Of a DNA stretch of 64,000 nt, positions 1 through 64,000 are shown one piece after another (positions within the stretch are counted from its first letter, which is position 1; the number at the start of each line of letters is the position of its first letter). Under the pieces are notes generated by a model that ran no database searches, was not told where the DNA came from, and saw nothing but the letters and a program-made list of their open reading frames with translations. The position numbers and the translations under genes were made by a program. Origin of the DNA: an uncultured Prevotellaceae bacterium (GTDB lineage Bacteria > Bacteroidota > Bacteroidia > Bacteroidales > Bacteroidaceae); the NCBI GenBank assembly GCA_900315455.1, contig OMZE01000037.1:19249-83248 (forward strand), given 5' to 3'.

Positions 1-1
1 C

Positions 2-610
2 TTCCCCACTTTCTCGCCCGACGGCAAACACATCTACTACTGCGCCTCGCCCAAGGTAAATCTGCCGATGCAACTGAAAGACATGCGCTACAGCCTCTGC
101 CGCATCGCCTTCGACGAGGCTACGGGCACTTTCGGCACCGAGGTCGACACCCTTTTCTCAGGAGAGCAGCAGCAAGCCTCCGTCTGTCATCCCCGTGTGA
201 GCCCCGATGGCCGGTATATCGTCTATACCGTGGCCGACTACGGCACCTTCCCCATCTGGCATCAGGAGAGCGACCTGCAATTGATGAACCTTACCACCGG
301 CACCATCGACAAGATGGATGCCGTGAACAGCAACAAGAGCGACACCTACCACAGTTGGTCGTCGTCCAGCCGCTGGCTCGTCTTCGCCTCAAAACGCGAC
401 GACGGTCTCTACGGCAAGCCCTATTTCTGCTATATAGACAAAGCGGGCAAGGCCCACAAGCCCTTTGTGCTGCCCCAGAAAAATCCTCATTTCTACGACA
501 ACAACCTGAAATCCTTCAATGCCCCCGAGATAGGGAAGGGCCGTCTGCCCTTCGATGCCATGGACGTGAAGCATGCGGTGGAAGGACCTTCTGTAGATTT
601 TACCTATTAG
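2..610 (+). CDS. CxxCH/PD40-family lipoprotein, C-terminal part (cut by window edge)
   Basis: The frame is open from base 2 to the TAG at 608-610, and the first in-window ATG (68) lies inside the domain, so this is the 3' end of a longer gene. The visible 202 residues match the C-terminal halves of the two complete paralogues at 2036-3523 and 6075-7541. They share an SPDGKxxYYCA strand, a DYGTFPIWHQE motif, a DAVNSNKSDTYHSWSS motif and a KPFVLPQKNP motif. These are TolB/PD40-type beta-propeller blades. By analogy the missing N-terminus should hold a lipobox and a CxxCH motif; that is inference. It faces the operon that holds the other copies, and its stop codon overlaps that of the antiporter gene (607-610). 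The function of the family is not known to me. Confidence 0.8.
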   Translation, partial: FPTFSPDGKHIYYCASPKVNLPMQLKDMRYSLCRIAFDEATGTFGTEVDTLFSGEQQQASVCHPRVSPDGRYIVYTVADYGTFPIWHQESDLQLMNLTTGTIDKMDAVNSNKSDTYHSWSSSSRWLVFASKRDDGLYGKPYFCYIDKAGKAHKPFVLPQKNPHFYDNNLKSFNAPEIGKGRLPFDAMDVKHAVEGPSVDFTY

Positions 611-2028
611 TCTTTACTTTTCTTCCTATAAATCTTCCATCCCAAGGCAGCGACAATGATGCTGACGATGGGAGAAAGGATGTTGAAGAAGCAATAAGGA
701 AGATAAGTGAGTGTAGACACCCCCAAAACCGTGCTTTGCGTAAGACCACACGTGTTCCAAGGAACGAGCACGGAAGTCACCGTTCCGCCATCCTCGCATG
801 AGCGGCTGAGAAGCCTCGGCTCATACCCCTTCTCCTTGTAGGTATCGCGGAACATGCTGCTCGAGAGCATAATGGCCAGATACTGGTCGGCCATGGCGAC
901 ATTGAAGAAGAAACTCGTTCCCACCGTGGTAGCCACCAATGATGTCGTGCCGTGTACGAAACGCAAGACGATGCTGATGATATCGCGCAACTGTCCCGTC
1001 GCCGTCAGTGTTCCTCCGAATGTCTGCGCACAGATGATGAGCCAGATGGTAGGCATCATTCCCGCCATGCCACTCGTAGAGACCAACGGATTGAGCAATT
1101 CCGACCCTGTCTCGATGTCTGTACTGCCATAGCACACCTGCATAATGCCTTTGTAGGGCAGCAGCGCGTCGTGCATAGAAACGCCGTCGGCTACGGCGAT
1201 GCTCCTGATGAGTGCCGGCTGGACAAACAGAGCCACGATGGCAGCAATGAATACTGCCAGAAAGAGCACCACCAGCGACGGCCACCGCCGTGCTATCATC
1301 ACCCCTGTGACTACCGGCACGAGCAACAGCCATGGTGAAATGACGAAACTGTGATGCAGTGCCTCCATGAACTGGAGCACATTGCCCTCATGCGACACCT
1401 CCACCGTCAGTCCTGCCACGAAAAAGATGGCCAGTGAAATGACAAATGCCGGCACCGTGGTGTTCATCATATAGCGGATATGCGAGAAAAGTGGAGTCCC
1501 CGAGACGCTCGATGCCAACACTGTCGTATCAGAGAGCGGCGACAGTTTATCGCCGAAATATGCCCCTGTGATGATGGAGCCCGCTATCCACCCGTCGTCG
1601 AAGCCATGAGCCTTTCCTATACCCATGAGAGCCACGCCAATGGTAGCCACCGTAGTCCACGACGAGCCGATGAGCAAACTCACCAAGGCACAGAGCACAC
1701 TGCTGCTGATGAGGAACACCTCTGGCCGTATGATTTGCACGCCATAGTAAATCATTGTGGGCACGATGCCCGATACCATCCATGTGCCGCTGATGGCACC
1801 GATGAGCAAGAGGATGATGATGGCCGGTGTGCAACTGGCAATCTTTTTGGTAATTTCCTTCTCCAGTTGTTCCCATTTAAATTTTCTTGTCAACTCACCA
1901 ATCATCACCGATACTGCCGATGCCACCAACAGCGATACCTGACTGGCACCATCGAGCGTGGCGTTGCCGAATACTGTCACGCAACACGTGATGAGTGCTA
2001 TGAGGACTAAGATAGGGATAAACGACAT
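607..2028 (-). CDS. nhaC: NhaC-family Na+/H+ antiporter
   Basis: The product is a 473-residue polytopic inner-membrane protein with about 11-12 hydrophobic segments. The central GSSWTTVATIG and GAYFGDKLSPLSDTTVLAS stretches are typical of NhaC-type antiporters, which exchange sodium for protons or organic acids such as malate and lactate. The length is usual for the family. It is the last gene of a minus-strand operon and starts 7 bases after the CxxCH-PD40 lipoprotein gene stop. Co-transcription with putative haem lipoproteins hints at a link to ion-gradient energetics, but this is inference. The 3' end overlaps the convergent gene at 608-610. The exact substrate cannot be told from sequence. 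Confidence 0.85.
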   Translation of the reverse strand: MSFIPILVLIALITCCVTVFGNATLDGASQVSLLVASAVSVMIGELTRKFKWEQLEKEITKKIASCTPAIIILLLIGAISGTWMVSGIVPTMIYYGVQIIRPEVFLISSSVLCALVSLLIGSSWTTVATIGVALMGIGKAHGFDDGWIAGSIITGAYFGDKLSPLSDTTVLASSVSGTPLFSHIRYMMNTTVPAFVISLAIFFVAGLTVEVSHEGNVLQFMEALHHSFVISPWLLLVPVVTGVMIARRWPSLVVLFLAVFIAAIVALFVQPALIRSIAVADGVSMHDALLPYKGIMQVCYGSTDIETGSELLNPLVSTSGMAGMMPTIWLIICAQTFGGTLTATGQLRDIISIVLRFVHGTTSLVATTVGTSFFFNVAMADQYLAIMLSSSMFRDTYKEKGYEPRLLSRSCEDGGTVTSVLVPWNTCGLTQSTVLGVSTLTYLPYCFFNILSPIVSIIVAALGWKIYRKKSKD

Positions 2029-2035
2029 GGGCTGA

Positions 2036-3523
2036 CTATCTGATTACAGTTTCTACACGTTTGCCGGACATGATGTCACGGGCAACAGTCCTTGCATCGA
2101 GTTTTACAGGCTCACTGGTGAAATCTGGTGTATTGAAAGAGAAGAGTGTCTCGTCGTAATACGCCCAAGGGTTGCGCTGTGGCAACAAGAAAGGTTTCCC
2201 CATCCTTCCATCCTTATCGACATGCGCCAGATAAAGATTGGTGTAATAGCCATTCCCCCTACGCGACGTGAACACTATCCACCGAGAGTTGCTGCTCCAG
2301 TTATGGAAACTGTCGGTATCGTCGCTGTTCACCTCATCCAATGGCCGTGCATCACCCGTCTGCAAATCGAGCAGCCATTGGTCGGCCTCTTTGTGCCAGA
2401 TGGGGAAACACCCGTAGTCGGACATGGTAAACAGCAAGAAACGTCCGTCGTAAGAAGGACGTGGGTGATTGGCACTCTTGCCCATCGCCCGGGCATTGAA
2501 AATCGTATCCACCTCGCCCGTAAAGACACCCTTGTCGGGGTCGAATCCTACTTTGCACAGATTATACTTGATATCCTTGTATTCAGAGGGAATCATTCTC
2601 GACTCTGCAGCGCAGAAATAAAGCGTCTTTCCATCAGGCGAGAAAACGGGATAATTCTCATAATGTGATTTCGTGGCCACCAGTGAGTCGAACAAAATCT
2701 CATGCTTGTCGGGCGAGTAGACCAAGACATCGGAAGCATGGTCGAACACCTCTATCCGCTCTGCTGCCACGGCATGGAACGACTGGTTGGTCTTATTGGT
2801 GGAATAGGCCACGAAACGGCCCGAGGGATGCCAATAAGGATAGACCATCGACCCTCCGAGACTGTCGTTCTTGGCTTTAAGCAGTTCGGTTGTCTCTCCA
2901 TGATGAATGAGTGTCGCCCCTTGCTCACCACGGATATGGAACGTGAAGTTGTCGGGGTTGGTATGGTTGGCGACATGGCAGTTGAGGCATGCCCCCGGCG
3001 CTGCCGTATTCTCAAGGATAGCCGTCTCGCTGAAGGAAGACAACTCGCGCTGGTAGATTCCCATCCTCCCATACACCTCATAGCCCGGTGGTATGCGGCG
3101 GTAGGTGAGTCCCCACTCTCCGAGGCTGTCGCTGCTCACCTCTACCTTGAAGTCACGGTATTGGGTCCATGCACCATTGTTTTCCACACACACGGTGAAC
3201 GTGAGTGCAGCACCTCTGTTCTGCCGTGTCAGTTGATGCCATTCGTCGACATCAAAGTCGGCATAGCAGCCATTGACATGTATTTCGCCACCTTTCTCGC
3301 CACGCACCACCACATCCATAGTCTGGCTTTCCCCATAACAATTGAAATTGAGTGGGGCAATTTCTGCCGGGATGGTGACTCCGGCATAGTCGGGAAATAT
3401 GGGAGGCAGTTGCTGCACTACAGTGGGGTTCTCCGGCATCGACGAGCACGACACCATCAGCCACGTGGCCGTGCAAACCATCATGCCCCATATCAGAAGA
3501 CGATATCTCTTTTTCGTTCTCAT
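2036..3523 (-). CDS. CxxCH-containing PD40/TolB-like lipoprotein, copy A
   Basis: The product is 495 residues with a lipoprotein signal (WLMVSC, lipidated Cys26), so it is probably outer-membrane anchored. A beta-sandwich-like N-terminal region (about 40-135) is followed by a single CLNCH motif at Cys179-His183, the pattern for covalent c-type haem. Residues about 220-480 contain PD40/WD40-like blades (YPVFSPDGKTLYFCAA, HPRPSYDGRFLLFTMSDYG, SRWIVFTSRR). It follows the DUF6057-like gene with a one-base gap, an arrangement repeated exactly by copy B. NhaC lies 7 bases downstream. A surface or periplasmic sensor or electron-transfer protein would fit, but neither function nor haem attachment is proven. 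Confidence 0.8.
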   Translation of the reverse strand: MRTKKRYRLLIWGMMVCTATWLMVSCSSMPENPTVVQQLPPIFPDYAGVTIPAEIAPLNFNCYGESQTMDVVVRGEKGGEIHVNGCYADFDVDEWHQLTRQNRGAALTFTVCVENNGAWTQYRDFKVEVSSDSLGEWGLTYRRIPPGYEVYGRMGIYQRELSSFSETAILENTAAPGACLNCHVANHTNPDNFTFHIRGEQGATLIHHGETTELLKAKNDSLGGSMVYPYWHPSGRFVAYSTNKTNQSFHAVAAERIEVFDHASDVLVYSPDKHEILFDSLVATKSHYENYPVFSPDGKTLYFCAAESRMIPSEYKDIKYNLCKVGFDPDKGVFTGEVDTIFNARAMGKSANHPRPSYDGRFLLFTMSDYGCFPIWHKEADQWLLDLQTGDARPLDEVNSDDTDSFHNWSSNSRWIVFTSRRGNGYYTNLYLAHVDKDGRMGKPFLLPQRNPWAYYDETLFSFNTPDFTSEPVKLDARTVARDIMSGKRVETVIR

Positions 3524-3524
3524 G

Positions 3525-5339
3525 TCAATAAATCTCCTTCATTTGTTGCTTTCCTTTCTTCTCCTTTCCCTCTTGGCTCACCAACATATACGACCAAAAA
3601 GTGTTGGCCAAAGGTGGCATCGACAGCGAAGGGTCGTTCGGGTTCTTCATATAGAGATTGACGAACTGCGTAAGCAGGTTGCATGTGGCAGGCTCAATGC
3701 TCCACGGCATCCCTTCGAAACTGCCATGCTGCTGGGTCCACTGCATCACCAAAGCCTGTTGGTAGGCATTGGGGATGCGGCTGAACTTGGCATACTTCCC
3801 CAAAGGATAATACTCGTTGAACCGCTCCAAGTCGCGCTGCAACAACTCATAGCACATCAAGTATTCGAAAGCCATGCGGTTGTCGTAATTCTGCACGAAG
3901 AGAAGGCCGAGCATCTGGTCCATTTCTGTATCGCTGAAGAGAAAGTCCTGTTTCTTCTGTCTGTAGGCCCTCAGCCTGCCGTAAACCGGGTCATCATTCA
4001 CTTTCCCCTCCTTGATGATTGTTTTCTGCTCTTTCGCCCACTTGCGGTAGAACAACGATTTCTCCAACATTCTGAGATATTTCATTGCCACCTCATAATG
4101 GCCGTTGATGATATTGCACTCTGTGATACGCTTCGTGAGCCGCCCACTTTTTCGGTGGTTGGGAATAGCCTCCTGAGCCTCAAAAGCATAGCGTTCGGCA
4201 TCATTCACCATTCCCAGCCAATAAAAGGTCTCGCCAGGAGGCAACGGCGAAGTCATGTCGCGCTGGAAAGAGGGGAAAAGTCCCTCTGCCCCATTCTGGT
4301 AGAACTCGAACATCCGGTCGCTCAGTTGCCCTGTCATGGCGAGAGCCAAGTTCACACACGCCACATCGAAAGGTTTCGAAGGCTGTCTCTTCTCCGCTTT
4401 CCCGATGACCTTGTCCCACTGACGGGTCCTGACGAGGAAGTCATACTCAATGAGGTCGTATTTCAAGGTATCGTAGGCATGGCCGATGAAGAACCACCCG
4501 CCTATGACCAGCACCGCCACCTGTGCCATGACCGCCAACGACTTCTTGCCTATTTGCGGCAACAGTGGTGCCACCAACGGCAACAAGACCGTCACCACCT
4601 CGATGGCCGTCTGCATGACAGGCTGGTATACGGGGTATCGATAATACTCGATGCCCATGAACAGGTTGAACAAAGGATACTGAAGTCCTTTGGTCAGCAA
4701 GAGAATAAGCGCAATGCAATAGACGACAGACGCCACTCCCCATGCCAGTCCTTGCAGCGAACGCCCCTTGAAGGCCTCGAAAAGCAATATATACAGAGGC
4801 ACCATCAGTACACAAGGACCGAAGCACCAATACATCAGTGGCATGCCGATGAGGATAAAAGCGATTTTCCACCATTTGCGTTTGGGAAAGCATTCATCCC
4901 CGCTCACCACATGATAGAGAAGTATGGCACAAAGAGAGGCCAGGATGGCGATAAAGAAGCCAAGCATCACATTTTCGTCGCCGGCATGAGCCCACAGCAA
5001 CAGCGAAGGAATGAAACTGAGCGGATAATAGACATCGGGCGTCGCATGACGCCGCATCAAGCCCCATACCAAGCACTGCACCAGCACATAGACCAATGCC
5101 AGCAGGCAGGCACCCAGCACCGGGATATAGTTGAACTGGGTGATGAACTCGGCCACATAGCACGCCAAGCCACCTGGCACTGCCACCCTTTCGAGGAAAT
5201 AATGCCCATCGAACAGAAACAACTGATATTGTTCTTGAAACGACAGCACCGACATGTAGGGTATTGCCCAGAACAACGCCACCGCCACGCCAAAGAGCAC
5301 GGTGAGCAGTATTTTCCAATATTTCGAGATTATTCTCAT
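3525..5339 (-). CDS. DUF6057-like polytopic membrane protein, copy A
   Basis: This is about 604 residues. The N-terminal half has about nine to eleven hydrophobic helices, starting with an uncleaved segment around LFGVAVALFWAIPY. The motif FQEQYQLFLFDGHYFLERV followed by PGGLACYVAEF is shared with copy B and recalled from DUF6057 proteins of Bacteroidetes. The C-terminal half (about 300-600) is soluble and helix-rich with repeated short hydrophobic helices, TPR-like in look. ATG at 5339 is preferred to a GTG two codons upstream (5345). The gene sits 41 bases after the DUF4369 lipoprotein gene and one base before its CxxCH-PD40 partner. No catalytic motif is seen and no function is known to me; close pairing with the lipoprotein suggests one complex. 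Confidence 0.8.
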   Translation of the reverse strand: MRIISKYWKILLTVLFGVAVALFWAIPYMSVLSFQEQYQLFLFDGHYFLERVAVPGGLACYVAEFITQFNYIPVLGACLLALVYVLVQCLVWGLMRRHATPDVYYPLSFIPSLLLWAHAGDENVMLGFFIAILASLCAILLYHVVSGDECFPKRKWWKIAFILIGMPLMYWCFGPCVLMVPLYILLFEAFKGRSLQGLAWGVASVVYCIALILLLTKGLQYPLFNLFMGIEYYRYPVYQPVMQTAIEVVTVLLPLVAPLLPQIGKKSLAVMAQVAVLVIGGWFFIGHAYDTLKYDLIEYDFLVRTRQWDKVIGKAEKRQPSKPFDVACVNLALAMTGQLSDRMFEFYQNGAEGLFPSFQRDMTSPLPPGETFYWLGMVNDAERYAFEAQEAIPNHRKSGRLTKRITECNIINGHYEVAMKYLRMLEKSLFYRKWAKEQKTIIKEGKVNDDPVYGRLRAYRQKKQDFLFSDTEMDQMLGLLFVQNYDNRMAFEYLMCYELLQRDLERFNEYYPLGKYAKFSRIPNAYQQALVMQWTQQHGSFEGMPWSIEPATCNLLTQFVNLYMKNPNDPSLSMPPLANTFWSYMLVSQEGKEKKGKQQMKEIY

Positions 5340-5386
5340 CGTCACAGCATTGCTACATATTCCTTAATCTATGGGATAATGCCCCA

Positions 5387-6016
5387 TTACTCATCGTAAA
5401 CCGTCACCACACTGCCATCGGGCATGCGTTTGGGATAACTAACAGGATAAAGGCCACTGAGGAACTCACGCAGCGCCCCTTGGCTGAGCGTGGATGCCAG
5501 ATGGCGCGTATACCGCTTGTATCGCTGATGCACGCTGTCGGCCTGTGCCAGCAGTTCATGAGCCTTCACCGTGTCGGTCTGGGCCATCTCACGGGCTGCC
5601 TGCCGCAATGTCGCCATCTCACGGGTATGGTTGATTGTTGCCTTCTTCCACACCTCCAGCGAATCATTGCCCGGTGTGCCCGACGATGAACTCACGCGTC
5701 CTATCCGCACATTCAGGTCGCCCGGTTCGGTGACCACCAGCAGGCGTTCCACCCCGTCGCGGAAATGATAGTCCATCAGCAGTTGCGCCATATGGCAAGT
5801 ATCGGTGGCAAACTCAAACTTCCCGTCCTTGATGTAGACCGAATCCACTGCCTCGGCCGAATTGTCCTCCAACGGTACGAGGAAAATTTGCTTCCCGTTC
5901 AACCGGTCATCATCCACCACACCATGAATGCGGCAACTACCCTGCGGGGTCGAATTGCAGGCAGCCATCAAGACCACCGTGATGAGGGCACACAGCCCCA
6001 TGTTCTTTCTGTTCAT
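5387..6016 (-). CDS. DUF4369-domain lipoprotein
   Basis: The product is 209 residues with a lipobox ending LMAAC (Cys20). Residues about 27-115 resemble the DUF4369 beta-sandwich: a short IHGVVDD strand, then GKQIFLVPL, VDSVYIKDGKFEF and a GDLNVRIG strand. In Bacteroidetes this domain is usually fused to a C-terminal AhpC/TlpA thioredoxin. Here no thioredoxin domain follows, only a charged helical tail, so it is a stand-alone version. It lies inside the operon between the two lipoprotein/DUF6057 pairs, 58 bases after copy B and 41 bases before the DUF6057-A gene. A structural or regulatory accessory role is inferred only from position. Confidence 0.75.
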   Translation of the reverse strand: MNRKNMGLCALITVVLMAACNSTPQGSCRIHGVVDDDRLNGKQIFLVPLEDNSAEAVDSVYIKDGKFEFATDTCHMAQLLMDYHFRDGVERLLVVTEPGDLNVRIGRVSSSSGTPGNDSLEVWKKATINHTREMATLRQAAREMAQTDTVKAHELLAQADSVHQRYKRYTRHLASTLSQGALREFLSGLYPVSYPKRMPDGSVVTVYDE

Positions 6017-6074
6017 ATCTATTGTTGTTTTCTCTTCATATCAGATTCCGCCCCCATGGAGGCGCGTGAACCAT

Positions 6075-7541
6075 CTATTTTATTTTCACTTGTATTCTCT
6101 CTTCCGAGGTCACTTGCTGCTGCATCTCACGCATATCAACGTTCACTTTGCTCTTGGTGAAATCGGGCACGTTGTAGGCGTCGAACAGTCCGGCATAATA
6201 TCTGAGCGGATTGCGCTGAGGCAGCAAGAAAGGCTTGCTCACGTGCCCGGCATCATCGACACAGGCGAGATAGAGTTTGGTATAAGCCCCGTCTTCTCTC
6301 TTGGAAGAAAAGACAAACCAATGGCTTCCTGAAGCCCAATTGTGAAAACTCTCCGTCTGGTCACTATTCACCTCCTTCAGGTTTCTCGTCTCACGTGTTT
6401 CGAGATTCATCAGCCAGAGGTCGGCATCACGCTGTGCCACAGGAAAATTGCTGCGGCTCGACACGCAATACATCAGCCACCGTCCATCGAATGAGGGGCG
6501 AACAATGGTATAACTCCGATTGTCGCGCTGGCCATTGAGCAATGTGTCGGCTTCCGTTCCAAAAGAACCTGTGGCGGCATTGAATGGCAACGCCACCAAA
6601 GAGCATTTCACTTTCTCATATTCTGCAGGCACATCGCAAGGTTTCGACGAACTGTAATAGAGTGTCTTGCCGTCGCTTGAAAAAGCGGGGAAGATTTCCA
6701 GGTCATCTGTCTGTAGCAAAGGCGACAAAATCAACTGGTTGCTCCTGACATCCAGCACGACAATGTCGCTGAAGCGATGGTATACCTCGAGATTGCTCTT
6801 CGCCCCAGTGAAGAAACTCTGATGCACCGTATTCACCGCATAGGCACAATAGTTGCCCGAGGGATGCCAATAGGCATAACTCCCTGCCGCCTTGGTGGAG
6901 TCGGTCTTGGTGTTGAGCCAGGCCTGCCGTCCGTCGACCTGCACCATCGTCCCCCCACCCTCGCCACGAATCTGCATCGTCAGCCAGCGGGGGTCGGTGC
7001 GGTTGGGTGTATGGCAATTGAAGCACCTCCCTGGCAATGCCGTCTCCGTAACGATTGGAGACTCATCGAAGGTGTGGATATCGCGTTGGTAGATACCGAT
7101 ATTCCCGCCCACCTCGTATCCCGGTGGAATGCGTCGGTAGGTGAGTCCATAATCATCGAGGGCATATTGACTCACATTGATGGTGAAGTCGAGATATTGC
7201 GTCCATTCCCCTCCCGCCCTTGCACACACTGTGACGGAGAGTTGTCCGCCCACATTCTGACGGGTTAGTTGATGCCATTCCTCTATATCGAAGTCGGCCC
7301 ATTGGCCATTGACATGCAACTCGCCCCCACGGCTCCCCCTGACCGTCACATCCATACGGTCGAAACGGGTATCGGCCATGTTGAAGTTGAGCGGAGCAAT
7401 GCCTGCAGGCACCGTCACCCCTACATAATCGGGATAGATGGCAGGGAGTTGGCCAGCCATCTGTGGATGGTCTGGAGAATTGGAGCATGCCGTCAGCAAG
7501 GAAAAAAGCCAGGCTACGATAATCAAGTGTTGTTGTCTCAT
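6075..7541 (-). CDS. CxxCH-containing PD40/TolB-like lipoprotein, copy B
   Basis: The product is 488 residues and a paralogue of the gene at 2036-3523. It has a lipobox LLTAC (Cys19), a CFNCH motif at Cys173-His177, the shared YRRIPPGYEV block just before it, and PD40-like strands further on (FPAFSSDGKTLYYSSS, RPSFDGRWLMYCVSS, HWFVFSSKREDG). The order of elements is the same as in copy A although the proteins have clearly diverged, so the duplication is old rather than an assembly artefact. It starts one base after the DUF6057-B stop. If the CxxCH is used, the cell needs cytochrome c maturation genes, which are not in this window. Function unknown. Confidence 0.8.
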   Translation of the reverse strand: MRQQHLIIVAWLFSLLTACSNSPDHPQMAGQLPAIYPDYVGVTVPAGIAPLNFNMADTRFDRMDVTVRGSRGGELHVNGQWADFDIEEWHQLTRQNVGGQLSVTVCARAGGEWTQYLDFTINVSQYALDDYGLTYRRIPPGYEVGGNIGIYQRDIHTFDESPIVTETALPGRCFNCHTPNRTDPRWLTMQIRGEGGGTMVQVDGRQAWLNTKTDSTKAAGSYAYWHPSGNYCAYAVNTVHQSFFTGAKSNLEVYHRFSDIVVLDVRSNQLILSPLLQTDDLEIFPAFSSDGKTLYYSSSKPCDVPAEYEKVKCSLVALPFNAATGSFGTEADTLLNGQRDNRSYTIVRPSFDGRWLMYCVSSRSNFPVAQRDADLWLMNLETRETRNLKEVNSDQTESFHNWASGSHWFVFSSKREDGAYTKLYLACVDDAGHVSKPFLLPQRNPLRYYAGLFDAYNVPDFTKSKVNVDMREMQQQVTSEERIQVKIK

Positions 7542-7542
7542 G

Positions 7543-9195
7543 TCAGTTTCCTCCCATCATTTTCCTCACATACTTTCCGTAGGACGATGTCGTGTTGGTG
7601 CCATTCGACTGAATGAACCTCACAGCATCCTGATAACCCCGGGGCATATACTGATAGCCGCCATACTGCTGTACCCACGACATATACTGCATGAACTCCT
7701 GTGGCTTGCCCTTGAGCAGCAACTCACCCATGAAGTAATCGAGCGCCATCGTGTTCTCCGCATTATCGATGAAAAGCAGCCCCAGCATCTTATGTATCTC
7801 ATCGTAACTATAGAGAAAATCATTCTTGAATCTCATCTTCCGTTTTTTGCCATAAAGCGGATGCCTGTCGACCTTGGCATCCTGATACAGCAGTTGGCAC
7901 ATCTCGTTGGCCCACCCACGGTAGAAGAGCGTATGCTGGAGCAATGCCAGATGCTTGGCCGCCAAGGCATACTTTCCGTTTACTATCAGGCATTCCACCA
8001 TACGTTTTGTGAATCGTGCACTCTTGCGTGCATTGAGGATCGACTCTTGCAGGTCGTGCATATAGCGGTAGGCCGAGTTGACCATGCCCAGATGCCAGAA
8101 CGCCTCTGCCGTGGGGATGTTGGAGGTAAGGTCGCGTATCATCGGCATCAGCAGTGCATCCTCACCACTCTGGTAGTAATCGAACATGCCGTCGGCCAGA
8201 CGACGCTGCTTGGCGAGGGCGAGGTTGACGCAATTGCACGAGAAAGCATTCTCCACCTGATATTTATCGGCCCGGCTGATAATCTCGTCCCAGCATTCCT
8301 GCCGCACGAGATAATCTTGCATGAGAAGTTCGTACTTATCCTTGTCGTAGCCATGGTGTATGGCACAGAAAGCCAAGACGAAGACGGCAACCGTTGACAG
8401 CCCGCCCCAGGTTTTTTCTGCTATCGCCATCGTCTTGCGTTGCGAGGCACCTGGCAGGCAGTGGACGAGGGCAGTGAGAGCAACCACCGCCAACGGAAGA
8501 ATAGCCTGCAGCACATGGTAATGCAAGGGTATGCGGTAGTAGTTGAGTCCGAGGGCTACCGACTTCAGCGGCCATTGCAAGAGAAAGAGTGCCGAAGCCC
8601 AATGTGTCACAGCCATCAGTACCGGCATCCACCAACAATGCCGAGGTGTCCTCAGCACCCTCAGCACCACATACACCCACGCCAAAGGTCCTGCCGCAGC
8701 ATAGAGCAGAGGCACTGCCACAAGGTCGGGCCACGAAAAGCGGCACCTATCCCATCCTTGGCTTGCCCATGCAGCCGTCATTACCATGAGCAGAGCCACG
8801 ACATAAGACAACAGCACACTCTCATCGCCCATCAGCCAGAGCAGCAAAAGCGAAGGAATGAAACTCAGCGGATAACACCACGACGACAGACTGTTGGCCT
8901 GCAACCGCATCAACTTCCATGTGAGCCACTGCAGCAGCACATACATGACAGCCAGCACCAAGGCTCCTGCCCACTTCAGGTAATAGAACTGCACGAAGAA
9001 CTCGCCTAAATAGTCGGCCAACCCGCCGGGCTGCATCACCCGTTGCGTGAAATAATCGTTGGTAAACAGGAACATCTGGTATTGCTCTTGATAAGACTGC
9101 GCATGGGGATAGCATAGCCACCAAAACAAGAAGACCAGCACTCCGAAGAGTGCGGTCGCAGCAGTTTTCATGTACACAGTCCTTGTTGTTCCCAT
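7543..9195 (-). CDS. DUF6057-like polytopic membrane protein, copy B
   Basis: This 550-residue paralogue of the gene at 3525-5339 shares the motif SYQEQYQMFLFTNDYFTQRV followed by PGGLADYLGEFFVQF. It has about nine or more hydrophobic helices in the first 270 residues and a soluble helical C-terminal half. It is the first gene of the operon. The ATG at 9195 is only a few bases below the predicted transcription start of the promoter at 9203-9234, so the ATG at 9171 (MKTAATALFG) may be the real start. Against this, the residues between the two ATGs align with the N-terminus of copy A. The pairing with a CxxCH lipoprotein one base downstream is the same as in copy A. Biochemical role unknown. 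Confidence 0.78.
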   Translation of the reverse strand: MGTTRTVYMKTAATALFGVLVFLFWWLCYPHAQSYQEQYQMFLFTNDYFTQRVMQPGGLADYLGEFFVQFYYLKWAGALVLAVMYVLLQWLTWKLMRLQANSLSSWCYPLSFIPSLLLLWLMGDESVLLSYVVALLMVMTAAWASQGWDRCRFSWPDLVAVPLLYAAAGPLAWVYVVLRVLRTPRHCWWMPVLMAVTHWASALFLLQWPLKSVALGLNYYRIPLHYHVLQAILPLAVVALTALVHCLPGASQRKTMAIAEKTWGGLSTVAVFVLAFCAIHHGYDKDKYELLMQDYLVRQECWDEIISRADKYQVENAFSCNCVNLALAKQRRLADGMFDYYQSGEDALLMPMIRDLTSNIPTAEAFWHLGMVNSAYRYMHDLQESILNARKSARFTKRMVECLIVNGKYALAAKHLALLQHTLFYRGWANEMCQLLYQDAKVDRHPLYGKKRKMRFKNDFLYSYDEIHKMLGLLFIDNAENTMALDYFMGELLLKGKPQEFMQYMSWVQQYGGYQYMPRGYQDAVRFIQSNGTNTTSSYGKYVRKMMGGN

Positions 9196-9202
9196 TATCG
9201 TG

Positions 9203-9234
9203 CAAAGTTAATAAAATTCAGCCATTCAGGCAAA
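9203..9234 (-). promoter_or_regulatory. Bacteroidota-type promoter for the DUF6057/CxxCH operon
   Basis: Read on the minus strand this is TTTG (9231-9234), 20 bases, then TAACTTTG (9203-9210). This is a full match to the Bacteroidota housekeeping consensus TTTG-N19-21-TAnnTTTG. It would drive the six genes down to nhaC. Confidence 0.75.
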
Positions 9235-9250
9235 AACCATAGTTGGAAAA

Positions 9251-9285
9251 GTGAAAAAAACCGCTCCGAGTTTTCGGAGCGGTTT
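9251..9285 (-). terminator. Rho-independent terminator of the susCD operon
   Basis: A perfect 12-base-pair stem (9258-9269 with 9274-9285) has a four-base loop. On the minus strand it is followed by a run of seven T. It lies 20 bases after the stop of the gene at 9305-10837. Confidence 0.85.
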
Positions 9286-9304
9286 AATACATGGAAACGA
9301 ACGT

Positions 9305-10837
9305 TTACTTTTTCTTGAATGCCCACCATGTGGCCTCCGACCAACTACCTGTACCGGGAGCGGCATAGATGAGTTTCATGTGGCTGCCATCAAGTTGCAT
9401 AATCTCGAAGTCGGTAGGTTTCTCGCCACCGCCGTTGATCTTGAACGGGAAGAGGATGCTGCCGGCATCGGTATGCAGTGTACCCACTGCCCAAGCGGCC
9501 TGTGAACCGTCGACAGAGGGGATGAAACGGTTGCCACCATCCCATGCCGTGATCTCGAACTTACCCGAGCGGATTTGTGTGCCATTGGCATCAAAAGAAG
9601 CCACGGTGCCTTTCTCGTAATTGAACGTCATATAGGCGCCAGCATCTTCCTCGCCAGTAGCAGCACCAGTGTCGGAGTGGCCAAGTTGTCCGGTCAGGTC
9701 GGCTGGCGGACAGCCCCACCAGATACCGTTACCATCGTTGACGAAACTGGCACCATCGCCAGGAGCATAGCCAAGGTTACCCCAAACGGCTCCATCGCCA
9801 CGGAACTCGGTGTCCCAAGTCCATGATTTCTCGGAGTAGTTGGTGAGGGAGCCATCGCCGTCACTCTCACTCTTGAATGCCCACCATGTGGCCTCCGACC
9901 AACTGCCTGTACCGGGAGCAACATAGATGAGTTTCATGTTGCCACCATCGAGTTGCATAATCTCGAAGTCGGTGGGTTTCTCACCACCACCATTGATCTT
10001 GAACGGGAAGAGGATACTTCCGGCATCGGTATGCAGTGTACCGAGCGACCATGCTGCCTGTGAGCCGTCGATAGAAGCGAATGAGCGGTTGCCATCGTCC
10101 CATGCGGTGACGCGGAACTTACCCGAACGAATCTGTACGCCGTCTGAAGCGAAACATTTCACGTTGCCATCCTCATCGAGGACCATATAGGCGTTGGGGT
10201 CTTCCTCGCCAGTGGCCACACCCGTGTCGGAGTGGCCAAGTTGTCCGGTCAGGTCGGCTGGCGGACAGCCCCACCAGATACCATTTCCATCGTTGACGAA
10301 ACTGGCGCCATCGCCAGGAGCATATCCGAGGTTACCCCAAACGGCACCATCGCCACGGAACTCGGTATCCCATTTCCAAACCTTTGTGCCAGAGGCACTG
10401 CAGAGGAATTTCATATCCGAAGAGAGTTCGGTGGGCACGAACACCACCACGTCTTTCTTGATTTCCACCTTTGTACCATCCTTGTCGAGGGCACGTACGT
10501 AGAATGTCTGGTTGGGGTTGCCACCACGCTTCGGCTGAATCTTGAAATTGCCGCTGAAGCCACTGGCCAGGATGTTCTCATTGCCATCGGCATCGAAATT
10601 GTAGACCACCACTGAATAATAAGGGGCGCCCACATTATAGAAGAAGAAGTTTCCGTCGGCAGCCTCGGTATAGGAACCATCCTCATTCTGCGCACACTGT
10701 CGGAAGGAGAACTCGCTCTCCACCACCTGATTGGTCAGTGAAGAAGCAGGTGCACTGATACTGTCTACAGAAGGATCGCAAGCGGTGAGCAATCCTACGG
10801 CAGCAAATAGTCCAAATATTATCTTTTTCATTTTCAT
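9305..10837 (-). CDS. Surface lipoprotein of a SusCD locus with internal tandem duplication
   Basis: The product is 510 residues with a lipobox LLTAC (Cys20). Residues about 25-150 form a beta-rich domain probably used as a spacer. Two nearly identical modules follow, at residues 156-322 and 341-508. Each begins WDTEFRGDGAVWGNLGYAPG and ends WSEATWWAFK, and each is rich in Trp, Asp and Gly, as in carbohydrate-binding beta-sandwiches. Its place directly after susD (29-base gap) is that of SusE/SusF-type surface glycan-binding proteins, so glycan binding is the best guess. I do not recognise the exact family. A strong terminator follows. The ligand cannot be deduced. Confidence 0.75.
   Translation of the reverse strand: MKMKKIIFGLFAAVGLLTACDPSVDSISAPASSLTNQVVESEFSFRQCAQNEDGSYTEAADGNFFFYNVGAPYYSVVVYNFDADGNENILASGFSGNFKIQPKRGGNPNQTFYVRALDKDGTKVEIKKDVVVFVPTELSSDMKFLCSASGTKVWKWDTEFRGDGAVWGNLGYAPGDGASFVNDGNGIWWGCPPADLTGQLGHSDTGVATGEEDPNAYMVLDEDGNVKCFASDGVQIRSGKFRVTAWDDGNRSFASIDGSQAAWSLGTLHTDAGSILFPFKINGGGEKPTDFEIMQLDGGNMKLIYVAPGTGSWSEATWWAFKSESDGDGSLTNYSEKSWTWDTEFRGDGAVWGNLGYAPGDGASFVNDGNGIWWGCPPADLTGQLGHSDTGAATGEEDAGAYMTFNYEKGTVASFDANGTQIRSGKFEITAWDGGNRFIPSVDGSQAAWAVGTLHTDAGSILFPFKINGGGEKPTDFEIMQLDGSHMKLIYAAPGTGSWSEATWWAFKKK
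9314..10372 (-). repeat. Tandem duplication of about 500 bases inside the lipoprotein gene
   Basis: Two copies, 9872-10372 (first module) and 9314-9817 (second), are separated by a short linker. Long stretches are identical, while differences are mostly at third codon positions plus a small variable block. The duplication is therefore recent but not a sequencing duplicate. Confidence 0.9.
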
Positions 10838-10866
10838 TCAGTTTAATAGTTTATATGCGAGATGCA

Positions 10867-12627
10867 TTAGTTGTTCCAGTCGGTATATTCGCATTCCGAC
10901 GTCGTCCATCCTTCGTTCTGCTTCAAAGCGCCTTCGGAGAGGATGATTTCGGTCTCGGGGAATTTCTGGAATCCAGCAGTAGCGTTGTAGCGTGCAGCAT
11001 ATCCGCCATTGTGGGCGAAGTTGGTAGACGGGCGACCGCAGTAGTAGCAAGCCTGGTCGGTCTGTTTCTCCAAAGCGGCGGCAGCGATATGCCAGCGGCG
11101 GATATCATTGAATCGCAAGCCTTCAAAGGCCAACTCCCAGCGGCGCTCCCTCTGCAGGGCTTCAAGGCTGTAAGACGGGATATCAGCCAGTCCGGCACGA
11201 GCACGGAGTTTGTTGATGCCACTCACGTCGCCTTTCAACTCGCTCTGCATGAGCAGTACCTCAGCAAAGCGGATGAGCACCATGTCGTGTATGTTGCCCA
11301 ACTGGAAGTTTTCTTCTCCTGAGATTTCCCAGTTGCCAGGATACATCTGGTTTTCGAATGTGCACCAGTAGTCGCCGTTCTCCTTCTTCGAAGTGATGGG
11401 CGAGAGTTTCTTTCCATAGTAGTCGGTCTCCTGCACGAAGTCTTCCCATCCACCTTTGGTATATGCGGGAAGGTCGTTGACATTGACGATAGTGGCATCG
11501 AAACGGAGGTCACGTGGCTCGGCGTTCTTCCAGTCGGTCACGAGGTTGGTAGCCACAGGGCCGGCACCCCATCCCTGTCCGAAGGGGAAGGTGTTGGCAT
11601 AAGCCTGTCCGCCACGCACACCGAAGTGCAGGGAGTAGCCATTGGCGTAACCGATAGTGGTCTGCCAGGAAGCCATTTTGTTGAACTTCACGGCGAACAT
11701 TGCCTCTGGGTTGACACCATTGTCATCCTCCACCCACTTCAGGCCTTGTCCTTTGGTGTAGTCGTAATCCTCGACGGTGCAGCGATTGGTGTAAGCCCAG
11801 AGGTTGCGGAAGTCGGGAACCAGAGAATAGCCAGAGTTGTTGACGCAGTCGTCGATATAGGCGATGACCTGGTCTTTGGTGAGTGTGGTACCGTCGGGCA
11901 GTTCCACTGAGGTAAGCGGGTTGTAGTTGGTGCTTACCAAATCGGCAATCTTGTCGCCATTGCAATAGAAGCCGGTATAGAACAGCCAGCAGCGACCGAG
12001 CAGTGCCTCTGCACAGTATTTGTCGACATGTCCATCGGTCTTACGCACCTTGGGCATGATGTCGCTGGCATCGCGCAGGTCCTGAAGGATTTGTCCCCAC
12101 AACTGTGCTGCTGTAGGCGGGGTCACCTCTTCGGGGCGTTTTGCGGTTACCATGAGCGGCACGTTTCCATACATCGAAGCCAGTTCGTAGTAGAAGAATG
12201 CTCTCATGAAGAGGGCCTCTCCCCTGGTCTGTGCTTTCTCCACGGGGTCGAAATCCACTTTCTCGAGTGCTTCGAGCAAGGTATTGGCACGGTTGATGCC
12301 CTGGTAGCGCTGCTGCCAGAAGTCGACGGTCATATCCGTGTTATAGTTGAGGATGAGGTCCATGGCCTGCATCAGTTTGTCGTTTGTACCGCCACCACCA
12401 AATTGGTCGTCGCTGGCCAGCATTGCGTAATAATGCCAGGTCTCCTGCGGGTTGGCATTCACAGCATTCAGGTTCTGATAAATACCGGCTAGGGCCTGAG
12501 CAGCATCTTCAGCATTGACAGGGAAGTTGGAAGTGTCCTTCGAAGTCATACTCATCGAGTCCAGATCGCAGGAAGCCAAGGTACCTGCGAAAAGTGCTGC
12601 GCTTAATAAATATGCTATTTTTTTCAT
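10867..12627 (-). CDS. susD: SusD/RagB-family surface glycan-binding lipoprotein
   Basis: The product is 586 residues with a lipoprotein signal ending LASC (Cys20). The TPR-bearing SusD fold is indicated by the segments QGINRANTLLE, RGEALFMRAFFYYELASMYG, RFAEVLLMQSEL and the C-terminal RRWELAFEGLRFNDIRRW signature. SusD proteins act as a lid on the SusC transporter at the cell surface and capture the oligosaccharide. The length is normal and no segment is missing. It lies 42 bases after the susC locus and 29 bases before the third gene, so the three form one operon. The glycan target is unknown because no glycoside hydrolase is included in the operon. Confidence 0.95.
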   Translation of the reverse strand: MKKIAYLLSAALFAGTLASCDLDSMSMTSKDTSNFPVNAEDAAQALAGIYQNLNAVNANPQETWHYYAMLASDDQFGGGGTNDKLMQAMDLILNYNTDMTVDFWQQRYQGINRANTLLEALEKVDFDPVEKAQTRGEALFMRAFFYYELASMYGNVPLMVTAKRPEEVTPPTAAQLWGQILQDLRDASDIMPKVRKTDGHVDKYCAEALLGRCWLFYTGFYCNGDKIADLVSTNYNPLTSVELPDGTTLTKDQVIAYIDDCVNNSGYSLVPDFRNLWAYTNRCTVEDYDYTKGQGLKWVEDDNGVNPEAMFAVKFNKMASWQTTIGYANGYSLHFGVRGGQAYANTFPFGQGWGAGPVATNLVTDWKNAEPRDLRFDATIVNVNDLPAYTKGGWEDFVQETDYYGKKLSPITSKKENGDYWCTFENQMYPGNWEISGEENFQLGNIHDMVLIRFAEVLLMQSELKGDVSGINKLRARAGLADIPSYSLEALQRERRWELAFEGLRFNDIRRWHIAAAALEKQTDQACYYCGRPSTNFAHNGGYAARYNATAGFQKFPETEIILSEGALKQNEGWTTSECEYTDWNN

Positions 12628-12669
12628 GTTTTCGGTAAATCTAAATAATTGATATTAACTGTCCAGCGA

Positions 12670-14445
12670 TTATTTAACCTCTGAAATGATAACCGAACGG
12701 CTCATCTGAGGATCGTTGAAGTAAAGGTTCTCCACACCGCCCTTAGAATCGAGTACGAGGCTGCTTGCCGGCACGCCATACTCATTGATGAGGAGGTCGT
12801 AGACATTCTTGGCACGGTTCTCGGCAAGCCACTGGTTGCGGTCGGCTGTACCTGTAGCCCTGTCGGCATAACCTATGACATAGTATTTCTTGCCAGGGTT
12901 CTGCTTGATCATCTGGGCGATGGTGCTCAGGTTGACACGCTCGCGGTTGACGATTTCTGTCTTGTTGATTTCGAAGTTGACGAAGTAGGGATAGGTAACC
13001 ACCTTCTCATCGGTGATGACTGTAGTGGTGGTTGTAGCCGGTTGGTTCTTCAGGCGCTCGTTGTCGGCACGCAGGCGGTTGAGTTCACCATTGAGGCGGT
13101 CGATCTCGCTATTGTCGGTCACATACTCCACTCTGGTCTGCACGACAGGATCGGCAGCCTTCTTCTCTCTCTTGTCCTTGAACTTCAGGTTCACACCCAC
13201 CATATAGGTACGTGGCTGTGGGTAGTTGCCGACATCCACTCCGGTAACCCAAGGCTCATTGCCATTGAGTGCCATACCATTCTCAGGATCCATACCTTTA
13301 TAATTGGTGAAGGTGAAGAGGTTCTGTGCTGCAAAGTAGACACGGAGTTGGCTGAAGGGGCTGGTGCTCTTGAGCAGGCTTGCGAAGTCGTAGCCCAGAG
13401 TGACGTTCTGGATGCGGAAGTAGGTAGCGTCCTCCACGTAGATGTCGGACACCTGCTGCCAGTTCACACCGATGTTACCAGGCTTGAGCATAGGATACTT
13501 GTTGGAGGTACCCTCACCATGCCAGTAGTTGAACACTTCGGTAGTGTAGTTCTCGAACTGTGAGTCGGTGTTCTTACGCCATGAGCGTACCACCTCGTTG
13601 CCGAATGAGCCGTAAGTAGTCACTGAGAAATCGAAGCCTTTATAAGCCAGATTGAATGAGGCGCCCAGTGTGAAATCGGGATGCGGGCTACCCAACTCGG
13701 TCTTGTCTTCAGGAGTGATGACACCGTCGCCGTTGACATCGACGAACTTCAGGTCGCCGGCTTGAATACCGGTACCTTGGAGCGAGTTGGCGGCACTGCC
13801 ACCGCAGTTCTTGCTGAGATATGCCTGCAGGTCGCTCTCGTTCTGGATGACGCCCTCTGTCTTATAGCCATAGAAATAGCCGATGGGGTGTCCTTCCTCC
13901 ATACGTGCCATGTGGCCGGTATTCTGTGCGATGAGGTCATTACCACCGGTGACGAACTTATTGGCATTCTTCACCTCGGTCACTTCGTTCTTGTTCTTGG
14001 CGAAGTTGACATTGATACCATATTTGAAATCACCGATGTTGTCTTGCCATCCGATGGCAGCCTCAATACCGGTGTTCTTCACGGTACCTGCATTGGCATG
14101 GTATCCATTCTGTCCGACGATACCCCACAGAGGTACCCAAAGGAGCAGGTCCTTGGTCTCTTTGTTGTACCACTCGAAGGTGGTGGAGAGGCGACCGCCG
14201 AGGAAGCGGGCGTCAAGACCCACGTTGGTCTGCTGAGAGGTCTCCCAAGTCAGGTCAGGATTCTCAATGTTGGCAGGATAAGCACCTTGTGTATAAGAGT
14301 CTTTGGTACTGCCGAAGGAATACTGGCCATAGTCGCCGAAGTCGAAGTTAGACTTCCACTGCAGGGAAGGAAGGTTGTCGTTACCGTTCTGTCCCCAGCC
14401 TGCGCGGAGTTTCAAGAACGACAGCCAACTCTTTGAACTCTCCAT
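12670..14445 (-). CDS. susC: SusC barrel C-terminal fragment fused to a coiled coil and OmpA peptidoglycan-binding domain
   Basis: The first ATG gives 591 residues, but the SusC frame is recognisable upstream to about base 14470 (WVISNEKF precedes the ATG). Residues 1-422 are the second half of a SusC beta-barrel and end in the usual beta-signal YMVGVNLKF. The protein does not stop there. A charged coiled coil follows (about 423-470, SEIDRLNGELNRLRADNERL), then a Thr-rich linker and an OmpA-like domain (about 487-590). The OmpA domain has a GYADRATG motif with Asp528 and Arg544 in a RAKNVYDLL helix, the positions that bind diaminopimelate in OmpA. This would tether the transporter to the cell wall. 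The 5' part is the gene at 14453-16234; together they are one gene broken by a deletion and frameshift. Confidence 0.8.
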   Translation of the reverse strand: MESSKSWLSFLKLRAGWGQNGNDNLPSLQWKSNFDFGDYGQYSFGSTKDSYTQGAYPANIENPDLTWETSQQTNVGLDARFLGGRLSTTFEWYNKETKDLLLWVPLWGIVGQNGYHANAGTVKNTGIEAAIGWQDNIGDFKYGINVNFAKNKNEVTEVKNANKFVTGGNDLIAQNTGHMARMEEGHPIGYFYGYKTEGVIQNESDLQAYLSKNCGGSAANSLQGTGIQAGDLKFVDVNGDGVITPEDKTELGSPHPDFTLGASFNLAYKGFDFSVTTYGSFGNEVVRSWRKNTDSQFENYTTEVFNYWHGEGTSNKYPMLKPGNIGVNWQQVSDIYVEDATYFRIQNVTLGYDFASLLKSTSPFSQLRVYFAAQNLFTFTNYKGMDPENGMALNGNEPWVTGVDVGNYPQPRTYMVGVNLKFKDKREKKAADPVVQTRVEYVTDNSEIDRLNGELNRLRADNERLKNQPATTTTTVITDEKVVTYPYFVNFEINKTEIVNRERVNLSTIAQMIKQNPGKKYYVIGYADRATGTADRNQWLAENRAKNVYDLLINEYGVPASSLVLDSKGGVENLYFNDPQMSRSVIISEVK

Positions 14446-14452
14446 GAATTTC

Positions 14453-16234
14453 TCATTCGAGATGACCCAAGTTCAGACGTCCGAAGTACGACAGTTTGGC
14501 ATCATAACTACTGGGATAACCGTCGACGACAGCCGATGTACGGCCAGTCATGTTGTGCATATAGGCGTGTGTGGCATCACCGAAGATATTGCCCGATGCG
14601 GTGGCGTTCACCGACTCACCATAGTGCGGACGCGACTTCGAGTACTCCATACCACCCATGATGTCGAAGTGGTTCAAGCCAAGATCAAACCTGTAGTTCA
14701 AGGTGTTGACCAAGTTCCAGTTCCATCCGAGAGAGAGGTTGTCGCTGGTCTGGTCGGTACTGCGGAAGCCGCCCGAGTTGTCGTGGATGCGGAATACCGG
14801 AAGGTAGCACCACCAACTGCTCGACCACTGCTTGTAGGACACCTGTCCGCGATAGGTGAGGTTCTTGATAGGCTGCACCTCGACATACCCCACGGCATTG
14901 AGATTGAAACTCTTGCTCTTGTTGTTGCCTGCCTGATTGTAGACCACAGCAGCAATGGGGTTGCTGGTAAAGTTGTTGTATGGGAACCAACCATTGGTAC
15001 CCGAGGTGTTGATATCATTCCACATGAAGTAGTCGCCAGCGGCATTATATACAGGTACACAAGGGTTGGCACGCAGCATGTTGGAGAGGTCGTTGGCATA
15101 TTGGTTGCCAATCTGGATACCCTGGCTCTGACGATGCTGGAAGTAGAGGTTCTCACCAATCTTGATGACATCCCTGTCGCCCACTCTGTAGATGACATGT
15201 TCTGAATTCAGGCGGAAAGTGAAACGGCGGAAGTCGGACTTCACCGGACCACCGAACACACCATCCTGGTATTGGTAACCCACGCCAGTAGAGAATTTCG
15301 ACACTTCGCCACCGCCTGCAAGGTTGATGGAGTGGTTGGTTACGATAGAATTCTTATGGCGGAACTCCTCTACCCAGTTAGTGCCTTTGTTGGTGCCATT
15401 GCGGTAGGCCTGAAGAAGGTCGGCATCGATATACCTTGACCAGTCGTAAGGAGAGCCACCGGCATTGTGGTTCACCAAGTCCATCACGTCCATATACTGT
15501 TTGGCGTTGAGAGGTTCTGGCATCTTGTATACGTTCTGCCAGCCCACGTTTCCGTCGTAACTTACCTCTACCTTGCCTTCCTTACCCTGCTTGGTGGTGA
15601 TGAGGATCACACCATTTGCAGCCGACGAACCATAGATAGCAGCCGAAGCAGCATCCTTGAGCACGTCGATACGCTCGATGTCGGCAGGGTTGAGGGCGTT
15701 GATGTCGCCGCCAGCCACACCGTCGATGACGTAGATAGGATTGGTGCTGCTGTTGGTATGGCTTTGGAGAGCGCCGAGCACCTGTGTGGTGTTGAGTTTG
15801 GCAATGTTCTCACCCTTCACCTCCAAAGTGGCACCAGTGACGAGTTTTTTCTTCTGCACGCCATAACCCACAACCACAACTTCATCGAGCACGTCGGAGT
15901 CTTCGGAGAGGGTGACGCTGAAAGTGCTTTGGTTGCCCACAGGAATTTCCTGTGTGGTGTAACCAATGTAGGAAATCACAAGCACAGCACCAGGCTGCAC
16001 ATCGAGAGTGAACTTACCGTCGAAGTCGGTAACCGTTCCGTTGCTGGTGCCTTTCTCCATGATGGTAGCCCCGATGATAGGTCCCATCGCGTCGGTGACG
16101 ACACCACTGACTTTCCTTGACTGCTGAACCGCAGTAGCGGCCACATCAGACGTTTCGGCATAAGCCGGAGCGAAATACCCCAGTCCTATGCAAGCGCCCA
16201 TTAGCAGCACTGTCTTTCTGAAATTCAAATTCAT
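14453..16234 (-). CDS. susC: SusC/RagA TonB-dependent transporter, N-terminal fragment (frameshifted)
   Basis: The product is 593 residues: a signal peptide, a carboxypeptidase-regulatory-like domain (about 40-112), a TonB-box-like DEVVVVGYG (117-125), the plug, and the first barrel strands. It ends abnormally at GRLNLGHLE because the frame changes at about base 14470; the other frame continues as WVISNEKFMESS in the downstream ORF. Compared with SusC proteins I know, about 40 residues around the conserved DGSSRF region are absent at that joint. The plug also lacks the PGV...RGxGT block between LGALQSHT (160) and NPIYVIDG. The gene begins the operon with susD. As read here it cannot encode a working transporter; real decay and assembly error are both possible. 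Confidence 0.8.
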   Translation of the reverse strand: MNLNFRKTVLLMGACIGLGYFAPAYAETSDVAATAVQQSRKVSGVVTDAMGPIIGATIMEKGTSNGTVTDFDGKFTLDVQPGAVLVISYIGYTTQEIPVGNQSTFSVTLSEDSDVLDEVVVVGYGVQKKKLVTGATLEVKGENIAKLNTTQVLGALQSHTNSSTNPIYVIDGVAGGDINALNPADIERIDVLKDAASAAIYGSSAANGVILITTKQGKEGKVEVSYDGNVGWQNVYKMPEPLNAKQYMDVMDLVNHNAGGSPYDWSRYIDADLLQAYRNGTNKGTNWVEEFRHKNSIVTNHSINLAGGGEVSKFSTGVGYQYQDGVFGGPVKSDFRRFTFRLNSEHVIYRVGDRDVIKIGENLYFQHRQSQGIQIGNQYANDLSNMLRANPCVPVYNAAGDYFMWNDINTSGTNGWFPYNNFTSNPIAAVVYNQAGNNKSKSFNLNAVGYVEVQPIKNLTYRGQVSYKQWSSSWWCYLPVFRIHDNSGGFRSTDQTSDNLSLGWNWNLVNTLNYRFDLGLNHFDIMGGMEYSKSRPHYGESVNATASGNIFGDATHAYMHNMTGRTSAVVDGYPSSYDAKLSYFGRLNLGHLE

Positions 16235-16408
16235 ACTTAAGTATATTAGTAGGTTAAATAAAGTATAATCACATCCGTCTCTACATCAATTATGAGCAGG
16301 TTGAAACGAGCCATATAGATGCCATGAGAGACAGTTGGACTTCTCCAACAGTCATCGAGGATAACAAGTTTTTCTCTACTATAAGTTTGTCCGTAGTTTT
16401 TAGGCTAT

Positions 16409-16443
16409 TGCGGGTGATATGATATAGGTTGTGCGGGTGATAT
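16409..16443. repeat. 12-base direct repeat upstream of susC
   Basis: TGCGGGTGATAT occurs at 16409-16420 and again at 16432-16443, a period of 23 bases. It lies between the likely -7 box at 16466-16473 and the susC start, so it would be in the untranslated leader. It may be a regulator site or a leader element. Confidence 0.5.
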
Positions 16444-16465
16444 TTTATATTATCTTTACAATTTG

Positions 16466-16473
16466 CAAAGGTA
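16466..16473 (-). promoter_or_regulatory. Candidate -7 box of the susCD operon
   Basis: The minus strand reads TACCTTTG, matching TAnnTTTG. No TTTG is found at the expected distance upstream, as is common for regulated sus operons. It implies a leader of about 225 bases. Confidence 0.4.
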
Positions 16474-16655
16474 TTTAAAAAATCATCAAAACTATAATAC
16501 TATTTTGATAGAAGTTGATACTTTATGAATAAAAATAGTGACAATTAGACGATTCAGGCAAAAAAGTACCAAAAAAATCACCTAGATAATATTTTCGTGT
16601 CCACTGCACACTTGTTTTTATCACCCCCTATTCTTGCCACAAAAAGGGGTGGATT

Positions 16656-16687
16656 TTTGGATAATCGCAATGAAATGTTTATTTTTG
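16656..16687 (+). promoter_or_regulatory. Bacteroidota-type promoter for the polysaccharide genes
   Basis: TTTG (16656-16659), 20 bases, then TATTTTTG (16680-16687) is a full consensus match. The start codon at 16707 follows after a short leader. Confidence 0.7.
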
Positions 16688-16706
16688 CCATTCAAAGAGA
16701 CATGAG

Positions 16707-17282
16707 ATGAACAAATACACCCAGTTTGCCCTATTGTCGGCCAGCACGCTCCGCATGCTTCCCCACATTGCCCTCTACTTGCTTCATCGCAAGCAGATAG
16801 ACGGCGACTTGGAGAAATACCAGGACAAACGAGGCGGTGTTATTAATTTTATTAAGGTATGTACGCGCGAGCGCGTGTACCGCAATCTATTCTATTACCG
16901 GATGGGCGACTACCGCTCGGTGTTCATCAAATGGTTGCTGCCTCCCGAACAGACGCTCCATATCTGGTGTCCGGAGATAGGGCAAGGAGCCCATTTCGAG
17001 CACAACTATGCCACGTATCTGAATGCCGAACACATAGGCCGCGACTTCTACTGCCTGCAGAACGTGACGCTGGGCAACGGACGCGGCGGCCGTCCCACCA
17101 TTGGCGATGGTGTGCGCATCTACACCGGTGCCATCATCTATGGCGGCATCACCATCGGCGACCGTGCCGTGATAGGCGCCGGTGCTGTGGTGCGCAAAGA
17201 TGTGCCCCCAGATTGTACGGTGGCCGGCAACCCTGCCTTCATCGTGAAGCGCAACGGAGAAAAAGTGCATATCCCCCTGTAG
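16707..17282 (+). CDS. Serine-acetyltransferase-like hexapeptide-repeat acetyltransferase
   Basis: The product is 191 residues. The C-terminal half is a left-handed beta-helix of hexapeptide repeats (IGRDFYCLQNVTLG, IGDGVRIYTGAIIYGGITIGDRAVIGAGAVV), ending with the DVPPDCTVAGNPA loop usual in this family. The His at about residue 98 (FEHNYATYL) may be the catalytic base. Such enzymes move an acetyl group from acetyl-CoA to serine or, in sugar clusters, to a sugar hydroxyl. The N-terminal CysE-type helical domain is short, and the neighbours are polysaccharide genes, so O-acetylation of a surface glycan is more likely than cysteine synthesis. It stops one base before the flippase gene. Confidence 0.8.
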   Translation: MNKYTQFALLSASTLRMLPHIALYLLHRKQIDGDLEKYQDKRGGVINFIKVCTRERVYRNLFYYRMGDYRSVFIKWLLPPEQTLHIWCPEIGQGAHFEHNYATYLNAEHIGRDFYCLQNVTLGNGRGGRPTIGDGVRIYTGAIIYGGITIGDRAVIGAGAVVRKDVPPDCTVAGNPAFIVKRNGEKVHIPL

Positions 17283-17283
17283 C

Positions 17284-18723
17284 ATGGAGAGTCTGAAAGA
17301 GAAAACCGCCCGCGGACTGCTTTGGGGCAGTTTGAGCAACGGCATCCAGCAGTTGCTCAACGTGGTGATAGGCATCTTCCTCGGCCGTTTGCTCGACACG
17401 AGCGACTGGGGTATGGTAGGCATGATTACCATCTTCACCGCCATCGGTGCCTGTCTGCAGGAAGGCGGTTTCATTGCCGCCCTCAACAAGCGCAAGGATG
17501 CCACGCACCGCGACTTCAACGCCGTGTTCTGGACCAGTATGTGCATCGGTGTGGGGTTCTACGCCATCATGTTTTTCTGTGCCCCCCTCATCTCTGCCTT
17601 TTACAAAGAACCCGCACTCACCCCCCTCACCCGTTTCATCTGCCTGAGTTTCGTCATCTCGAGTCTGAGTACCGCGCCCCGTGCCTGGCTCTTCCGCAAC
17701 ATGATGGTGCGTGAGACCTCTATCATGACCATCACCAGCCTTGCCATCTCGGGCGTGGTAGCCGTAGCGATGGCATTCTCGGGCATGGCCTACTGGGGCA
17801 TAGCCACCCAGAACATCGTCTACATCCTCCTCATCACCCTGCTCAGTTACTATTTCTCGGGGTGGCGTCCCAGTCTGAAGATTGATTTCCGTCCGGTGCG
17901 CGAGATGATAGGTTTCAGCAGTCGGCTCATCATCACCAACATGGTGAACATCGTCAACACCAACTTCTTCTCCGTCATCCTCGGCCGTTTCTACACCAAG
18001 TGCGACGTGGGCAACTACACCCAGGCCAACAAATGGAACACGATGGGCTCATCGCTCATCTCCAACGTCATCTACGGCATCGCCCAGCCCGTTTTCACGA
18101 AGGTGGAGGAAGACCGTGAGCGGCAAAAGGCCGTGCTTCGGAAACTCCTCCGTTTCACCGCCTTCATCACTTTCCCCCTGATGCTTGGCCTGGCCCTGGT
18201 CGCCAAGGAGTTCATCGTCATCCTCATCACCGAGAAATGGCTGGTAAGTGCCGGCATCATGCAACTGCTGTGCATCGCCGGGGCCTTCATCCCCATCTCC
18301 TTCCTATTCTCCAACCTCGTCATCAGCCGCGGTCATTCCAAAGCCTATATGTGGACATCGGTGGCACAGTGCGTGGCTGGCATGGTGGTGGCCCTGGCCG
18401 CCTCGCCCTTTGGTATTCACGTGATGGTGACCGCCTTCGTCGTGGTGACCATTCTGTGGACCTATGTATGGCTGCGGTTGGCGCAGCGCGAGGTGAGCAT
18501 CACGTTCTCCGAGTTCGTGCGCGACATCTCTCCCTACCTGCTCCTGTCGGCTGTGCTGTGCCTCATCGCCCATTTCGCCTGTGGCGGCATTGGCAACCTC
18601 TACCTGCGCTTTGCCGTGAAGGTGGTGGCTGTAGCCATCCCATATGTAGGCGTATTATGGCTATTGGGCAGTACCATCCTCCGTGAGAGTGCCACCTTCC
18701 TCCTTCACCGTAAAATCACCTGA
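17284..18723 (+). CDS. Wzx-like oligosaccharide flippase (MOP superfamily)
   Basis: The product is 479 residues with about 12-14 hydrophobic helices and no signal peptide. The start, KEKTARGLLWGSLSNGIQQLLNVVIGIFLGRLL, is characteristic of Wzx/TuaB-type flippases, and the TQANKWNTMGSSLISNVIYGIAQPVF region is typical of lipopolysaccharide exporters of Bacteroidetes. These proteins turn undecaprenyl-linked oligosaccharides across the inner membrane. It follows the acetyltransferase gene by one base and shares its promoter. No polymerase (Wzy) is seen nearby, so the rest of the pathway must lie elsewhere, or this is part of a scattered surface-glycan set. Confidence 0.88.
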   Translation: MESLKEKTARGLLWGSLSNGIQQLLNVVIGIFLGRLLDTSDWGMVGMITIFTAIGACLQEGGFIAALNKRKDATHRDFNAVFWTSMCIGVGFYAIMFFCAPLISAFYKEPALTPLTRFICLSFVISSLSTAPRAWLFRNMMVRETSIMTITSLAISGVVAVAMAFSGMAYWGIATQNIVYILLITLLSYYFSGWRPSLKIDFRPVREMIGFSSRLIITNMVNIVNTNFFSVILGRFYTKCDVGNYTQANKWNTMGSSLISNVIYGIAQPVFTKVEEDRERQKAVLRKLLRFTAFITFPLMLGLALVAKEFIVILITEKWLVSAGIMQLLCIAGAFIPISFLFSNLVISRGHSKAYMWTSVAQCVAGMVVALAASPFGIHVMVTAFVVVTILWTYVWLRLAQREVSITFSEFVRDISPYLLLSAVLCLIAHFACGGIGNLYLRFAVKVVAVAIPYVGVLWLLGSTILRESATFLLHRKIT

Positions 18724-18747
18724 TTTCTGCAATATGCCCTCACAGAT

Positions 18748-18779
18748 GTTGCAAGATTGATTTTTTTGATGTATCTTCG
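18748..18779 (+). promoter_or_regulatory. Candidate promoter for the LicD-like gene
   Basis: GTTG (18748-18751), 20 bases, TATCTTCG (18772-18779): a near-consensus Bacteroidota promoter, 40 bases before the ATG at 18819. Confidence 0.45.
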
Positions 18780-18818
18780 CCTTCGATACCTTATTTGAGG
18801 CAAAAAAAGATTTTCTCA

Positions 18819-19652
18819 ATGGGATATAACGACTATATTGAACGACACAAGACCCACGAGTTGCGTGCCTGCCAGATGAAGCAACTCTCCATCCTTGAAG
18901 AGATAGACCGTATCTGCGCCAAGCACCGCATCGACTACTGGATTGACAGCGGCACCTTGCTCGGTGCCGTGCGCCACGGCGGGTTCATCCCATGGGACGA
19001 CGACATCGATATCTGCATGCTTGCCGAAGACCTCGACCACTTCAAGCAGGTGGCCCCAGCCGAACTTCCCCCTTCGATGGTATTGCAGTCGAAAGAGACG
19101 TTCCCGGAGTCGAAGGAACCCATCGTGAAAGTGCGCGAGAACAACTCGCTCTATGTGGAACCCGGCGACGACTTCTCTGCCAACTACCCCAAGGGCCTGT
19201 TTGTAGACATCTTCCCCTTCGTGGCATATCCCACGGTGTCGCGCAAGTTCTGCAGGCGATATGGCAGGATGTTCACCCGCAGCCGTGCCATCCTGCGCAA
19301 GCCCCACCGATACTCTTTGCGCTCCGTGGCCGAACTGTTCTGGTTTGGCGGGCAATACCTCATGAGCCGTGTGGCTTGGTGGGGAGTCTCCGCCTTCCGC
19401 TCCCGCGACCAATACCTATCGTTTGTGCTGGAGAACAACGGATATGGCATCATGCACCGCCGGGAGTGCATCTTCCCCCTTTCCACGATGACGTTCGAGG
19501 GCAAGGACTTCCCTGCCCCACGCGACCCTGACGAGTATCTGCGCGACCTTTTCGGCGACTATATGCGAATACCTCCTCCCGAGCAACGGCACATCCACGC
19601 CGTGTTCATGCTTCCCCAACTGGAGGATGAAGACGAGCCAAGGAAGGCTTAG
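18819..19652 (+). CDS. LicD-family nucleotidyltransferase-fold transferase
   Basis: The product is 277 residues. The motif YWIDSGTLLGAVRHGGFIPWDDDIDICM (about residues 42-69) is the LicD signature, with the two catalytic Asp residues in DDDID binding metal. LicD proteins transfer phosphocholine or another phosphoryl group from a CDP-activated donor to a surface sugar. ATG at 18819 is chosen over a TTG at 18795 because it gives a better leader and the family N-terminus. The gene lies 95 bases after the flippase and 31 bases before the glycosyltransferase. No choline kinase or cytidylyltransferase (LicA/LicC) is present, so the donor could be something else, such as ribitol or glycerol phosphate. 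Confidence 0.88.
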   Translation: MGYNDYIERHKTHELRACQMKQLSILEEIDRICAKHRIDYWIDSGTLLGAVRHGGFIPWDDDIDICMLAEDLDHFKQVAPAELPPSMVLQSKETFPESKEPIVKVRENNSLYVEPGDDFSANYPKGLFVDIFPFVAYPTVSRKFCRRYGRMFTRSRAILRKPHRYSLRSVAELFWFGGQYLMSRVAWWGVSAFRSRDQYLSFVLENNGYGIMHRRECIFPLSTMTFEGKDFPAPRDPDEYLRDLFGDYMRIPPPEQRHIHAVFMLPQLEDEDEPRKA

Positions 19653-19683
19653 AATCACCTTGAATCCCCCAAAACACCCACTC

Positions 19684-20703
19684 ATGCCCTACCCTGCCAA
19701 CATTGACATTTCTGTACTGATACTGTTTTTCAACCGCCCCGACCACCTGTCACAAGTTTTCGCCGAGGTAAAGAAAGCCCGTCCTGCCCGTCTGTTTCTC
19801 TATCAAGACGGTCCGCGTGGCGAGCGCGACATGGCAGGCATCATGGCCTGTCGCAAAGTGGTGGAAGACATCGACTGGGAATGCGAGGTACACCGCAAAT
19901 ACCAGGAGCGCAACTATGGTTGCGACCCTTCCGAATACCTGTCGCAGAAATGGGCCTTCTCGCTCACCGACAAATGTATCGTGCTCGAGGACGATGATGT
20001 GCCCTCGCAGTCGTTCTTCCCCTTTTGCAAGGAGATGCTCGACCGTTATGAGCACGACGAGCGGGTGAGCATGATTTCCGGTTTCAATGAAGACGAGGTG
20101 TCGGCCGACGTGCCCGACAGTTATTTCTTCACCTCTGTCTTCGCCATCTGGGGATGGGCCTCCTGGAGCCGTGTCGTAGACAAGTGGGAAGGCGACTACG
20201 CCTTCCTCGACGACCCTTATGCCATGCGCCAACTCGAGGCATTGGTGAAGCAACGCCGCTACCGCAGCGACTTTCTGAGGATGTGCCGCCAACACCGTGA
20301 GAGCGGAAAGGAATACTATGAGAGCATCTTTTGGGCGAGCAACCTGCTTCACTCAGGGCTTGCCATCATGCCCACGAAGAACATGGTGAACAACCTCGGT
20401 CTTTCTGCCGACAGCACCCATTTCTCGGGGAGCATCAAGACCACTCCCCGTGCCTACCGGAAGATTTTCACCATGAAGCGCCACGAGATAGAGTTCCCGC
20501 TCCGCCATCCCCGTTACGTGATAGAGCATGTGGCCTACAAGGAGCGGTTGTACAAGACCAACGCATGGGGTCATCCCTGGACAAAGGCATGCCGTTCGAT
20601 GGAGGAATTGTTTCTCAACCTGCGTTACGGTCAGTTCAAGAACATCTGGCAGTCGGCCACCCGCCGCATGAAGAAATGGCTGCGACAAGACCGGCATCAA
20701 TAA
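19684..20703 (+). CDS. GT2-like glycosyltransferase
   Basis: The product is 339 residues from the ATG at 19684 (MPYPANIDISVLILFFNRPDHL); an upstream ATG at 19627 would overlap licD and add a basic non-family tail. The N-terminal GT-A fold is visible as ISVLILFFNRP, ARLFLYQDGPRG, then CIVLEDDDVPSQSFF with the DDD metal site at about residues 102-104. The IWGWASWSRVVDKWEGDY stretch is typical of the group often annotated as hemolysin-activation or GT2-like proteins of Bacteroidetes. It should add a sugar from a nucleotide donor to a glycan in the cytoplasm. It ends 10 bases from the convergent amidase gene. Confidence 0.85.
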   Translation: MPYPANIDISVLILFFNRPDHLSQVFAEVKKARPARLFLYQDGPRGERDMAGIMACRKVVEDIDWECEVHRKYQERNYGCDPSEYLSQKWAFSLTDKCIVLEDDDVPSQSFFPFCKEMLDRYEHDERVSMISGFNEDEVSADVPDSYFFTSVFAIWGWASWSRVVDKWEGDYAFLDDPYAMRQLEALVKQRRYRSDFLRMCRQHRESGKEYYESIFWASNLLHSGLAIMPTKNMVNNLGLSADSTHFSGSIKTTPRAYRKIFTMKRHEIEFPLRHPRYVIEHVAYKERLYKTNAWGHPWTKACRSMEELFLNLRYGQFKNIWQSATRRMKKWLRQDRHQ

Positions 20704-20713
20704 AAGCCATTGC

Positions 20714-21361
20714 TCATTTTTCCATGGCCTTTCTCAACTCGGCCATGAAGCGTCGGTATTCTTTTTGGGTGATATCCACCTTGCTATAGCATTTCCGGTT
20801 GGGATACCTCCTTTTATAAGCCTGGCGCACCATCTCGTGAGTCACGATATTCTCGACGGGGATGTGGTATTTCGCGATGATGGGCAACAGGTATTCTATA
20901 CCGCTCTTTATTTGGTCGTCGGTCAGCGGGCGTTCGAGGGTATTGCCCTGAAACTCTATCCCGATGGTGAAGTTGTTGCATGAATCACGACCATTGAGAA
21001 CGGATTTTCCAGCATGGAAGGTCACCAATTCAGGTTCGCATAGGATGTATCGCGTGCCATCGGTATCTATCACGACGTGCGTGCCCACTCCCCTCTCTAC
21101 AGAAGTCAAAATATCGAGCGACCGTTGCACCGTCGGTTCAGCAGTATGGTGCAGGACGACCCCTCTCACCTCATTCACCTTGTTCTCATCGAAATTGGGT
21201 GTGGGGTATTGCACCACCCTATAGTGAGTATCCGTGTCGTGTTGATGGCCTCTCCAAACAGAAAAGCCCGATATGGCAAGACCACCGAGCAGACTTGCCA
21301 AGACGATGTATGCTGCCCTATGCATATGGTTCTTCTTTGAATGCTTCTTTCTTCGTTTCAT
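20714..21361 (-). CDS. Membrane-anchored N-acetylmuramoyl-L-alanine amidase (Amidase_2)
   Basis: The product is 215 residues from the ATG at 21361; a TTG two codons upstream is less likely. A basic N-terminus (MKRRKKHSKK) precedes one membrane segment (residues 16-36), so the enzyme faces the periplasm. The amidase_2/PGRP fold shows RGVVLHHTAE (zinc ligand among His71/His72), GTHVVIDTDGT, FHAGKS, FTIGIEFQGN and IVTHEMVR, giving the zinc site and catalytic region. It cleaves the bond between N-acetylmuramic acid and the stem peptide. The gene is alone, between the convergent polysaccharide genes and the pnp terminator. Confidence 0.88.
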   Translation of the reverse strand: MKRRKKHSKKNHMHRAAYIVLASLLGGLAISGFSVWRGHQHDTDTHYRVVQYPTPNFDENKVNEVRGVVLHHTAEPTVQRSLDILTSVERGVGTHVVIDTDGTRYILCEPELVTFHAGKSVLNGRDSCNNFTIGIEFQGNTLERPLTDDQIKSGIEYLLPIIAKYHIPVENIVTHEMVRQAYKRRYPNRKCYSKVDITQKEYRRFMAELRKAMEK

Positions 21362-21383
21362 TCCCAATCCTTTGTGGAAAGGT

Positions 21384-21424
21384 AAAAAAATGGCGGTGAC
21401 AAGAATTCATCGAGCACCGCCATT
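21384..21424 (-). terminator. Rho-independent terminator of pnp
   Basis: A 10-base-pair perfect stem (21389-21398 with 21415-21424) has a 16-base loop. On the minus strand it runs into seven T. It lies 34 bases after the pnp stop. Confidence 0.75.
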
Positions 21425-21457
21425 ATTGTGTTTCGGTCGAAAGACCGTCATTTCCGC

Positions 21458-23737
21458 TTAGAAGTCATCGTGGTCGAGGCTGTCGTTGAAGTCTCTCGGC
21501 TCACGCTCTGCCAGTGGGTCGCGGAAGTCGTTGCGACGGCCCTGATGGCTGCTGTTGCGGTTGGCGCCTTGGCGGTTGTTGCTGCCTCCCTGACGGTTGG
21601 CATTGCCACCATTCTGACGTGCGCCACGCTCCGGACGCGGGCGGCGCTCACGGTCGACATATCCCTCTGGTTTCGGCTCCAGCACACGGTGTGAGAGTTT
21701 ATACTTACCCGTCTTGGGATCAATCTCCATGAGTTTTACCTTAATCTTGTCGCCTTCCTTGATGCCGGCATCCTCAACGGTCTCCAAACGCTTCCACTCT
21801 ATTTCGGAGATATGGAGCAGACCATCCTTGCCAGGCATGATTTCCACGAAGCATCCGTAAGGCATGATGGAGCGCACGGTACCCTCGTAAATCTCGCCCA
21901 CCTCGGGGATGGCCACGATGGCCTTGATCTTAGACACGGCGGCCTCGATGCTATCCTTGTCGGGAGCGCTCACCTGCACCTTGCCTACGCCGTCGACCTC
22001 GTCGATGGTGATGGTGGCGCCAGTGTCTTCCTGCATCTGCTGGATAATCTTTCCGCCCGGGCCAATGACAGCGCCGATGAACTCCTTCGGGATATCGAAA
22101 GCCACGATACGCGGTACGTGAGGCTTAAGTTCGGCACGCGGTTCGGCAATCGTCTCAGTGATCTTGCCGAGGATATGCTCACGGCCGGCCTTGGCCTGCA
22201 TGAGCGCCTTCTCGAGGATATCGAAACTCAGGCCGTCGCACTTGATGTCCATCTGCGTGGCGGTGAGTCCGTCTTTCGTACCAGTGGTCTTGAAGTCCAT
22301 GTCGCCCAGGTGGTCCTCATCGCCGAGGATGTCGCTGAGCACGGCATACTTATCTTCACCGGGATTCTTGATGAGACCCATGGCGATGCCGCTCACAGGT
22401 TTCTTCATGGGCACGCCGGCATCCATCATAGCCAGTGTTCCGGCACAGACGGTAGCCATCGACGATGAGCCATTGCTCTCGAGAATCTCGCTGACGATGC
22501 GTACGGTATAGGGGAAGTCCTCAGGAATCTGGTCTTTGAGCGCACGCCATGCCAGGTGTCCGTGACCGATTTCGCGTCGGCCGACAGAGCGTTGTGCCTT
22601 GGCCTCGCCGGTGCAGAATGGCGGGAAGTTGTAGTGGAGCAGGAAACGCATGTAACTGCGGTCGAGCACATCGTCGACGAGTTTCTCATCGAGTTTGGTT
22701 CCCAGTGTACAAGTGGTGAGCGACTGTGTCTCGCCACGAGTGAAGATGGCACTTCCGTGAGGCATGGGCAGTGGTGATGTCTCGCACCAGATGGGACGAA
22801 TCTCAGTGGTCTTTCTGCCATCGAGACGGATACCTTCGTCGAGGATGCAGCGGCGCATGGCATCGCGCTCCACGTCGTGATAGTAGCGGTCCATCAGTTC
22901 ATTTTTCTCTGCCAGTTCATCCTCGGTGAGGTCGGTGTGAGCAGCGGCATAAGCCTCCTTGAAGTCGGTGATAATCTTCTCGAAAGCCTCAGCGCGGGCC
23001 TGCTTCTCGAGAGCCTGCTTGGTGACATCGTAGGCTGGCTGATAAAGTTCCTTGGCGATTTGCTCACGCAGTTCCTCATCGTTCACCTCGTGGCAGTATT
23101 CGCGTTTCACGTCCTTGCCGAGTTCTTTCGACAACTCTGTCTGAAGTTCACACATCGGACGGATGGCGTCCATGGCGGCCTTGAGAGCGCCGAGCAAGTC
23201 TTGCTCGCTCACCTCTTTCATTTCGCCCTCCACCATCATGATGTTCTCGGCCGAGGCACCCACCATGAGGTCCATGTCGGCCTCCTTCATCTGCTCGAAG
23301 GTGGGGTCGATGACATACTCGCCGTTTACACGTGCCACGCGTACTTCAGAAATCGGGCACTCAAATGGTATATCTGAGCAAGCCAGAGCGGCAGATGCTG
23401 CAAAACCGGCCAATGCATCAGGCTGGTCGACTCCATCGGCAGAGAAGAGGAGAATGTTGACATACACTTCGGCATGATAGTTGGAAGGGAAGAGAGGGCG
23501 GAGCACCCGGTCTACCAACCGGGATGTGAGAATTTCATTGTCGCTGGGTTTTCCCTCGCGCTTGGTGAATCCGCCTGGGAAGCGTCCTGCCGAGGCATAC
23601 AATTCTCTGTAGTCGACCTGTAAAGGCATAAAATCGGTTCCGGGAACTGCATCTTTTGCGGCACAAACAGTGGCGAGGGTCTCAATGCTGATGGTTCTTC
23701 CATCAGGCAATGATACTGTTTTCGTAATTACGTTCAT
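21458..23737 (-). CDS. pnp: Polyribonucleotide nucleotidyltransferase (PNPase), with a short N-terminal gap
   Basis: The product is 759 residues: two RNase PH domains (about 1-200 and 290-520), a KH domain (about 535-595, [16 protein letters not shown]), an S1 domain (about 605-680, [14 protein letters not shown]) and a tail rich in Arg, Asn and Gly. It degrades RNA from the 3' end with phosphate, releasing nucleoside diphosphates, in the cytosol. The N-terminus reads [15 protein letters not shown], while relatives carry about 20 residues (a GK-LA-QADGS-V--R-GNT-L type segment) between T20 and L21. The loss is in frame and removes core strands of the first RNase PH domain, so activity may be harmed unless this is an assembly fault. 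The rest is intact. Confidence 0.93.
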
Positions 23738-23780
23738 CTAAAAATCTTGTATTTCTTGTTACATCGAAAAATAATTCGGG

Positions 23781-23788
23781 CAAAGTTA
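23781..23788 (-). promoter_or_regulatory. Candidate -7 box of pnp
   Basis: The minus strand reads TAACTTTG, an exact TAnnTTTG match, 44 bases before the start codon. No clear TTTG is found at the -33 position. Confidence 0.45.
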
Positions 23789-24050
23789 CTCATTATTAGT
23801 GGAATAAACGAATAAAATGCCCACAATTTTGATTTTTGGTGTAATATATACCATTATTTAAGTTTGGCATCTGCCCTACTATCAGGAGTTAAAGGGGAGT
23901 TGAGGAGACATATCTACTGCGACTCTTCCATCATGCTGCAAACAGGTTATAGGATGCAGCACGAGAGTGGGAAGACTTAACATAAATCATTTATATGAGG
24001 TGTTATAAAACTTTTTCCATTTTTATAACAATTATTTTCATGAATTTACC

Positions 24051-24058
24051 TAATTTTG
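24051..24058 (+). promoter_or_regulatory. Candidate -7 box of the Oar-like receptor gene
   Basis: TAATTTTG is an exact TAnnTTTG match and gives a leader of about 55 bases. There is no TTTG at the -33 position. Confidence 0.4.
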
Positions 24059-24119
24059 CTGACAGAATAAAGAAGGGGCGATTTTGCCCAAATATTTTAA
24101 CTAATTTTTTATAAGTTTT

Positions 24120-27100
24120 ATGCAGAAAAGACTATTCTTTCTGGTTGTCCTCATGCTTGTGCTCGTCACGGGTGTGCAAGGACAGATCACGACATCAGCA
24201 TTGAGCGGTCGCGTGACCATGCAAGAGACCAACGAGACAGTCATTGGTGCCACGGTGCAGGCGGTACACACCCCTTCGGGCACCCGTTATGCCGCTGTGA
24301 CCAACATCGATGGTCTCTTCGCCATTCAGGGTATGCGTACGGGTGGTCCTTACGAAGTGACCGTGTCTTACATCGGTTATCAGACCAAGACGGTGAAAGG
24401 TATCACCCTGGCACTTGGTGAGACTTACAACCTGAATGTCATCCTTTCCGAGGATGCCAATGAACTCTCCGAGGTGGTTGTCTCCGGCCGCGCCTCGAAG
24501 TTTGCCGCCGAGAAGACTGGCGCGTCGACAAACATCAACAACGCCCAGATTGTGAACTTGCCTACGGTAAGCCGCAGCATCACCGACGTGACCCGCCTCT
24601 CCCCCTATGGTGGCAATGGCATGAGTTTCGCTGGTGCCGACGGCCGTACAGCCAACTTCACCATCGACGGTGCCAATTTCAACAATAACTTCGGTCTTTC
24701 AGACAAACTGCCTGGCGGCGGCAACCCCGTCTCCCTCGATGCCATTGAGGAGTTGCAGGTGGTGATTTCACCGTATGACGTGCGTCAGACCAACTTCATC
24801 GGCGGTGGTGTGAACGCCATCACGAAATCGGGTACTAACACCTTCAAGGGCTCTGCCTATATCTACCACCGCAATGAGAACCTGCGTGGTGATGTGGTGA
24901 ACGGGGTGACATTGCCCACAGCCCGTGAGAAAGACCGCCAGACCACCTATGGTCTGTCGTTGGGTGGCCCGATTATCAAGAACAAACTTTTCTTCTTCGT
25001 CAATGGCGAAATCATCAACACTCCTACCATCTCCTCCCCATGGCGTGGTTCTGAGAATGGAGTGGAGGATGTGGCAAGAAGCCTCTCACGCACTACACTC
25101 GCCGACCTGAGGACTATCTCCGATTTTGTGAGCAACAAGTATGGCTACGACACTGGCAGTTGGACAAGTTTCCCTGCCGATGAGAAGAATTACAAATTGC
25201 TGGCCCGCTTGGACTGGAACATCAACGACAAGCACCACCTGGCCTTGCGCTACAACTACACAAAGAATACGATTTGGAACGCCCCCAACGCCACCTCGAT
25301 GGACGGTGGCACGCGTATGGCAGGTGCCCGTATGTCGCAATATTCCATGTCGTTTGCCAATTCGATGTATTCGATGGACAACCTCGTGCACTCTTGGTCT
25401 CTCGACTTGAACAGCCGTCTGACGGACAATCTCTCCAACCAGTTCCTGGCTACGATTTCCAAACTCGATGATATTCGCGACACCAACTCTTCCGAATTCC
25501 CATTCATCGACATCCTCGACGGTGGCGACAACAACTACATGGCCCTTGGCTATGAGTTGTTCACCTGGAACAACGCCGTTCACAACACCATCTGGAACAT
25601 CAAGGACGACGTAACCTACTACATGGGCAAGCACAAGTTCATGGCTGGCCTTACCTTCGAGCACCAGATGGCCGACAACCAGTATATGCGTAATGGTACG
25701 GGTTACTACCGCTACAACAGCATGGACGACTTCATGAATGGTGCTGCACCCGAGATTGTGTGTCTCACCTACGGTTACGACGGCGAGTCGAAGCCTGCAG
25801 CCCGCGTGCAGTTCAACCGTGCCGGCATCTATGCCCAAGACGACTGGACTGTAAACGACAAGTTGAAAATCACCTACGGTCTGCGTGTAGACGGTCTGTT
25901 CTTCGACAACAGCGACCTGATGACCAACAAGGCCATCTACGACCTTGACTACGACGGCCGCCATATCGACACCGGCAAATGGCCCGGCAGCAGTATCACC
26001 CTTTCGCCACGTTTCGGCTTCACCTACGATGTGTTCGGCGACAAGTCGCTGAAGATTCGCGGTGGTAGCGGTCTCTTCTCTGGCCGTCTGCCTCTCGTGT
26101 TCTTCACCAACATGCCTACCAACGGTGGTCTGGTGCAATATCAGGCACAACTCAACGGAAAGACCAAGGTGTGGGACGGCAAGAGCAATTCCGCCACCAA
26201 GGGCTTCGAGAACTACTCCGGTGCCTATACCACCGATGCCAACGGCAACCGCTATATCGACATGAGCCAGTTTGCCGGCGGTCTGGTGACCGAGAACGGC
26301 AAGGCCACCATTGCTGCCCTGCAGAACAAACTCTTTGCCATGGGCTATCCCTCACACGTGACTCCTGAGATGGGTACCGTTCCCTCCTCTATCTCTGCTG
26401 TCGACCCCGACTTCAAGATGCCACAGGTATGGAAGACCTCTATCGCCGTTGACTATCAGATTCCCGTGAACTTCCCCTTCACTGTGACTCTTGAGGGTAT
26501 TTTCAACAAGAAGATTCACGACAACTGCATCTCCGACTGGGCCATCCCCTCAGTCGGTGGATTCGCCCGCTTCAACGGTGTGGACAATCGTCCCATCTTC
26601 CCTGCAGGATTCCGCACGGGCACCAAGGCCTTCGTGCTGGAGAACACCAGCAAGGGCTATGGATGGTCTGCCAACGTGACGCTGACCGCCCAGCCGTTTG
26701 AGTGGCTGAACCTGATGGCCGCCTACACCCACACCGTGTCGAAGGAAGTGACCGGTATGCCAGGTAGTGCAGCCGAGTCGGCTTTCACATACGTTCCCAC
26801 TGTAGAAGGTCCGAACAACATCAAGTTGCACAACTCTCAGTATGTCACCCCCGACCGTTTCGTTGCCAACGCCACTATCCACGACAAGAGCGGCAACCAC
26901 TACAGCCTTATCTATGAAACCTGGCGCGGTGGCTACAACTACTCTTACATGATGGTCAATGACATGAACAGCGACGGCTACAACTACGATGCCCTCTACA
27001 TCCCGACCGACGGCGAGGTAGCCAACAAGCAGTTCCGCTTCGTTTCCGAAGATGACGCCCAGCGCTTCATGGCATACGTGCACAAGGACGACTACCTGAG

Positions 27101-27464
27101 CAGCCACCAAGGCGAATATGCAGAGCCTTACAGTGTCTACTCTCCATGGGTACACCGCATCGACTTCGCCTACAAGCACGACTTCAAAGTGAACGTAGGC
27201 AAGACCACTCACAAACTGCAACTCAGCATGGATATCAAGAACGTGCTCAATCTCTTCGACTCCAGTTGGGGTGTCAGCAAGACCCTCAACTCAGAGATTG
27301 GCTCTGAGGCCCGCATCCTGAAATATGAGGGTGTAGATGCCGATGGTTATGCCACGTTCTCCACTCCTTCTTCCATCAGCGGCAAGACCAAGACCTGGGC
27401 ACCCAACTACAGTGTAGGCCAGTGCTGGTATGCTTCTATCGGTATAAGATACATCTTCAATTAA
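24120..27464 (+). CDS. Oar-like TonB-dependent outer-membrane receptor
   Basis: The product is 1114 residues: a signal peptide (about 1-21), a carboxypeptidase-regulatory domain (about 27-112, SALSGRVTMQETNETVIGATV), a TonB-box-like ELSEVVVSG, a plug domain (about 130-250, with VISPYDVRQTNFIGGGVNAITKSGTN) and a large barrel ending in a short IGIRYIFN beta-signal. The plug wording and large size match Oar-type receptors, named for a Myxococcus protein, rather than SusC. No SusD follows. The partner is instead the BACON/OB-fold lipoprotein 27 bases downstream, probably its surface companion. Imported substrate unknown; peptides or nucleic-acid-related ligands could be considered, but this is speculation. 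Confidence 0.88.
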   Translation: MQKRLFFLVVLMLVLVTGVQGQITTSALSGRVTMQETNETVIGATVQAVHTPSGTRYAAVTNIDGLFAIQGMRTGGPYEVTVSYIGYQTKTVKGITLALGETYNLNVILSEDANELSEVVVSGRASKFAAEKTGASTNINNAQIVNLPTVSRSITDVTRLSPYGGNGMSFAGADGRTANFTIDGANFNNNFGLSDKLPGGGNPVSLDAIEELQVVISPYDVRQTNFIGGGVNAITKSGTNTFKGSAYIYHRNENLRGDVVNGVTLPTAREKDRQTTYGLSLGGPIIKNKLFFFVNGEIINTPTISSPWRGSENGVEDVARSLSRTTLADLRTISDFVSNKYGYDTGSWTSFPADEKNYKLLARLDWNINDKHHLALRYNYTKNTIWNAPNATSMDGGTRMAGARMSQYSMSFANSMYSMDNLVHSWSLDLNSRLTDNLSNQFLATISKLDDIRDTNSSEFPFIDILDGGDNNYMALGYELFTWNNAVHNTIWNIKDDVTYYMGKHKFMAGLTFEHQMADNQYMRNGTGYYRYNSMDDFMNGAAPEIVCLTYGYDGESKPAARVQFNRAGIYAQDDWTVNDKLKITYGLRVDGLFFDNSDLMTNKAIYDLDYDGRHIDTGKWPGSSITLSPRFGFTYDVFGDKSLKIRGGSGLFSGRLPLVFFTNMPTNGGLVQYQAQLNGKTKVWDGKSNSATKGFENYSGAYTTDANGNRYIDMSQFAGGLVTENGKATIAALQNKLFAMGYPSHVTPEMGTVPSSISAVDPDFKMPQVWKTSIAVDYQIPVNFPFTVTLEGIFNKKIHDNCISDWAIPSVGGFARFNGVDNRPIFPAGFRTGTKAFVLENTSKGYGWSANVTLTAQPFEWLNLMAAYTHTVSKEVTGMPGSAAESAFTYVPTVEGPNNIKLHNSQYVTPDRFVANATIHDKSGNHYSLIYETWRGGYNYSYMMVNDMNSDGYNYDALYIPTDGEVANKQFRFVSEDDAQRFMAYVHKDDYLSSHQGEYAEPYSVYSPWVHRIDFAYKHDFKVNVGKTTHKLQLSMDIKNVLNLFDSSWGVSKTLNSEIGSEARILKYEGVDADGYATFSTPSSISGKTKTWAPNYSVGQCWYASIGIRYIFN

Positions 27465-27491
27465 GAGTAAAGAAAAAAGAATCAAGCAATT

Positions 27492-29006
27492 ATGAAACTA
27501 AGATATTTCATTCCGTTCTTTTTGGCAGTTGTCGCTGCTGTATTTACCGCTTGCTCCGACGACAATGACCCGACTTATTTCGACGAGATTCGTGTGTCGC
27601 AGTCGTATGTGAGCCTCAACACCAATGGTGGCTCCACATCCATTGACATCAAGGCCAATGGCAGTTGGACCGTCTCTGAGGTTCCCGAGTGGCTTACCGT
27701 GTCGCCCGCATCAGGCACAGGCAACGGCACCATTACCTTCTCTGCCGATGCAGGTGAAGGCCGCACTGCCGAGGTTTTGATTACCTGCGAAGGCAAGACA
27801 CAGCGCATCAACATCATCCAGGGCATTGCCACCGTCTCGAACGCCACTTGCGCAGAGGTGCTGGCAGGTCCCGACTCTAAGACCTATCGCGTGACCGGTA
27901 CGGTGACCAAGATTGTGAACACCACTTATGGCAACTGGTACCTGAACGATGGCACCGGCGAGGTATATATTTATGGTACGCTCGACTCGAAGGGTGGCAC
28001 CAAGAACTTCCTCAGTTGGGGTCTTGAAGTAGGCGACCAAATCACTGTTGAGGGTCCGAAGACCACTTACAACGGCACCGTGGAACTCGTCGACGTTACC
28101 GTTGTGAAGATAGAGAAGTCGCTGATTAAGTGCGACTCGCTCACGGTGAATGGTGTTAAGTCTGACGAACTGCCCCTCGAAGGAGGAGAGATTGTAGCCC
28201 ACCTCACCTGCAAGGGAACAGGTGTGGCAGTTGACATCCCCGCAGAGGCCAAGAGTTGGCTGGGCGTCGTCGCATCGACAGTGGGCGAGAATCCTACCGT
28301 CACCTTCCGTGCCATGCCCAATGCTGGTGGCGACCGCAGCACCACAGTGCATTTCAACACCACCGACGGCAGCAAGAACTACTCTGCAGAGGCTACCATC
28401 TCACAGAAGGGAGCCATCGTGGAATGCACCATCGAGGACTTCCTCGATGCTGAGGTAAGCACCAGCCAGTATCGCATCACCGGTGTCATCACCGAACTCT
28501 ACGAAAGCGACAAGCAAGGCAAGAGTTTCTACGTGCAGGACTACTCGGGCAAAGTGCTTGTCTACCGTGCAGAAGGCTTCATTGAGGCTGGTGCCAAGGT
28601 AGGCGACATCGTGACCGTCGTAGGTCAGCGTGGAGCCTATAAAGACACGCCTCAAATGGTTTCCGGTACGTTTGAGAACCTGAAGTATGCCGTGACCGAG
28701 GTAAGCGTCGCTGAGTTCCTGGCCAAGGAAGACAACAAGAACGTGTACTACATGGTTACCGGCACCATCGACGAGATTGCCAACACCACTTACGGCAACC
28801 TCTACATTACCGACGGTACCAACCGTCTGTATGTATACGGTTGCTATCCCGGCTACGGTGCTACCGGTGACTTCCGCAAGGACTTCCTTGCTGCTGCCGG
28901 CATTGAGGTGGGCGACAAACTGACGATGATCGGTTACAAGGACACCTACAACGGCACCATCGAACTTTGCGGTGGTATCTATTTCTCACACGAGAAAGGC
29001 AACTAA
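27492..29006 (+). CDS. BACON and OB-fold repeat lipoprotein
   Basis: The product is 504 residues with a lipobox FTAC (Cys21). A BACON-type beta-sandwich (about 31-112, GSWTVSEVPEWLTVSPASGTG) is followed by an OB-fold-like module (113-208, YRVTGTVTKIVNTTYGNWYL). Then come a second, diverged BACON-like domain (212-306) and two more OB-like modules (312-400 and 403-498, both with an xVTGTI/ITGVI strand and a YVYG or VLVYR strand). BACON domains are usually spacers or glycan binders; OB folds of this extracellular type often bind nucleic acid or oligosaccharide. It shares an operon with the Oar-like receptor and ends at a strong terminator. A ligand-capturing surface role is inferred. Confidence 0.8.
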   Translation: MKLRYFIPFFLAVVAAVFTACSDDNDPTYFDEIRVSQSYVSLNTNGGSTSIDIKANGSWTVSEVPEWLTVSPASGTGNGTITFSADAGEGRTAEVLITCEGKTQRINIIQGIATVSNATCAEVLAGPDSKTYRVTGTVTKIVNTTYGNWYLNDGTGEVYIYGTLDSKGGTKNFLSWGLEVGDQITVEGPKTTYNGTVELVDVTVVKIEKSLIKCDSLTVNGVKSDELPLEGGEIVAHLTCKGTGVAVDIPAEAKSWLGVVASTVGENPTVTFRAMPNAGGDRSTTVHFNTTDGSKNYSAEATISQKGAIVECTIEDFLDAEVSTSQYRITGVITELYESDKQGKSFYVQDYSGKVLVYRAEGFIEAGAKVGDIVTVVGQRGAYKDTPQMVSGTFENLKYAVTEVSVAEFLAKEDNKNVYYMVTGTIDEIANTTYGNLYITDGTNRLYVYGCYPGYGATGDFRKDFLAAAGIEVGDKLTMIGYKDTYNGTIELCGGIYFSHEKGN

Positions 29007-29021
29007 TCCTCCAACCCTCAT

Positions 29022-29058
29022 AAAAAATCCCCGGGAGCAGTGCTTCCGGGGATTTTTT
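29022..29058. terminator. Strong bidirectional terminator
   Basis: The hairpin has a core of TCCCCGG pairing with CCGGGGA, extended by AAAAAA/TTTTTT arms. It gives a U-tract on both strands, so it serves the BACON gene (plus) and nadD (minus). Confidence 0.85.
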
Positions 29059-29112
29059 ATGATAAGGACTTGAATAACCTTATTGTCTTTAGAGACCTTA
29101 GATACGATTACG

Positions 29113-29712
29113 CTAAGTCTTATAATAACCTTTCTGGGCGATGATAGCAGCCACGGCGGGTGGCACAAGGTGGTCGATGGGCTGTCCGTCACTCACCCGC
29201 TGTCGCACTTCGGTGCTGCTCACATCATACAATTCCGTTTTCAATAGCCTCACGCCACGTGGCAGCGTAGAAGCATCGATATCTGCCCCTTTGCGGGGGT
29301 AGACCACCACGCGGTAGTTGGCAAGGATTTTATCGTGTTCATACCAACCACTGAAGCCAGCCCAGTTGTCGGCACCGATGATGAGCGTGAACCGGCGGTC
29401 GGGATAAGCAGCAGAAAGGGCCTGCAACGTATTCCACGTGTAAGACGGTTTGGACAGGGCAAACTCGAAATCGCTGGCCACCAGTCCCTCCTCTCCTTCC
29501 ACTGCTGCCCGCACCATCTCCAGCCTCAAGTCATCGTCGAGCAGCACCTTATTGGCTTTCCATGGATTCTGAGGGGTCACCATGAGCCACACCTCATTGA
29601 GCCGCGCTGCTTTCAGAATGCGCGCCGCCAAAGCCACATGTCCGTTGTGCACGGGATTGAACGTGCCGCCGAAGATGCCAGTGCGTATGATGTTGTGTTT
29701 TCTCTCTGCCAT
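29113..29712 (-). CDS. nadD: Nicotinate-nucleotide adenylyltransferase
   Basis: The product is 199 residues. It adenylates nicotinate mononucleotide to deamido-NAD in cytosolic NAD synthesis. The nucleotidyltransferase signature GIFGGTFNPVHNGHV (about 12-26) carries the HxGH ATP site, and the C-terminal VSSTEVRQRVSDGQ motif is the second conserved phosphate-binding element. Length is normal. It begins 6 bases after gmk and ends the yicC-gmk-nadD operon, a common Bacteroidetes order. Confidence 0.95.
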   Translation of the reverse strand: MAERKHNIIRTGIFGGTFNPVHNGHVALAARILKAARLNEVWLMVTPQNPWKANKVLLDDDLRLEMVRAAVEGEEGLVASDFEFALSKPSYTWNTLQALSAAYPDRRFTLIIGADNWAGFSGWYEHDKILANYRVVVYPRKGADIDASTLPRGVRLLKTELYDVSSTEVRQRVSDGQPIDHLVPPAVAAIIAQKGYYKT

Positions 29713-29718
29713 CAGCGG

Positions 29719-30330
29719 TCATGCTTCAAGAAAACGCTGCACGATTTCCAAGGCCTCGGCCTCAGCCACCTCGAGCACATCGTTCACCACCACATGGTCG
29801 AACTGAGGCGCGAAAGTCATCTCGTATTCGGCTTTTGCCAACCGGTCTTCTATCACCTCAGGAGAATCGGTGCCCCTATTGGTGAGACGGCGCCGAAGTT
29901 CCTCTACCGACGGAGGTTGGATGAAGAGGCTCAGCGCCCTGTCGCCATAATACTTCTTGATGTTGCATCCACCTTTCACATCGACATCGAACACCACGTT
30001 CTGTCCACTTTCTGCCTGCCGCTCCACCTGTGCCTTCAGCGTGCCATAGAAGCGGTCTTCGTAGACCTCCTCGTATTCCAGGAACTCATCCTTGGCTATA
30101 CGCTCACGAAACTCCTCTGGAGAGATGAAGAAATACTCCACCCCATTCTGTTCATTGCCCCGAGGTGCACGGCTGGTACAACTCACCGAGAAATAGAGGT
30201 TGAGTTCGGGATGATTGTCCATCAACCATTTGATGATGGTGCTCTTTCCCGATCCACTGGGAGCGGAGACAATGATGAAAGCACCCTTGCGGGAAGCCTT
30301 GGCATTCTTCATTTTGTTCTGTTTTTTCAT
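29719..30330 (-). CDS. gmk: Guanylate kinase
   Basis: The product is 203 residues from the ATG at 30330, chosen over a TTG at 30342. It phosphorylates GMP to GDP with ATP. It shows the P-loop SAPSGSGKSTI, the GMP-binding SCTSRAPRGNEQNGVEYFF segment, and VVFDVDVKGGCNIK, all conserved. It follows yicC by 57 bases. Complete, with no oddities. Confidence 0.96.
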   Translation of the reverse strand: MKKQNKMKNAKASRKGAFIIVSAPSGSGKSTIIKWLMDNHPELNLYFSVSCTSRAPRGNEQNGVEYFFISPEEFRERIAKDEFLEYEEVYEDRFYGTLKAQVERQAESGQNVVFDVDVKGGCNIKKYYGDRALSLFIQPPSVEELRRRLTNRGTDSPEVIEDRLAKAEYEMTFAPQFDHVVVNDVLEVAEAEALEIVQRFLEA

Positions 30331-30387
30331 TATATTATTCAAGGTATTTCTCGTTCATCCTATTTGAAGTGACGCAAGGACTCCTAT

Positions 30388-31263
30388 TTACAGCACATTG
30401 AGTACCTGCTCCTTGATTTGCTCCAATTGGTCTTTCATCCTTACCACGATGTTCTGCATCTCGGCCTGGTTGCTCTTCGAGCCGGTAGTGTTGATTTCAC
30501 GTCCCATCTCCTGAGCGATGAATCCCAGTTTTTTGCCCTGGCTCTGCTGCTCATCCATGGTTTGGCGGAAATATGCCAAATGGTTGGCCAATCGCTGCTT
30601 CTCCTCGCTGATATCGAGTTTCTCGATATAATAAATCAGTTCTTGCTCCAGACGGTTCTTGTCGTAGTCGACCTCAGGAATAGAGGCCAATCCTTCGATG
30701 ATGCGGCTCCTGATTTTCTCCACCCTCGACTTCTCGTAAGGTTCGATATCGGCAAGGAGTTGGGCTATGGTGTCGATATTGTCAAGGAATTTCTTCTGCA
30801 AGGCCTCCCCTTCCTGCTGACGGAACTCCACCAACTGAGTCAACGCATCGTCGACAGCCTTGCAGGCCACCTGCCACTCCTCTTCATCGAGCACCTCGAC
30901 CTCGGTCTTGGTGGTCACGTCGGGCAGTCGCAAGAGGGTCACGAACCAATCGGAAGGCTCTGGTATGCCTGTTTTCTGTGCAATCTCCTTGATTTGCCTG
31001 TAATAGTTCTCCACCAACAGCGCATTGATGGGTGTGGCATCAGAGCCAGCCTCTTTCTCTACCCAGATAGAGAAGTCTATTTTCCCACGCACCAGGGCAT
31101 TGGCGATTTTCTGCCGTATCTCCATTTCCTTCTCCCTATAGAGAGGTGAGATTCTTGTGGAGACATCTAGCGACTTGCTGTTGAGCGATTTTACCTCGAC
31201 ATGGATTTTCTTTTCTTTATAAGCCACGACTGTTTTGCCGTAACCCGTCATCGACTGTATCAT
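30388..31263 (-). CDS. yicC: YicC-family endoribonuclease-like protein
   Basis: The product is 291 residues from the ATG at 31263, which gives the family N-terminus MIQSMTGYGK; longer upstream starts add an unrelated tail. YicC proteins carry an N-terminal YicC domain (about 1-155) and a C-terminal DUF1732 domain ending QAEMQNIVVRMKDQLEQIKEQVLNV. The DUF1732 region includes the invariant GKKLGFIAQEMGREINTTGSKS. E. coli YicC has been described as a stress-linked ribonuclease. First gene of the yicC-gmk-nadD operon. Confidence 0.93.
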   Translation of the reverse strand: MIQSMTGYGKTVVAYKEKKIHVEVKSLNSKSLDVSTRISPLYREKEMEIRQKIANALVRGKIDFSIWVEKEAGSDATPINALLVENYYRQIKEIAQKTGIPEPSDWFVTLLRLPDVTTKTEVEVLDEEEWQVACKAVDDALTQLVEFRQQEGEALQKKFLDNIDTIAQLLADIEPYEKSRVEKIRSRIIEGLASIPEVDYDKNRLEQELIYYIEKLDISEEKQRLANHLAYFRQTMDEQQSQGKKLGFIAQEMGREINTTGSKSNQAEMQNIVVRMKDQLEQIKEQVLNVL

Positions 31264-31356
31264 TTCCAATAAATTTAATATCCAAATAAATGCGAAATAA
31301 TTGCCATGGAGTGTGAAGTTACGCTTAAAATCTGCCGATGGCAATAGAATTTTATG

Positions 31357-31394
31357 CAAAAATACAACATTCTGCGGAAAAATCCGTATTTTTG
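31357..31394. promoter_or_regulatory. Divergent -7 boxes of yicC and tsaB operons
   Basis: TATTTTTG lies on the minus strand at 31357-31364 (towards yicC) and TATTTTTG on the plus strand at 31387-31394 (towards tsaB, 42 bases before its ATG). Both match TAnnTTTG; neither has a clear -33 TTTG. Confidence 0.45.
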
Positions 31395-31435
31395 CACTTT
31401 AATTTATTTAGGATAAGAAAGATTATTTTCAAGAG

Positions 31436-32125
31436 ATGTCTTGCATATTGAATATCGACACCAGCACCGACGCCTGTTCTGTGGCTGTGAGTCAGGATGG
31501 AGCCTGCATTTACCATCAAGAAGACCTCACCGGTCACAACCATGCCGAACTACTGGGTACATTTGTCGACGAGGCCCTCTCTTTCACCGACAACCACGCC
31601 ATCCCCTTCGATGCCGTGGCGGTGAGTTGTGGGCCTGGGTCATACACTGGTCTCCGTATAGGTGTGTCGATGGCCAAGGGAGTTTGCTATGGCCGTGACC
31701 TGCGCCTCATCTCCATCCCCACACTCGAGTTGCTCTGTGTACCCGTGCTGCTGGCCGAGGAGTTGGAAGACGATGCCCTGCTGTGCCCGATGATTGACGC
31801 CCGCCGCATGGAAGTCTACTCCGCCATCTACGACCGGGCCTTGCATCAGGTGCGTGGCATCCAGGCCGATGTGGTAGACGACACCACCTACCGGGCATTT
31901 CTCGACGAGCATCCCGTGTATTTCTTCGGCAATGGTGCAGCCAAGTGCATGACAGCCATCAACCATCCCCATGCCCATCTTCTGCCCGACAAGAAGCCAT
32001 TGGCCAAATACATGTTCCCGCTTGCCGAGAAACGCATCGCTTTGGGGCAATATGAAGACGTGGCCTACTTCACCCCGTTCTACCTGAAGGACTTCGTGGC
32101 CAAGACCCCCAGAAAATTACTCTAG
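31436..32125 (+). CDS. tsaB: tRNA t6A biosynthesis protein TsaB
   Basis: The product is 229 residues of the ASKHA fold. It shows ILNIDTSTDACSVAV at the start, HNHAELLGTFVDEAL, and the glycine-rich AVSCGPGSYTGLRIGVSMAKG signature. TsaB pairs with TsaD and TsaE to put threonylcarbamoyl on adenosine 37 of tRNAs that read ANN codons. It lacks the metal site of TsaD, as expected. It starts a plus-strand operon that runs to rseP. Confidence 0.94.
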   Translation: MSCILNIDTSTDACSVAVSQDGACIYHQEDLTGHNHAELLGTFVDEALSFTDNHAIPFDAVAVSCGPGSYTGLRIGVSMAKGVCYGRDLRLISIPTLELLCVPVLLAEELEDDALLCPMIDARRMEVYSAIYDRALHQVRGIQADVVDDTTYRAFLDEHPVYFFGNGAAKCMTAINHPHAHLLPDKKPLAKYMFPLAEKRIALGQYEDVAYFTPFYLKDFVAKTPRKLL

Positions 32126-32162
32126 CCTATTGCAGGAGGCGACAAAGAAAACAACCATTGAA

Positions 32163-32759
32163 ATGAACATAGAAGGATTAGACTACAACACCCAGCGCGA
32201 GAAACTCGTGTTGCCCGAATACGGCCGCGAGGTGCAGAAGATGGTCGACCATGCCATCTCGCTCCCCACGAAAGAGGAGCGCCAGCGCTGTGCTGAAACC
32301 ATCATCGCCGTGATGGAGCGCATGGTGCCCCAGGGCGGCGACAGTATGAACCACAAGCAGAAGTTATGGGACCATCTTGCGCTGATGAGCGGTTTCCGTC
32401 TCGACATCGACTATCCCTACGACGTGAGTATGGCTGCCACGATAGCCACTAAGCCGGAGCCACTGGGCTATCCCATGCGCGACATACCCGTGCGTCACTA
32501 CGGCAACATGATGTTTGAGGTGTTCGAGCAACTGAAGACGATGCCTCCCGGTGAGGAGCGCGACGAACTGGTGCGCATCACTGCCAACCACATGAAGCGA
32601 AGCCTCTACCAATGGAGCCATGGCTCTGCTGATGACGAGAAAGTGGCCTCCGACCTTGCCCGTTTTACCGATGGCGTTATCCAACTCGACCTGAAGACAT
32701 TCACGTTTGAGAAGATCAACGAGAGAGAGTTCACCGAAAAGCGCAAGAAAAAGAAATAG
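32163..32759 (+). CDS. DUF4290-family protein
   Basis: The product is 198 residues, soluble, with no signal peptide. It starts at the ATG at 32163 (MNIEGLDYNTQREKLVLPEYGR); an upstream TTG at 32130 is unlikely. The YNTxRxxLxLPEYGRxVQKMV start, the MNHKQKLWDHLALMS centre and the highly basic end (KRKKKK) are features I recall for DUF4290, a Bacteroidetes family found just upstream of murA. It lies 37 bases after tsaB and 3 bases before murA. Function unknown; the constant position suggests a link to cell-wall or ribosome functions. Confidence 0.85.
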   Translation: MNIEGLDYNTQREKLVLPEYGREVQKMVDHAISLPTKEERQRCAETIIAVMERMVPQGGDSMNHKQKLWDHLALMSGFRLDIDYPYDVSMAATIATKPEPLGYPMRDIPVRHYGNMMFEVFEQLKTMPPGEERDELVRITANHMKRSLYQWSHGSADDEKVASDLARFTDGVIQLDLKTFTFEKINEREFTEKRKKKK

Positions 32760-32762
32760 CCC

Positions 32763-34070
32763 ATGCAGTCGTTTATCATTGAGGGTGGTCATCGTCTACA
32801 AGGTACCATCACGCCTCAGGGAGCCAAGAACGAGGCATTGCAAGTGATCAGTGCCTGCCTGCTCACCGATGAGGAGGTGCGCATACAGAACATCCCCGAC
32901 ATCCTTGACGTCAACAACCTCATCATGCTCCTTCTCGACATGGGTGTACGGGTGAGCAAGAATGCCCCTGGCGACTTCACTTTCCAAGCCAATGACCTGC
33001 ACCTCGACTATCTGGAGAGCGATGAGTTTGTGAAGAAATGCTCATCGCTGCGCGGTAGTGTGCTGATGATTGGGCCGTTGCTCTCACGCTACCATCGTGC
33101 GGTGGTGGCCAAGCCTGGAGGCGACAAGATTGGCCGCAGGCGGCTCGACACCCATTTCCTTGGTTTCGGCAGGCTGGGAGCCAGTTTCGAGCGCATTGCC
33201 GGCCGCGACGTGTTTGAGTTGAAAGCCGACCACCTGAAAGGTTGCCACATGCTCCTTGACGAAGCCTCCGTCACCGGCACTGCCAATATCATCATGGCAT
33301 CGGTGTTTGCCGAAGGCACCACTACCATCTACAATGCTGCCTGCGAGCCCTACATCCAGCAGTTGTGCCACTTGCTCAACAACATGGGTGCCCGCATCAG
33401 CGGCATTGCCTCCAACCTCCTCACCATTGAGGGTGTGGAGCGTCTTCACGGTGCCACCCACACCATCCTTCCCGACATGATAGAAGTGGGGTCGTTTATC
33501 GGCATGGCTGCCATGGTGGGCGACGGCATCACCATCAAGGACGTGTCGATACCCAACCTCGGCATCATCCCCGACATCTTCCGTCGCCTGGGTATTACCA
33601 TAGAGACGAAGGGCGACGACATTTTCATCCCCCGCCACGACAGTTATGAAGTAGACTCCTTCATCGACGGTACCATCATGACCATCGCCGATGCCCCCTG
33701 GCCCGGGCTTACCCCCGACCTCATCTCGGTATTGCTCGTGGTCGCCACTCAGGCCAAGGGCAGCGTGCTCATCCACCAGAAGATGTTTGAGAGCCGCCTG
33801 TTCTTCGTCGACAAACTCATCGACATGGGTGCACAGATTATCCTTTGCGACCCCCACCGCGCCGTGGTGGTGGGCCATGACCACAAGATACAGTTGCGGG
33901 CAGGCCGCATGACCAGTCCAGATATCCGCGCGGGCATCGCGCTCCTTATCGCCGCCCTCAGTGCCAACGGCACGAGCCGCATCGCCAACATCGAGCAGAT
34001 AGACCGCGGCTATCAGGACATCGAGAACCGCCTGCGCCAGTTGGGCGCACATATCGAGCGAGTGAAATAA
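32763..34070 (+). CDS. murA: UDP-N-acetylglucosamine 1-carboxyvinyltransferase (Asp-type MurA)
   Basis: The product is 435 residues. It transfers enolpyruvate from PEP to UDP-GlcNAc, the first step of peptidoglycan synthesis in the cytosol. It shows GAKNEALQVISACLL with the conserved Lys22-Asn23 pair, the catalytic-loop region VAKPGGDKIGRRRLDTH, and the C-terminal RIANIEQIDRGYQDIENRLRQLGA. The loop residue equal to Cys115 of E. coli MurA is Asp121 here. Asp at this place keeps activity but blocks covalent attack by fosfomycin, so intrinsic resistance is expected. Complete, and set tightly between DUF4290 and rimM. Confidence 0.96.
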   Translation: MQSFIIEGGHRLQGTITPQGAKNEALQVISACLLTDEEVRIQNIPDILDVNNLIMLLLDMGVRVSKNAPGDFTFQANDLHLDYLESDEFVKKCSSLRGSVLMIGPLLSRYHRAVVAKPGGDKIGRRRLDTHFLGFGRLGASFERIAGRDVFELKADHLKGCHMLLDEASVTGTANIIMASVFAEGTTTIYNAACEPYIQQLCHLLNNMGARISGIASNLLTIEGVERLHGATHTILPDMIEVGSFIGMAAMVGDGITIKDVSIPNLGIIPDIFRRLGITIETKGDDIFIPRHDSYEVDSFIDGTIMTIADAPWPGLTPDLISVLLVVATQAKGSVLIHQKMFESRLFFVDKLIDMGAQIILCDPHRAVVVGHDHKIQLRAGRMTSPDIRAGIALLIAALSANGTSRIANIEQIDRGYQDIENRLRQLGAHIERVK

Positions 34071-34079
34071 CCTGCTGCC

Positions 34080-34601
34080 ATGGTGTGCCACGACGACGTA
34101 TTCAAGATCGGACGTATAGGAAAGGTCCACGGAGTGAAAGGTGAGGTGTTGCTGCACTTCACCGATGATGTGTTCGACCGTACAGATGCCGACTATGTGT
34201 TTCTGGAGACCGACGGCATCCTCGTTCCCTTCTTCTTCGAGGAATACCGTTTCCGCAACGACGACACCGCCATTGTGAAGTTTCTCGACATCGACAATGC
34301 CGACAGGGCCGGTGAACTTACGGGCTGTGATGTTTTCTTTGCCCGTGATTTGGCTTCTGTCGACGACGACGAATTGTCGTGGAACGAGATGATAGGTTTC
34401 CGCATCACCGACACCACAAGCCACAGGCAGGTGGGCGAGATTGTTGCCGTAGACCTGAGCACCATCAACACCCTTTTCGAAGTACGTCCCCCAAAAGGCG
34501 ACATCCTGCTTGTGCCCGCTGCCGACGATTTCATCGTCGACATCGACCGTGAGCACCGTCAGGTCACCATGCAACTCCCTGAAGGATTGATAGAAGATTG
34601 A
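34080..34601 (+). CDS. rimM: Ribosome maturation factor RimM
   Basis: The product is 173 residues. The N-terminal RimM domain begins VFKIGRIGKVHGVKGEVLLHF, and a PRC-barrel-like C-terminal domain follows from about residue 100 (MIGFRITDTTSHRQVGEIVAVD). The RPPKGDILLVPAADDFIVDID end is typical. RimM binds ribosomal protein S19 and helps mature the 30S head. It starts 9 bases after murA. Confidence 0.93.
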   Translation: MVCHDDVFKIGRIGKVHGVKGEVLLHFTDDVFDRTDADYVFLETDGILVPFFFEEYRFRNDDTAIVKFLDIDNADRAGELTGCDVFFARDLASVDDDELSWNEMIGFRITDTTSHRQVGEIVAVDLSTINTLFEVRPPKGDILLVPAADDFIVDIDREHRQVTMQLPEGLIED

Positions 34602-34640
34602 TTTCGGTCAGCCCGAATGAAACAAAAATAGAACATACAA

Positions 34641-35801
34641 ATGGAGAAGAAACAACAAATATGCATCCTCGGTTCTACGGGATCGATAGGCACCCAGGCA
34701 CTGGAAGTGATAGAAGAACATTCCGACCTGTATGAGGTATACTGCCTCACCGCCAACAACCGCGTGAACGAACTGGCGGCACAGGCCAGGAAGTTTCACC
34801 CCGCTGCCGTGGTGATAGCCAACGAGGCACACTATGCCACATTGCAGTCGCTCCTTGCCGACGAGCCCGACATCAAAGTGTATGCCGGCGCAAAGGCTAT
34901 CGACGAGATAGTGGAGGCCTCTCCCATCGACATGGTGCTCACTGCCATGGTGGGCTTTGCCGGTCTGTCGCCCACTATCCATGCCATCAAGGCAGGGAAA
35001 AAGATATGCCTGGCCAACAAGGAGACCCTGGTAGTGGCCGGTGAACTCATCTGCCAGTTGGCAGGCCAGTATCATGCCCCCATCATTCCCGTCGACAGCG
35101 AGCACTCCGCCATCTTCCAGAGTCTGGTAGGCGAGGACTGCAACGAGATAGAGAAAATCCTGCTCACGGCAAGCGGTGGACCGTTTCGCACGAAGTCGGT
35201 CGACGAACTGGCCCATGTGACCAAGGCCGATGCCCTCCGGCATCCCACCTGGGACATGGGAGCGAAGATTACCATCGACAGTGCCACGATGATGAACAAA
35301 GGCTTCGAGGTGATTGAAGCCAAGTGGCTCTTCGGTGTTCCTGCCGACCGTATACAAGTGCTCGTCCACCCCCAGTCGGTGGTGCACAGCGCCGTGCAGT
35401 TCCGCGACGGGTCGGTGAAAGCCCAACTCGGTGTTCCCGACATGCGGTTGCCCATCCAGTATGCCTTCTCTTTCCCCCAGCGTCTGCCCCTGAGCAGCGA
35501 ACGGCTCGACTTCTTCAAGCATCCACTGGAGTTCTTCGAACCCGACCTGGAGAAATTCCATTGCCTCGCCCTGGCTTTCGAGGCCATTGGCCGAGGCGGC
35601 AATATGCCCTGCATCGTGAATGCCGCCAACGAGGTGGTGAACCGTGCGTTTCTCGACGACCGCTGCGGTTTCCTGGAGATGGGCGACATCATCGAGAAGA
35701 CCATGCGCCTCACGCCGTACGATGCCAACCCCTCATACGACACCTATGTGCAAACCGATGCCGAAGCCCGTCGCATCGCCGCATCATTGCTCAAACCATA
35801 A
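34641..35801 (+). CDS. dxr: 1-deoxy-D-xylulose 5-phosphate reductoisomerase
   Basis: The product is 386 residues. It converts DXP to 2-C-methylerythritol 4-phosphate with NADPH, the committed step of the MEP isoprenoid pathway. It shows the NADPH-binding ILGSTGSIGTQAL (8-20), ANKETLVVAGEL, the metal-site PVDSEHSAIFQ motif, the TASGGPFR motif and the DSATMMNKGFEVIEA active-site helix. Full length. It lies between rimM (39-base gap) and rseP (81-base gap), a conserved Bacteroidetes order. The MEP pathway supplies lipid carriers for the murein steps encoded nearby. Confidence 0.96.
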   Translation: MEKKQQICILGSTGSIGTQALEVIEEHSDLYEVYCLTANNRVNELAAQARKFHPAAVVIANEAHYATLQSLLADEPDIKVYAGAKAIDEIVEASPIDMVLTAMVGFAGLSPTIHAIKAGKKICLANKETLVVAGELICQLAGQYHAPIIPVDSEHSAIFQSLVGEDCNEIEKILLTASGGPFRTKSVDELAHVTKADALRHPTWDMGAKITIDSATMMNKGFEVIEAKWLFGVPADRIQVLVHPQSVVHSAVQFRDGSVKAQLGVPDMRLPIQYAFSFPQRLPLSSERLDFFKHPLEFFEPDLEKFHCLALAFEAIGRGGNMPCIVNAANEVVNRAFLDDRCGFLEMGDIIEKTMRLTPYDANPSYDTYVQTDAEARRIAASLLKP

Positions 35802-35882
35802 CCAATCCATCACACGCCATCTGGCGACAACCATTCAAGAATCAAGGATGACATCCTCATCCCCACAAACAAAAAAGACAAC

Positions 35883-37346
35883 ATGAACAGTGTATTTTTA
35901 ATCAAGTTAGTTCAGTTCATTCTTTCGATATCCCTTCTCGTGCTCCTTCACGAGGGTGGTCATTTCTTCTTCGCCAAACTCTTCAAGGTGAGGGTGAGAC
36001 GGTTTTACATCTTCTTCAACCCTAAATTCCACCTCTTCAGCACCTATGACACCTGGTTCCGCAGGCTGTTCAAGAAAGACCCCGTGGTGGTGCCCGAGAA
36101 GACAATAAAAGACAAAGACGGCAAGGAATACAAAGAGAAAGAATATGTAGGTACGGAATATGGCATCGGCTGGCTTCCCCTTGGCGGCTACTGCGCCATT
36201 TCAGGAATGATTGACGAGACCAACCAACAACTCAGCGACGAGCCCCAGCCCTACGAGTTCCGCACCAAGCCCACCTGGCAGAGGCTGCTGATCATGATAG
36301 GCGGAGTGTTGGTGAACTTCCTCCTTGCCCTGTTCATCTACTCCATGGTGCTCTTCTACTGGGGCGACTCCTATATCCAGACCAAGGACATGACGATGGG
36401 CATGAAGTTCAACAACGAAGCCAAGGCTCTGGGATTCAAGGATGGCGACATCCTGCTGGGCACCGATGCGAAAGAGTTCAAGCGGTTTGACGTCGACCTC
36501 TACCGCAACCTTTCCGAGGCCAAGCGCGTAGACATCATCCGTGAGGGCAAGAAAATGTCGCTCACCCTTCCCGGTGACCTCAACCTGCTCGACATGCTGA
36601 AGACCCAGCCCACTTTCGTGCAGCCCTTCATCCCCTGCGTCATCGACTCCATCCTCCCCGGCACTCCTGCTGCCGAGGCCGGTCTGGCAAAGGGCGACAA
36701 ACTGTTGTCATTGAACGACTCCACCCTTGAAACCTGGAGCGACTTCCTCTTGCAAGTCAGCCGTCTCAACGACATCGTCACTGCCAAGGCTACGAAATCC
36801 GACAGTCTGAAATACCGTGCAGTGAACATCGTCTATACCCGTGGTGCCACCGGACAATGCGACACCATCCGCACCATGCTCGACGAGAACATGATGCTGG
36901 GTGTGGTGCAGAGCAGCATCTACACCTATTACAAGCCTACGGAAAAGAAATATGGGTTCTTCGAGAGTTTCCCTGCCGGTATCAAATATGGGCTCGGCGT
37001 GTTGCGTGGCTACGTCGACGACCTGAAGTACGTATTCACCGCCGACGGTGCGAAGTCACTGGGTGGTTTCGGCACTATCGGCAGTCTCTTCCCCGAGACA
37101 TGGAACTGGCAGATGTTCTGGAACATGACCGCCTTCCTGAGCATCATCCTGGCATTCATGAACATCCTGCCTATCCCCGCTCTCGACGGCGGGCACGTGC
37201 TCTTCCTCCTTTACGAGATGATTACAGGCCGCAAGCCAAGCGACAAGTTCATGGCCCGCGCCGAATACGTGGGTTTCGCCATCCTCGTGTTGCTCATGGT
37301 GGTGGCCAATCTCAATGATATCCTGCGCTGGATGGGCGTAATGTGA
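35883..37346 (+). CDS. rseP: Site-2 protease RseP (M50 family)
   Basis: The product is 487 residues, an inner-membrane zinc metalloprotease. The HEGGH zinc motif is at 23-27 in the first helix. One or two PDZ-like regions follow in the periplasmic part (about 190-330, SILPGTPAAEAGLAKGDKLLSLND). The third zinc ligand sits in NILPIPALDGGHV near the end. It cleaves membrane-embedded anti-sigma factors or signal-peptide remnants. The insert between helices 1 and 2 (KKDPVVVPEKTIKDKDGKEYKEK) is longer than in Proteobacteria, usual for Bacteroidetes. Last gene of the operon; 13 bases from a convergent gene. Confidence 0.94.
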   Translation: MNSVFLIKLVQFILSISLLVLLHEGGHFFFAKLFKVRVRRFYIFFNPKFHLFSTYDTWFRRLFKKDPVVVPEKTIKDKDGKEYKEKEYVGTEYGIGWLPLGGYCAISGMIDETNQQLSDEPQPYEFRTKPTWQRLLIMIGGVLVNFLLALFIYSMVLFYWGDSYIQTKDMTMGMKFNNEAKALGFKDGDILLGTDAKEFKRFDVDLYRNLSEAKRVDIIREGKKMSLTLPGDLNLLDMLKTQPTFVQPFIPCVIDSILPGTPAAEAGLAKGDKLLSLNDSTLETWSDFLLQVSRLNDIVTAKATKSDSLKYRAVNIVYTRGATGQCDTIRTMLDENMMLGVVQSSIYTYYKPTEKKYGFFESFPAGIKYGLGVLRGYVDDLKYVFTADGAKSLGGFGTIGSLFPETWNWQMFWNMTAFLSIILAFMNILPIPALDGGHVLFLLYEMITGRKPSDKFMARAEYVGFAILVLLMVVANLNDILRWMGVM

Positions 37347-37359
37347 CCCTGCGCCGTCC

Positions 37360-38064
37360 TTATGGTTTCAGCGTGAAGCCGAAGAGGAGATAAGCCTTCT
37401 GGTCGCGGGGGTTGGCAGCAATGGCTGCGAAAAGAGGAATGCTGAACTTGTCGGTAATGGCGATCTCTTTGGAGGCTTTGAGCGACAGTTCGGTAACGGC
37501 AAACCCATCAGTATCGTAAGTTGTCGTGGCATAAGGCACCACGCCGACAGTGGCCTCCCACTCGCATGAGGCCAGACGGAAAGGTGCTGTGGCCTGGAAG
37601 TATGAGGAATAGGCTCTCTTGCCATCGTTGTTCTCACCATCGTTGCCCGCAAAATTCGTGTACCAGGTAAGCGACAGGCACCCGAAATCATAGCCTGCGA
37701 AAGCCTCAAACACATGACTGGTGCGATGGGCATCGTAAAGGAAATAGCGCTCTGAAGGAGAGTTGAACCAATAGTCGGTCACGCCTATGGTCAGTCCACC
37801 TGTGGCATACGACAGCGTAAGGTCCAATTCCTTGTCGTCGGCCGGTTCCGACAGTCCAACATTGCCCCATGCCTCCAGGCTCAGTCCCTTGTAGCCAATG
37901 CCAAGTGTAGGTTGGAGGCTTACGGCACCACAATACTGTCCGCGCCAGACATACTGGTTGACGACATCGGCAGCGATATCCACTTCCACGGGGTCTTGTG
38001 CCCCTGCCGAGGCAGCAGAGAGGGCAGCCATGGCTGCCACGATAAACCATTTTTTCATCTTCAT
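37360..38064 (-). CDS. Small outer-membrane beta-barrel protein
   Basis: The product is 234 residues from the ATG at 38064 (MKMKKWFIVAAMAAL), giving a clear signal peptide cut after AGA-Q; longer starts add an unrelated leader. The rest alternates polar and aromatic residues, with strands such as VVNQYVWRGQYCG, LSLEAWGNVGLSE and GLTIGVTDYWFN, and it ends in a short hydrophobic strand (AYLLFGFTLKP). This suggests an 8-10-strand barrel of the putative porin (TorF-like) type. It is divergent from glnN, which could mean joint regulation by nitrogen, but no direct sign of that is seen. Exact role unknown. Confidence 0.65.
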   Translation of the reverse strand: MKMKKWFIVAAMAALSAASAGAQDPVEVDIAADVVNQYVWRGQYCGAVSLQPTLGIGYKGLSLEAWGNVGLSEPADDKELDLTLSYATGGLTIGVTDYWFNSPSERYFLYDAHRTSHVFEAFAGYDFGCLSLTWYTNFAGNDGENNDGKRAYSSYFQATAPFRLASCEWEATVGVVPYATTTYDTDGFAVTELSLKASKEIAITDKFSIPLFAAIAANPRDQKAYLLFGFTLKP

Positions 38065-38087
38065 ATAGATTAGGGATTTGAAACAAA

Positions 38088-38120
38088 CGCTTGACGACAA
38101 GCGTATCATTTGCAAAGATA
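38088..38120 (-). promoter_or_regulatory. -7 box and 7-base-pair inverted repeat between the barrel gene and glnN
   Basis: TATCTTTG on the minus strand (38113-38120) matches the -7 consensus. Just downstream is a perfect inverted repeat, ACGCTTG (38088-38094) with CAAGCGT (38098-38104), in the leader of the barrel gene and 48 bases or more before glnN. It may be an operator. Confidence 0.4.
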
Positions 38121-38151
38121 AAAAAATCTTCCAAAGAATAAACAACAGAAC

Positions 38152-40341
38152 ATGGCAAATTTAAGATTCCAGGTAGTAGAAGAAGCATTCAAGAAGAAAC
38201 CCCTTGAAGTCATCTCCCCTGCCGAGCGTCCCTCGGAATATTTTGGTAAATACGTGTTCACCCGCGACAAGATGTTCAAATATCTTCCCCGGGAGGTGTA
38301 CCTGCAACTCACCGACGTGATAGACAACGGCGCACGGCTCGACCGCTCCATTGCCGATGCCGTGGCCAAGGGCATCAAGCAATGGGCAGAGGAAAACGGC
38401 GTGACGCACTATACCCATTGGTTCCAGCCATTGACAGAAGGCACCGCAGAAAAGCATGACGCGTTTATCGAGCACGACGGCAAGGGTGGCATGATAGAAC
38501 AGTTCAGCGGCAAACTGCTCATGCAGCAGGAGCCCGATGCCTCTTCGTTTCCCAGCGGCGGCATCCGCAACACCTTCGAGGCCCGTGGCTATTCGGCCTG
38601 GGATCCCACATCGCCCGTGTTCATCATCGACGATACCCTCTGTATCCCCACCATCTTCATCTCTTACACCGGTGAGGCACTCGACTATAAGGCACCCTTG
38701 CTCCGCGCCCTCCGCGCTGTGAACAGTGCCGCCACCGATGTTTGCCATTATTTCTACCCCGACGTGAAGAAGGTGACCTGCAACCTGGGCTGGGAGCAAG
38801 AATATTTCCTTGTAGACGAAGGACTCTACAGTGCCCGTCCCGACCTGATGCTCACCGGGCGCACCCTCATGGGGCACGACTCTGCGAAGAACCAGCAGAT
38901 GGACGACCACTATTTCGGCACCATCCCCGACCGTGTGCAGGCCTTTATGAAAGACCTTGAGATACAGGCCCTCGAACTGTCCATCCCCTGCAAGACCCGT
39001 CACAACGAGGTGGCTCCCAACCAGTTTGAGTTGGCCCCCATCTATGAGGAGACCAACCTCGCTGTGGACCATAACATGCTGCTCATGTCGCTCATGAAAA
39101 GGGTGGCACGCAAGCATGGTTTCCGCGTGCTGCTCCACGAGAAGCCCTTTGCTGGTATTAATGGTTCGGGAAAGCACAACAACTGGAGTCTCTCTACCGA
39201 CACCGGCATCTTGTTGCACAGTCCTGGCAAGACCCCAGAGGAGACCCTTCGCTTCGTGGTGTTCATCGTAGAGACGCTGATGGGTGTCTACCGCCACAAC
39301 GGGTTGCTGAAAGCCTCGATTATGAGTGCCACCAACGCCCATCGCCTCGGAGCCAACGAGGCACCCCCAGTCATCATCTCCTCGTTTCTGGGCAAACAAC
39401 TCAGCGAATTGCTCGACCATATCGAGAAAGCCGACAAGCGCGACCTCCTCAGCATGGCAGGCAAACAAGGCATGCGCCTCGACATTCCCGAGATTCCCGA
39501 ACTGCTCATCGACAATACCGACCGCAACCGCACCAGTCCGTTTGCCTTTACCGGCAACCGCTTCGAGTTTCGTGCCGTCGGTTCGGAAGCCAACTGCGCC
39601 TCCGCGATGATTGCCCTCAACACGGCTGTTGCCGAAGCCCTCGTCGACTTCAAGCACCGTGTCGATGCCCTCATCGCGAAGGGTGATGACCAGACGGGCG
39701 CCATCCTCGACGTCATCCGCGACGACATCCGTACCTGCCGCCCCATCCATTTCGATGGCAACGGCTACAGCGAGGAATGGGTGGAAGAAGCCACCCGACG
39801 CGGTCTCGACGTGGAGAAGAGTTGTCCGCTGATTTTCGACAATTACCTGACCCCCGACACCATCCGTATGTTTGAGCAGATGAACGTGATGAATGCGAAG
39901 GAACTGGCAGCCCGCAATGAAGTGAAATGGGAGACCTACACGAAGAAAGTGCAGATAGAAGCCCGCGTGATGGGCGACCTGAGCATGAACCACATTATCC
40001 CCATCGCCACCCAATATCAGAGTCAGTTGGCCAAGAACGTGCTCAACATGTATGAAATCTTCCCCAAGGAAGAGGCCGACAAACTGACTGCGCGCAACAA
40101 AGGCATCATCAAGGAGATAGCCGAACGCACGCAAGCCATAGAGACCGGTGTGGAAGACCTGGTGAATGCCCGCAAGGTAGCCAATAAAATCACCGAAGTG
40201 CGCGAGAAAGCCATTGCCTACCACGACACTGTGGAACCGAAGATGAAGGAAATCAGGCGTGAGATAGACAAACTCGAACTCATTGTGAGCGACGAGTGCT
40301 GGACCTTGCCTAAATATCGCGAACTGTTGTTTATCAGATAA
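38152..40341 (+). CDS. glnN: Glutamine synthetase type III
   Basis: The product is 729 residues, the size of GSIII dodecamers, far longer than GSI. It makes glutamine from glutamate, ammonia and ATP in the cytosol. It shows GWEQEYFLVDE (metal-binding Glu), the HNEVAPNQFELAPIYE motif, the nucleotide-loop KPFAGINGSGKHNNWSLSTD, and the catalytic-site NRTSPFAFTGNRFEFRAVGS. A C-terminal helical GSIII-specific tail follows. Complete and without oddities. The HAD phosphatase gene follows after 20 bases and probably shares the transcript. Confidence 0.97.
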   Translation: MANLRFQVVEEAFKKKPLEVISPAERPSEYFGKYVFTRDKMFKYLPREVYLQLTDVIDNGARLDRSIADAVAKGIKQWAEENGVTHYTHWFQPLTEGTAEKHDAFIEHDGKGGMIEQFSGKLLMQQEPDASSFPSGGIRNTFEARGYSAWDPTSPVFIIDDTLCIPTIFISYTGEALDYKAPLLRALRAVNSAATDVCHYFYPDVKKVTCNLGWEQEYFLVDEGLYSARPDLMLTGRTLMGHDSAKNQQMDDHYFGTIPDRVQAFMKDLEIQALELSIPCKTRHNEVAPNQFELAPIYEETNLAVDHNMLLMSLMKRVARKHGFRVLLHEKPFAGINGSGKHNNWSLSTDTGILLHSPGKTPEETLRFVVFIVETLMGVYRHNGLLKASIMSATNAHRLGANEAPPVIISSFLGKQLSELLDHIEKADKRDLLSMAGKQGMRLDIPEIPELLIDNTDRNRTSPFAFTGNRFEFRAVGSEANCASAMIALNTAVAEALVDFKHRVDALIAKGDDQTGAILDVIRDDIRTCRPIHFDGNGYSEEWVEEATRRGLDVEKSCPLIFDNYLTPDTIRMFEQMNVMNAKELAARNEVKWETYTKKVQIEARVMGDLSMNHIIPIATQYQSQLAKNVLNMYEIFPKEEADKLTARNKGIIKEIAERTQAIETGVEDLVNARKVANKITEVREKAIAYHDTVEPKMKEIRREIDKLELIVSDECWTLPKYRELLFIR

Positions 40342-40361
40342 AATTCATTTCCGCCCCTCCC

Positions 40362-41060
40362 ATGTACACCGACCACATCCAGGTTCTTGCCTTCGATGCC
40401 GACGACACCCTATGGGACTGCCAGTCGCACTTCGTTGCCGTAGAACGACAATACTGCGCCATGCTTGCCGAGTATGGCGACGAGAAGTATGTGTCGGGGG
40501 AATTGTTCAAGACAGAGACGAAGAACATGGCAGAACTGGGCTATGGCAGCAAGGCTTTCACCCTCTCTCTCGTGGAGAACGCCGTGAAGGTGAGCAATGG
40601 GCACATCTCCTCCATGAAGTTGCTCGCCATACAGGAGTTGGGGCGCAGTCTGCTACGATTGCCCGCCACGCCCCTCGAGGGTGTGGAAGCCACGCTAAAG
40701 ACACTTCGCGGCAGAGGACATTACAAGATGGTGGTATTCACCAAAGGCGAGATTCTCGACCAGGAGAACAAACTCCTGCGGTCGGGCCTATGGGATTACT
40801 TCGACCGTGTGGAAGTGGTATCCGACAAGACCCCGCGCCAGTATCGTGAACTCTGCGCCACCTTCGGCATCGGCATTGATGAGTTGATGATGATAGGCAA
40901 CAGTTTTAAGTCAGACATAGAGCCCGTGCTGCGTCTTGGAGGTTATGCCGTGCACATTCCCTTTGAGTTGACCTGGGCACATGAGTGCGTCGAAGAATTC
41001 GACCACCCACACTTGACACACCTCTCCCATTTCAGCGAACTCGCCACCTTGCTCAGGTAG
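40362..41060 (+). CDS. HAD-superfamily phosphatase
   Basis: The product is 232 residues. Motif I is AFDADDTLWD, with nucleophile Asp12 and acid/base Asp14. Motif II is VVFTKGE (Thr after a hydrophobic strand), motif III probably Lys in SDKTPRQY, and motif IV MMIGNSFKSDIEPVL. A small helical cap sits between motifs I and II. The fold hydrolyses phosphate monoesters in the cytosol; the substrate cannot be told. It lies 20 bases after glnN, which may hint at a nitrogen- or nucleotide-related metabolite, but only by position. Confidence 0.85.
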   Translation: MYTDHIQVLAFDADDTLWDCQSHFVAVERQYCAMLAEYGDEKYVSGELFKTETKNMAELGYGSKAFTLSLVENAVKVSNGHISSMKLLAIQELGRSLLRLPATPLEGVEATLKTLRGRGHYKMVVFTKGEILDQENKLLRSGLWDYFDRVEVVSDKTPRQYRELCATFGIGIDELMMIGNSFKSDIEPVLRLGGYAVHIPFELTWAHECVEEFDHPHLTHLSHFSELATLLR

Positions 41061-41115
41061 CAGCAGGGCGAAGCCGCTATTTTCCCCCAACAATCCCAAA
41101 GACCTTATTTGTTAT

Positions 41116-41150
41116 AAAAAAAGGACAGCGACGAACCAATCGCCACTGCC
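41116..41150 (-). terminator. Possible terminator of the C10 protease pair
   Basis: On the minus strand an imperfect GC-rich hairpin (about 41123-41150, with several G-T pairs) is followed by seven T (41116-41122). It lies 31 bases after the stop at 41181. Confidence 0.35.
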
Positions 41151-41180
41151 CCCATCCATTCAAAACTTAAAAAAGGTCAC

Positions 41181-43706
41181 TTATTTCACTATTAACTTCT
41201 TTCCTTTGATGACATAAATACCTGAAGGCAAACCCTTCAAGGTGTTATCCGATGACAGTACTTTACGTCCGTCTAATGTATAAATATCTGTAATACCTGC
41301 ATTCTCCAATGCATTTCCATGAAAATTCGTTATTCCTGTAGGATCGGGCAGCACCGTGAGCACGCCATGCGTATAGCGGAACTCATAGTTGTCGGCCTTA
41401 CCACCCGAGATGACGATGGGATAATCGCCCACCGGTGAAGAAGGTGTAGCCTCGCATGAGGCCTCTGGCACCTGGGTGAGCACCGAGGCATCCTCTCCCA
41501 GTTTATAGCCTGATATCGTAATCTCGAACTCTGGGTTTTCTTCCCCTTCGAACCGAGTATAATTGTCGACCTTTACTTTTAGGGGAGCCTGCCAGATGGT
41601 AAGCGTGCCATCGAAGTACTCCACGATTTCGTCAGTAACCGTACCCGGTCCCACATGGATGACATAACTGCCCGCTGGTGAATACTGGTCGGCATCACAC
41701 CACACTTCGGGAATGCCTGTCACCATGTCGCCACTAATGGAATACCCCAACCGCGGCATCTCGTCGCCATAGAATTTTCCGGCGTTTCGGGCAGTGATGG
41801 CCGAGCCAAACTCCACGATGTTGTCGTAGCCATCCGAACCTTCACGTACGAATTCCCCCCATGCCGCATGGCGCTTGTAGGCGTTCTTGCTTCCAGCAGG
41901 GACATACAACTTGCACATGCTCTTGCGAATGCCGTAAAGTCCATCGGCCCCTACTTCAATAGGCTCTCTCGACAAGAGTTTGATGATTTGGAGTTTCCAT
42001 GCACAGAAAAGTCCCTGATTACCAATGCGTTGGAGCGATGAAGGCAAGTAGAGTTCCTTGATGTGCTGACATGAGGAGAAAGCACCGTCGTCAATGAGTG
42101 TCACACCGTTCTTCACGGTATAACTACCCTTCACCGAAGGCATCACCATCAGCAGGCAGGTGGTATCGTTGCTGGAATAGAGCGCCTCGCCGTCGAAGAT
42201 GAAGTTGCTCCTCTCGTTCTGCTCAAAGCCTTCCAGCGTCTCCAGTTTATCACAGAAGCCAAAAGCCGACTTCCCTATTCTGACGATACCCTTCGGAATG
42301 ACCAGGTGTCGCAACATCCTGCAACCATGGAAAGCATAGTCGCCCAGTTCATTGTCCTTTGTATAGTAACTATGGCCTTCTTGGCTGAGATAGGCAGTGC
42401 CGCCTGCCACGATAGTGGCTTCGCTCAAGTCAAGGACAGCAAGCCGTCCGCGTGACCCTGTTCCATCCGCGTTTCTCCCTGCCATCTGCCTGAGCAATGC
42501 CAGGTCGGAACCATTGAGTGCTCCCTCCACTTTCAGTTGGGTGACCAATGTAACATCACTGCCCGAAATCAGTTGGGACAATTTGCCCGGTGTGGAAACC
42601 TTCACCTCGCGGCTCACTGACTCCAAGGGGTTGCCCCCGATGCCAATAATCATGTCTTGTTGACCGTTGAACGAATAGGTGCGTGGGTCGAGCAAAGCAA
42701 TGTTGTAATACCCATTCTCAGTGCCGTTCCATCCCCAGTTCACGCTCACGTAGCCATTCTCATCGTAGCCATCGAGCACAAAAGCGTGTCCTCCACCGTC
42801 ATTGGGGTCGTAATCCACGCCCGAATAATATACCGGACGGTTGTTGCACAACTCCTCATAGAGGATTTCCATCCACTGGCGTTCGTTATACGAATTACGG
42901 TAGATGAATTTCACGTCGGCATATCCGAAGTAGTCGCGAAGAGCATTCGCTGCAGCACTCGACATTGCTCCCGAACCCTCGGGAGAATAGTCCATGTCGA
43001 CGGCTATGCCACAGTGCGACATCAGTTCTGCCACAGCCTCCGCCTCTTCCGCGGTGTAGTTCTCACAGTAGTACAAGTCGCGCATCTTGTCGTAGCGGTA
43101 ATAGGTATTCTCGAAATCAGCCGTTCCCGCCATACTATGCGTATGCGACCCCGTGCCATGCTCTGGAGCGCGTTGGTAATAGATGAGTTGCGCCATGGCT
43201 GTAGCCACACAACCTGTCACGCAGGTATCGGTGGTTACCGGACAAGCATTCCAATAGGGTCTGTCCTGTCCCCATTCCGAGGTCATGAGTGTAGGCACCT
43301 TCTGCTTGAACTTTGCCGTATCGGGCACGATGAAACCCGGTGCTTTCTTTCCTTGTGAACGGGCTTGCTCAGAAGCCTGACTTACCATCCTCAGCCACCA
43401 GTTGAAATTGGGGTTATCTGTAGAAGGGTTGAAGGCTCTCTCCGAATAGCCCAGGATTTCGGGCATGGCATCATCGACAGCAATTATAGCAAATCCCCCA
43501 TTGTCTAGTCCCCATACCGAATAGTCTTCGGTACGCTTCATCTCCCGCAACGGGGTTTGGGCGCCTTTTACGCGCGCCATCTTCCCCGTGCGTGAGAGCA
43601 CCTCCGCTGCCGCCTGCCTCATCTGCGCCGTTGTTCTGGGAGCAGCATGCAAGGAGGCCACGGCCATAAGGATGGCACTTGTCAATAGGATAGTTCTCAA
43701 TCTCAT
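41181..43706 (-). CDS. Secreted C10 (streptopain-like) cysteine protease with LRR and MBG modules, copy 1
   Basis: The product is 841 residues: a signal peptide (about 1-21), a Spi-like propeptide (22-130), and the C10 catalytic domain (about 135-360) with Cys166 in VTGCVATAMAQ, His307 in GGGHAFVLDGY and the NWGWNG motif. A BspA-type leucine-rich region (about 455-600) and two MBG-type beta-modules (about 638-705 and 708-786) come next. A T9SS-like tail (ITDIYTLDGRKVL and PSGIYVIKGKKLIVK) ends the protein. It should be exported across the outer membrane and degrade host or dietary proteins, like interpain A of Prevotella intermedia. It starts two bases after a paralogue, so the pair is an operon. 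Confidence 0.9.
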   Translation of the reverse strand: MRLRTILLTSAILMAVASLHAAPRTTAQMRQAAAEVLSRTGKMARVKGAQTPLREMKRTEDYSVWGLDNGGFAIIAVDDAMPEILGYSERAFNPSTDNPNFNWWLRMVSQASEQARSQGKKAPGFIVPDTAKFKQKVPTLMTSEWGQDRPYWNACPVTTDTCVTGCVATAMAQLIYYQRAPEHGTGSHTHSMAGTADFENTYYRYDKMRDLYYCENYTAEEAEAVAELMSHCGIAVDMDYSPEGSGAMSSAAANALRDYFGYADVKFIYRNSYNERQWMEILYEELCNNRPVYYSGVDYDPNDGGGHAFVLDGYDENGYVSVNWGWNGTENGYYNIALLDPRTYSFNGQQDMIIGIGGNPLESVSREVKVSTPGKLSQLISGSDVTLVTQLKVEGALNGSDLALLRQMAGRNADGTGSRGRLAVLDLSEATIVAGGTAYLSQEGHSYYTKDNELGDYAFHGCRMLRHLVIPKGIVRIGKSAFGFCDKLETLEGFEQNERSNFIFDGEALYSSNDTTCLLMVMPSVKGSYTVKNGVTLIDDGAFSSCQHIKELYLPSSLQRIGNQGLFCAWKLQIIKLLSREPIEVGADGLYGIRKSMCKLYVPAGSKNAYKRHAAWGEFVREGSDGYDNIVEFGSAITARNAGKFYGDEMPRLGYSISGDMVTGIPEVWCDADQYSPAGSYVIHVGPGTVTDEIVEYFDGTLTIWQAPLKVKVDNYTRFEGEENPEFEITISGYKLGEDASVLTQVPEASCEATPSSPVGDYPIVISGGKADNYEFRYTHGVLTVLPDPTGITNFHGNALENAGITDIYTLDGRKVLSSDNTLKGLPSGIYVIKGKKLIVK

Positions 43707-43708
43707 AG

Positions 43709-46228
43709 TTATTGTATTGTCACTTTCTTTCCGTCGAGCACATAGATGCCCTTGGGAAGTTGATTCAGGTTGCTTACCATGATTCTTCGCCCATCAAGCG
43801 TATAGACCACTTTTGCGCCTTGTTGGCCAGTGACTATTTCGGTGATGCCCGTGGGATCAGGCGTTACGGTAAGCGTTCCTTTCACATACTTGAACTCATA
43901 GTTTGGTGCCACACCGCCCGAGATGATGATGGGATATGTACCGGGAGCCGAGGAAGCATCAGCCTCACACGTAGCGGCTGGGAATTCAGCGATGATTTCC
44001 ATGCCTTCATCCAACTTGAATCCCTCATAATTCAACTCGAAGGTCGGATTCTCCTCACCTTCCATGCGTGTATAGTCGCCCACGGAAACCTTCAGCGGTG
44101 CAGGCCACACATGAAGCGTGCCGTCGAAATACTGCACAATCTCGTCGGTGATAGTGCCTGGCTCCACATGAATGACATACTCCCCGGCTGGTGAGTCGAT
44201 GCTGACATCACAGGTGACATCAGGAATGCCATTAGGAGTATCACCGCTTATCATATAGCCAAGTTTGGGATTCTCATCGCCATAGAACTTACCGGCGTTG
44301 CGCGCGGTGATGGCGGAACCAAATTCCACGATGTTGTCGAAAGCCCCTGCACCGGACTCTGCAAAAAGTCCCCATACAGGGTGTCTTTTGTATTTCTCCT
44401 TCGTACCTGCCGGCACACGGAGTTTACACGACCTCACCTTGACGCCATCAAGGGTATTGTTCAACGTATTGGGAATGTCGTAGAGAGAAAGTTGGATATA
44501 GGAGAGTCCAGCACAACTCTGGAAGGCATAATCACCCACACTGGTTACCGTAGATGCTATTTCCACGCCCGTGATGCCAGAGCAGCCGGAGAAGGCATAG
44601 TCGTCTATCTTAGTAATGCCTTTGGGTACGACATAGCCTCCATGGAATGCAGGCAGCACCTCCTGAATACAACTGGGGTCATCCTTTGGGTATATGGTGT
44701 GATTCTCTATGACATAGGTCTTGTCGTCGCCATTGGGGATGTCGAGCACCTTCAGCGAGGGGCAAAGGGCGAAAGCGCCCTTCTCTATAGTGGTGATGTC
44801 GGTGGGCAATTCCAGTGCGCGCAGACTGCGGCAACCATAAAACAGCCGTGAAGTGATGATATGCTCACGGGTCATGTATCGCTTGCCTTGCTCCTCAATG
44901 TACGGTTCGCCACCCGAAACGATGTGCGCCTCACTGAGGTCGAGTTGGCGTAGAATTCCCCTAGTGCGTGCGAGAGTCTCATCGCATCCAGCCATCCACC
45001 TGATGAGGCGCATGTCGGAGCCGTTGATTTCACCTACAACCTTGAGGTTAGCAACACGCTCTTTCAAGGAATCAAGTTGCAGTGCCAGTTGTCCGCCTTT
45101 TTCCACCGCCAATACGGTGTCTACAGGAACTACAGTTGTGCCCTGGCCTTCTATTCCGATAATCATATCTTGCTGGGCACTGAACTTATATCCCGGTGGA
45201 TTGAGCAACGAGATGTCGTAGAAGCCATCGTCGTCGCCACTCCATCCCCAATTCACATAGACCAATCCATCCTCATTGTAGCCATGAAGAACGAAGGCGT
45301 GACCACCGAATATTGACATGTCGGTGCCACCATAATAGAGTGGTCCCCTGGTGCTCAATTCCGTGAACACCATGTCCATCCATTCCTCTTCGCTGAAATT
45401 GTTGCGTTCCTTGCACTGGGCATCCTCAAATCCGAAATGATCGCGCAAGCCCTCGGCAGCATCTTGTGAATATGCCCCGCTGCCTCCATCAAAGGCATTG
45501 CCATACTGCATTTTGGCAGCCACACCACAGTCGCGCATGAGCAGCGCCACGGCATCGGCCTCGGCTTCGGTATAATCTACCGACCTGTAGACATCACGCA
45601 TATTGGCCCAGTCATAATAATCATCCTCGAAGGTAGCCACCACCGGGGTTCCCTTAGCATAGATCGTAGCGGTGCCAATGCCATGTTCCGGCAACTTATG
45701 GTAGTTGAGCACCTGTGCCATGGCAGTGGCCACACATCCCGTATAGATGCCTTCAGGCAAGAGGTTGTTGTAGGGTGTGAGTTGGTCCCACTCTGTGGTC
45801 ATCAAGGGATCCACATTGAGAGGATAGAGATTGGGGTCGGGGGCAATAATCTTAGAGGGGATATGATGCTCTGCCCTAAAGGTAAGGGCAGCCGTCATAC
45901 TGCGCAGCCAGAAATCGAAATTGGGGTTCTCGCCATTGGAATATCTATTGGAAGAGACGCCCAGGATGGCAGGAAACATATCGTCGTTGGCCACCACAGC
46001 AAAGGCGCCACCATTATACCCGATAAGTGCCACTGCATTATTCGACTTCAACACCACCAATTCACGGTTTTCCGACGATGGGGCGTGCATGGCAGTAGTA
46101 GTCCGCAAAGCCTTTTCGGCGGCGGAAAACATCTGTGCTTTAGTACGGGGGGCGGCATTGGCCATTAACGTAACACTCAACAGGAAAACGGACAAGAGCC
46201 AGTGTGTCCTTCTCAAGAGGGTCATCAT
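43709..46228 (-). CDS. Secreted C10 cysteine protease with LRR and MBG modules, copy 2
   Basis: The product is 839 residues from the ATG at 46228 (MMTLLRRTHW); an upstream TTG at 46249 is rejected. The architecture is the same as the gene at 41181-43706. It has a signal peptide, a propeptide, and a C10 domain with Cys165 in YTGCVATAMAQVLNYH and His310 in FGGHAFVLHGY followed by NWGWSG. A leucine-rich region, two MBG-type modules and a T9SS-like end (VYTLDGRRIMVSNLNQLPKG) complete it. The MBG part is almost the same as copy 1 (both contain DNIVEFGSAITARNAGKFYG), while the catalytic domains differ more. That pattern suggests gene conversion or selection on the binding part. Confidence 0.9.
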   Translation of the reverse strand: MMTLLRRTHWLLSVFLLSVTLMANAAPRTKAQMFSAAEKALRTTTAMHAPSSENRELVVLKSNNAVALIGYNGGAFAVVANDDMFPAILGVSSNRYSNGENPNFDFWLRSMTAALTFRAEHHIPSKIIAPDPNLYPLNVDPLMTTEWDQLTPYNNLLPEGIYTGCVATAMAQVLNYHKLPEHGIGTATIYAKGTPVVATFEDDYYDWANMRDVYRSVDYTEAEADAVALLMRDCGVAAKMQYGNAFDGGSGAYSQDAAEGLRDHFGFEDAQCKERNNFSEEEWMDMVFTELSTRGPLYYGGTDMSIFGGHAFVLHGYNEDGLVYVNWGWSGDDDGFYDISLLNPPGYKFSAQQDMIIGIEGQGTTVVPVDTVLAVEKGGQLALQLDSLKERVANLKVVGEINGSDMRLIRWMAGCDETLARTRGILRQLDLSEAHIVSGGEPYIEEQGKRYMTREHIITSRLFYGCRSLRALELPTDITTIEKGAFALCPSLKVLDIPNGDDKTYVIENHTIYPKDDPSCIQEVLPAFHGGYVVPKGITKIDDYAFSGCSGITGVEIASTVTSVGDYAFQSCAGLSYIQLSLYDIPNTLNNTLDGVKVRSCKLRVPAGTKEKYKRHPVWGLFAESGAGAFDNIVEFGSAITARNAGKFYGDENPKLGYMISGDTPNGIPDVTCDVSIDSPAGEYVIHVEPGTITDEIVQYFDGTLHVWPAPLKVSVGDYTRMEGEENPTFELNYEGFKLDEGMEIIAEFPAATCEADASSAPGTYPIIISGGVAPNYEFKYVKGTLTVTPDPTGITEIVTGQQGAKVVYTLDGRRIMVSNLNQLPKGIYVLDGKKVTIQ

Positions 46229-46286
46229 AGATAATAATGAAATGAGCAAAAATTCTATAAAATGCTGATCTGAATGCTTTAGGGTA

Positions 46287-46294
46287 CAAAATTA
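46287..46294 (-). promoter_or_regulatory. Candidate -7 box of the C10 protease operon
   Basis: The minus strand reads TAATTTTG, 59 bases before the ATG at 46228. No exact -33 TTTG is found (an ATTG is present 22 bases upstream). Confidence 0.4.
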
Positions 46295-46404
46295 CTAAAA
46301 AATCTTGAAACATGTACAATTTAGCGCAGGAATTTTCAGTTTTTTTGAATTATTAAAACTGTGGTAAAAATGTGGTTTGCTGTACTGGGAAAAGTGACTC
46401 ACAG

Positions 46405-46436
46405 AAAAAAGCCGCACCCCAAATGGGATGCGGCTT
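46405..46436 (-). terminator. Terminator of the 1517-residue protein gene
   Basis: AAGCCGCA pairs with TGCGGCTT, extended by CCC/GGG around one mismatch, with a loop of four. The minus strand then runs into six T. It lies 25 bases after the stop at 46461. Confidence 0.75.
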
Positions 46437-46460
46437 GATCGTTGACTGAAGTCAGGAAGT

Positions 46461-49400
46461 TTATTTCTTCGAAACGCCCTTCACCAGACCAGTCTCATTG
46501 TTGCGGATGACATAGACACCCTTGGCGAGGCCACTGTATACACCCTTGCCAGATGCCACGATGGCACCGTTGGTAGCATAGACAGTGATATCGGCATCCT
46601 GGAGTGAGTCATCGCTGGTGAGTTCAGAGATAGCGGTCACGACGGTAGCGCCATTGGAGAGGCCAGACTCCTTATCACCGTAGAGCACGGTCACGTAATA
46701 GGTATGCTCGCCATCGGTCTCATTGATGTCGACATAACTGTTCACGTCAGCACCCACAGTAGCGATAAGTTTGCCATCACGATAGACGTTGTAGCCTGTG
46801 ATCTCAGTAGCGAGCGACAACATCTTGGCTGCTGCTGCAGAGTAGGTGATGTCGTCGACCTTGAATGCGAAGACATCGTGTGAAACCATGCGGATAGCGA
46901 AGTACTTGGCACCTGCGGGCAGGTCGTAGGTTACCTCGGTCCAGTCTTGAGAATCAGCCTGGCCATCGGCGAGTTTCACGAAGGACTCTATCGCGTTGTC
47001 GGTTGTTGAGTACAATACCTCATAGAGTTCAGGACCATAATTAGTAGTAATCTCGCTGACGAAGAAACTGATGGTCTGTGCCTCACCCGAGAGCAGCGGC
47101 GAAATGAGCCACTTGTCGTTGTATGCACCTACTGAGTTCTCATCAACAGAGTTCCATGACATCAGGTATTGATCGCCAGAATTCGGGCTCATCATAGCAG
47201 CGTAGTTCTCATCGGAGAGGTCGAAGCCGGCAATTTCCGGATTCATCACCATGTAAGCCATAGGAGCATAGTTGTTCTCATACTTAGGTCCGTTTTGGAG
47301 ACCATAGGTACCGATACCATTGTTGCCGTCGTAGAGTTTCCAAGAACCAAGAGCACCCTCGTGGATGTCTTCAGTGATACCACCCACTGACAGTGGCACG
47401 AAGATTTCCTGATCCTCGAAGTCCTCGGTGACAATCTCACCCTGTACATCCTCGATGACAGGAGCCGACCACCTGAGCAGCACGGCAGGCCATCCACCGG
47501 TCTCAGCGGTGAGGTCGTTGACGCGAGCGAGGCTCGACTGACGTACGTTGACACTGCCCTCAGCAACGTTGTTCTCGGTATCGAGGTCGTAGTTGTAGAC
47601 CACCTCAACCTTTACGTTGGTAGGTGAACCGAAGAACACTGTTGTAGGAACGCTGAACGAGTATACAGCAATGCCGTTGTATGCTTCGAGAGCATCGGTT
47701 TCAGTGAAAGAATCCACCTCTTTGCCGTCGAAGTAAAGTTTCACGGTATAGTCGTTTGCAGCCACATCACTGCCACCGATATTGGAGACAACCGCGGTAG
47801 CCTGGATATTGTCGCCTACATTGACGGCTCTTGGAACGGTCAGTTCAACAGCAAGGTCATTGGAGTAGACGTCGTAGATCTTCACAGCATCAAACTCGAA
47901 GAATCCGCCAGTCTCTTCTGCCTCGGCCTCAAACTTCACGATAACATAAGGATCGTTGGTGAACGCACTCAGGTCAACCACCTCTTGTTTCATCTCGAGG
48001 GCGGTGATGTCCATGCAGTCGATAACCTTCAGTTCCACAGGCTCTTTGCCATCCTGACGGTCGCCAAGCACGCGGATCTTCAGTTTGTACTGCGGTAAAG
48101 CAGCCCATGCGAAGAGCATCTTAGGATTGACAGCACCCTTGACAGAAATCTTTTCGGTGCAGAGATAAGCCTTACCACCAACGGTATTAGCCTCATAGCC
48201 TGCGCAACCACCACTGCCGTCGAAATCATCGTCGTAAAGTGCCCATGCATCGTCGGTTGTGGATGATACCCACCAGTAATTGTCGATACTGTTGGCGGGG
48301 AAGGTCTCTGCATAAGGCAACTGGGCGGGAGTACCACAAATGAGTGAACCTACAGCATAATCGCTCTCACCCTCTTCGGTGACAGCCTGCACTACCAGTT
48401 GCAACATGCCCGTAGCACCATCATTGATGCGGTCGGAAGCATATACGTAGGACAGGTCGGTTGTCTCAGCCAGTTGATCGCCGAGATAGCCATCCTCGGT
48501 AACTTCATAGAGGACATAAGTCACACCTGCCGGGTCGACATATCCACCATTGATACCCACATCGGAGAGTGCGTCCCAAGTGAAGGTAGCGGTACCGTCG
48601 AAGTTGTCGTAAGCCACGATGTTCTGCACATCAGCAGGCTCGTCAAGACCGATGAACTTGGAAACGGTGACAGGCAAGCCTTCGCCATTTTCGTTGCTCG
48701 GGATGATGGTATAAGAGTAGACGCCCTTCTCTTCGAACGATACAGGAATGCTCTGAATCGAGCCTGGCTGTACGTCGGTAAGGATTTGCTCGAATTCTGT
48801 GTTTTTGCCAACAACCTTGATATTGACGTTGCCGGTGAGGTCTTCGCCATTGATAGCCTTCAACGGAGCGTTGAACTGAATCTTGGCAGTTAAAGCACCT
48901 GGTACATCAGGAACGAGGGCAGCATTGAATGCCTTGTCAGGAGCAGCCATGTCGATAGGAGCACTGATCGACCAACTGTAAACCTGGGTGTAGAACATGT
49001 CGGCATCACTGATAGCGTGGAATCCGATATTGTACTCACCATCAGCCTCAACGGTGAATGCGTTCTCCAGGGTTACCCTATTGAAGAGGTCGGTCGGGTC
49101 GATAAGTTGTGTTCCGAGATCAGCAGGATCAACGCCCTGTCCGAGAGCCACCTCGATACGCTCGGGTACATAGAAGGTGCTGTAAGGACCAGCATCACAG
49201 GTGAACAGATAGAGTTTGCCAGCCTGGAGTTTGATTGGAGCAGTGATGAGCCAGTCGTCAGAAGCATTGGTTCCATGATACCGGCATGAAGGAATGCCAT
49301 TGTTGAGAATCCAAGTGCTACCGTCTTCATTGGCATCAACCACGGTGTAGAGGCCGAATGTGGCTTCCTGTGTGAAGTCGTCGCCAGCAGGAGCAGTATA

Positions 49401-51014
49401 ACTTGAACCCACCTTCACGGTATTGGTAAGAGCCTCCGGTCCTTTAGCGTCGTTGTAAACGGCAGAAACACCATAGGAGAGCATGGTCAAGTTATTGGTG
49501 TTTACGGTCTCTGTGAAGTTGTTGCCCTGGATACCCTCGGCAACCACTGCGCCGTCAGGATAACGGGTAATAGTATAAGTGACATTGTCGGTATTGACAT
49601 AACCACCATTCACACCTTCCATACCTACAGGCGTCCAATTAATGGTAGCATTGCCTGCCTCATCCACGCTCAGCGTAGCGGTTTCGGGAGCCTGTGGCAC
49701 ATCGAGGCCAACAAACAATGTTGTCTTGGCCTTAGGACTATCGCCAACATTATTGCGTACTACCACAGTGATGGTTGTCACACCAGACGGTACATTCTCA
49801 AGGTTGCGGAGCACGGCTGCGCCGGGCTGTCCAGAAGCCTTCACCCAAAGTTCGTTATTCACAAAGATAGAGAACTCAAGCATGCCGGTGAGGTCGTCTA
49901 CACCATCAAAAGTCTTTTCGGGCAGCAAGAACGACACCTTCACATCGTTGGGAGCCTCGTTCTCAATATAAGCCTTCAGGTTGGTGACACTAGCAGGAGC
50001 CTTGTCATCAGCAGCAGGTGCAGCAATTGTCAGGTCGGCCCACTCCATGAGACGTGAGAAAGAGCCGATGAAGTTTTTCTCGCCACTGGTCAGGTCGACT
50101 TTCAGCAGACCTGAATCTGCACCACCAGCGGTGATGTATGCCCAATAAAGGGTATTGGTTTTGGAATCGATGGCAGAAGGCTGGATATACTGTGCGTCGA
50201 CACCAGTGGAAGCCACCAAGGTTTCCTGCAAGGTATTGATATCAATCTTGTAGATATCACCGCTAACAGTGACGCCATAGATGCCGCCTTTGCTGTCGGA
50301 AGCCATGTTGAGGTACTCATCCTGGTGACCCAGTTTACCGAGCACCGTCTTGGTCCAAGTGGAATAATCCATGGAGCAGAAATCCAATTCTGAACCATCA
50401 GCATTGAGGAACAATCCATAGCCGAGACCTTTAGACTGGTCGTATGTAATGCAGGAACCACTCGTAACGAGAGAGAGGTCGTCATCATACGAATCAATTT
50501 CCATTTCACCTGTCTCGATATTGAAAACTGAGTGGTATGGAATAACCATGCCTAAGAAACTCATATAATATGAGTAGTAGTATTTGTTTTCAATAATGAC
50601 ACCACCCGTAGTAGATGAAAGGTAACTGTGTGCTCCAATCAACTCAAACTGAGGATTGGCAGAAGCCTCGAAATTATAAATACCAATTCCAAGTTCCTCA
50701 CTCTCATCATAGATAAGAGTTCCGGTCATCATAGGGCCATTGTCACCTGCCAGCAATTCAGCATCGCGCTTTGCCTTAATCTTGCCTACGACAGTGTTTT
50801 TGAAGACATTTCCGCGGTCCTTGAGGCTGGACTGCATTCTTGCAAGCGCAGGATGCTTCTTCATAACTTCCCCACGCATACTGAACTGCTCAAATGCTGA
50901 GGTCTTCCTGGTTTTCGAGATTCCCCTGAAATCTCTCTGAGCAAACGAAGGCGTGGCAAGCATCAGCAGCAATGCCAGCACCCCCATTGTGATAGATGTA
51001 ATTTTCTTACTCAT
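46461..51014 (-). CDS. Giant secreted multidomain protein with jelly-roll and Fn3-like modules, T9SS-like tail
   Basis: The product is 1517 residues with a signal peptide (about 1-25). Residues about 80-335 look like a beta-propeller with several DSKG or DINTL turns. Fn3-like modules follow, repeated with LTNLKAYIEN/VSFLLPEK and GLDVPQAPETATLSVDEAGNATINW type strands. At least three cleaved-adhesin/choice-of-anchor-J jelly rolls lie near 565-700, 930-1080 and 1215-1410 (for example DDWLITAPIKLQAGKLYLF and DKWLISPLLSGEAQTISFF). A CARDB-like domain sits near 1085-1190. The end (ADITVYATNGAIVASGKG, then LAKGVYVIRNNETG) is a T9SS-type sorting tail. Likely a surface adhesin or a companion of the nearby proteases. 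No catalytic motif seen. It has its own promoter and terminator. Confidence 0.82.
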   Translation of the reverse strand: MSKKITSITMGVLALLLMLATPSFAQRDFRGISKTRKTSAFEQFSMRGEVMKKHPALARMQSSLKDRGNVFKNTVVGKIKAKRDAELLAGDNGPMMTGTLIYDESEELGIGIYNFEASANPQFELIGAHSYLSSTTGGVIIENKYYYSYYMSFLGMVIPYHSVFNIETGEMEIDSYDDDLSLVTSGSCITYDQSKGLGYGLFLNADGSELDFCSMDYSTWTKTVLGKLGHQDEYLNMASDSKGGIYGVTVSGDIYKIDINTLQETLVASTGVDAQYIQPSAIDSKTNTLYWAYITAGGADSGLLKVDLTSGEKNFIGSFSRLMEWADLTIAAPAADDKAPASVTNLKAYIENEAPNDVKVSFLLPEKTFDGVDDLTGMLEFSIFVNNELWVKASGQPGAAVLRNLENVPSGVTTITVVVRNNVGDSPKAKTTLFVGLDVPQAPETATLSVDEAGNATINWTPVGMEGVNGGYVNTDNVTYTITRYPDGAVVAEGIQGNNFTETVNTNNLTMLSYGVSAVYNDAKGPEALTNTVKVGSSYTAPAGDDFTQEATFGLYTVVDANEDGSTWILNNGIPSCRYHGTNASDDWLITAPIKLQAGKLYLFTCDAGPYSTFYVPERIEVALGQGVDPADLGTQLIDPTDLFNRVTLENAFTVEADGEYNIGFHAISDADMFYTQVYSWSISAPIDMAAPDKAFNAALVPDVPGALTAKIQFNAPLKAINGEDLTGNVNIKVVGKNTEFEQILTDVQPGSIQSIPVSFEEKGVYSYTIIPSNENGEGLPVTVSKFIGLDEPADVQNIVAYDNFDGTATFTWDALSDVGINGGYVDPAGVTYVLYEVTEDGYLGDQLAETTDLSYVYASDRINDGATGMLQLVVQAVTEEGESDYAVGSLICGTPAQLPYAETFPANSIDNYWWVSSTTDDAWALYDDDFDGSGGCAGYEANTVGGKAYLCTEKISVKGAVNPKMLFAWAALPQYKLKIRVLGDRQDGKEPVELKVIDCMDITALEMKQEVVDLSAFTNDPYVIVKFEAEAEETGGFFEFDAVKIYDVYSNDLAVELTVPRAVNVGDNIQATAVVSNIGGSDVAANDYTVKLYFDGKEVDSFTETDALEAYNGIAVYSFSVPTTVFFGSPTNVKVEVVYNYDLDTENNVAEGSVNVRQSSLARVNDLTAETGGWPAVLLRWSAPVIEDVQGEIVTEDFEDQEIFVPLSVGGITEDIHEGALGSWKLYDGNNGIGTYGLQNGPKYENNYAPMAYMVMNPEIAGFDLSDENYAAMMSPNSGDQYLMSWNSVDENSVGAYNDKWLISPLLSGEAQTISFFVSEITTNYGPELYEVLYSTTDNAIESFVKLADGQADSQDWTEVTYDLPAGAKYFAIRMVSHDVFAFKVDDITYSAAAAKMLSLATEITGYNVYRDGKLIATVGADVNSYVDINETDGEHTYYVTVLYGDKESGLSNGATVVTAISELTSDDSLQDADITVYATNGAIVASGKGVYSGLAKGVYVIRNNETGLVKGVSKK

Positions 51015-51145
51015 ATCAAACCTTTTTAGTGAAACATTAATAGATATTTAAATGATTAGAAGTTTTCAATAGACAATTTGTGGATAATGCAACATCACGC
51101 TTGGTTGGCGTTGTCAGTGCGATTTTCATATGCCACTTTAGGGTG

Positions 51146-51178
51146 CAAATATAATCATTTTTTATGAAAACAGCCAAA
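51146..51178 (-). promoter_or_regulatory. Bacteroidota-type promoter for the 1517-residue protein gene
   Basis: The minus strand reads TTTG (51175-51178), 21 bases, TATATTTG (51146-51153), a full consensus match. The leader is about 125 bases. Confidence 0.7.
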
Positions 51179-51297
51179 AGTACTGATAAAAAATAGAAAA
51201 AAACTTAATTTTTGTAATTATTCTCCTTTTATATCAGCACAACACGCCGAAGCCAATGCATCGGCGAGCAAGTGACGAATACCCACATTAAAGCCAT

Positions 51298-51330
51298 CCG
51301 GCCGCCACCCTTTATGGTGAACGGCCGGAC
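51298..51330 (-). terminator. Likely terminator of the thiol-protein operon
   Basis: TCCGGCCG (51298-51305) pairs with CGGCCGGA (51323-51330), with an inner CACC/GGTG extension. The T-tract after it on the minus strand is weak. It lies 10 bases after the stop at 51341. Confidence 0.5.
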
Positions 51331-51340
51331 GGTAATGATA

Positions 51341-53149
51341 TTATCTTACGAACACCTTGATGGTGGAGCCATCAGAGAGCCGCACAATGTTGACACCTCT
51401 CTGTGGTGTGGTGACCATACGCCCGTCGAGGGTATAGCGTGCCACCTCGCGGAGGTTGCTGTCGGCAGTCTTGCTGATGTCGCGTATGCCATTTGTCTCT
51501 GTCACGTAGATCTTGCCGGCATTGAGGATCTTGCCTGAAGAATCAATCACGAAGGCAGCAGCGGCGATGCAGTTGAGTTTAAGGGCTGCACGCAGCGTGG
51601 CTTTGGTGGGGAATGCCAGTTCATACTCCACGGTCTGTGCATCTCCCTTGGACAAGTTGCCAAGATTCATCTCATACTGTCCTCCCTCGTAATAGGTGTT
51701 GATGACCACGTCGTTGAAGTCCCAGAAGAATGTCGAGGTGCCATTGGCGCCACCGGAGCCGAATTGTCCGAGGTCGGCACCCAACTGACTTGAACTGTAC
51801 TGGGTGTAATAATTCGACTGCTTCCAAGCGCTCGATGTGCCCCTGAGGCTGTCGGCGAGGAGCACGATGCCCAGTTTCGCACCATTGATATTGGTCTGTG
51901 GCACCACCTTGATGGTGGCCTTCACCCCGTTGGGGTCATCAGGATTGTCCCATACGGCATCTACGCTGACACTGACAAGGGCTCCCAAGTTCATCTCCTG
52001 CTCGAAGTCAACGAGGACATGTCTGTCGTCATTTCCTGTACCGTAATAGGGGTCGCACTCGAAACTGCGGTCGATGAGACAGGAGGGTGCGCTGTTGAGT
52101 CCGATGTTCTTGTAACGTGAGGGATACATCGGGTCAGAACTGTTGTACTGGTGGATGGCGATGCCCACGAAGTTGAGTCCAAACTGCTCGTGCATCAGGT
52201 CCATGCCCACGAGTCCACGTGGACACCATCCGCAGCCCGTGCCGGTAAACTCCTCGACCACCACGCTGCGCTGCACCTTCACGCCCACGCCCACGCTGTT
52301 GTTGTCGGGAGTCTCGTCCTCGCCACCTGCCACGCGTGTGATGGTGACGGTAAGAGGCTTCTCAAATCCCACACCATCGGGCACGTCGTAGAGTACCGAT
52401 GTCACGACACCGGTTGTGCCGCCGGCCACAAGAGTAGAAGCAGTATACACGTAGTTGTAGCCCTCTGCCGAGAAAGTGAGGTCGTAGTCGGTGAGGTCTA
52501 CCTGTCCGCGGTTCACAATAGTGGTGTTGATGCTGAGCACGCCGGGAGTCGTCTGCATGCCGATGGCATCGGTAAGTGCCACGTCGACCTGAGGCATGTT
52601 GTCGCCGCCCACAAGGGCCTCGATGCTGCCTACTCCTGCAGAACTGATGTCTTCCCATTCGGCAGCAGGTCCTCTCTTGATAAAGGTAGTCTCGCTCATG
52701 GGTTGTCCCACCACCGACACGGTAGCATCGTTATAGCGCTGGCAGTAGGTATAACCGAGGTAATAACTCTTTCCCTCCTCAATAGCCACGCCATTGTCGA
52801 AGAGCACGGCATTCCATCCTGCCTGTGGCTTTTGTGCGCCACCACGCTTGATCATTCCATGTGCGAGGTCTTCGCCATCGAGCGTCTCACGCACCCACAC
52901 CACGATTGAGTCGCAGTATTTCACGCTCACGAGTCCGGCGTTCACGCCACGGATTTCGTTGCCCACATACCTTGCAAGCACATCGGGCGAGATGTGCACG
53001 GCCGAACTCACCTTTCCCTTTCCTACCACGCTGTAATTACTGGACGAAGCAATCTGGCCGTCGCAATAACCCACGGCAATGTTAGCGGCAAAAGTCAAGC
53101 CGCAAAACGCTGTCATCAAGACTGAAAGTAATAGTTTTTTCATAAGCAT
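51341..53149 (-). CDS. Omp28-like secreted protein with CxxC thioredoxin-like domain and T9SS-like tail
   Basis: The product is 602 residues: a signal peptide (about 1-22), two beta-sandwich regions (about 25-180 and 185-295), then an Omp28/thioredoxin-like domain (about 295-420) opened by VVVEEFTGTGCGWCPRG with the redox pair Cys306-Cys309. A further beta domain (about 425-530) follows. A C-terminal T9SS-like tail (YTLDGRMVTTPQRGVNIVRLSDG) suggests secretion or surface anchoring. Proteins of this kind are placed near C10 proteases and may manage thiols of secreted proteins, which is inference. It lies 15 bases after the CxxC lipoprotein gene and is the last gene of the operon that starts with the TlpA-like gene. 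Confidence 0.82.
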   Translation of the reverse strand: MLMKKLLLSVLMTAFCGLTFAANIAVGYCDGQIASSSNYSVVGKGKVSSAVHISPDVLARYVGNEIRGVNAGLVSVKYCDSIVVWVRETLDGEDLAHGMIKRGGAQKPQAGWNAVLFDNGVAIEEGKSYYLGYTYCQRYNDATVSVVGQPMSETTFIKRGPAAEWEDISSAGVGSIEALVGGDNMPQVDVALTDAIGMQTTPGVLSINTTIVNRGQVDLTDYDLTFSAEGYNYVYTASTLVAGGTTGVVTSVLYDVPDGVGFEKPLTVTITRVAGGEDETPDNNSVGVGVKVQRSVVVEEFTGTGCGWCPRGLVGMDLMHEQFGLNFVGIAIHQYNSSDPMYPSRYKNIGLNSAPSCLIDRSFECDPYYGTGNDDRHVLVDFEQEMNLGALVSVSVDAVWDNPDDPNGVKATIKVVPQTNINGAKLGIVLLADSLRGTSSAWKQSNYYTQYSSSQLGADLGQFGSGGANGTSTFFWDFNDVVINTYYEGGQYEMNLGNLSKGDAQTVEYELAFPTKATLRAALKLNCIAAAAFVIDSSGKILNAGKIYVTETNGIRDISKTADSNLREVARYTLDGRMVTTPQRGVNIVRLSDGSTIKVFVR

Positions 53150-53164
53150 ACTGTTATTATGTAA

Positions 53165-53965
53165 TTATATCTGTTCTTCCATCAACCTGCACTTGGTCAC
53201 CTGGCATACACCACTATCGTTGTAGACGAAGACCACCACTTCCATGTTTTGTGGCACCCATCCCTCGTCTATGTTGCCGATGAAAGTTTCTTCCTTATGT
53301 TCTCCTTCTTTAATGGTGAAATCCGTTCCCCACGTGCCGTTGACCGCCTTGCGGAACACATGGTTGTGCACATATTCGCGATTAGTGCTTCCGTCGGGCA
53401 TATATTGGAAAGCCGTGATGCCACTCTCGATGAGCCACACCTGCAGATGTCCCGAAGTGTTGCCGTCTGTTCCTTCGGCATCCACCCGGATAAAAGCCTC
53501 GTGTTTCTCACCATCATATTCCGACGTCACCATGAGGCTGAGAGGCGCGGTCTTCGCCATCTCCTCACGCACGAAGGTGGCCCAAGAGGTGTAATCGCTC
53601 GTTCCCTTGCGGTCGACGACGCCCTTCGGCTGCGACTCCACCTTCCAGTAGTTGAAATACTCATCGCCCGTCTCGGTATAGAGCGAATAAGGCACGCCCC
53701 TCACCGACTTGGCGAAAGGTCCGCTGTGAATGCCCACGGCAATCACATTGTCACCGCCATACTGTGCTATGAGTTTCTCGATTTCCTCTGTAGCATTGGG
53801 GCAGTTGACACAACGCTGCCCGGTGAAGTCCTCGATGAGCACATTTCGGCTTGCCGCCACGGGTTTCACGTAGATGAGCCGTTCGTCCTCATCGATATGA
53901 CTGCACGCCATCAAGGTGGCAATCATCATCAAGGGCAGCAGATATATATGTCGTAGTATTTTCAT
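53165..53965 (-). CDS. Omp28-like lipoprotein with CxxC motif
   Basis: The product is 266 residues with a lipobox LMAC (Cys21), so it is membrane-anchored. The VLIEDFTGQRCVNCPNATEEIEKL segment carries the Cys52-Cys55 pair and opens a thioredoxin-like fold (about 40-150); a beta-rich C-terminal domain follows. It resembles Omp28 of Porphyromonas gingivalis and the CxxC domain of the neighbour at 51341-53149, so the two are related. It lies 5 bases after the DUF6029-like barrel gene. A role as a thiol-disulfide or electron shuttle with the TlpA-like protein is inferred from the operon. Confidence 0.83.
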   Translation of the reverse strand: MKILRHIYLLPLMMIATLMACSHIDEDERLIYVKPVAASRNVLIEDFTGQRCVNCPNATEEIEKLIAQYGGDNVIAVGIHSGPFAKSVRGVPYSLYTETGDEYFNYWKVESQPKGVVDRKGTSDYTSWATFVREEMAKTAPLSLMVTSEYDGEKHEAFIRVDAEGTDGNTSGHLQVWLIESGITAFQYMPDGSTNREYVHNHVFRKAVNGTWGTDFTIKEGEHKEETFIGNIDEGWVPQNMEVVVFVYNDSGVCQVTKCRLMEEQI

Positions 53966-53970
53966 TACGG

Positions 53971-55611
53971 TCAGAAATTGTAGTTATATGAAACGGTGAA
54001 GCCCTTGCTTGCCGGCACATAGCGGCATACGCCTCCCGAGCAGTTGTATCCCGCACGAGTGCGGCCATAGCCTGCCTGGATGCGATGGGATCCGAAGTTG
54101 CAGGTCACGAGTCCCTGATAGTAGTGCAGGTCGGTCTCGCCACAGTTGTACATGTCGGAGACGGTGAACATCAGGTGTGGCAGCACCGACAGTTCAAGCA
54201 GTGCAAAGGCCCAATCGCCCTGGTCTTCTCCCGTGGTGAGGTATTGCAGTTCTCCACGCAAGGTGAGTTTGTTGTTGAACTTGTATTTTCCGTCGGCCAC
54301 GAAGATGTTGGAGTGAACCATACCACCCTCGCCTTCTACCACAGTCATGTTGTAGAACTGGTTCATGTACATCAGATTGACCTTGAAGTCCTTGGTGAGG
54401 CGTTTGTCAATCTGTACGTTCAAGTCTTGGTAATACATCCCTTTTCCCCATTTCCAGAATGCGGAGCCGGGGCCGTCGGTACCAGCCATGTCGCCCACTG
54501 GCGCATTGCTGTCGATGCCATGCACATGCGAGAAGTTCACCTTCACGTTAGTGCCGTATTTTCCGCCCAGGAAAGTCTTGCGCTTGAAGGTGTAGCCCAG
54601 TTCTGCCTGATAAGCCCATTCCCCTGCCGTCTGCGTGGCATAAGGATAGAGGGCAGCGAGGGCATAGGTGTGGTCGAGGGTAAATGCCGGCAGATGGTTG
54701 ATGAACGACGACGTGCCGTTCGTCGTTCGCCGTGAGCGGAATGCCATGTTCTCACTTCGCTTGGCTTGCAGCAAGAGGCTCATTCCCCGTTTGGAATAAG
54801 ATGCCGAGAGCATGGCCACATTGCCCTTTCCATAAGTGTAACGGTTGTCGAACGTAGGGTCTTGCGATTTCTGAGCATATTCTGCCAGCAGGCTCACATT
54901 GCCTTTCTGCACGCGTGCCCTCACGTCGAAGGCATTCACGTTCTCGGGCAAGTTGAGTTTATGGGTGGCATCAACGAAGATGTCTTCCGTGCGCTCATGC
55001 TTGTTGACGAAAGATGCGCCGAGAGTAACGAAGGTGCCGTTGTCTTGCATGGCCTTCGACCACTGGTCGATGCTGAGTTCCACGTCGCCACCCGATATGA
55101 GCGCATCGTTGTAACTCCAGTACCTTCGCTGGTAACCCGAGAGGGCTTTCAAAGTGACACCCTTCAGCGGTTTGGCCATGACACGTGCGCCGAGCAGCGA
55201 GTTGTCGATGCCCAGGCTTCGTTCCTCGTAGGTTCGCAGGATGAAACCGCTGCCAAACTGCTCATAGAAATTTCCAAGGGTGATTTCAAGTTTCTCGGTG
55301 TGCATCTTGGCGTAGATGTTTGCCAATCCCCATCCTTTGAAATCATTTTCAAACCCTGGCAAGGGAAAGCGCATGAACTCCACGCGGGCGCCCACGTCTA
55401 CATTCTTGCTCATCATATGCAGGTCGGCATACGAGTTGGTGAGTGCCCACTCGTCGTATTTCTCGGCCCCAATATTCTGGTCTTCCTGAGGGAAGAGCAC
55501 GTCGCTCTGTATACTGCCGGTGAAAGTCACCTTGTCGTTGTTGTCGTTTTGCGCAAGCAGCGACAGGGGCAGCAGGATGGCGACGAGTAGTATAGCAGGT
55601 TTTCTCATCAT
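53971..55611 (-). CDS. DUF6029-like outer-membrane barrel protein
   Basis: The product is 546 residues with a signal peptide (about 1-21). The body is a long series of amphipathic strands with YxxxxY and aromatic ends (for example YGKGNVAMLSASYSKRGMSLLLQAKR), ending in a Tyr/Phe-rich GFTVSYNYNF beta-signal. It is therefore most likely a large outer-membrane barrel. The opening FTGSIQSDVLFPQEDQNIGAEKYDEWALTNSYADLH is what I recall for the DUF6029 family. It begins one base after the TlpA-like gene and ends 5 bases before the Omp28-like lipoprotein gene. This pairing is the best clue to function: a channel or anchor for a cell-surface thiol system. No enzyme motif. Confidence 0.75.
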   Translation of the reverse strand: MMRKPAILLVAILLPLSLLAQNDNNDKVTFTGSIQSDVLFPQEDQNIGAEKYDEWALTNSYADLHMMSKNVDVGARVEFMRFPLPGFENDFKGWGLANIYAKMHTEKLEITLGNFYEQFGSGFILRTYEERSLGIDNSLLGARVMAKPLKGVTLKALSGYQRRYWSYNDALISGGDVELSIDQWSKAMQDNGTFVTLGASFVNKHERTEDIFVDATHKLNLPENVNAFDVRARVQKGNVSLLAEYAQKSQDPTFDNRYTYGKGNVAMLSASYSKRGMSLLLQAKRSENMAFRSRRTTNGTSSFINHLPAFTLDHTYALAALYPYATQTAGEWAYQAELGYTFKRKTFLGGKYGTNVKVNFSHVHGIDSNAPVGDMAGTDGPGSAFWKWGKGMYYQDLNVQIDKRLTKDFKVNLMYMNQFYNMTVVEGEGGMVHSNIFVADGKYKFNNKLTLRGELQYLTTGEDQGDWAFALLELSVLPHLMFTVSDMYNCGETDLHYYQGLVTCNFGSHRIQAGYGRTRAGYNCSGGVCRYVPASKGFTVSYNYNF

Positions 55612-55612
55612 C

Positions 55613-56101
55613 CTATTGCACCAGTTCGCGGACTTTCTCTATCAGTTCCTGTTCAGCGCCCTCGGTATATCCATTGTGGCGGTAAACGATTTTCCCGGTG
55701 CCATCAACGATGAGCACATAGGGTATCATCTGTATGCCGAGTGCTTTTTGAAACTCCATATTGGTATCGAGAATCACATCGTAGGTCCATCCGTGGTTGT
55801 CGACAAGTGGTTTCACCTTATTAATATTATGAGCCTGGTCAACAGAGATGGCATAGATTTTCACCCCTGTCTCCTCCTGCCAGTCCTCATACACCTCGTT
55901 GATGGCGTCAAGTTCACGGTTGCAAGGTTTGCACCACGTGGCGAAGAAGTCGATGATGAAAGGCTTGCCATTGTTGGAGAGGGTGTCGGTGCGCACGGTC
56001 TTTCCCTCCATGGTCTTCAGTGTGATGGCGGGCAGTTGGGCATTGACATGGCCAATGAAGCCAAACAAGGCAACGGTAAGTATTAGCAGATAATTTTTCA
56101 T
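55613..56101 (-). CDS. TlpA-like periplasmic thioredoxin
   Basis: The product is 162 residues from the ATG at 56101 (MKNYLLILTVALFG); the earlier start at 56131 adds a non-family leader. A signal peptide (about 1-21) is followed by a TlpA/AhpC-TSA fold with WCKPC (Cys57-Cys60) after IIDFFAT and the cis-Pro region MIPYVLIVDGTGKIVYRHNG. It should reduce or oxidise disulfides outside the inner membrane. As the first gene of the operon with the DUF6029-like barrel and two Omp28-like CxxC proteins, it is a likely electron source or partner for them. Confidence 0.9.
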   Translation of the reverse strand: MKNYLLILTVALFGFIGHVNAQLPAITLKTMEGKTVRTDTLSNNGKPFIIDFFATWCKPCNRELDAINEVYEDWQEETGVKIYAISVDQAHNINKVKPLVDNHGWTYDVILDTNMEFQKALGIQMIPYVLIVDGTGKIVYRHNGYTEGAEQELIEKVRELVQ

Positions 56102-56128
56102 ATTCAAACAGTTTATTTCAATGACATG

Positions 56129-56136
56129 CAAAAATA
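56129..56136 (-). promoter_or_regulatory. Candidate -7 box of the TlpA operon
   Basis: The minus strand reads TATTTTTG, 28 bases before the ATG at 56101. No TTTG is found at the -33 position. Confidence 0.4.
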
Positions 56137-56264
56137 GTGATAAACATGCATTAAAAATGAGTTTTCTGTGTTAAATTATGTTTATTGACCAGATATTCCG
56201 AGTCTACCAAAATGATTTGGAAATTCCGAATAATCGAAATTCTCGCTAAGTCCAGTCCATTATT

Positions 56265-56298
56265 AAAGAAGCGGCCTCCCTTTCTCAAGAGGCCGCTT
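56265..56298 (-). terminator. Likely terminator of the GH51 gene
   Basis: A perfect 10-base-pair stem (56269-56278 with 56289-56298) has a 10-base loop. On the minus strand it is followed by CTTTAATA, a modest U-tract. It lies 21 bases after the stop. Confidence 0.6.
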
Positions 56299-56318
56299 AC
56301 ATATCATTAGTTGAAAAA

Positions 56319-58250
56319 TTAGAAACTCATCACGACGAAACTTCTTGCCGGAATGGTTATGGCAATCTTGTTTCCACTGGCTGTAACGGTAGCCTTTATG
56401 GGTTTGATGGCCTCAGGTTTTCCGACGAGGTTCTGCGCGTTCTTCTCTCCTGTGAGCGACACGCACTCCACTGTACCTACATTCTTCATGCCCTTGCAGG
56501 TGATTTCTACCTGCTGGTCGTTGCCAAGCACGTTGGCCACCTTGACGTAGCGTTTCTGCGCGCCCTTGTCGAAGACAGCACTGGCATAGAGGCCATCCTT
56601 GCCCTCCACAGGCTGTCCGTCTTCGGTGAGACGCAATACATTGGTGCCCTTATAGACGCCATAGAGCATCTGTACATACCAGTTGGCGGAACGTGCTACC
56701 TGCAGGTTGTCGAACCAAATGAGGTCGGGTTTCCACTGCCATCCCTCCACATGGGCGAACAATGGCGCGTAGGTGGCCTGCCACACCACGTCGGCATTGC
56801 GCTCCAGTCCGGTCATGAAAGCGGCCTCGGAGAGTGCTGCTTCCCAGTTGTTGTATTCTCCATCTCCATGTGCGGCATACTCTCCGGCAAACACCTTTGG
56901 ACCCTTGCGGTCGTAGTTGTCATAGCGCCCGGCGTTGTCGAGGAACCACTGTGGGGGTTTGTAGTAATGTTCGTCGACGAGGTCAACTTTCAGCCGTTTC
57001 ATCTCTTTCCATCCATAGTCGAAGTCGTTGCCATCGGCCGATGGTCCACTGGTGCCACAAATCTTGATGTCGGGATATCTGGCCCTGATGGCTTTCACAA
57101 ATTTCTCCAGTCTTGGAGGGTAGAGTTCGCCCCACTGCTCATTTCCCACACCGATTTGCTTGAGGTTGAAGGGAGCCGGATGCCCCATGTCGGCACGCAG
57201 TTTTCCCCATTTCGTGTCGGTGGAGCCGTTGGCAAACTCGATGAGGTCGAGGGCATCATCGATATAGGGTTGCAGGTCGTCGACTGCCACATGGGCATCA
57301 TCGGTCTTGTTCTGGAATTGGCATGCCAGTCCGCAACTGACCACGGGCAGTGGCTCAGCGCCTATCTCCTCTGAAAGGATGAAGAACTCATAGAATCCCA
57401 GTCCGTAGGTCTGGAAGTAATTGGGATACATGCGGTGGGCAAAGGTGTAGTTCCACCGGTTCTCGTTGAGAGGGCGGTTCTCCACCTGTCCGACGGAGTT
57501 TTTCCACTGATATCGTGTATTGAGATCAGTACCCTCTACGATACATCCTCCAGGGAAGCGGAATATACCGGGATGCAGATCGGCGAGGGCTTTCACCAAG
57601 TCGGTACGCAAGCCGTTCCAGTTGTCAGAGGGGAAGAGCGACACGTGGTCGAGGTCTACGCCTTCGGCTGTCTCGAGGAAGATACGCATGAGACCTTTCT
57701 GTTCGGTAACGTCGGATGTGAGCGAAGCCGTGTATTTCTTCCACTCACGGCTGTCGATGGTGATGCGCTGCCGGGTGATGATATTGTTATCGGCATTGAC
57801 GAGTTCCACGCGGATGCGTGCGGGCGCACTGCCACCGTCGTGCAGACGTGCATATACCGAGAAATCATATCGCATTCCTTTCTTGAATCCCATGCCGAAG
57901 AATCCCCTGTTCTCCAAGCCAGTGCGTTTCTCGATATGTCCGGAGTCGCCGAGCACCACATAGTGAGGGTTACGGTCGAAGGCGGGCCTCACTTCACCCA
58001 CCTGCACGTTGCCAAAAGCGTTCCACCCCATGAGTCTTGTGGGAAACTCGAACGAGCGGTTCTGCACCATCTCTGCATAGAGTCCTCCATCGGCACCGAA
58101 GTTGATATCCTCGAAGAATATGCCATACATCGTAGGCTGTATGGTGGCCCCGGGTTTGTTGGCTTGAACGGTAAGTTGCCGCTGCGCATTGGCATTGAGC
58201 GTCATCATCGCCGCCAAGGCCACTGTCATGAACCATTTTGCTTTTCTCAT
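56319..58250 (-). CDS. Exported alpha-L-arabinofuranosidase (GH51)
   Basis: The product is 643 residues: a signal peptide (about 1-22), a CBM4-like beta-sandwich (about 60-205), a GH51 (beta/alpha)8 barrel (about 215-540) and a C-terminal beta domain. The acid/base is Glu371 in GVGNEQWG, and the nucleophile Glu457 in KVFAGEYAAH. It removes alpha-linked L-arabinofuranose side chains from arabinan, arabinoxylan or arabinogalactan by a retaining mechanism, in the periplasm or at the surface. It has its own promoter with an operator-like triple repeat (58301-58346), separate from the GH2-GH127 pair upstream. Confidence 0.95.
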   Translation of the reverse strand: MRKAKWFMTVALAAMMTLNANAQRQLTVQANKPGATIQPTMYGIFFEDINFGADGGLYAEMVQNRSFEFPTRLMGWNAFGNVQVGEVRPAFDRNPHYVVLGDSGHIEKRTGLENRGFFGMGFKKGMRYDFSVYARLHDGGSAPARIRVELVNADNNIITRQRITIDSREWKKYTASLTSDVTEQKGLMRIFLETAEGVDLDHVSLFPSDNWNGLRTDLVKALADLHPGIFRFPGGCIVEGTDLNTRYQWKNSVGQVENRPLNENRWNYTFAHRMYPNYFQTYGLGFYEFFILSEEIGAEPLPVVSCGLACQFQNKTDDAHVAVDDLQPYIDDALDLIEFANGSTDTKWGKLRADMGHPAPFNLKQIGVGNEQWGELYPPRLEKFVKAIRARYPDIKICGTSGPSADGNDFDYGWKEMKRLKVDLVDEHYYKPPQWFLDNAGRYDNYDRKGPKVFAGEYAAHGDGEYNNWEAALSEAAFMTGLERNADVVWQATYAPLFAHVEGWQWKPDLIWFDNLQVARSANWYVQMLYGVYKGTNVLRLTEDGQPVEGKDGLYASAVFDKGAQKRYVKVANVLGNDQQVEITCKGMKNVGTVECVSLTGEKNAQNLVGKPEAIKPIKATVTASGNKIAITIPARSFVVMSF

Positions 58251-58288
58251 TTTGTCAGTAGTGTTTTGTTAGGTTATCGTATTTTCTG

Positions 58289-58346
58289 CAAAAATACATA
58301 TAATCCACCCCAAAGAGGTGGATTATATGATAAAATGGGTGGATTA
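58289..58346 (-). promoter_or_regulatory. GH51 promoter with triple 9-base operator-like sites
   Basis: The -7 box TATTTTTG (minus strand, 58289-58296) is followed upstream by TAATCCACC (58301-58309) and its exact inverse GGTGGATTA (58317-58325). A direct copy of the latter lies at 58338-58346, exactly 21 bases on. Spacing of two helical turns and symmetry suggest a dimeric regulator site over the -33 region. Confidence 0.6.
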
Positions 58347-58377
58347 TTCCCTGAGAATCCGGAATTTCCGGAAAACC

Positions 58378-61527
<3,150 letters not shown>

Positions 61528-61542
61528 TTATGTTTTTGGTTG

Positions 61543-63576
61543 TTATTTGTCGTTAAGTCCCTCTATGGCATCAGCCATCCACACGTCCATGATGCCAGCG
61601 CCACGGTGGTTCCACGCATAGTAAGGGATAAGGGTGACCTCGGTGTCGCGCACTGCCACCTTCCCGTCGGCATCAGTGCTAAGAAGTTGCGCCTTGGTGG
61701 TGATGGCTGTCACGCCAAAGGTTTTACCATCGGCCTCGGTATTGGCAATGGCATATCCGGCTTTCGTATCAAACTGCGGTTGTTTACCGAGAATGATATG
61801 ATGCGGGTTGAAGCCTTTGTTGTCGGCCCATTCCACGCAGTAGACGAGGGGTCCGCGCTCCACAGCCACCTTCCCACGGTCGGCCGCCACCTTGTCGTTG
61901 GCTTTCACGGTACGTGGCACCATGTCGAAATGTATGCGCACCACGTCGTTCTTGCGCCACTGCCGGTCGACAACGAGGTATCCATTCTCCAGATGCCCTT
62001 CAACGCGACTGCCGTTCACTGTCACGTAGTAGCCCAATTGCCGTCCATCGGCATAGGCATAGAGGTCGCTGGGCACTACCTGTCCACGCACCCACCCCGG
62101 TATGCGTATGAGCATGCGGAATGCCTTGGCCTTGTTCTTGGCAATGCGTATGGCGATATCGCCATCCCACGGATACTGGGTGGTCTGCTCCAGGGTCACT
62201 TCTTTCCCGTCTACGCTGATAGTGGCTGTGTTTCCAGCATAAAGGTTGATGTAGAGGTCGTGCCCCTTTACGGCATAGAAATAGCCCGGCAACGAAGGGA
62301 TGAAGCGGCTGAGGTTGCTCGGGCAGCACGCACAGCCGAACCAAGGCTGGCGGGTGGTGGTGCCGTCGGCATTGAACTTATAATTCCCATCAGAGGAGAG
62401 GGGGTTGGGATAGAAGAAACGCCCGCCATCGATGCTCATTCCGCTGAGGAGTCCGTTGTAGAGGGTGCGCTCCAAGCAGTCGATGTACTTCGCATCGCCA
62501 TGCAGGAGAAACATGCGGTGGTTGAGATATACCTGTGCGATGGCGGCACATGTCTCGTTGTAGGCGGTAAGGTTGGGCAACTCATAGTCGGCACCGAAGG
62601 CCTCGCCGGAGTGACGTGCCCCCACCCCTCCCGTGAGATAGTATTTCCGTGAAACGATATTGCTCCATATAGCATCGATGGCGCGGAGATAGTCGGTGTC
62701 GCCGGTGAGGGCAGCCACATCGGCCATTCCGGCATACATATAGCCAGCCCTCACGGCATGTCCCCATGCTTCTGTTTGGTCGACCACAGGCTTGTCGCTC
62801 TGCGAATAGACATCCCTGATGGTTGTCTTTCCCCTATAGTCGAGGAAGAACTTTGCCTGGTCGAGGTATTTTCTCTCACCCGTGATGAGGAAAAGTCTTG
62901 CCAATGCCATCTCGGCTATCTGGTGGCCGGGCACCACGGTAGCCTGACCAGGTCCTGGCCCCACCTCGCGTATCACACAGTCGGCATATCGCCGGGCGAT
63001 GTCGAGGAACTTCCTGCTTCCGGTAGCCTGGTAGTGAGCGCAGGCAGCATCTACCATGTGACCCAGGTTATAGAACTCATGGCTGAGCACCTCTACCTTC
63101 GACCAGCGTTTGTCGCCAGCCCAATGATGGGGTTTGGCGGGATTGATGGTGCGTGCGGTATAGAGATACCCGTCGGGCTCCTGTGCCGCCGCCACGATGT
63201 CGAGCACGCTGTCGATATAGGCTTCGAGGCGTTTGTCGGGATAGGTCTGCAACACATAACTTGCTCCTTCGATGGTCTTGTAGACATCGGTGTCGTCGAA
63301 GGAGAATCCCATAAACGTGCTCACGTCGTACTCACTGCTGGGATGGGCAGCCTTCACGAAGTTGTCGTAGCGCCCCTCGCTCTGACACTTGCTGAAAGCC
63401 AGGGGGACGGTCACTTCGCGTGCAGCCTTCACACGTTGTCCGAGGAAAGACGCGGGGTCTACCTTCACCGCGGTGAACGGCACCTGCGAATAGGGATAGC
63501 CATTGGCAATGGTCTGGGCACCTGCTGAGAGCGTGATAAGAGCGAGTGTCATCAACGCAAGAACACTTTTCTTCAT
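61543..63576 (-). CDS. Exported beta-L-arabinofuranosidase (GH127)
   Basis: The product is 677 residues with a signal peptide (about 1-20). The (alpha/alpha)6 barrel and the metal-site residues match GH127. Cys417 is the likely nucleophile in FGCACCPSN with Cys418 beside it; Glu341 and Cys343 are in AYNETCAAIAQ, and Glu325 in RHSGEAFG. These match the zinc-binding Glu/Cys set of the Bifidobacterium HypBA1 enzyme at nearly the same numbers. It releases beta-L-arabinofuranose from hydroxyproline-linked arabinans or side chains of plant pectin. First gene of the GH127-GH2 operon, with a consensus promoter. Confidence 0.94.
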   Translation of the reverse strand: MKKSVLALMTLALITLSAGAQTIANGYPYSQVPFTAVKVDPASFLGQRVKAAREVTVPLAFSKCQSEGRYDNFVKAAHPSSEYDVSTFMGFSFDDTDVYKTIEGASYVLQTYPDKRLEAYIDSVLDIVAAAQEPDGYLYTARTINPAKPHHWAGDKRWSKVEVLSHEFYNLGHMVDAACAHYQATGSRKFLDIARRYADCVIREVGPGPGQATVVPGHQIAEMALARLFLITGERKYLDQAKFFLDYRGKTTIRDVYSQSDKPVVDQTEAWGHAVRAGYMYAGMADVAALTGDTDYLRAIDAIWSNIVSRKYYLTGGVGARHSGEAFGADYELPNLTAYNETCAAIAQVYLNHRMFLLHGDAKYIDCLERTLYNGLLSGMSIDGGRFFYPNPLSSDGNYKFNADGTTTRQPWFGCACCPSNLSRFIPSLPGYFYAVKGHDLYINLYAGNTATISVDGKEVTLEQTTQYPWDGDIAIRIAKNKAKAFRMLIRIPGWVRGQVVPSDLYAYADGRQLGYYVTVNGSRVEGHLENGYLVVDRQWRKNDVVRIHFDMVPRTVKANDKVAADRGKVAVERGPLVYCVEWADNKGFNPHHIILGKQPQFDTKAGYAIANTEADGKTFGVTAITTKAQLLSTDADGKVAVRDTEVTLIPYYAWNHRGAGIMDVWMADAIEGLNDK

Positions 63577-63687
63577 AGTCGTTATCGGATATTTTTATTG
63601 TTCTTTTTCTGTTTCGGCTGGTCGGAACCAAGACATCAAAAGAGCATGAAACAGCCTTTCCATTCTAGATATAGGTAGTTGTTTCTG

Positions 63688-63718
63688 CAAAGATAGTACA
63701 AACCTAACGGAATGCAAA
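63688..63718 (-). promoter_or_regulatory. Bacteroidota-type promoter for the GH127-GH2 operon
   Basis: The minus strand reads TTTG (63715-63718), 19 bases, TATCTTTG (63688-63695), a full consensus match. The leader is about 105 bases. Confidence 0.7.
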
Positions 63719-63830
63719 ATAAAATACATTTTTTATTATCATTCCTACTTTCGCTATCATATATAAATACAACATAGAGATACAGAGAATAATAAAAACT
63801 CTGTACTTCTGTTTCGATATTGTTATTCGG

Positions 63831-63907
63831 GGCTCCGCCGAAGGTACTGCCGCTCGGGAAATTCCAAATAAATTTGGATTTCCTCTCGCTTAATCGTACT
63901 TTGAAAG
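63831..63907. repeat. Imperfect palindromic intergenic element (possible dispersed repeat)
   Basis: The centre is a hairpin: 63857-63869 pairs with 63872-63883 with one bulged base. The flanks (CTGCCGCTCGG before, CTCTCGCTTAATCGTAC after) resemble an intergenic repeat I remember from Prevotella genomes. That recollection is not verified. Confidence 0.35.
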
Positions 63908-64000
63908 TGTATCATAAGCCACCATTTTTGTCTTTTTTTTCAATTCTTCAGGCTCGACAGTAGCCATTGTTCGAAAATCTTGATTTTGTCTTGATTTTGA
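63890..64000 (-). CDS. Possible 3' end of a minus-strand gene (very uncertain)
   Basis: One minus-strand frame is open from the right edge to a TAA at 63890-63892. It would end MATVEPEELKKKTKMVAYD..., 25 residues if it starts at the ATG at 63967. Another frame ends KIFEQWLLSSLKN near 63945. The stretch is AT-rich and the frames compete, so neither can be called a real gene from this window alone. Confidence 0.15.
   Translation of the reverse strand, partial: SKSRQNQDFRTMATVEPEELKKKTKMVAYDTLSKYD

Follow-up and report, generated by a model that had tools for sequence, protein, structure and literature searches.

The locus raises the question of why a gene for a SusC-type transporter should run on beyond the point at which such proteins usually end. 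It lies in a 64,000-nucleotide stretch of DNA from an uncultured Prevotellaceae bacterium, the whole of which was analyzed and is called the window here; its features are collected in Table 1. A first-pass annotation had proposed that the SusC barrel end continues in frame into a coiled coil and an OmpA domain with Asp528 and Arg544 in place, and on both points it was correct. The C-terminal ORF is free of stops through the β-signal YMVGVNLKF and carries 169 further residues after residue 422, in the order Lys/Ala-rich linker, coil, Thr-rich stretch, and OmpA domain; unfused relatives in L040, L041, and L042 terminate at the β-signal position. TIGR04056 (SusC/RagA) matches residues 1 to 422 (E value of 2.2e-102; 344 bits, below the curated cutoff of 368 because the ORF is half a protein), and PF00691 matches residues 491 to 581 (3.9e-14). 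The gene is not an ordinary SusC, as its C terminus lies beyond the β-signal, nor a whole OmpA, as the barrel before the linker is that of a SusC and not the small OmpA barrel; the tail is an OmpA-like domain by its PF00691 match and its ligand Asp and Arg. An AlphaFold2 model of the tail (mean pLDDT, 80.6; pTM, 0.63) has a helix at model residues 14 to 35 (pLDDT of about 76 over residues 21 to 30), followed by strand-helix-strand-helix-strand-strand, which is the OmpA-like order; both linkers fall below 50. The tail profile matched 30 distinct solved sequences (E ≤ 0.001), the best being 9uu2 (2.2e-27), and all 30 are named OmpA, Pal, MotB, or other OmpA-like proteins.

Table 1. Features of the fusion locus in window coordinates
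Feature	Position	Strand	Remarks
Third gene of the unit, probable surface lipoprotein	9305..10837	-	No Pfam match
SusD-family lipoprotein, partner gene of the fusion	10867..12627	-	PF14322, PF07980
C-terminal half of the SusC-OmpA fusion gene, 591-aa ORF	12670..14445	-	TIGR04056 and PF00691 matches
OmpA-like domain, to the C terminus	12673..12975	-	Pfam match 12703-12975
Arg544 codon	12814-12816	-	Inside the OmpA-like domain
Asp528 codon	12862-12864	-	Inside the OmpA-like domain
Coil helix of the tail, ORF residues 445-466	13048..13113	-	AlphaFold2 tail model
β-Signal YMVGVNLKF	13180..13206	-	Usual end of SusC proteins
N-terminal half of the same gene	14453..16234	-	CarbopepD_reg_2, partial plug, first part of the barrel
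107 bp missing, frame shift	14469..14470		Comparison with 7 intact relatives
75 bp missing, in frame, within the plug	15758..15759		Comparison with 7 intact relatives

The window has two ORFs and not a single open frame from signal sequence to C terminus: the C-terminal ORF is one half of the gene, and the N-terminal half is a separate ORF. Two stretches, of 75 and 107 bp, are present in all seven intact relatives compared and missing from the window. One of these relatives is the orthologue in genome G009 (76% DNA identity to the window); the further six (L161 to L165 and L170) also keep both stretches, the nearest being L162, at 90.5% identity. The N-terminal ORF ends at a stop because the 107-bp gap shifts the frame, and given the two gaps the full fusion protein cannot be made from the gene as assembled. 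The N-terminal ORF scores 390 bits against TIGR04056, above the cutoff, and its plug match begins at plug position 55, the first part being missing; in the intact relatives L162 and L035, CarbopepD_reg_2 is present and the plug match spans positions 5 to 107 of 107. Taken across its two ORFs, the window gene has the TIGR04056, plug, and CarbopepD_reg_2 matches of a SusC/RagA protein. Comparison of the window with its relatives gave dN/dS values of 0.06 to 0.10 for the barrel part of the C-terminal ORF (six relatives), 0.08 to 0.17 for the tail (six of six comparisons), and 0.08 for the N-terminal ORF (two of two). The tail is under purifying selection, and with values this low across the gene, any loss of function is probably recent. 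The window copy looks disrupted, whether by real mutation or by an assembly fault, and function is therefore best read from the relatives.

The SusD gene expected of a SusC lies directly downstream, and a gene similar to the third gene of the unit stands in third place at 23 of the 24 loci examined with a window-type SusC (class A below). Of 60 fusion loci examined, 59 have their nearest downstream ORF of more than 110 residues on the same strand, 2 to 172 nt away; the 60th is at a contig end. The third gene in the window has an internal duplication, with two nearly identical halves in which WKWDTEFRGDGAVWGNLGYAPGDGASFVNDGNGIWWGCPPADLTGQLGHSDTG or a near-copy occurs twice. Behind the SusCD unit, positions 2036 to 9195 (minus strand) apparently hold two copies of a gene pair, made up of a DUF6057 protein (PF19529 at 7543 to 9195; 3525 to 5345 resembles it by eye) and a lipoprotein of roughly 490 residues (2036 to 3523 and 6075 to 7541).

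The first-pass annotation called for a database search for the architecture, and it was found in other genomes. A tail profile built from five rows was run against 398 genomes of the genus, that of the window included, with up to eight candidates scored per genome; it identified 55 places at E ≤ 6.3e-57 in 44 of the 398, after which scores drop from 192.9 to 128.3 bits. Frames of 1,164 to 1,313 residues hold 51 of these places, and the remaining four comprise the window's own, at 600 residues, and three others (482, 638, and 295 residues) whose coordinates reach the start of their contigs; 11 genomes have two tail places each. A contig scan, from which the best 80 of 187 loci were kept, gave fusion ORFs at 77 of the 80, 72 of them at least 1,150 residues long. 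The other three are L192, truncated within the tail by a contig end and followed by a SusD-like start, and L221 and L222, which are stand-alone OmpAs. The two counts are not additive, because many of the loci are the same contigs. In a search of 301 genomes of the family (E ≤ 1e-28), the tail was found in three genomes of a second genus, g43, in frames of 1,235 to 1,259 residues. Among the matches listed for 393 genomes of the order (E ≤ 1e-28) and 296 of the phylum (E ≤ 1e-17), none outside the window lies in a frame of more than 450 residues; these wider searches, with up to 8 to 12 candidates per genome, reach this tail and not independent fusions with other OmpA domains. A plasmid search matched 31 records, none of which covers 80% of the query. 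Chance is excluded as the source of the architecture, since it is found in other genomes and the tail is under purifying selection. The carriers are some Prevotella, many from ruminant stomachs: among the titles of the best 80 of 187 loci, counted without a ruminant baseline, a ruminant host or a part of the stomach is named in 23, 36 carry the label RUG, which we take to mean rumen uncultured genome, and 21 have neither.

The tail is carried by window-type SusCs, by three other SusC groups, and by one Oar-like receptor. We assigned 79 distinct fusion ORFs of at least 1,100 residues to classes by best match: 40 to class A (the window-type SusC), 19 to B, 12 to C, 5 to D, 2 to E, and 1 to F, where class B includes L039, which has another tail, and the class D tail is also different. 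CarbopepD_reg_2, plug, and OmpA matches are all present in L037, L092, L116, and L124. Class C (L038) is the Oar-like receptor, with a PF25183 barrel and CarboxypepD_reg but no plug match, and the partner gene of L038 encodes a BACON-domain protein. The residue aligned to Arg544 is Arg in all 84 distinct fused tails; that aligned to Asp528 is Asp in 83 and Ser in L039. The L039 gene (positions 3378 to 6752, plus strand) is a class B SusC with a third type of OmpA tail, and with its ligand Asp replaced by Ser that tail is perhaps not wall binding. Class D (L124 to L128) has a second tail type, with a different C terminus, on another SusC-like receptor; it is 90 to 93% identical to L124 across five genomes, was found with its own profile in 4 of 299 genomes of the genus (G366 lying outside that draw), and is apparently a separate fusion. 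The genes adjoining the fused SusCs in L037 (12148 to 13497, minus strand) and L039 (2024 to 3346, plus strand) we take, by eye, to be polygalacturonase-like, which hints at pectin as the substrate there.

Recombination with an ompA gene, as the first-pass annotation had suggested, survives in part. The nearest stand-alone relatives of the tail are OmpAs of genus g41 (L137 and L138; 417 and 424 residues), in which a small barrel precedes a like coil and OmpA domain; a tail tree of 118 rows (LG+G4, quick search) joins them to the tails of classes A, B, C, E, and F with a support of 87. Because this coil and domain already occur together in the nearest stand-alone OmpA, the join probably reflects a swap of the barrel that precedes them, a reading in which the direction is tentative. 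What fell was a recent fusion with the genome's own ompA: no near-identical separate ompA was found in the genome, and its own OmpA is 32% identical to the tail. The class D tails (five genomes) and the L039 tail sit elsewhere in the tree, among other OmpAs, which suggests two more origins, on long branches with moderate supports.

Tail and barrel differ in their histories, and the tail has at times been exchanged between transporters. On the tail tree, classes A, B, C, E, and F come together in a single 78-row group (support of 85, the branch not being starred), and the distribution of barrel classes takes 11 changes, where 6 is the minimum and shuffling gives 64.2 on average. With clustering this strong, a tail generally goes with its barrel class, and free mixing is ruled out. 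A tree of the barrels, built from 78 rows of classes A, B, E, and F and 14 unfused SusCs with class C left out, is arranged differently. Unfused SusCs lie among the fused ones there, and the fused class A label changes at least five times on starred branches. The barrel data reject the tail clade of 18 rows that includes the window (P = 6.2e-9) and the tail clade of L093, L096, and L103 (P = 7.1e-5). Among 17 hand-chosen pairs, identities depart in both directions: window and L083 share 81% in the barrel and 89% in SusD, versus 73% in the tail, and L036 and L093 share 80 and 83% versus 69%; conversely, window and L078 share 49 and 43% versus 86%, and L093 and L103 share 34 and 25% versus 86%. 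L083 and L102 show no split (64, 66, and 68%). Because SusD goes with the barrel where the tail departs, the exchanged piece would be the tail alone, as in gene conversion. Full-length fusions paired within one genome have tails more alike than barrels in 10 of 10 cases (54 to 87% versus 24 to 36%), part of which arises because the domain changes more slowly. A speculative extension is that the tail serves as an exchangeable address cassette, a coil and wall-binding module moved by recombination among SusC, Oar-like, and other TonB-dependent transporters (TBDTs), which might gather the transporters of one cell on the wall in shared, coil-matched, TonB-served clusters.

As to what the tail does, we consider it rather likely that it holds these TBDTs to peptidoglycan in cis through a predicted wall-binding domain. 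SusC-type barrels have the end of their last strand in the periplasm, and OmpA-type domains bind diaminopimelate through their conserved Asp and Arg, although an OmpA domain is not necessarily wall binding in every protein; these two pieces of family knowledge are the reason for reading the tail as a hold on the wall. By this topology the tail would lie in the periplasm, where the coil could bridge some of the gap and might pair inside a SusC2D2 dimer, and Asp528 and Arg544 of the OmpA domain would grip peptidoglycan by its diaminopimelate side chain. A transporter thereby held to the wall could be kept close to TonB contact sites, could be helped to resist the pull of TonB, and could be lost less in vesicles. 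The matter bears on the way TonB gains access to transporters across the wall and on whether TBDTs are free or wall fixed. A natural tether in cis, present in some family members but not in close relatives, would open these questions to a test in which the tail is deleted. The movement of tails among barrels is also relevant to how barrel assembly tolerates sequence added beyond the β-signal.

An alternative that we regard as possible, if unlikely, is that the tail mainly tethers the outer membrane and shares that load with OmpA, the transporter being an abundant carrier barrel. The nearest relative of the tail is indeed an OmpA, and OmpM is reported to unite tethering with nutrient uptake in one protein (PMC10628300); part of PMC12204202 describes no pal genes found in Bacteroidetes but putative TolB-Pal fusions. 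Ordinary stand-alone OmpAs are kept all the same, including in the window's own genome, and most of the listed matches below the score gap of the genus search lie in frames of about 400 residues. Fused genes number one or two per genome, in 44 of 398 genomes (eight candidates scored per genome), so a special role suits the tail better. Improbable, in our judgment, is a tail for pairing or assembly, with the coil linking transporters to one another and the OmpA domain of lesser importance: an Arg-Leu-Asn in the coil is invariant in 27 of 27 rows, and similar tails occur on different TBDTs of one genome, but a pure pairing device would not need the ligand residues that are kept in nearly every fused tail. 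An artifact, either a chimera of susC and ompA contigs or functionless decay, is barely credible despite the two gaps, one of them frame shifting, and the 8% contamination stated for the assembly, given the long frames that hold 51 of 55 places, the partner genes kept beside the fusions, the selection on the tail, and a genome with no near-identical separate ompA; recurrence in other genomes rules out a chimeric contig as the source of the architecture.

Among the literature matches listed, where subscription papers are mostly outside coverage, none describes a TBDT with a C-terminal OmpA domain, in agreement with the first-pass annotation, which knew of no characterized example. A survey of 34,893 TBDTs sorts them by N-terminal domains (PMC6434023), and the portion available of PMC12578637 has nothing on OmpA or peptidoglycan. 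The fusion resembles a SusC/RagA TBDT (TIGR04056) in its CarbopepD_reg_2, plug, SusC-type barrel, and adjoining SusD gene and differs in adding a coil and an OmpA domain where such proteins normally end. With the OmpA family (PF00691) it shares the succession of barrel, coil, and OmpA domain with Asp and Arg; L137 in particular has a similar coil and identical last residues, SRSVIISEVK, but it has 417 residues and a small barrel where the fusion has that of a TBDT. Oar-like TBDTs (PF25183 barrel and CarboxypepD_reg) supply the barrel type of class C fusions such as L038, which, unlike them, end in the tail of the SusC fusions and, in L038, have a BACON-domain partner. Two further comparisons come from other systems: RmpM of Neisseria, which has an OmpA-like domain, and OmpM of diderm Firmicutes, which is not known to be TonB dependent or of the OmpA type. 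The wall-binding RmpM is reported to occur in complexes with TBDTs, and growth on lactoferrin falls when it is mutated; the same source proposes that TBDTs gather at wall gaps (PMC8497027). Unlike the fusion, RmpM is a separate protein that acts in trans in another phylum. OmpM combines a nutrient channel and a wall tether in one polypeptide, as the fusion is predicted to do, but in the form of a trimeric porin with a periplasmic stalk, according to PMC10628300.
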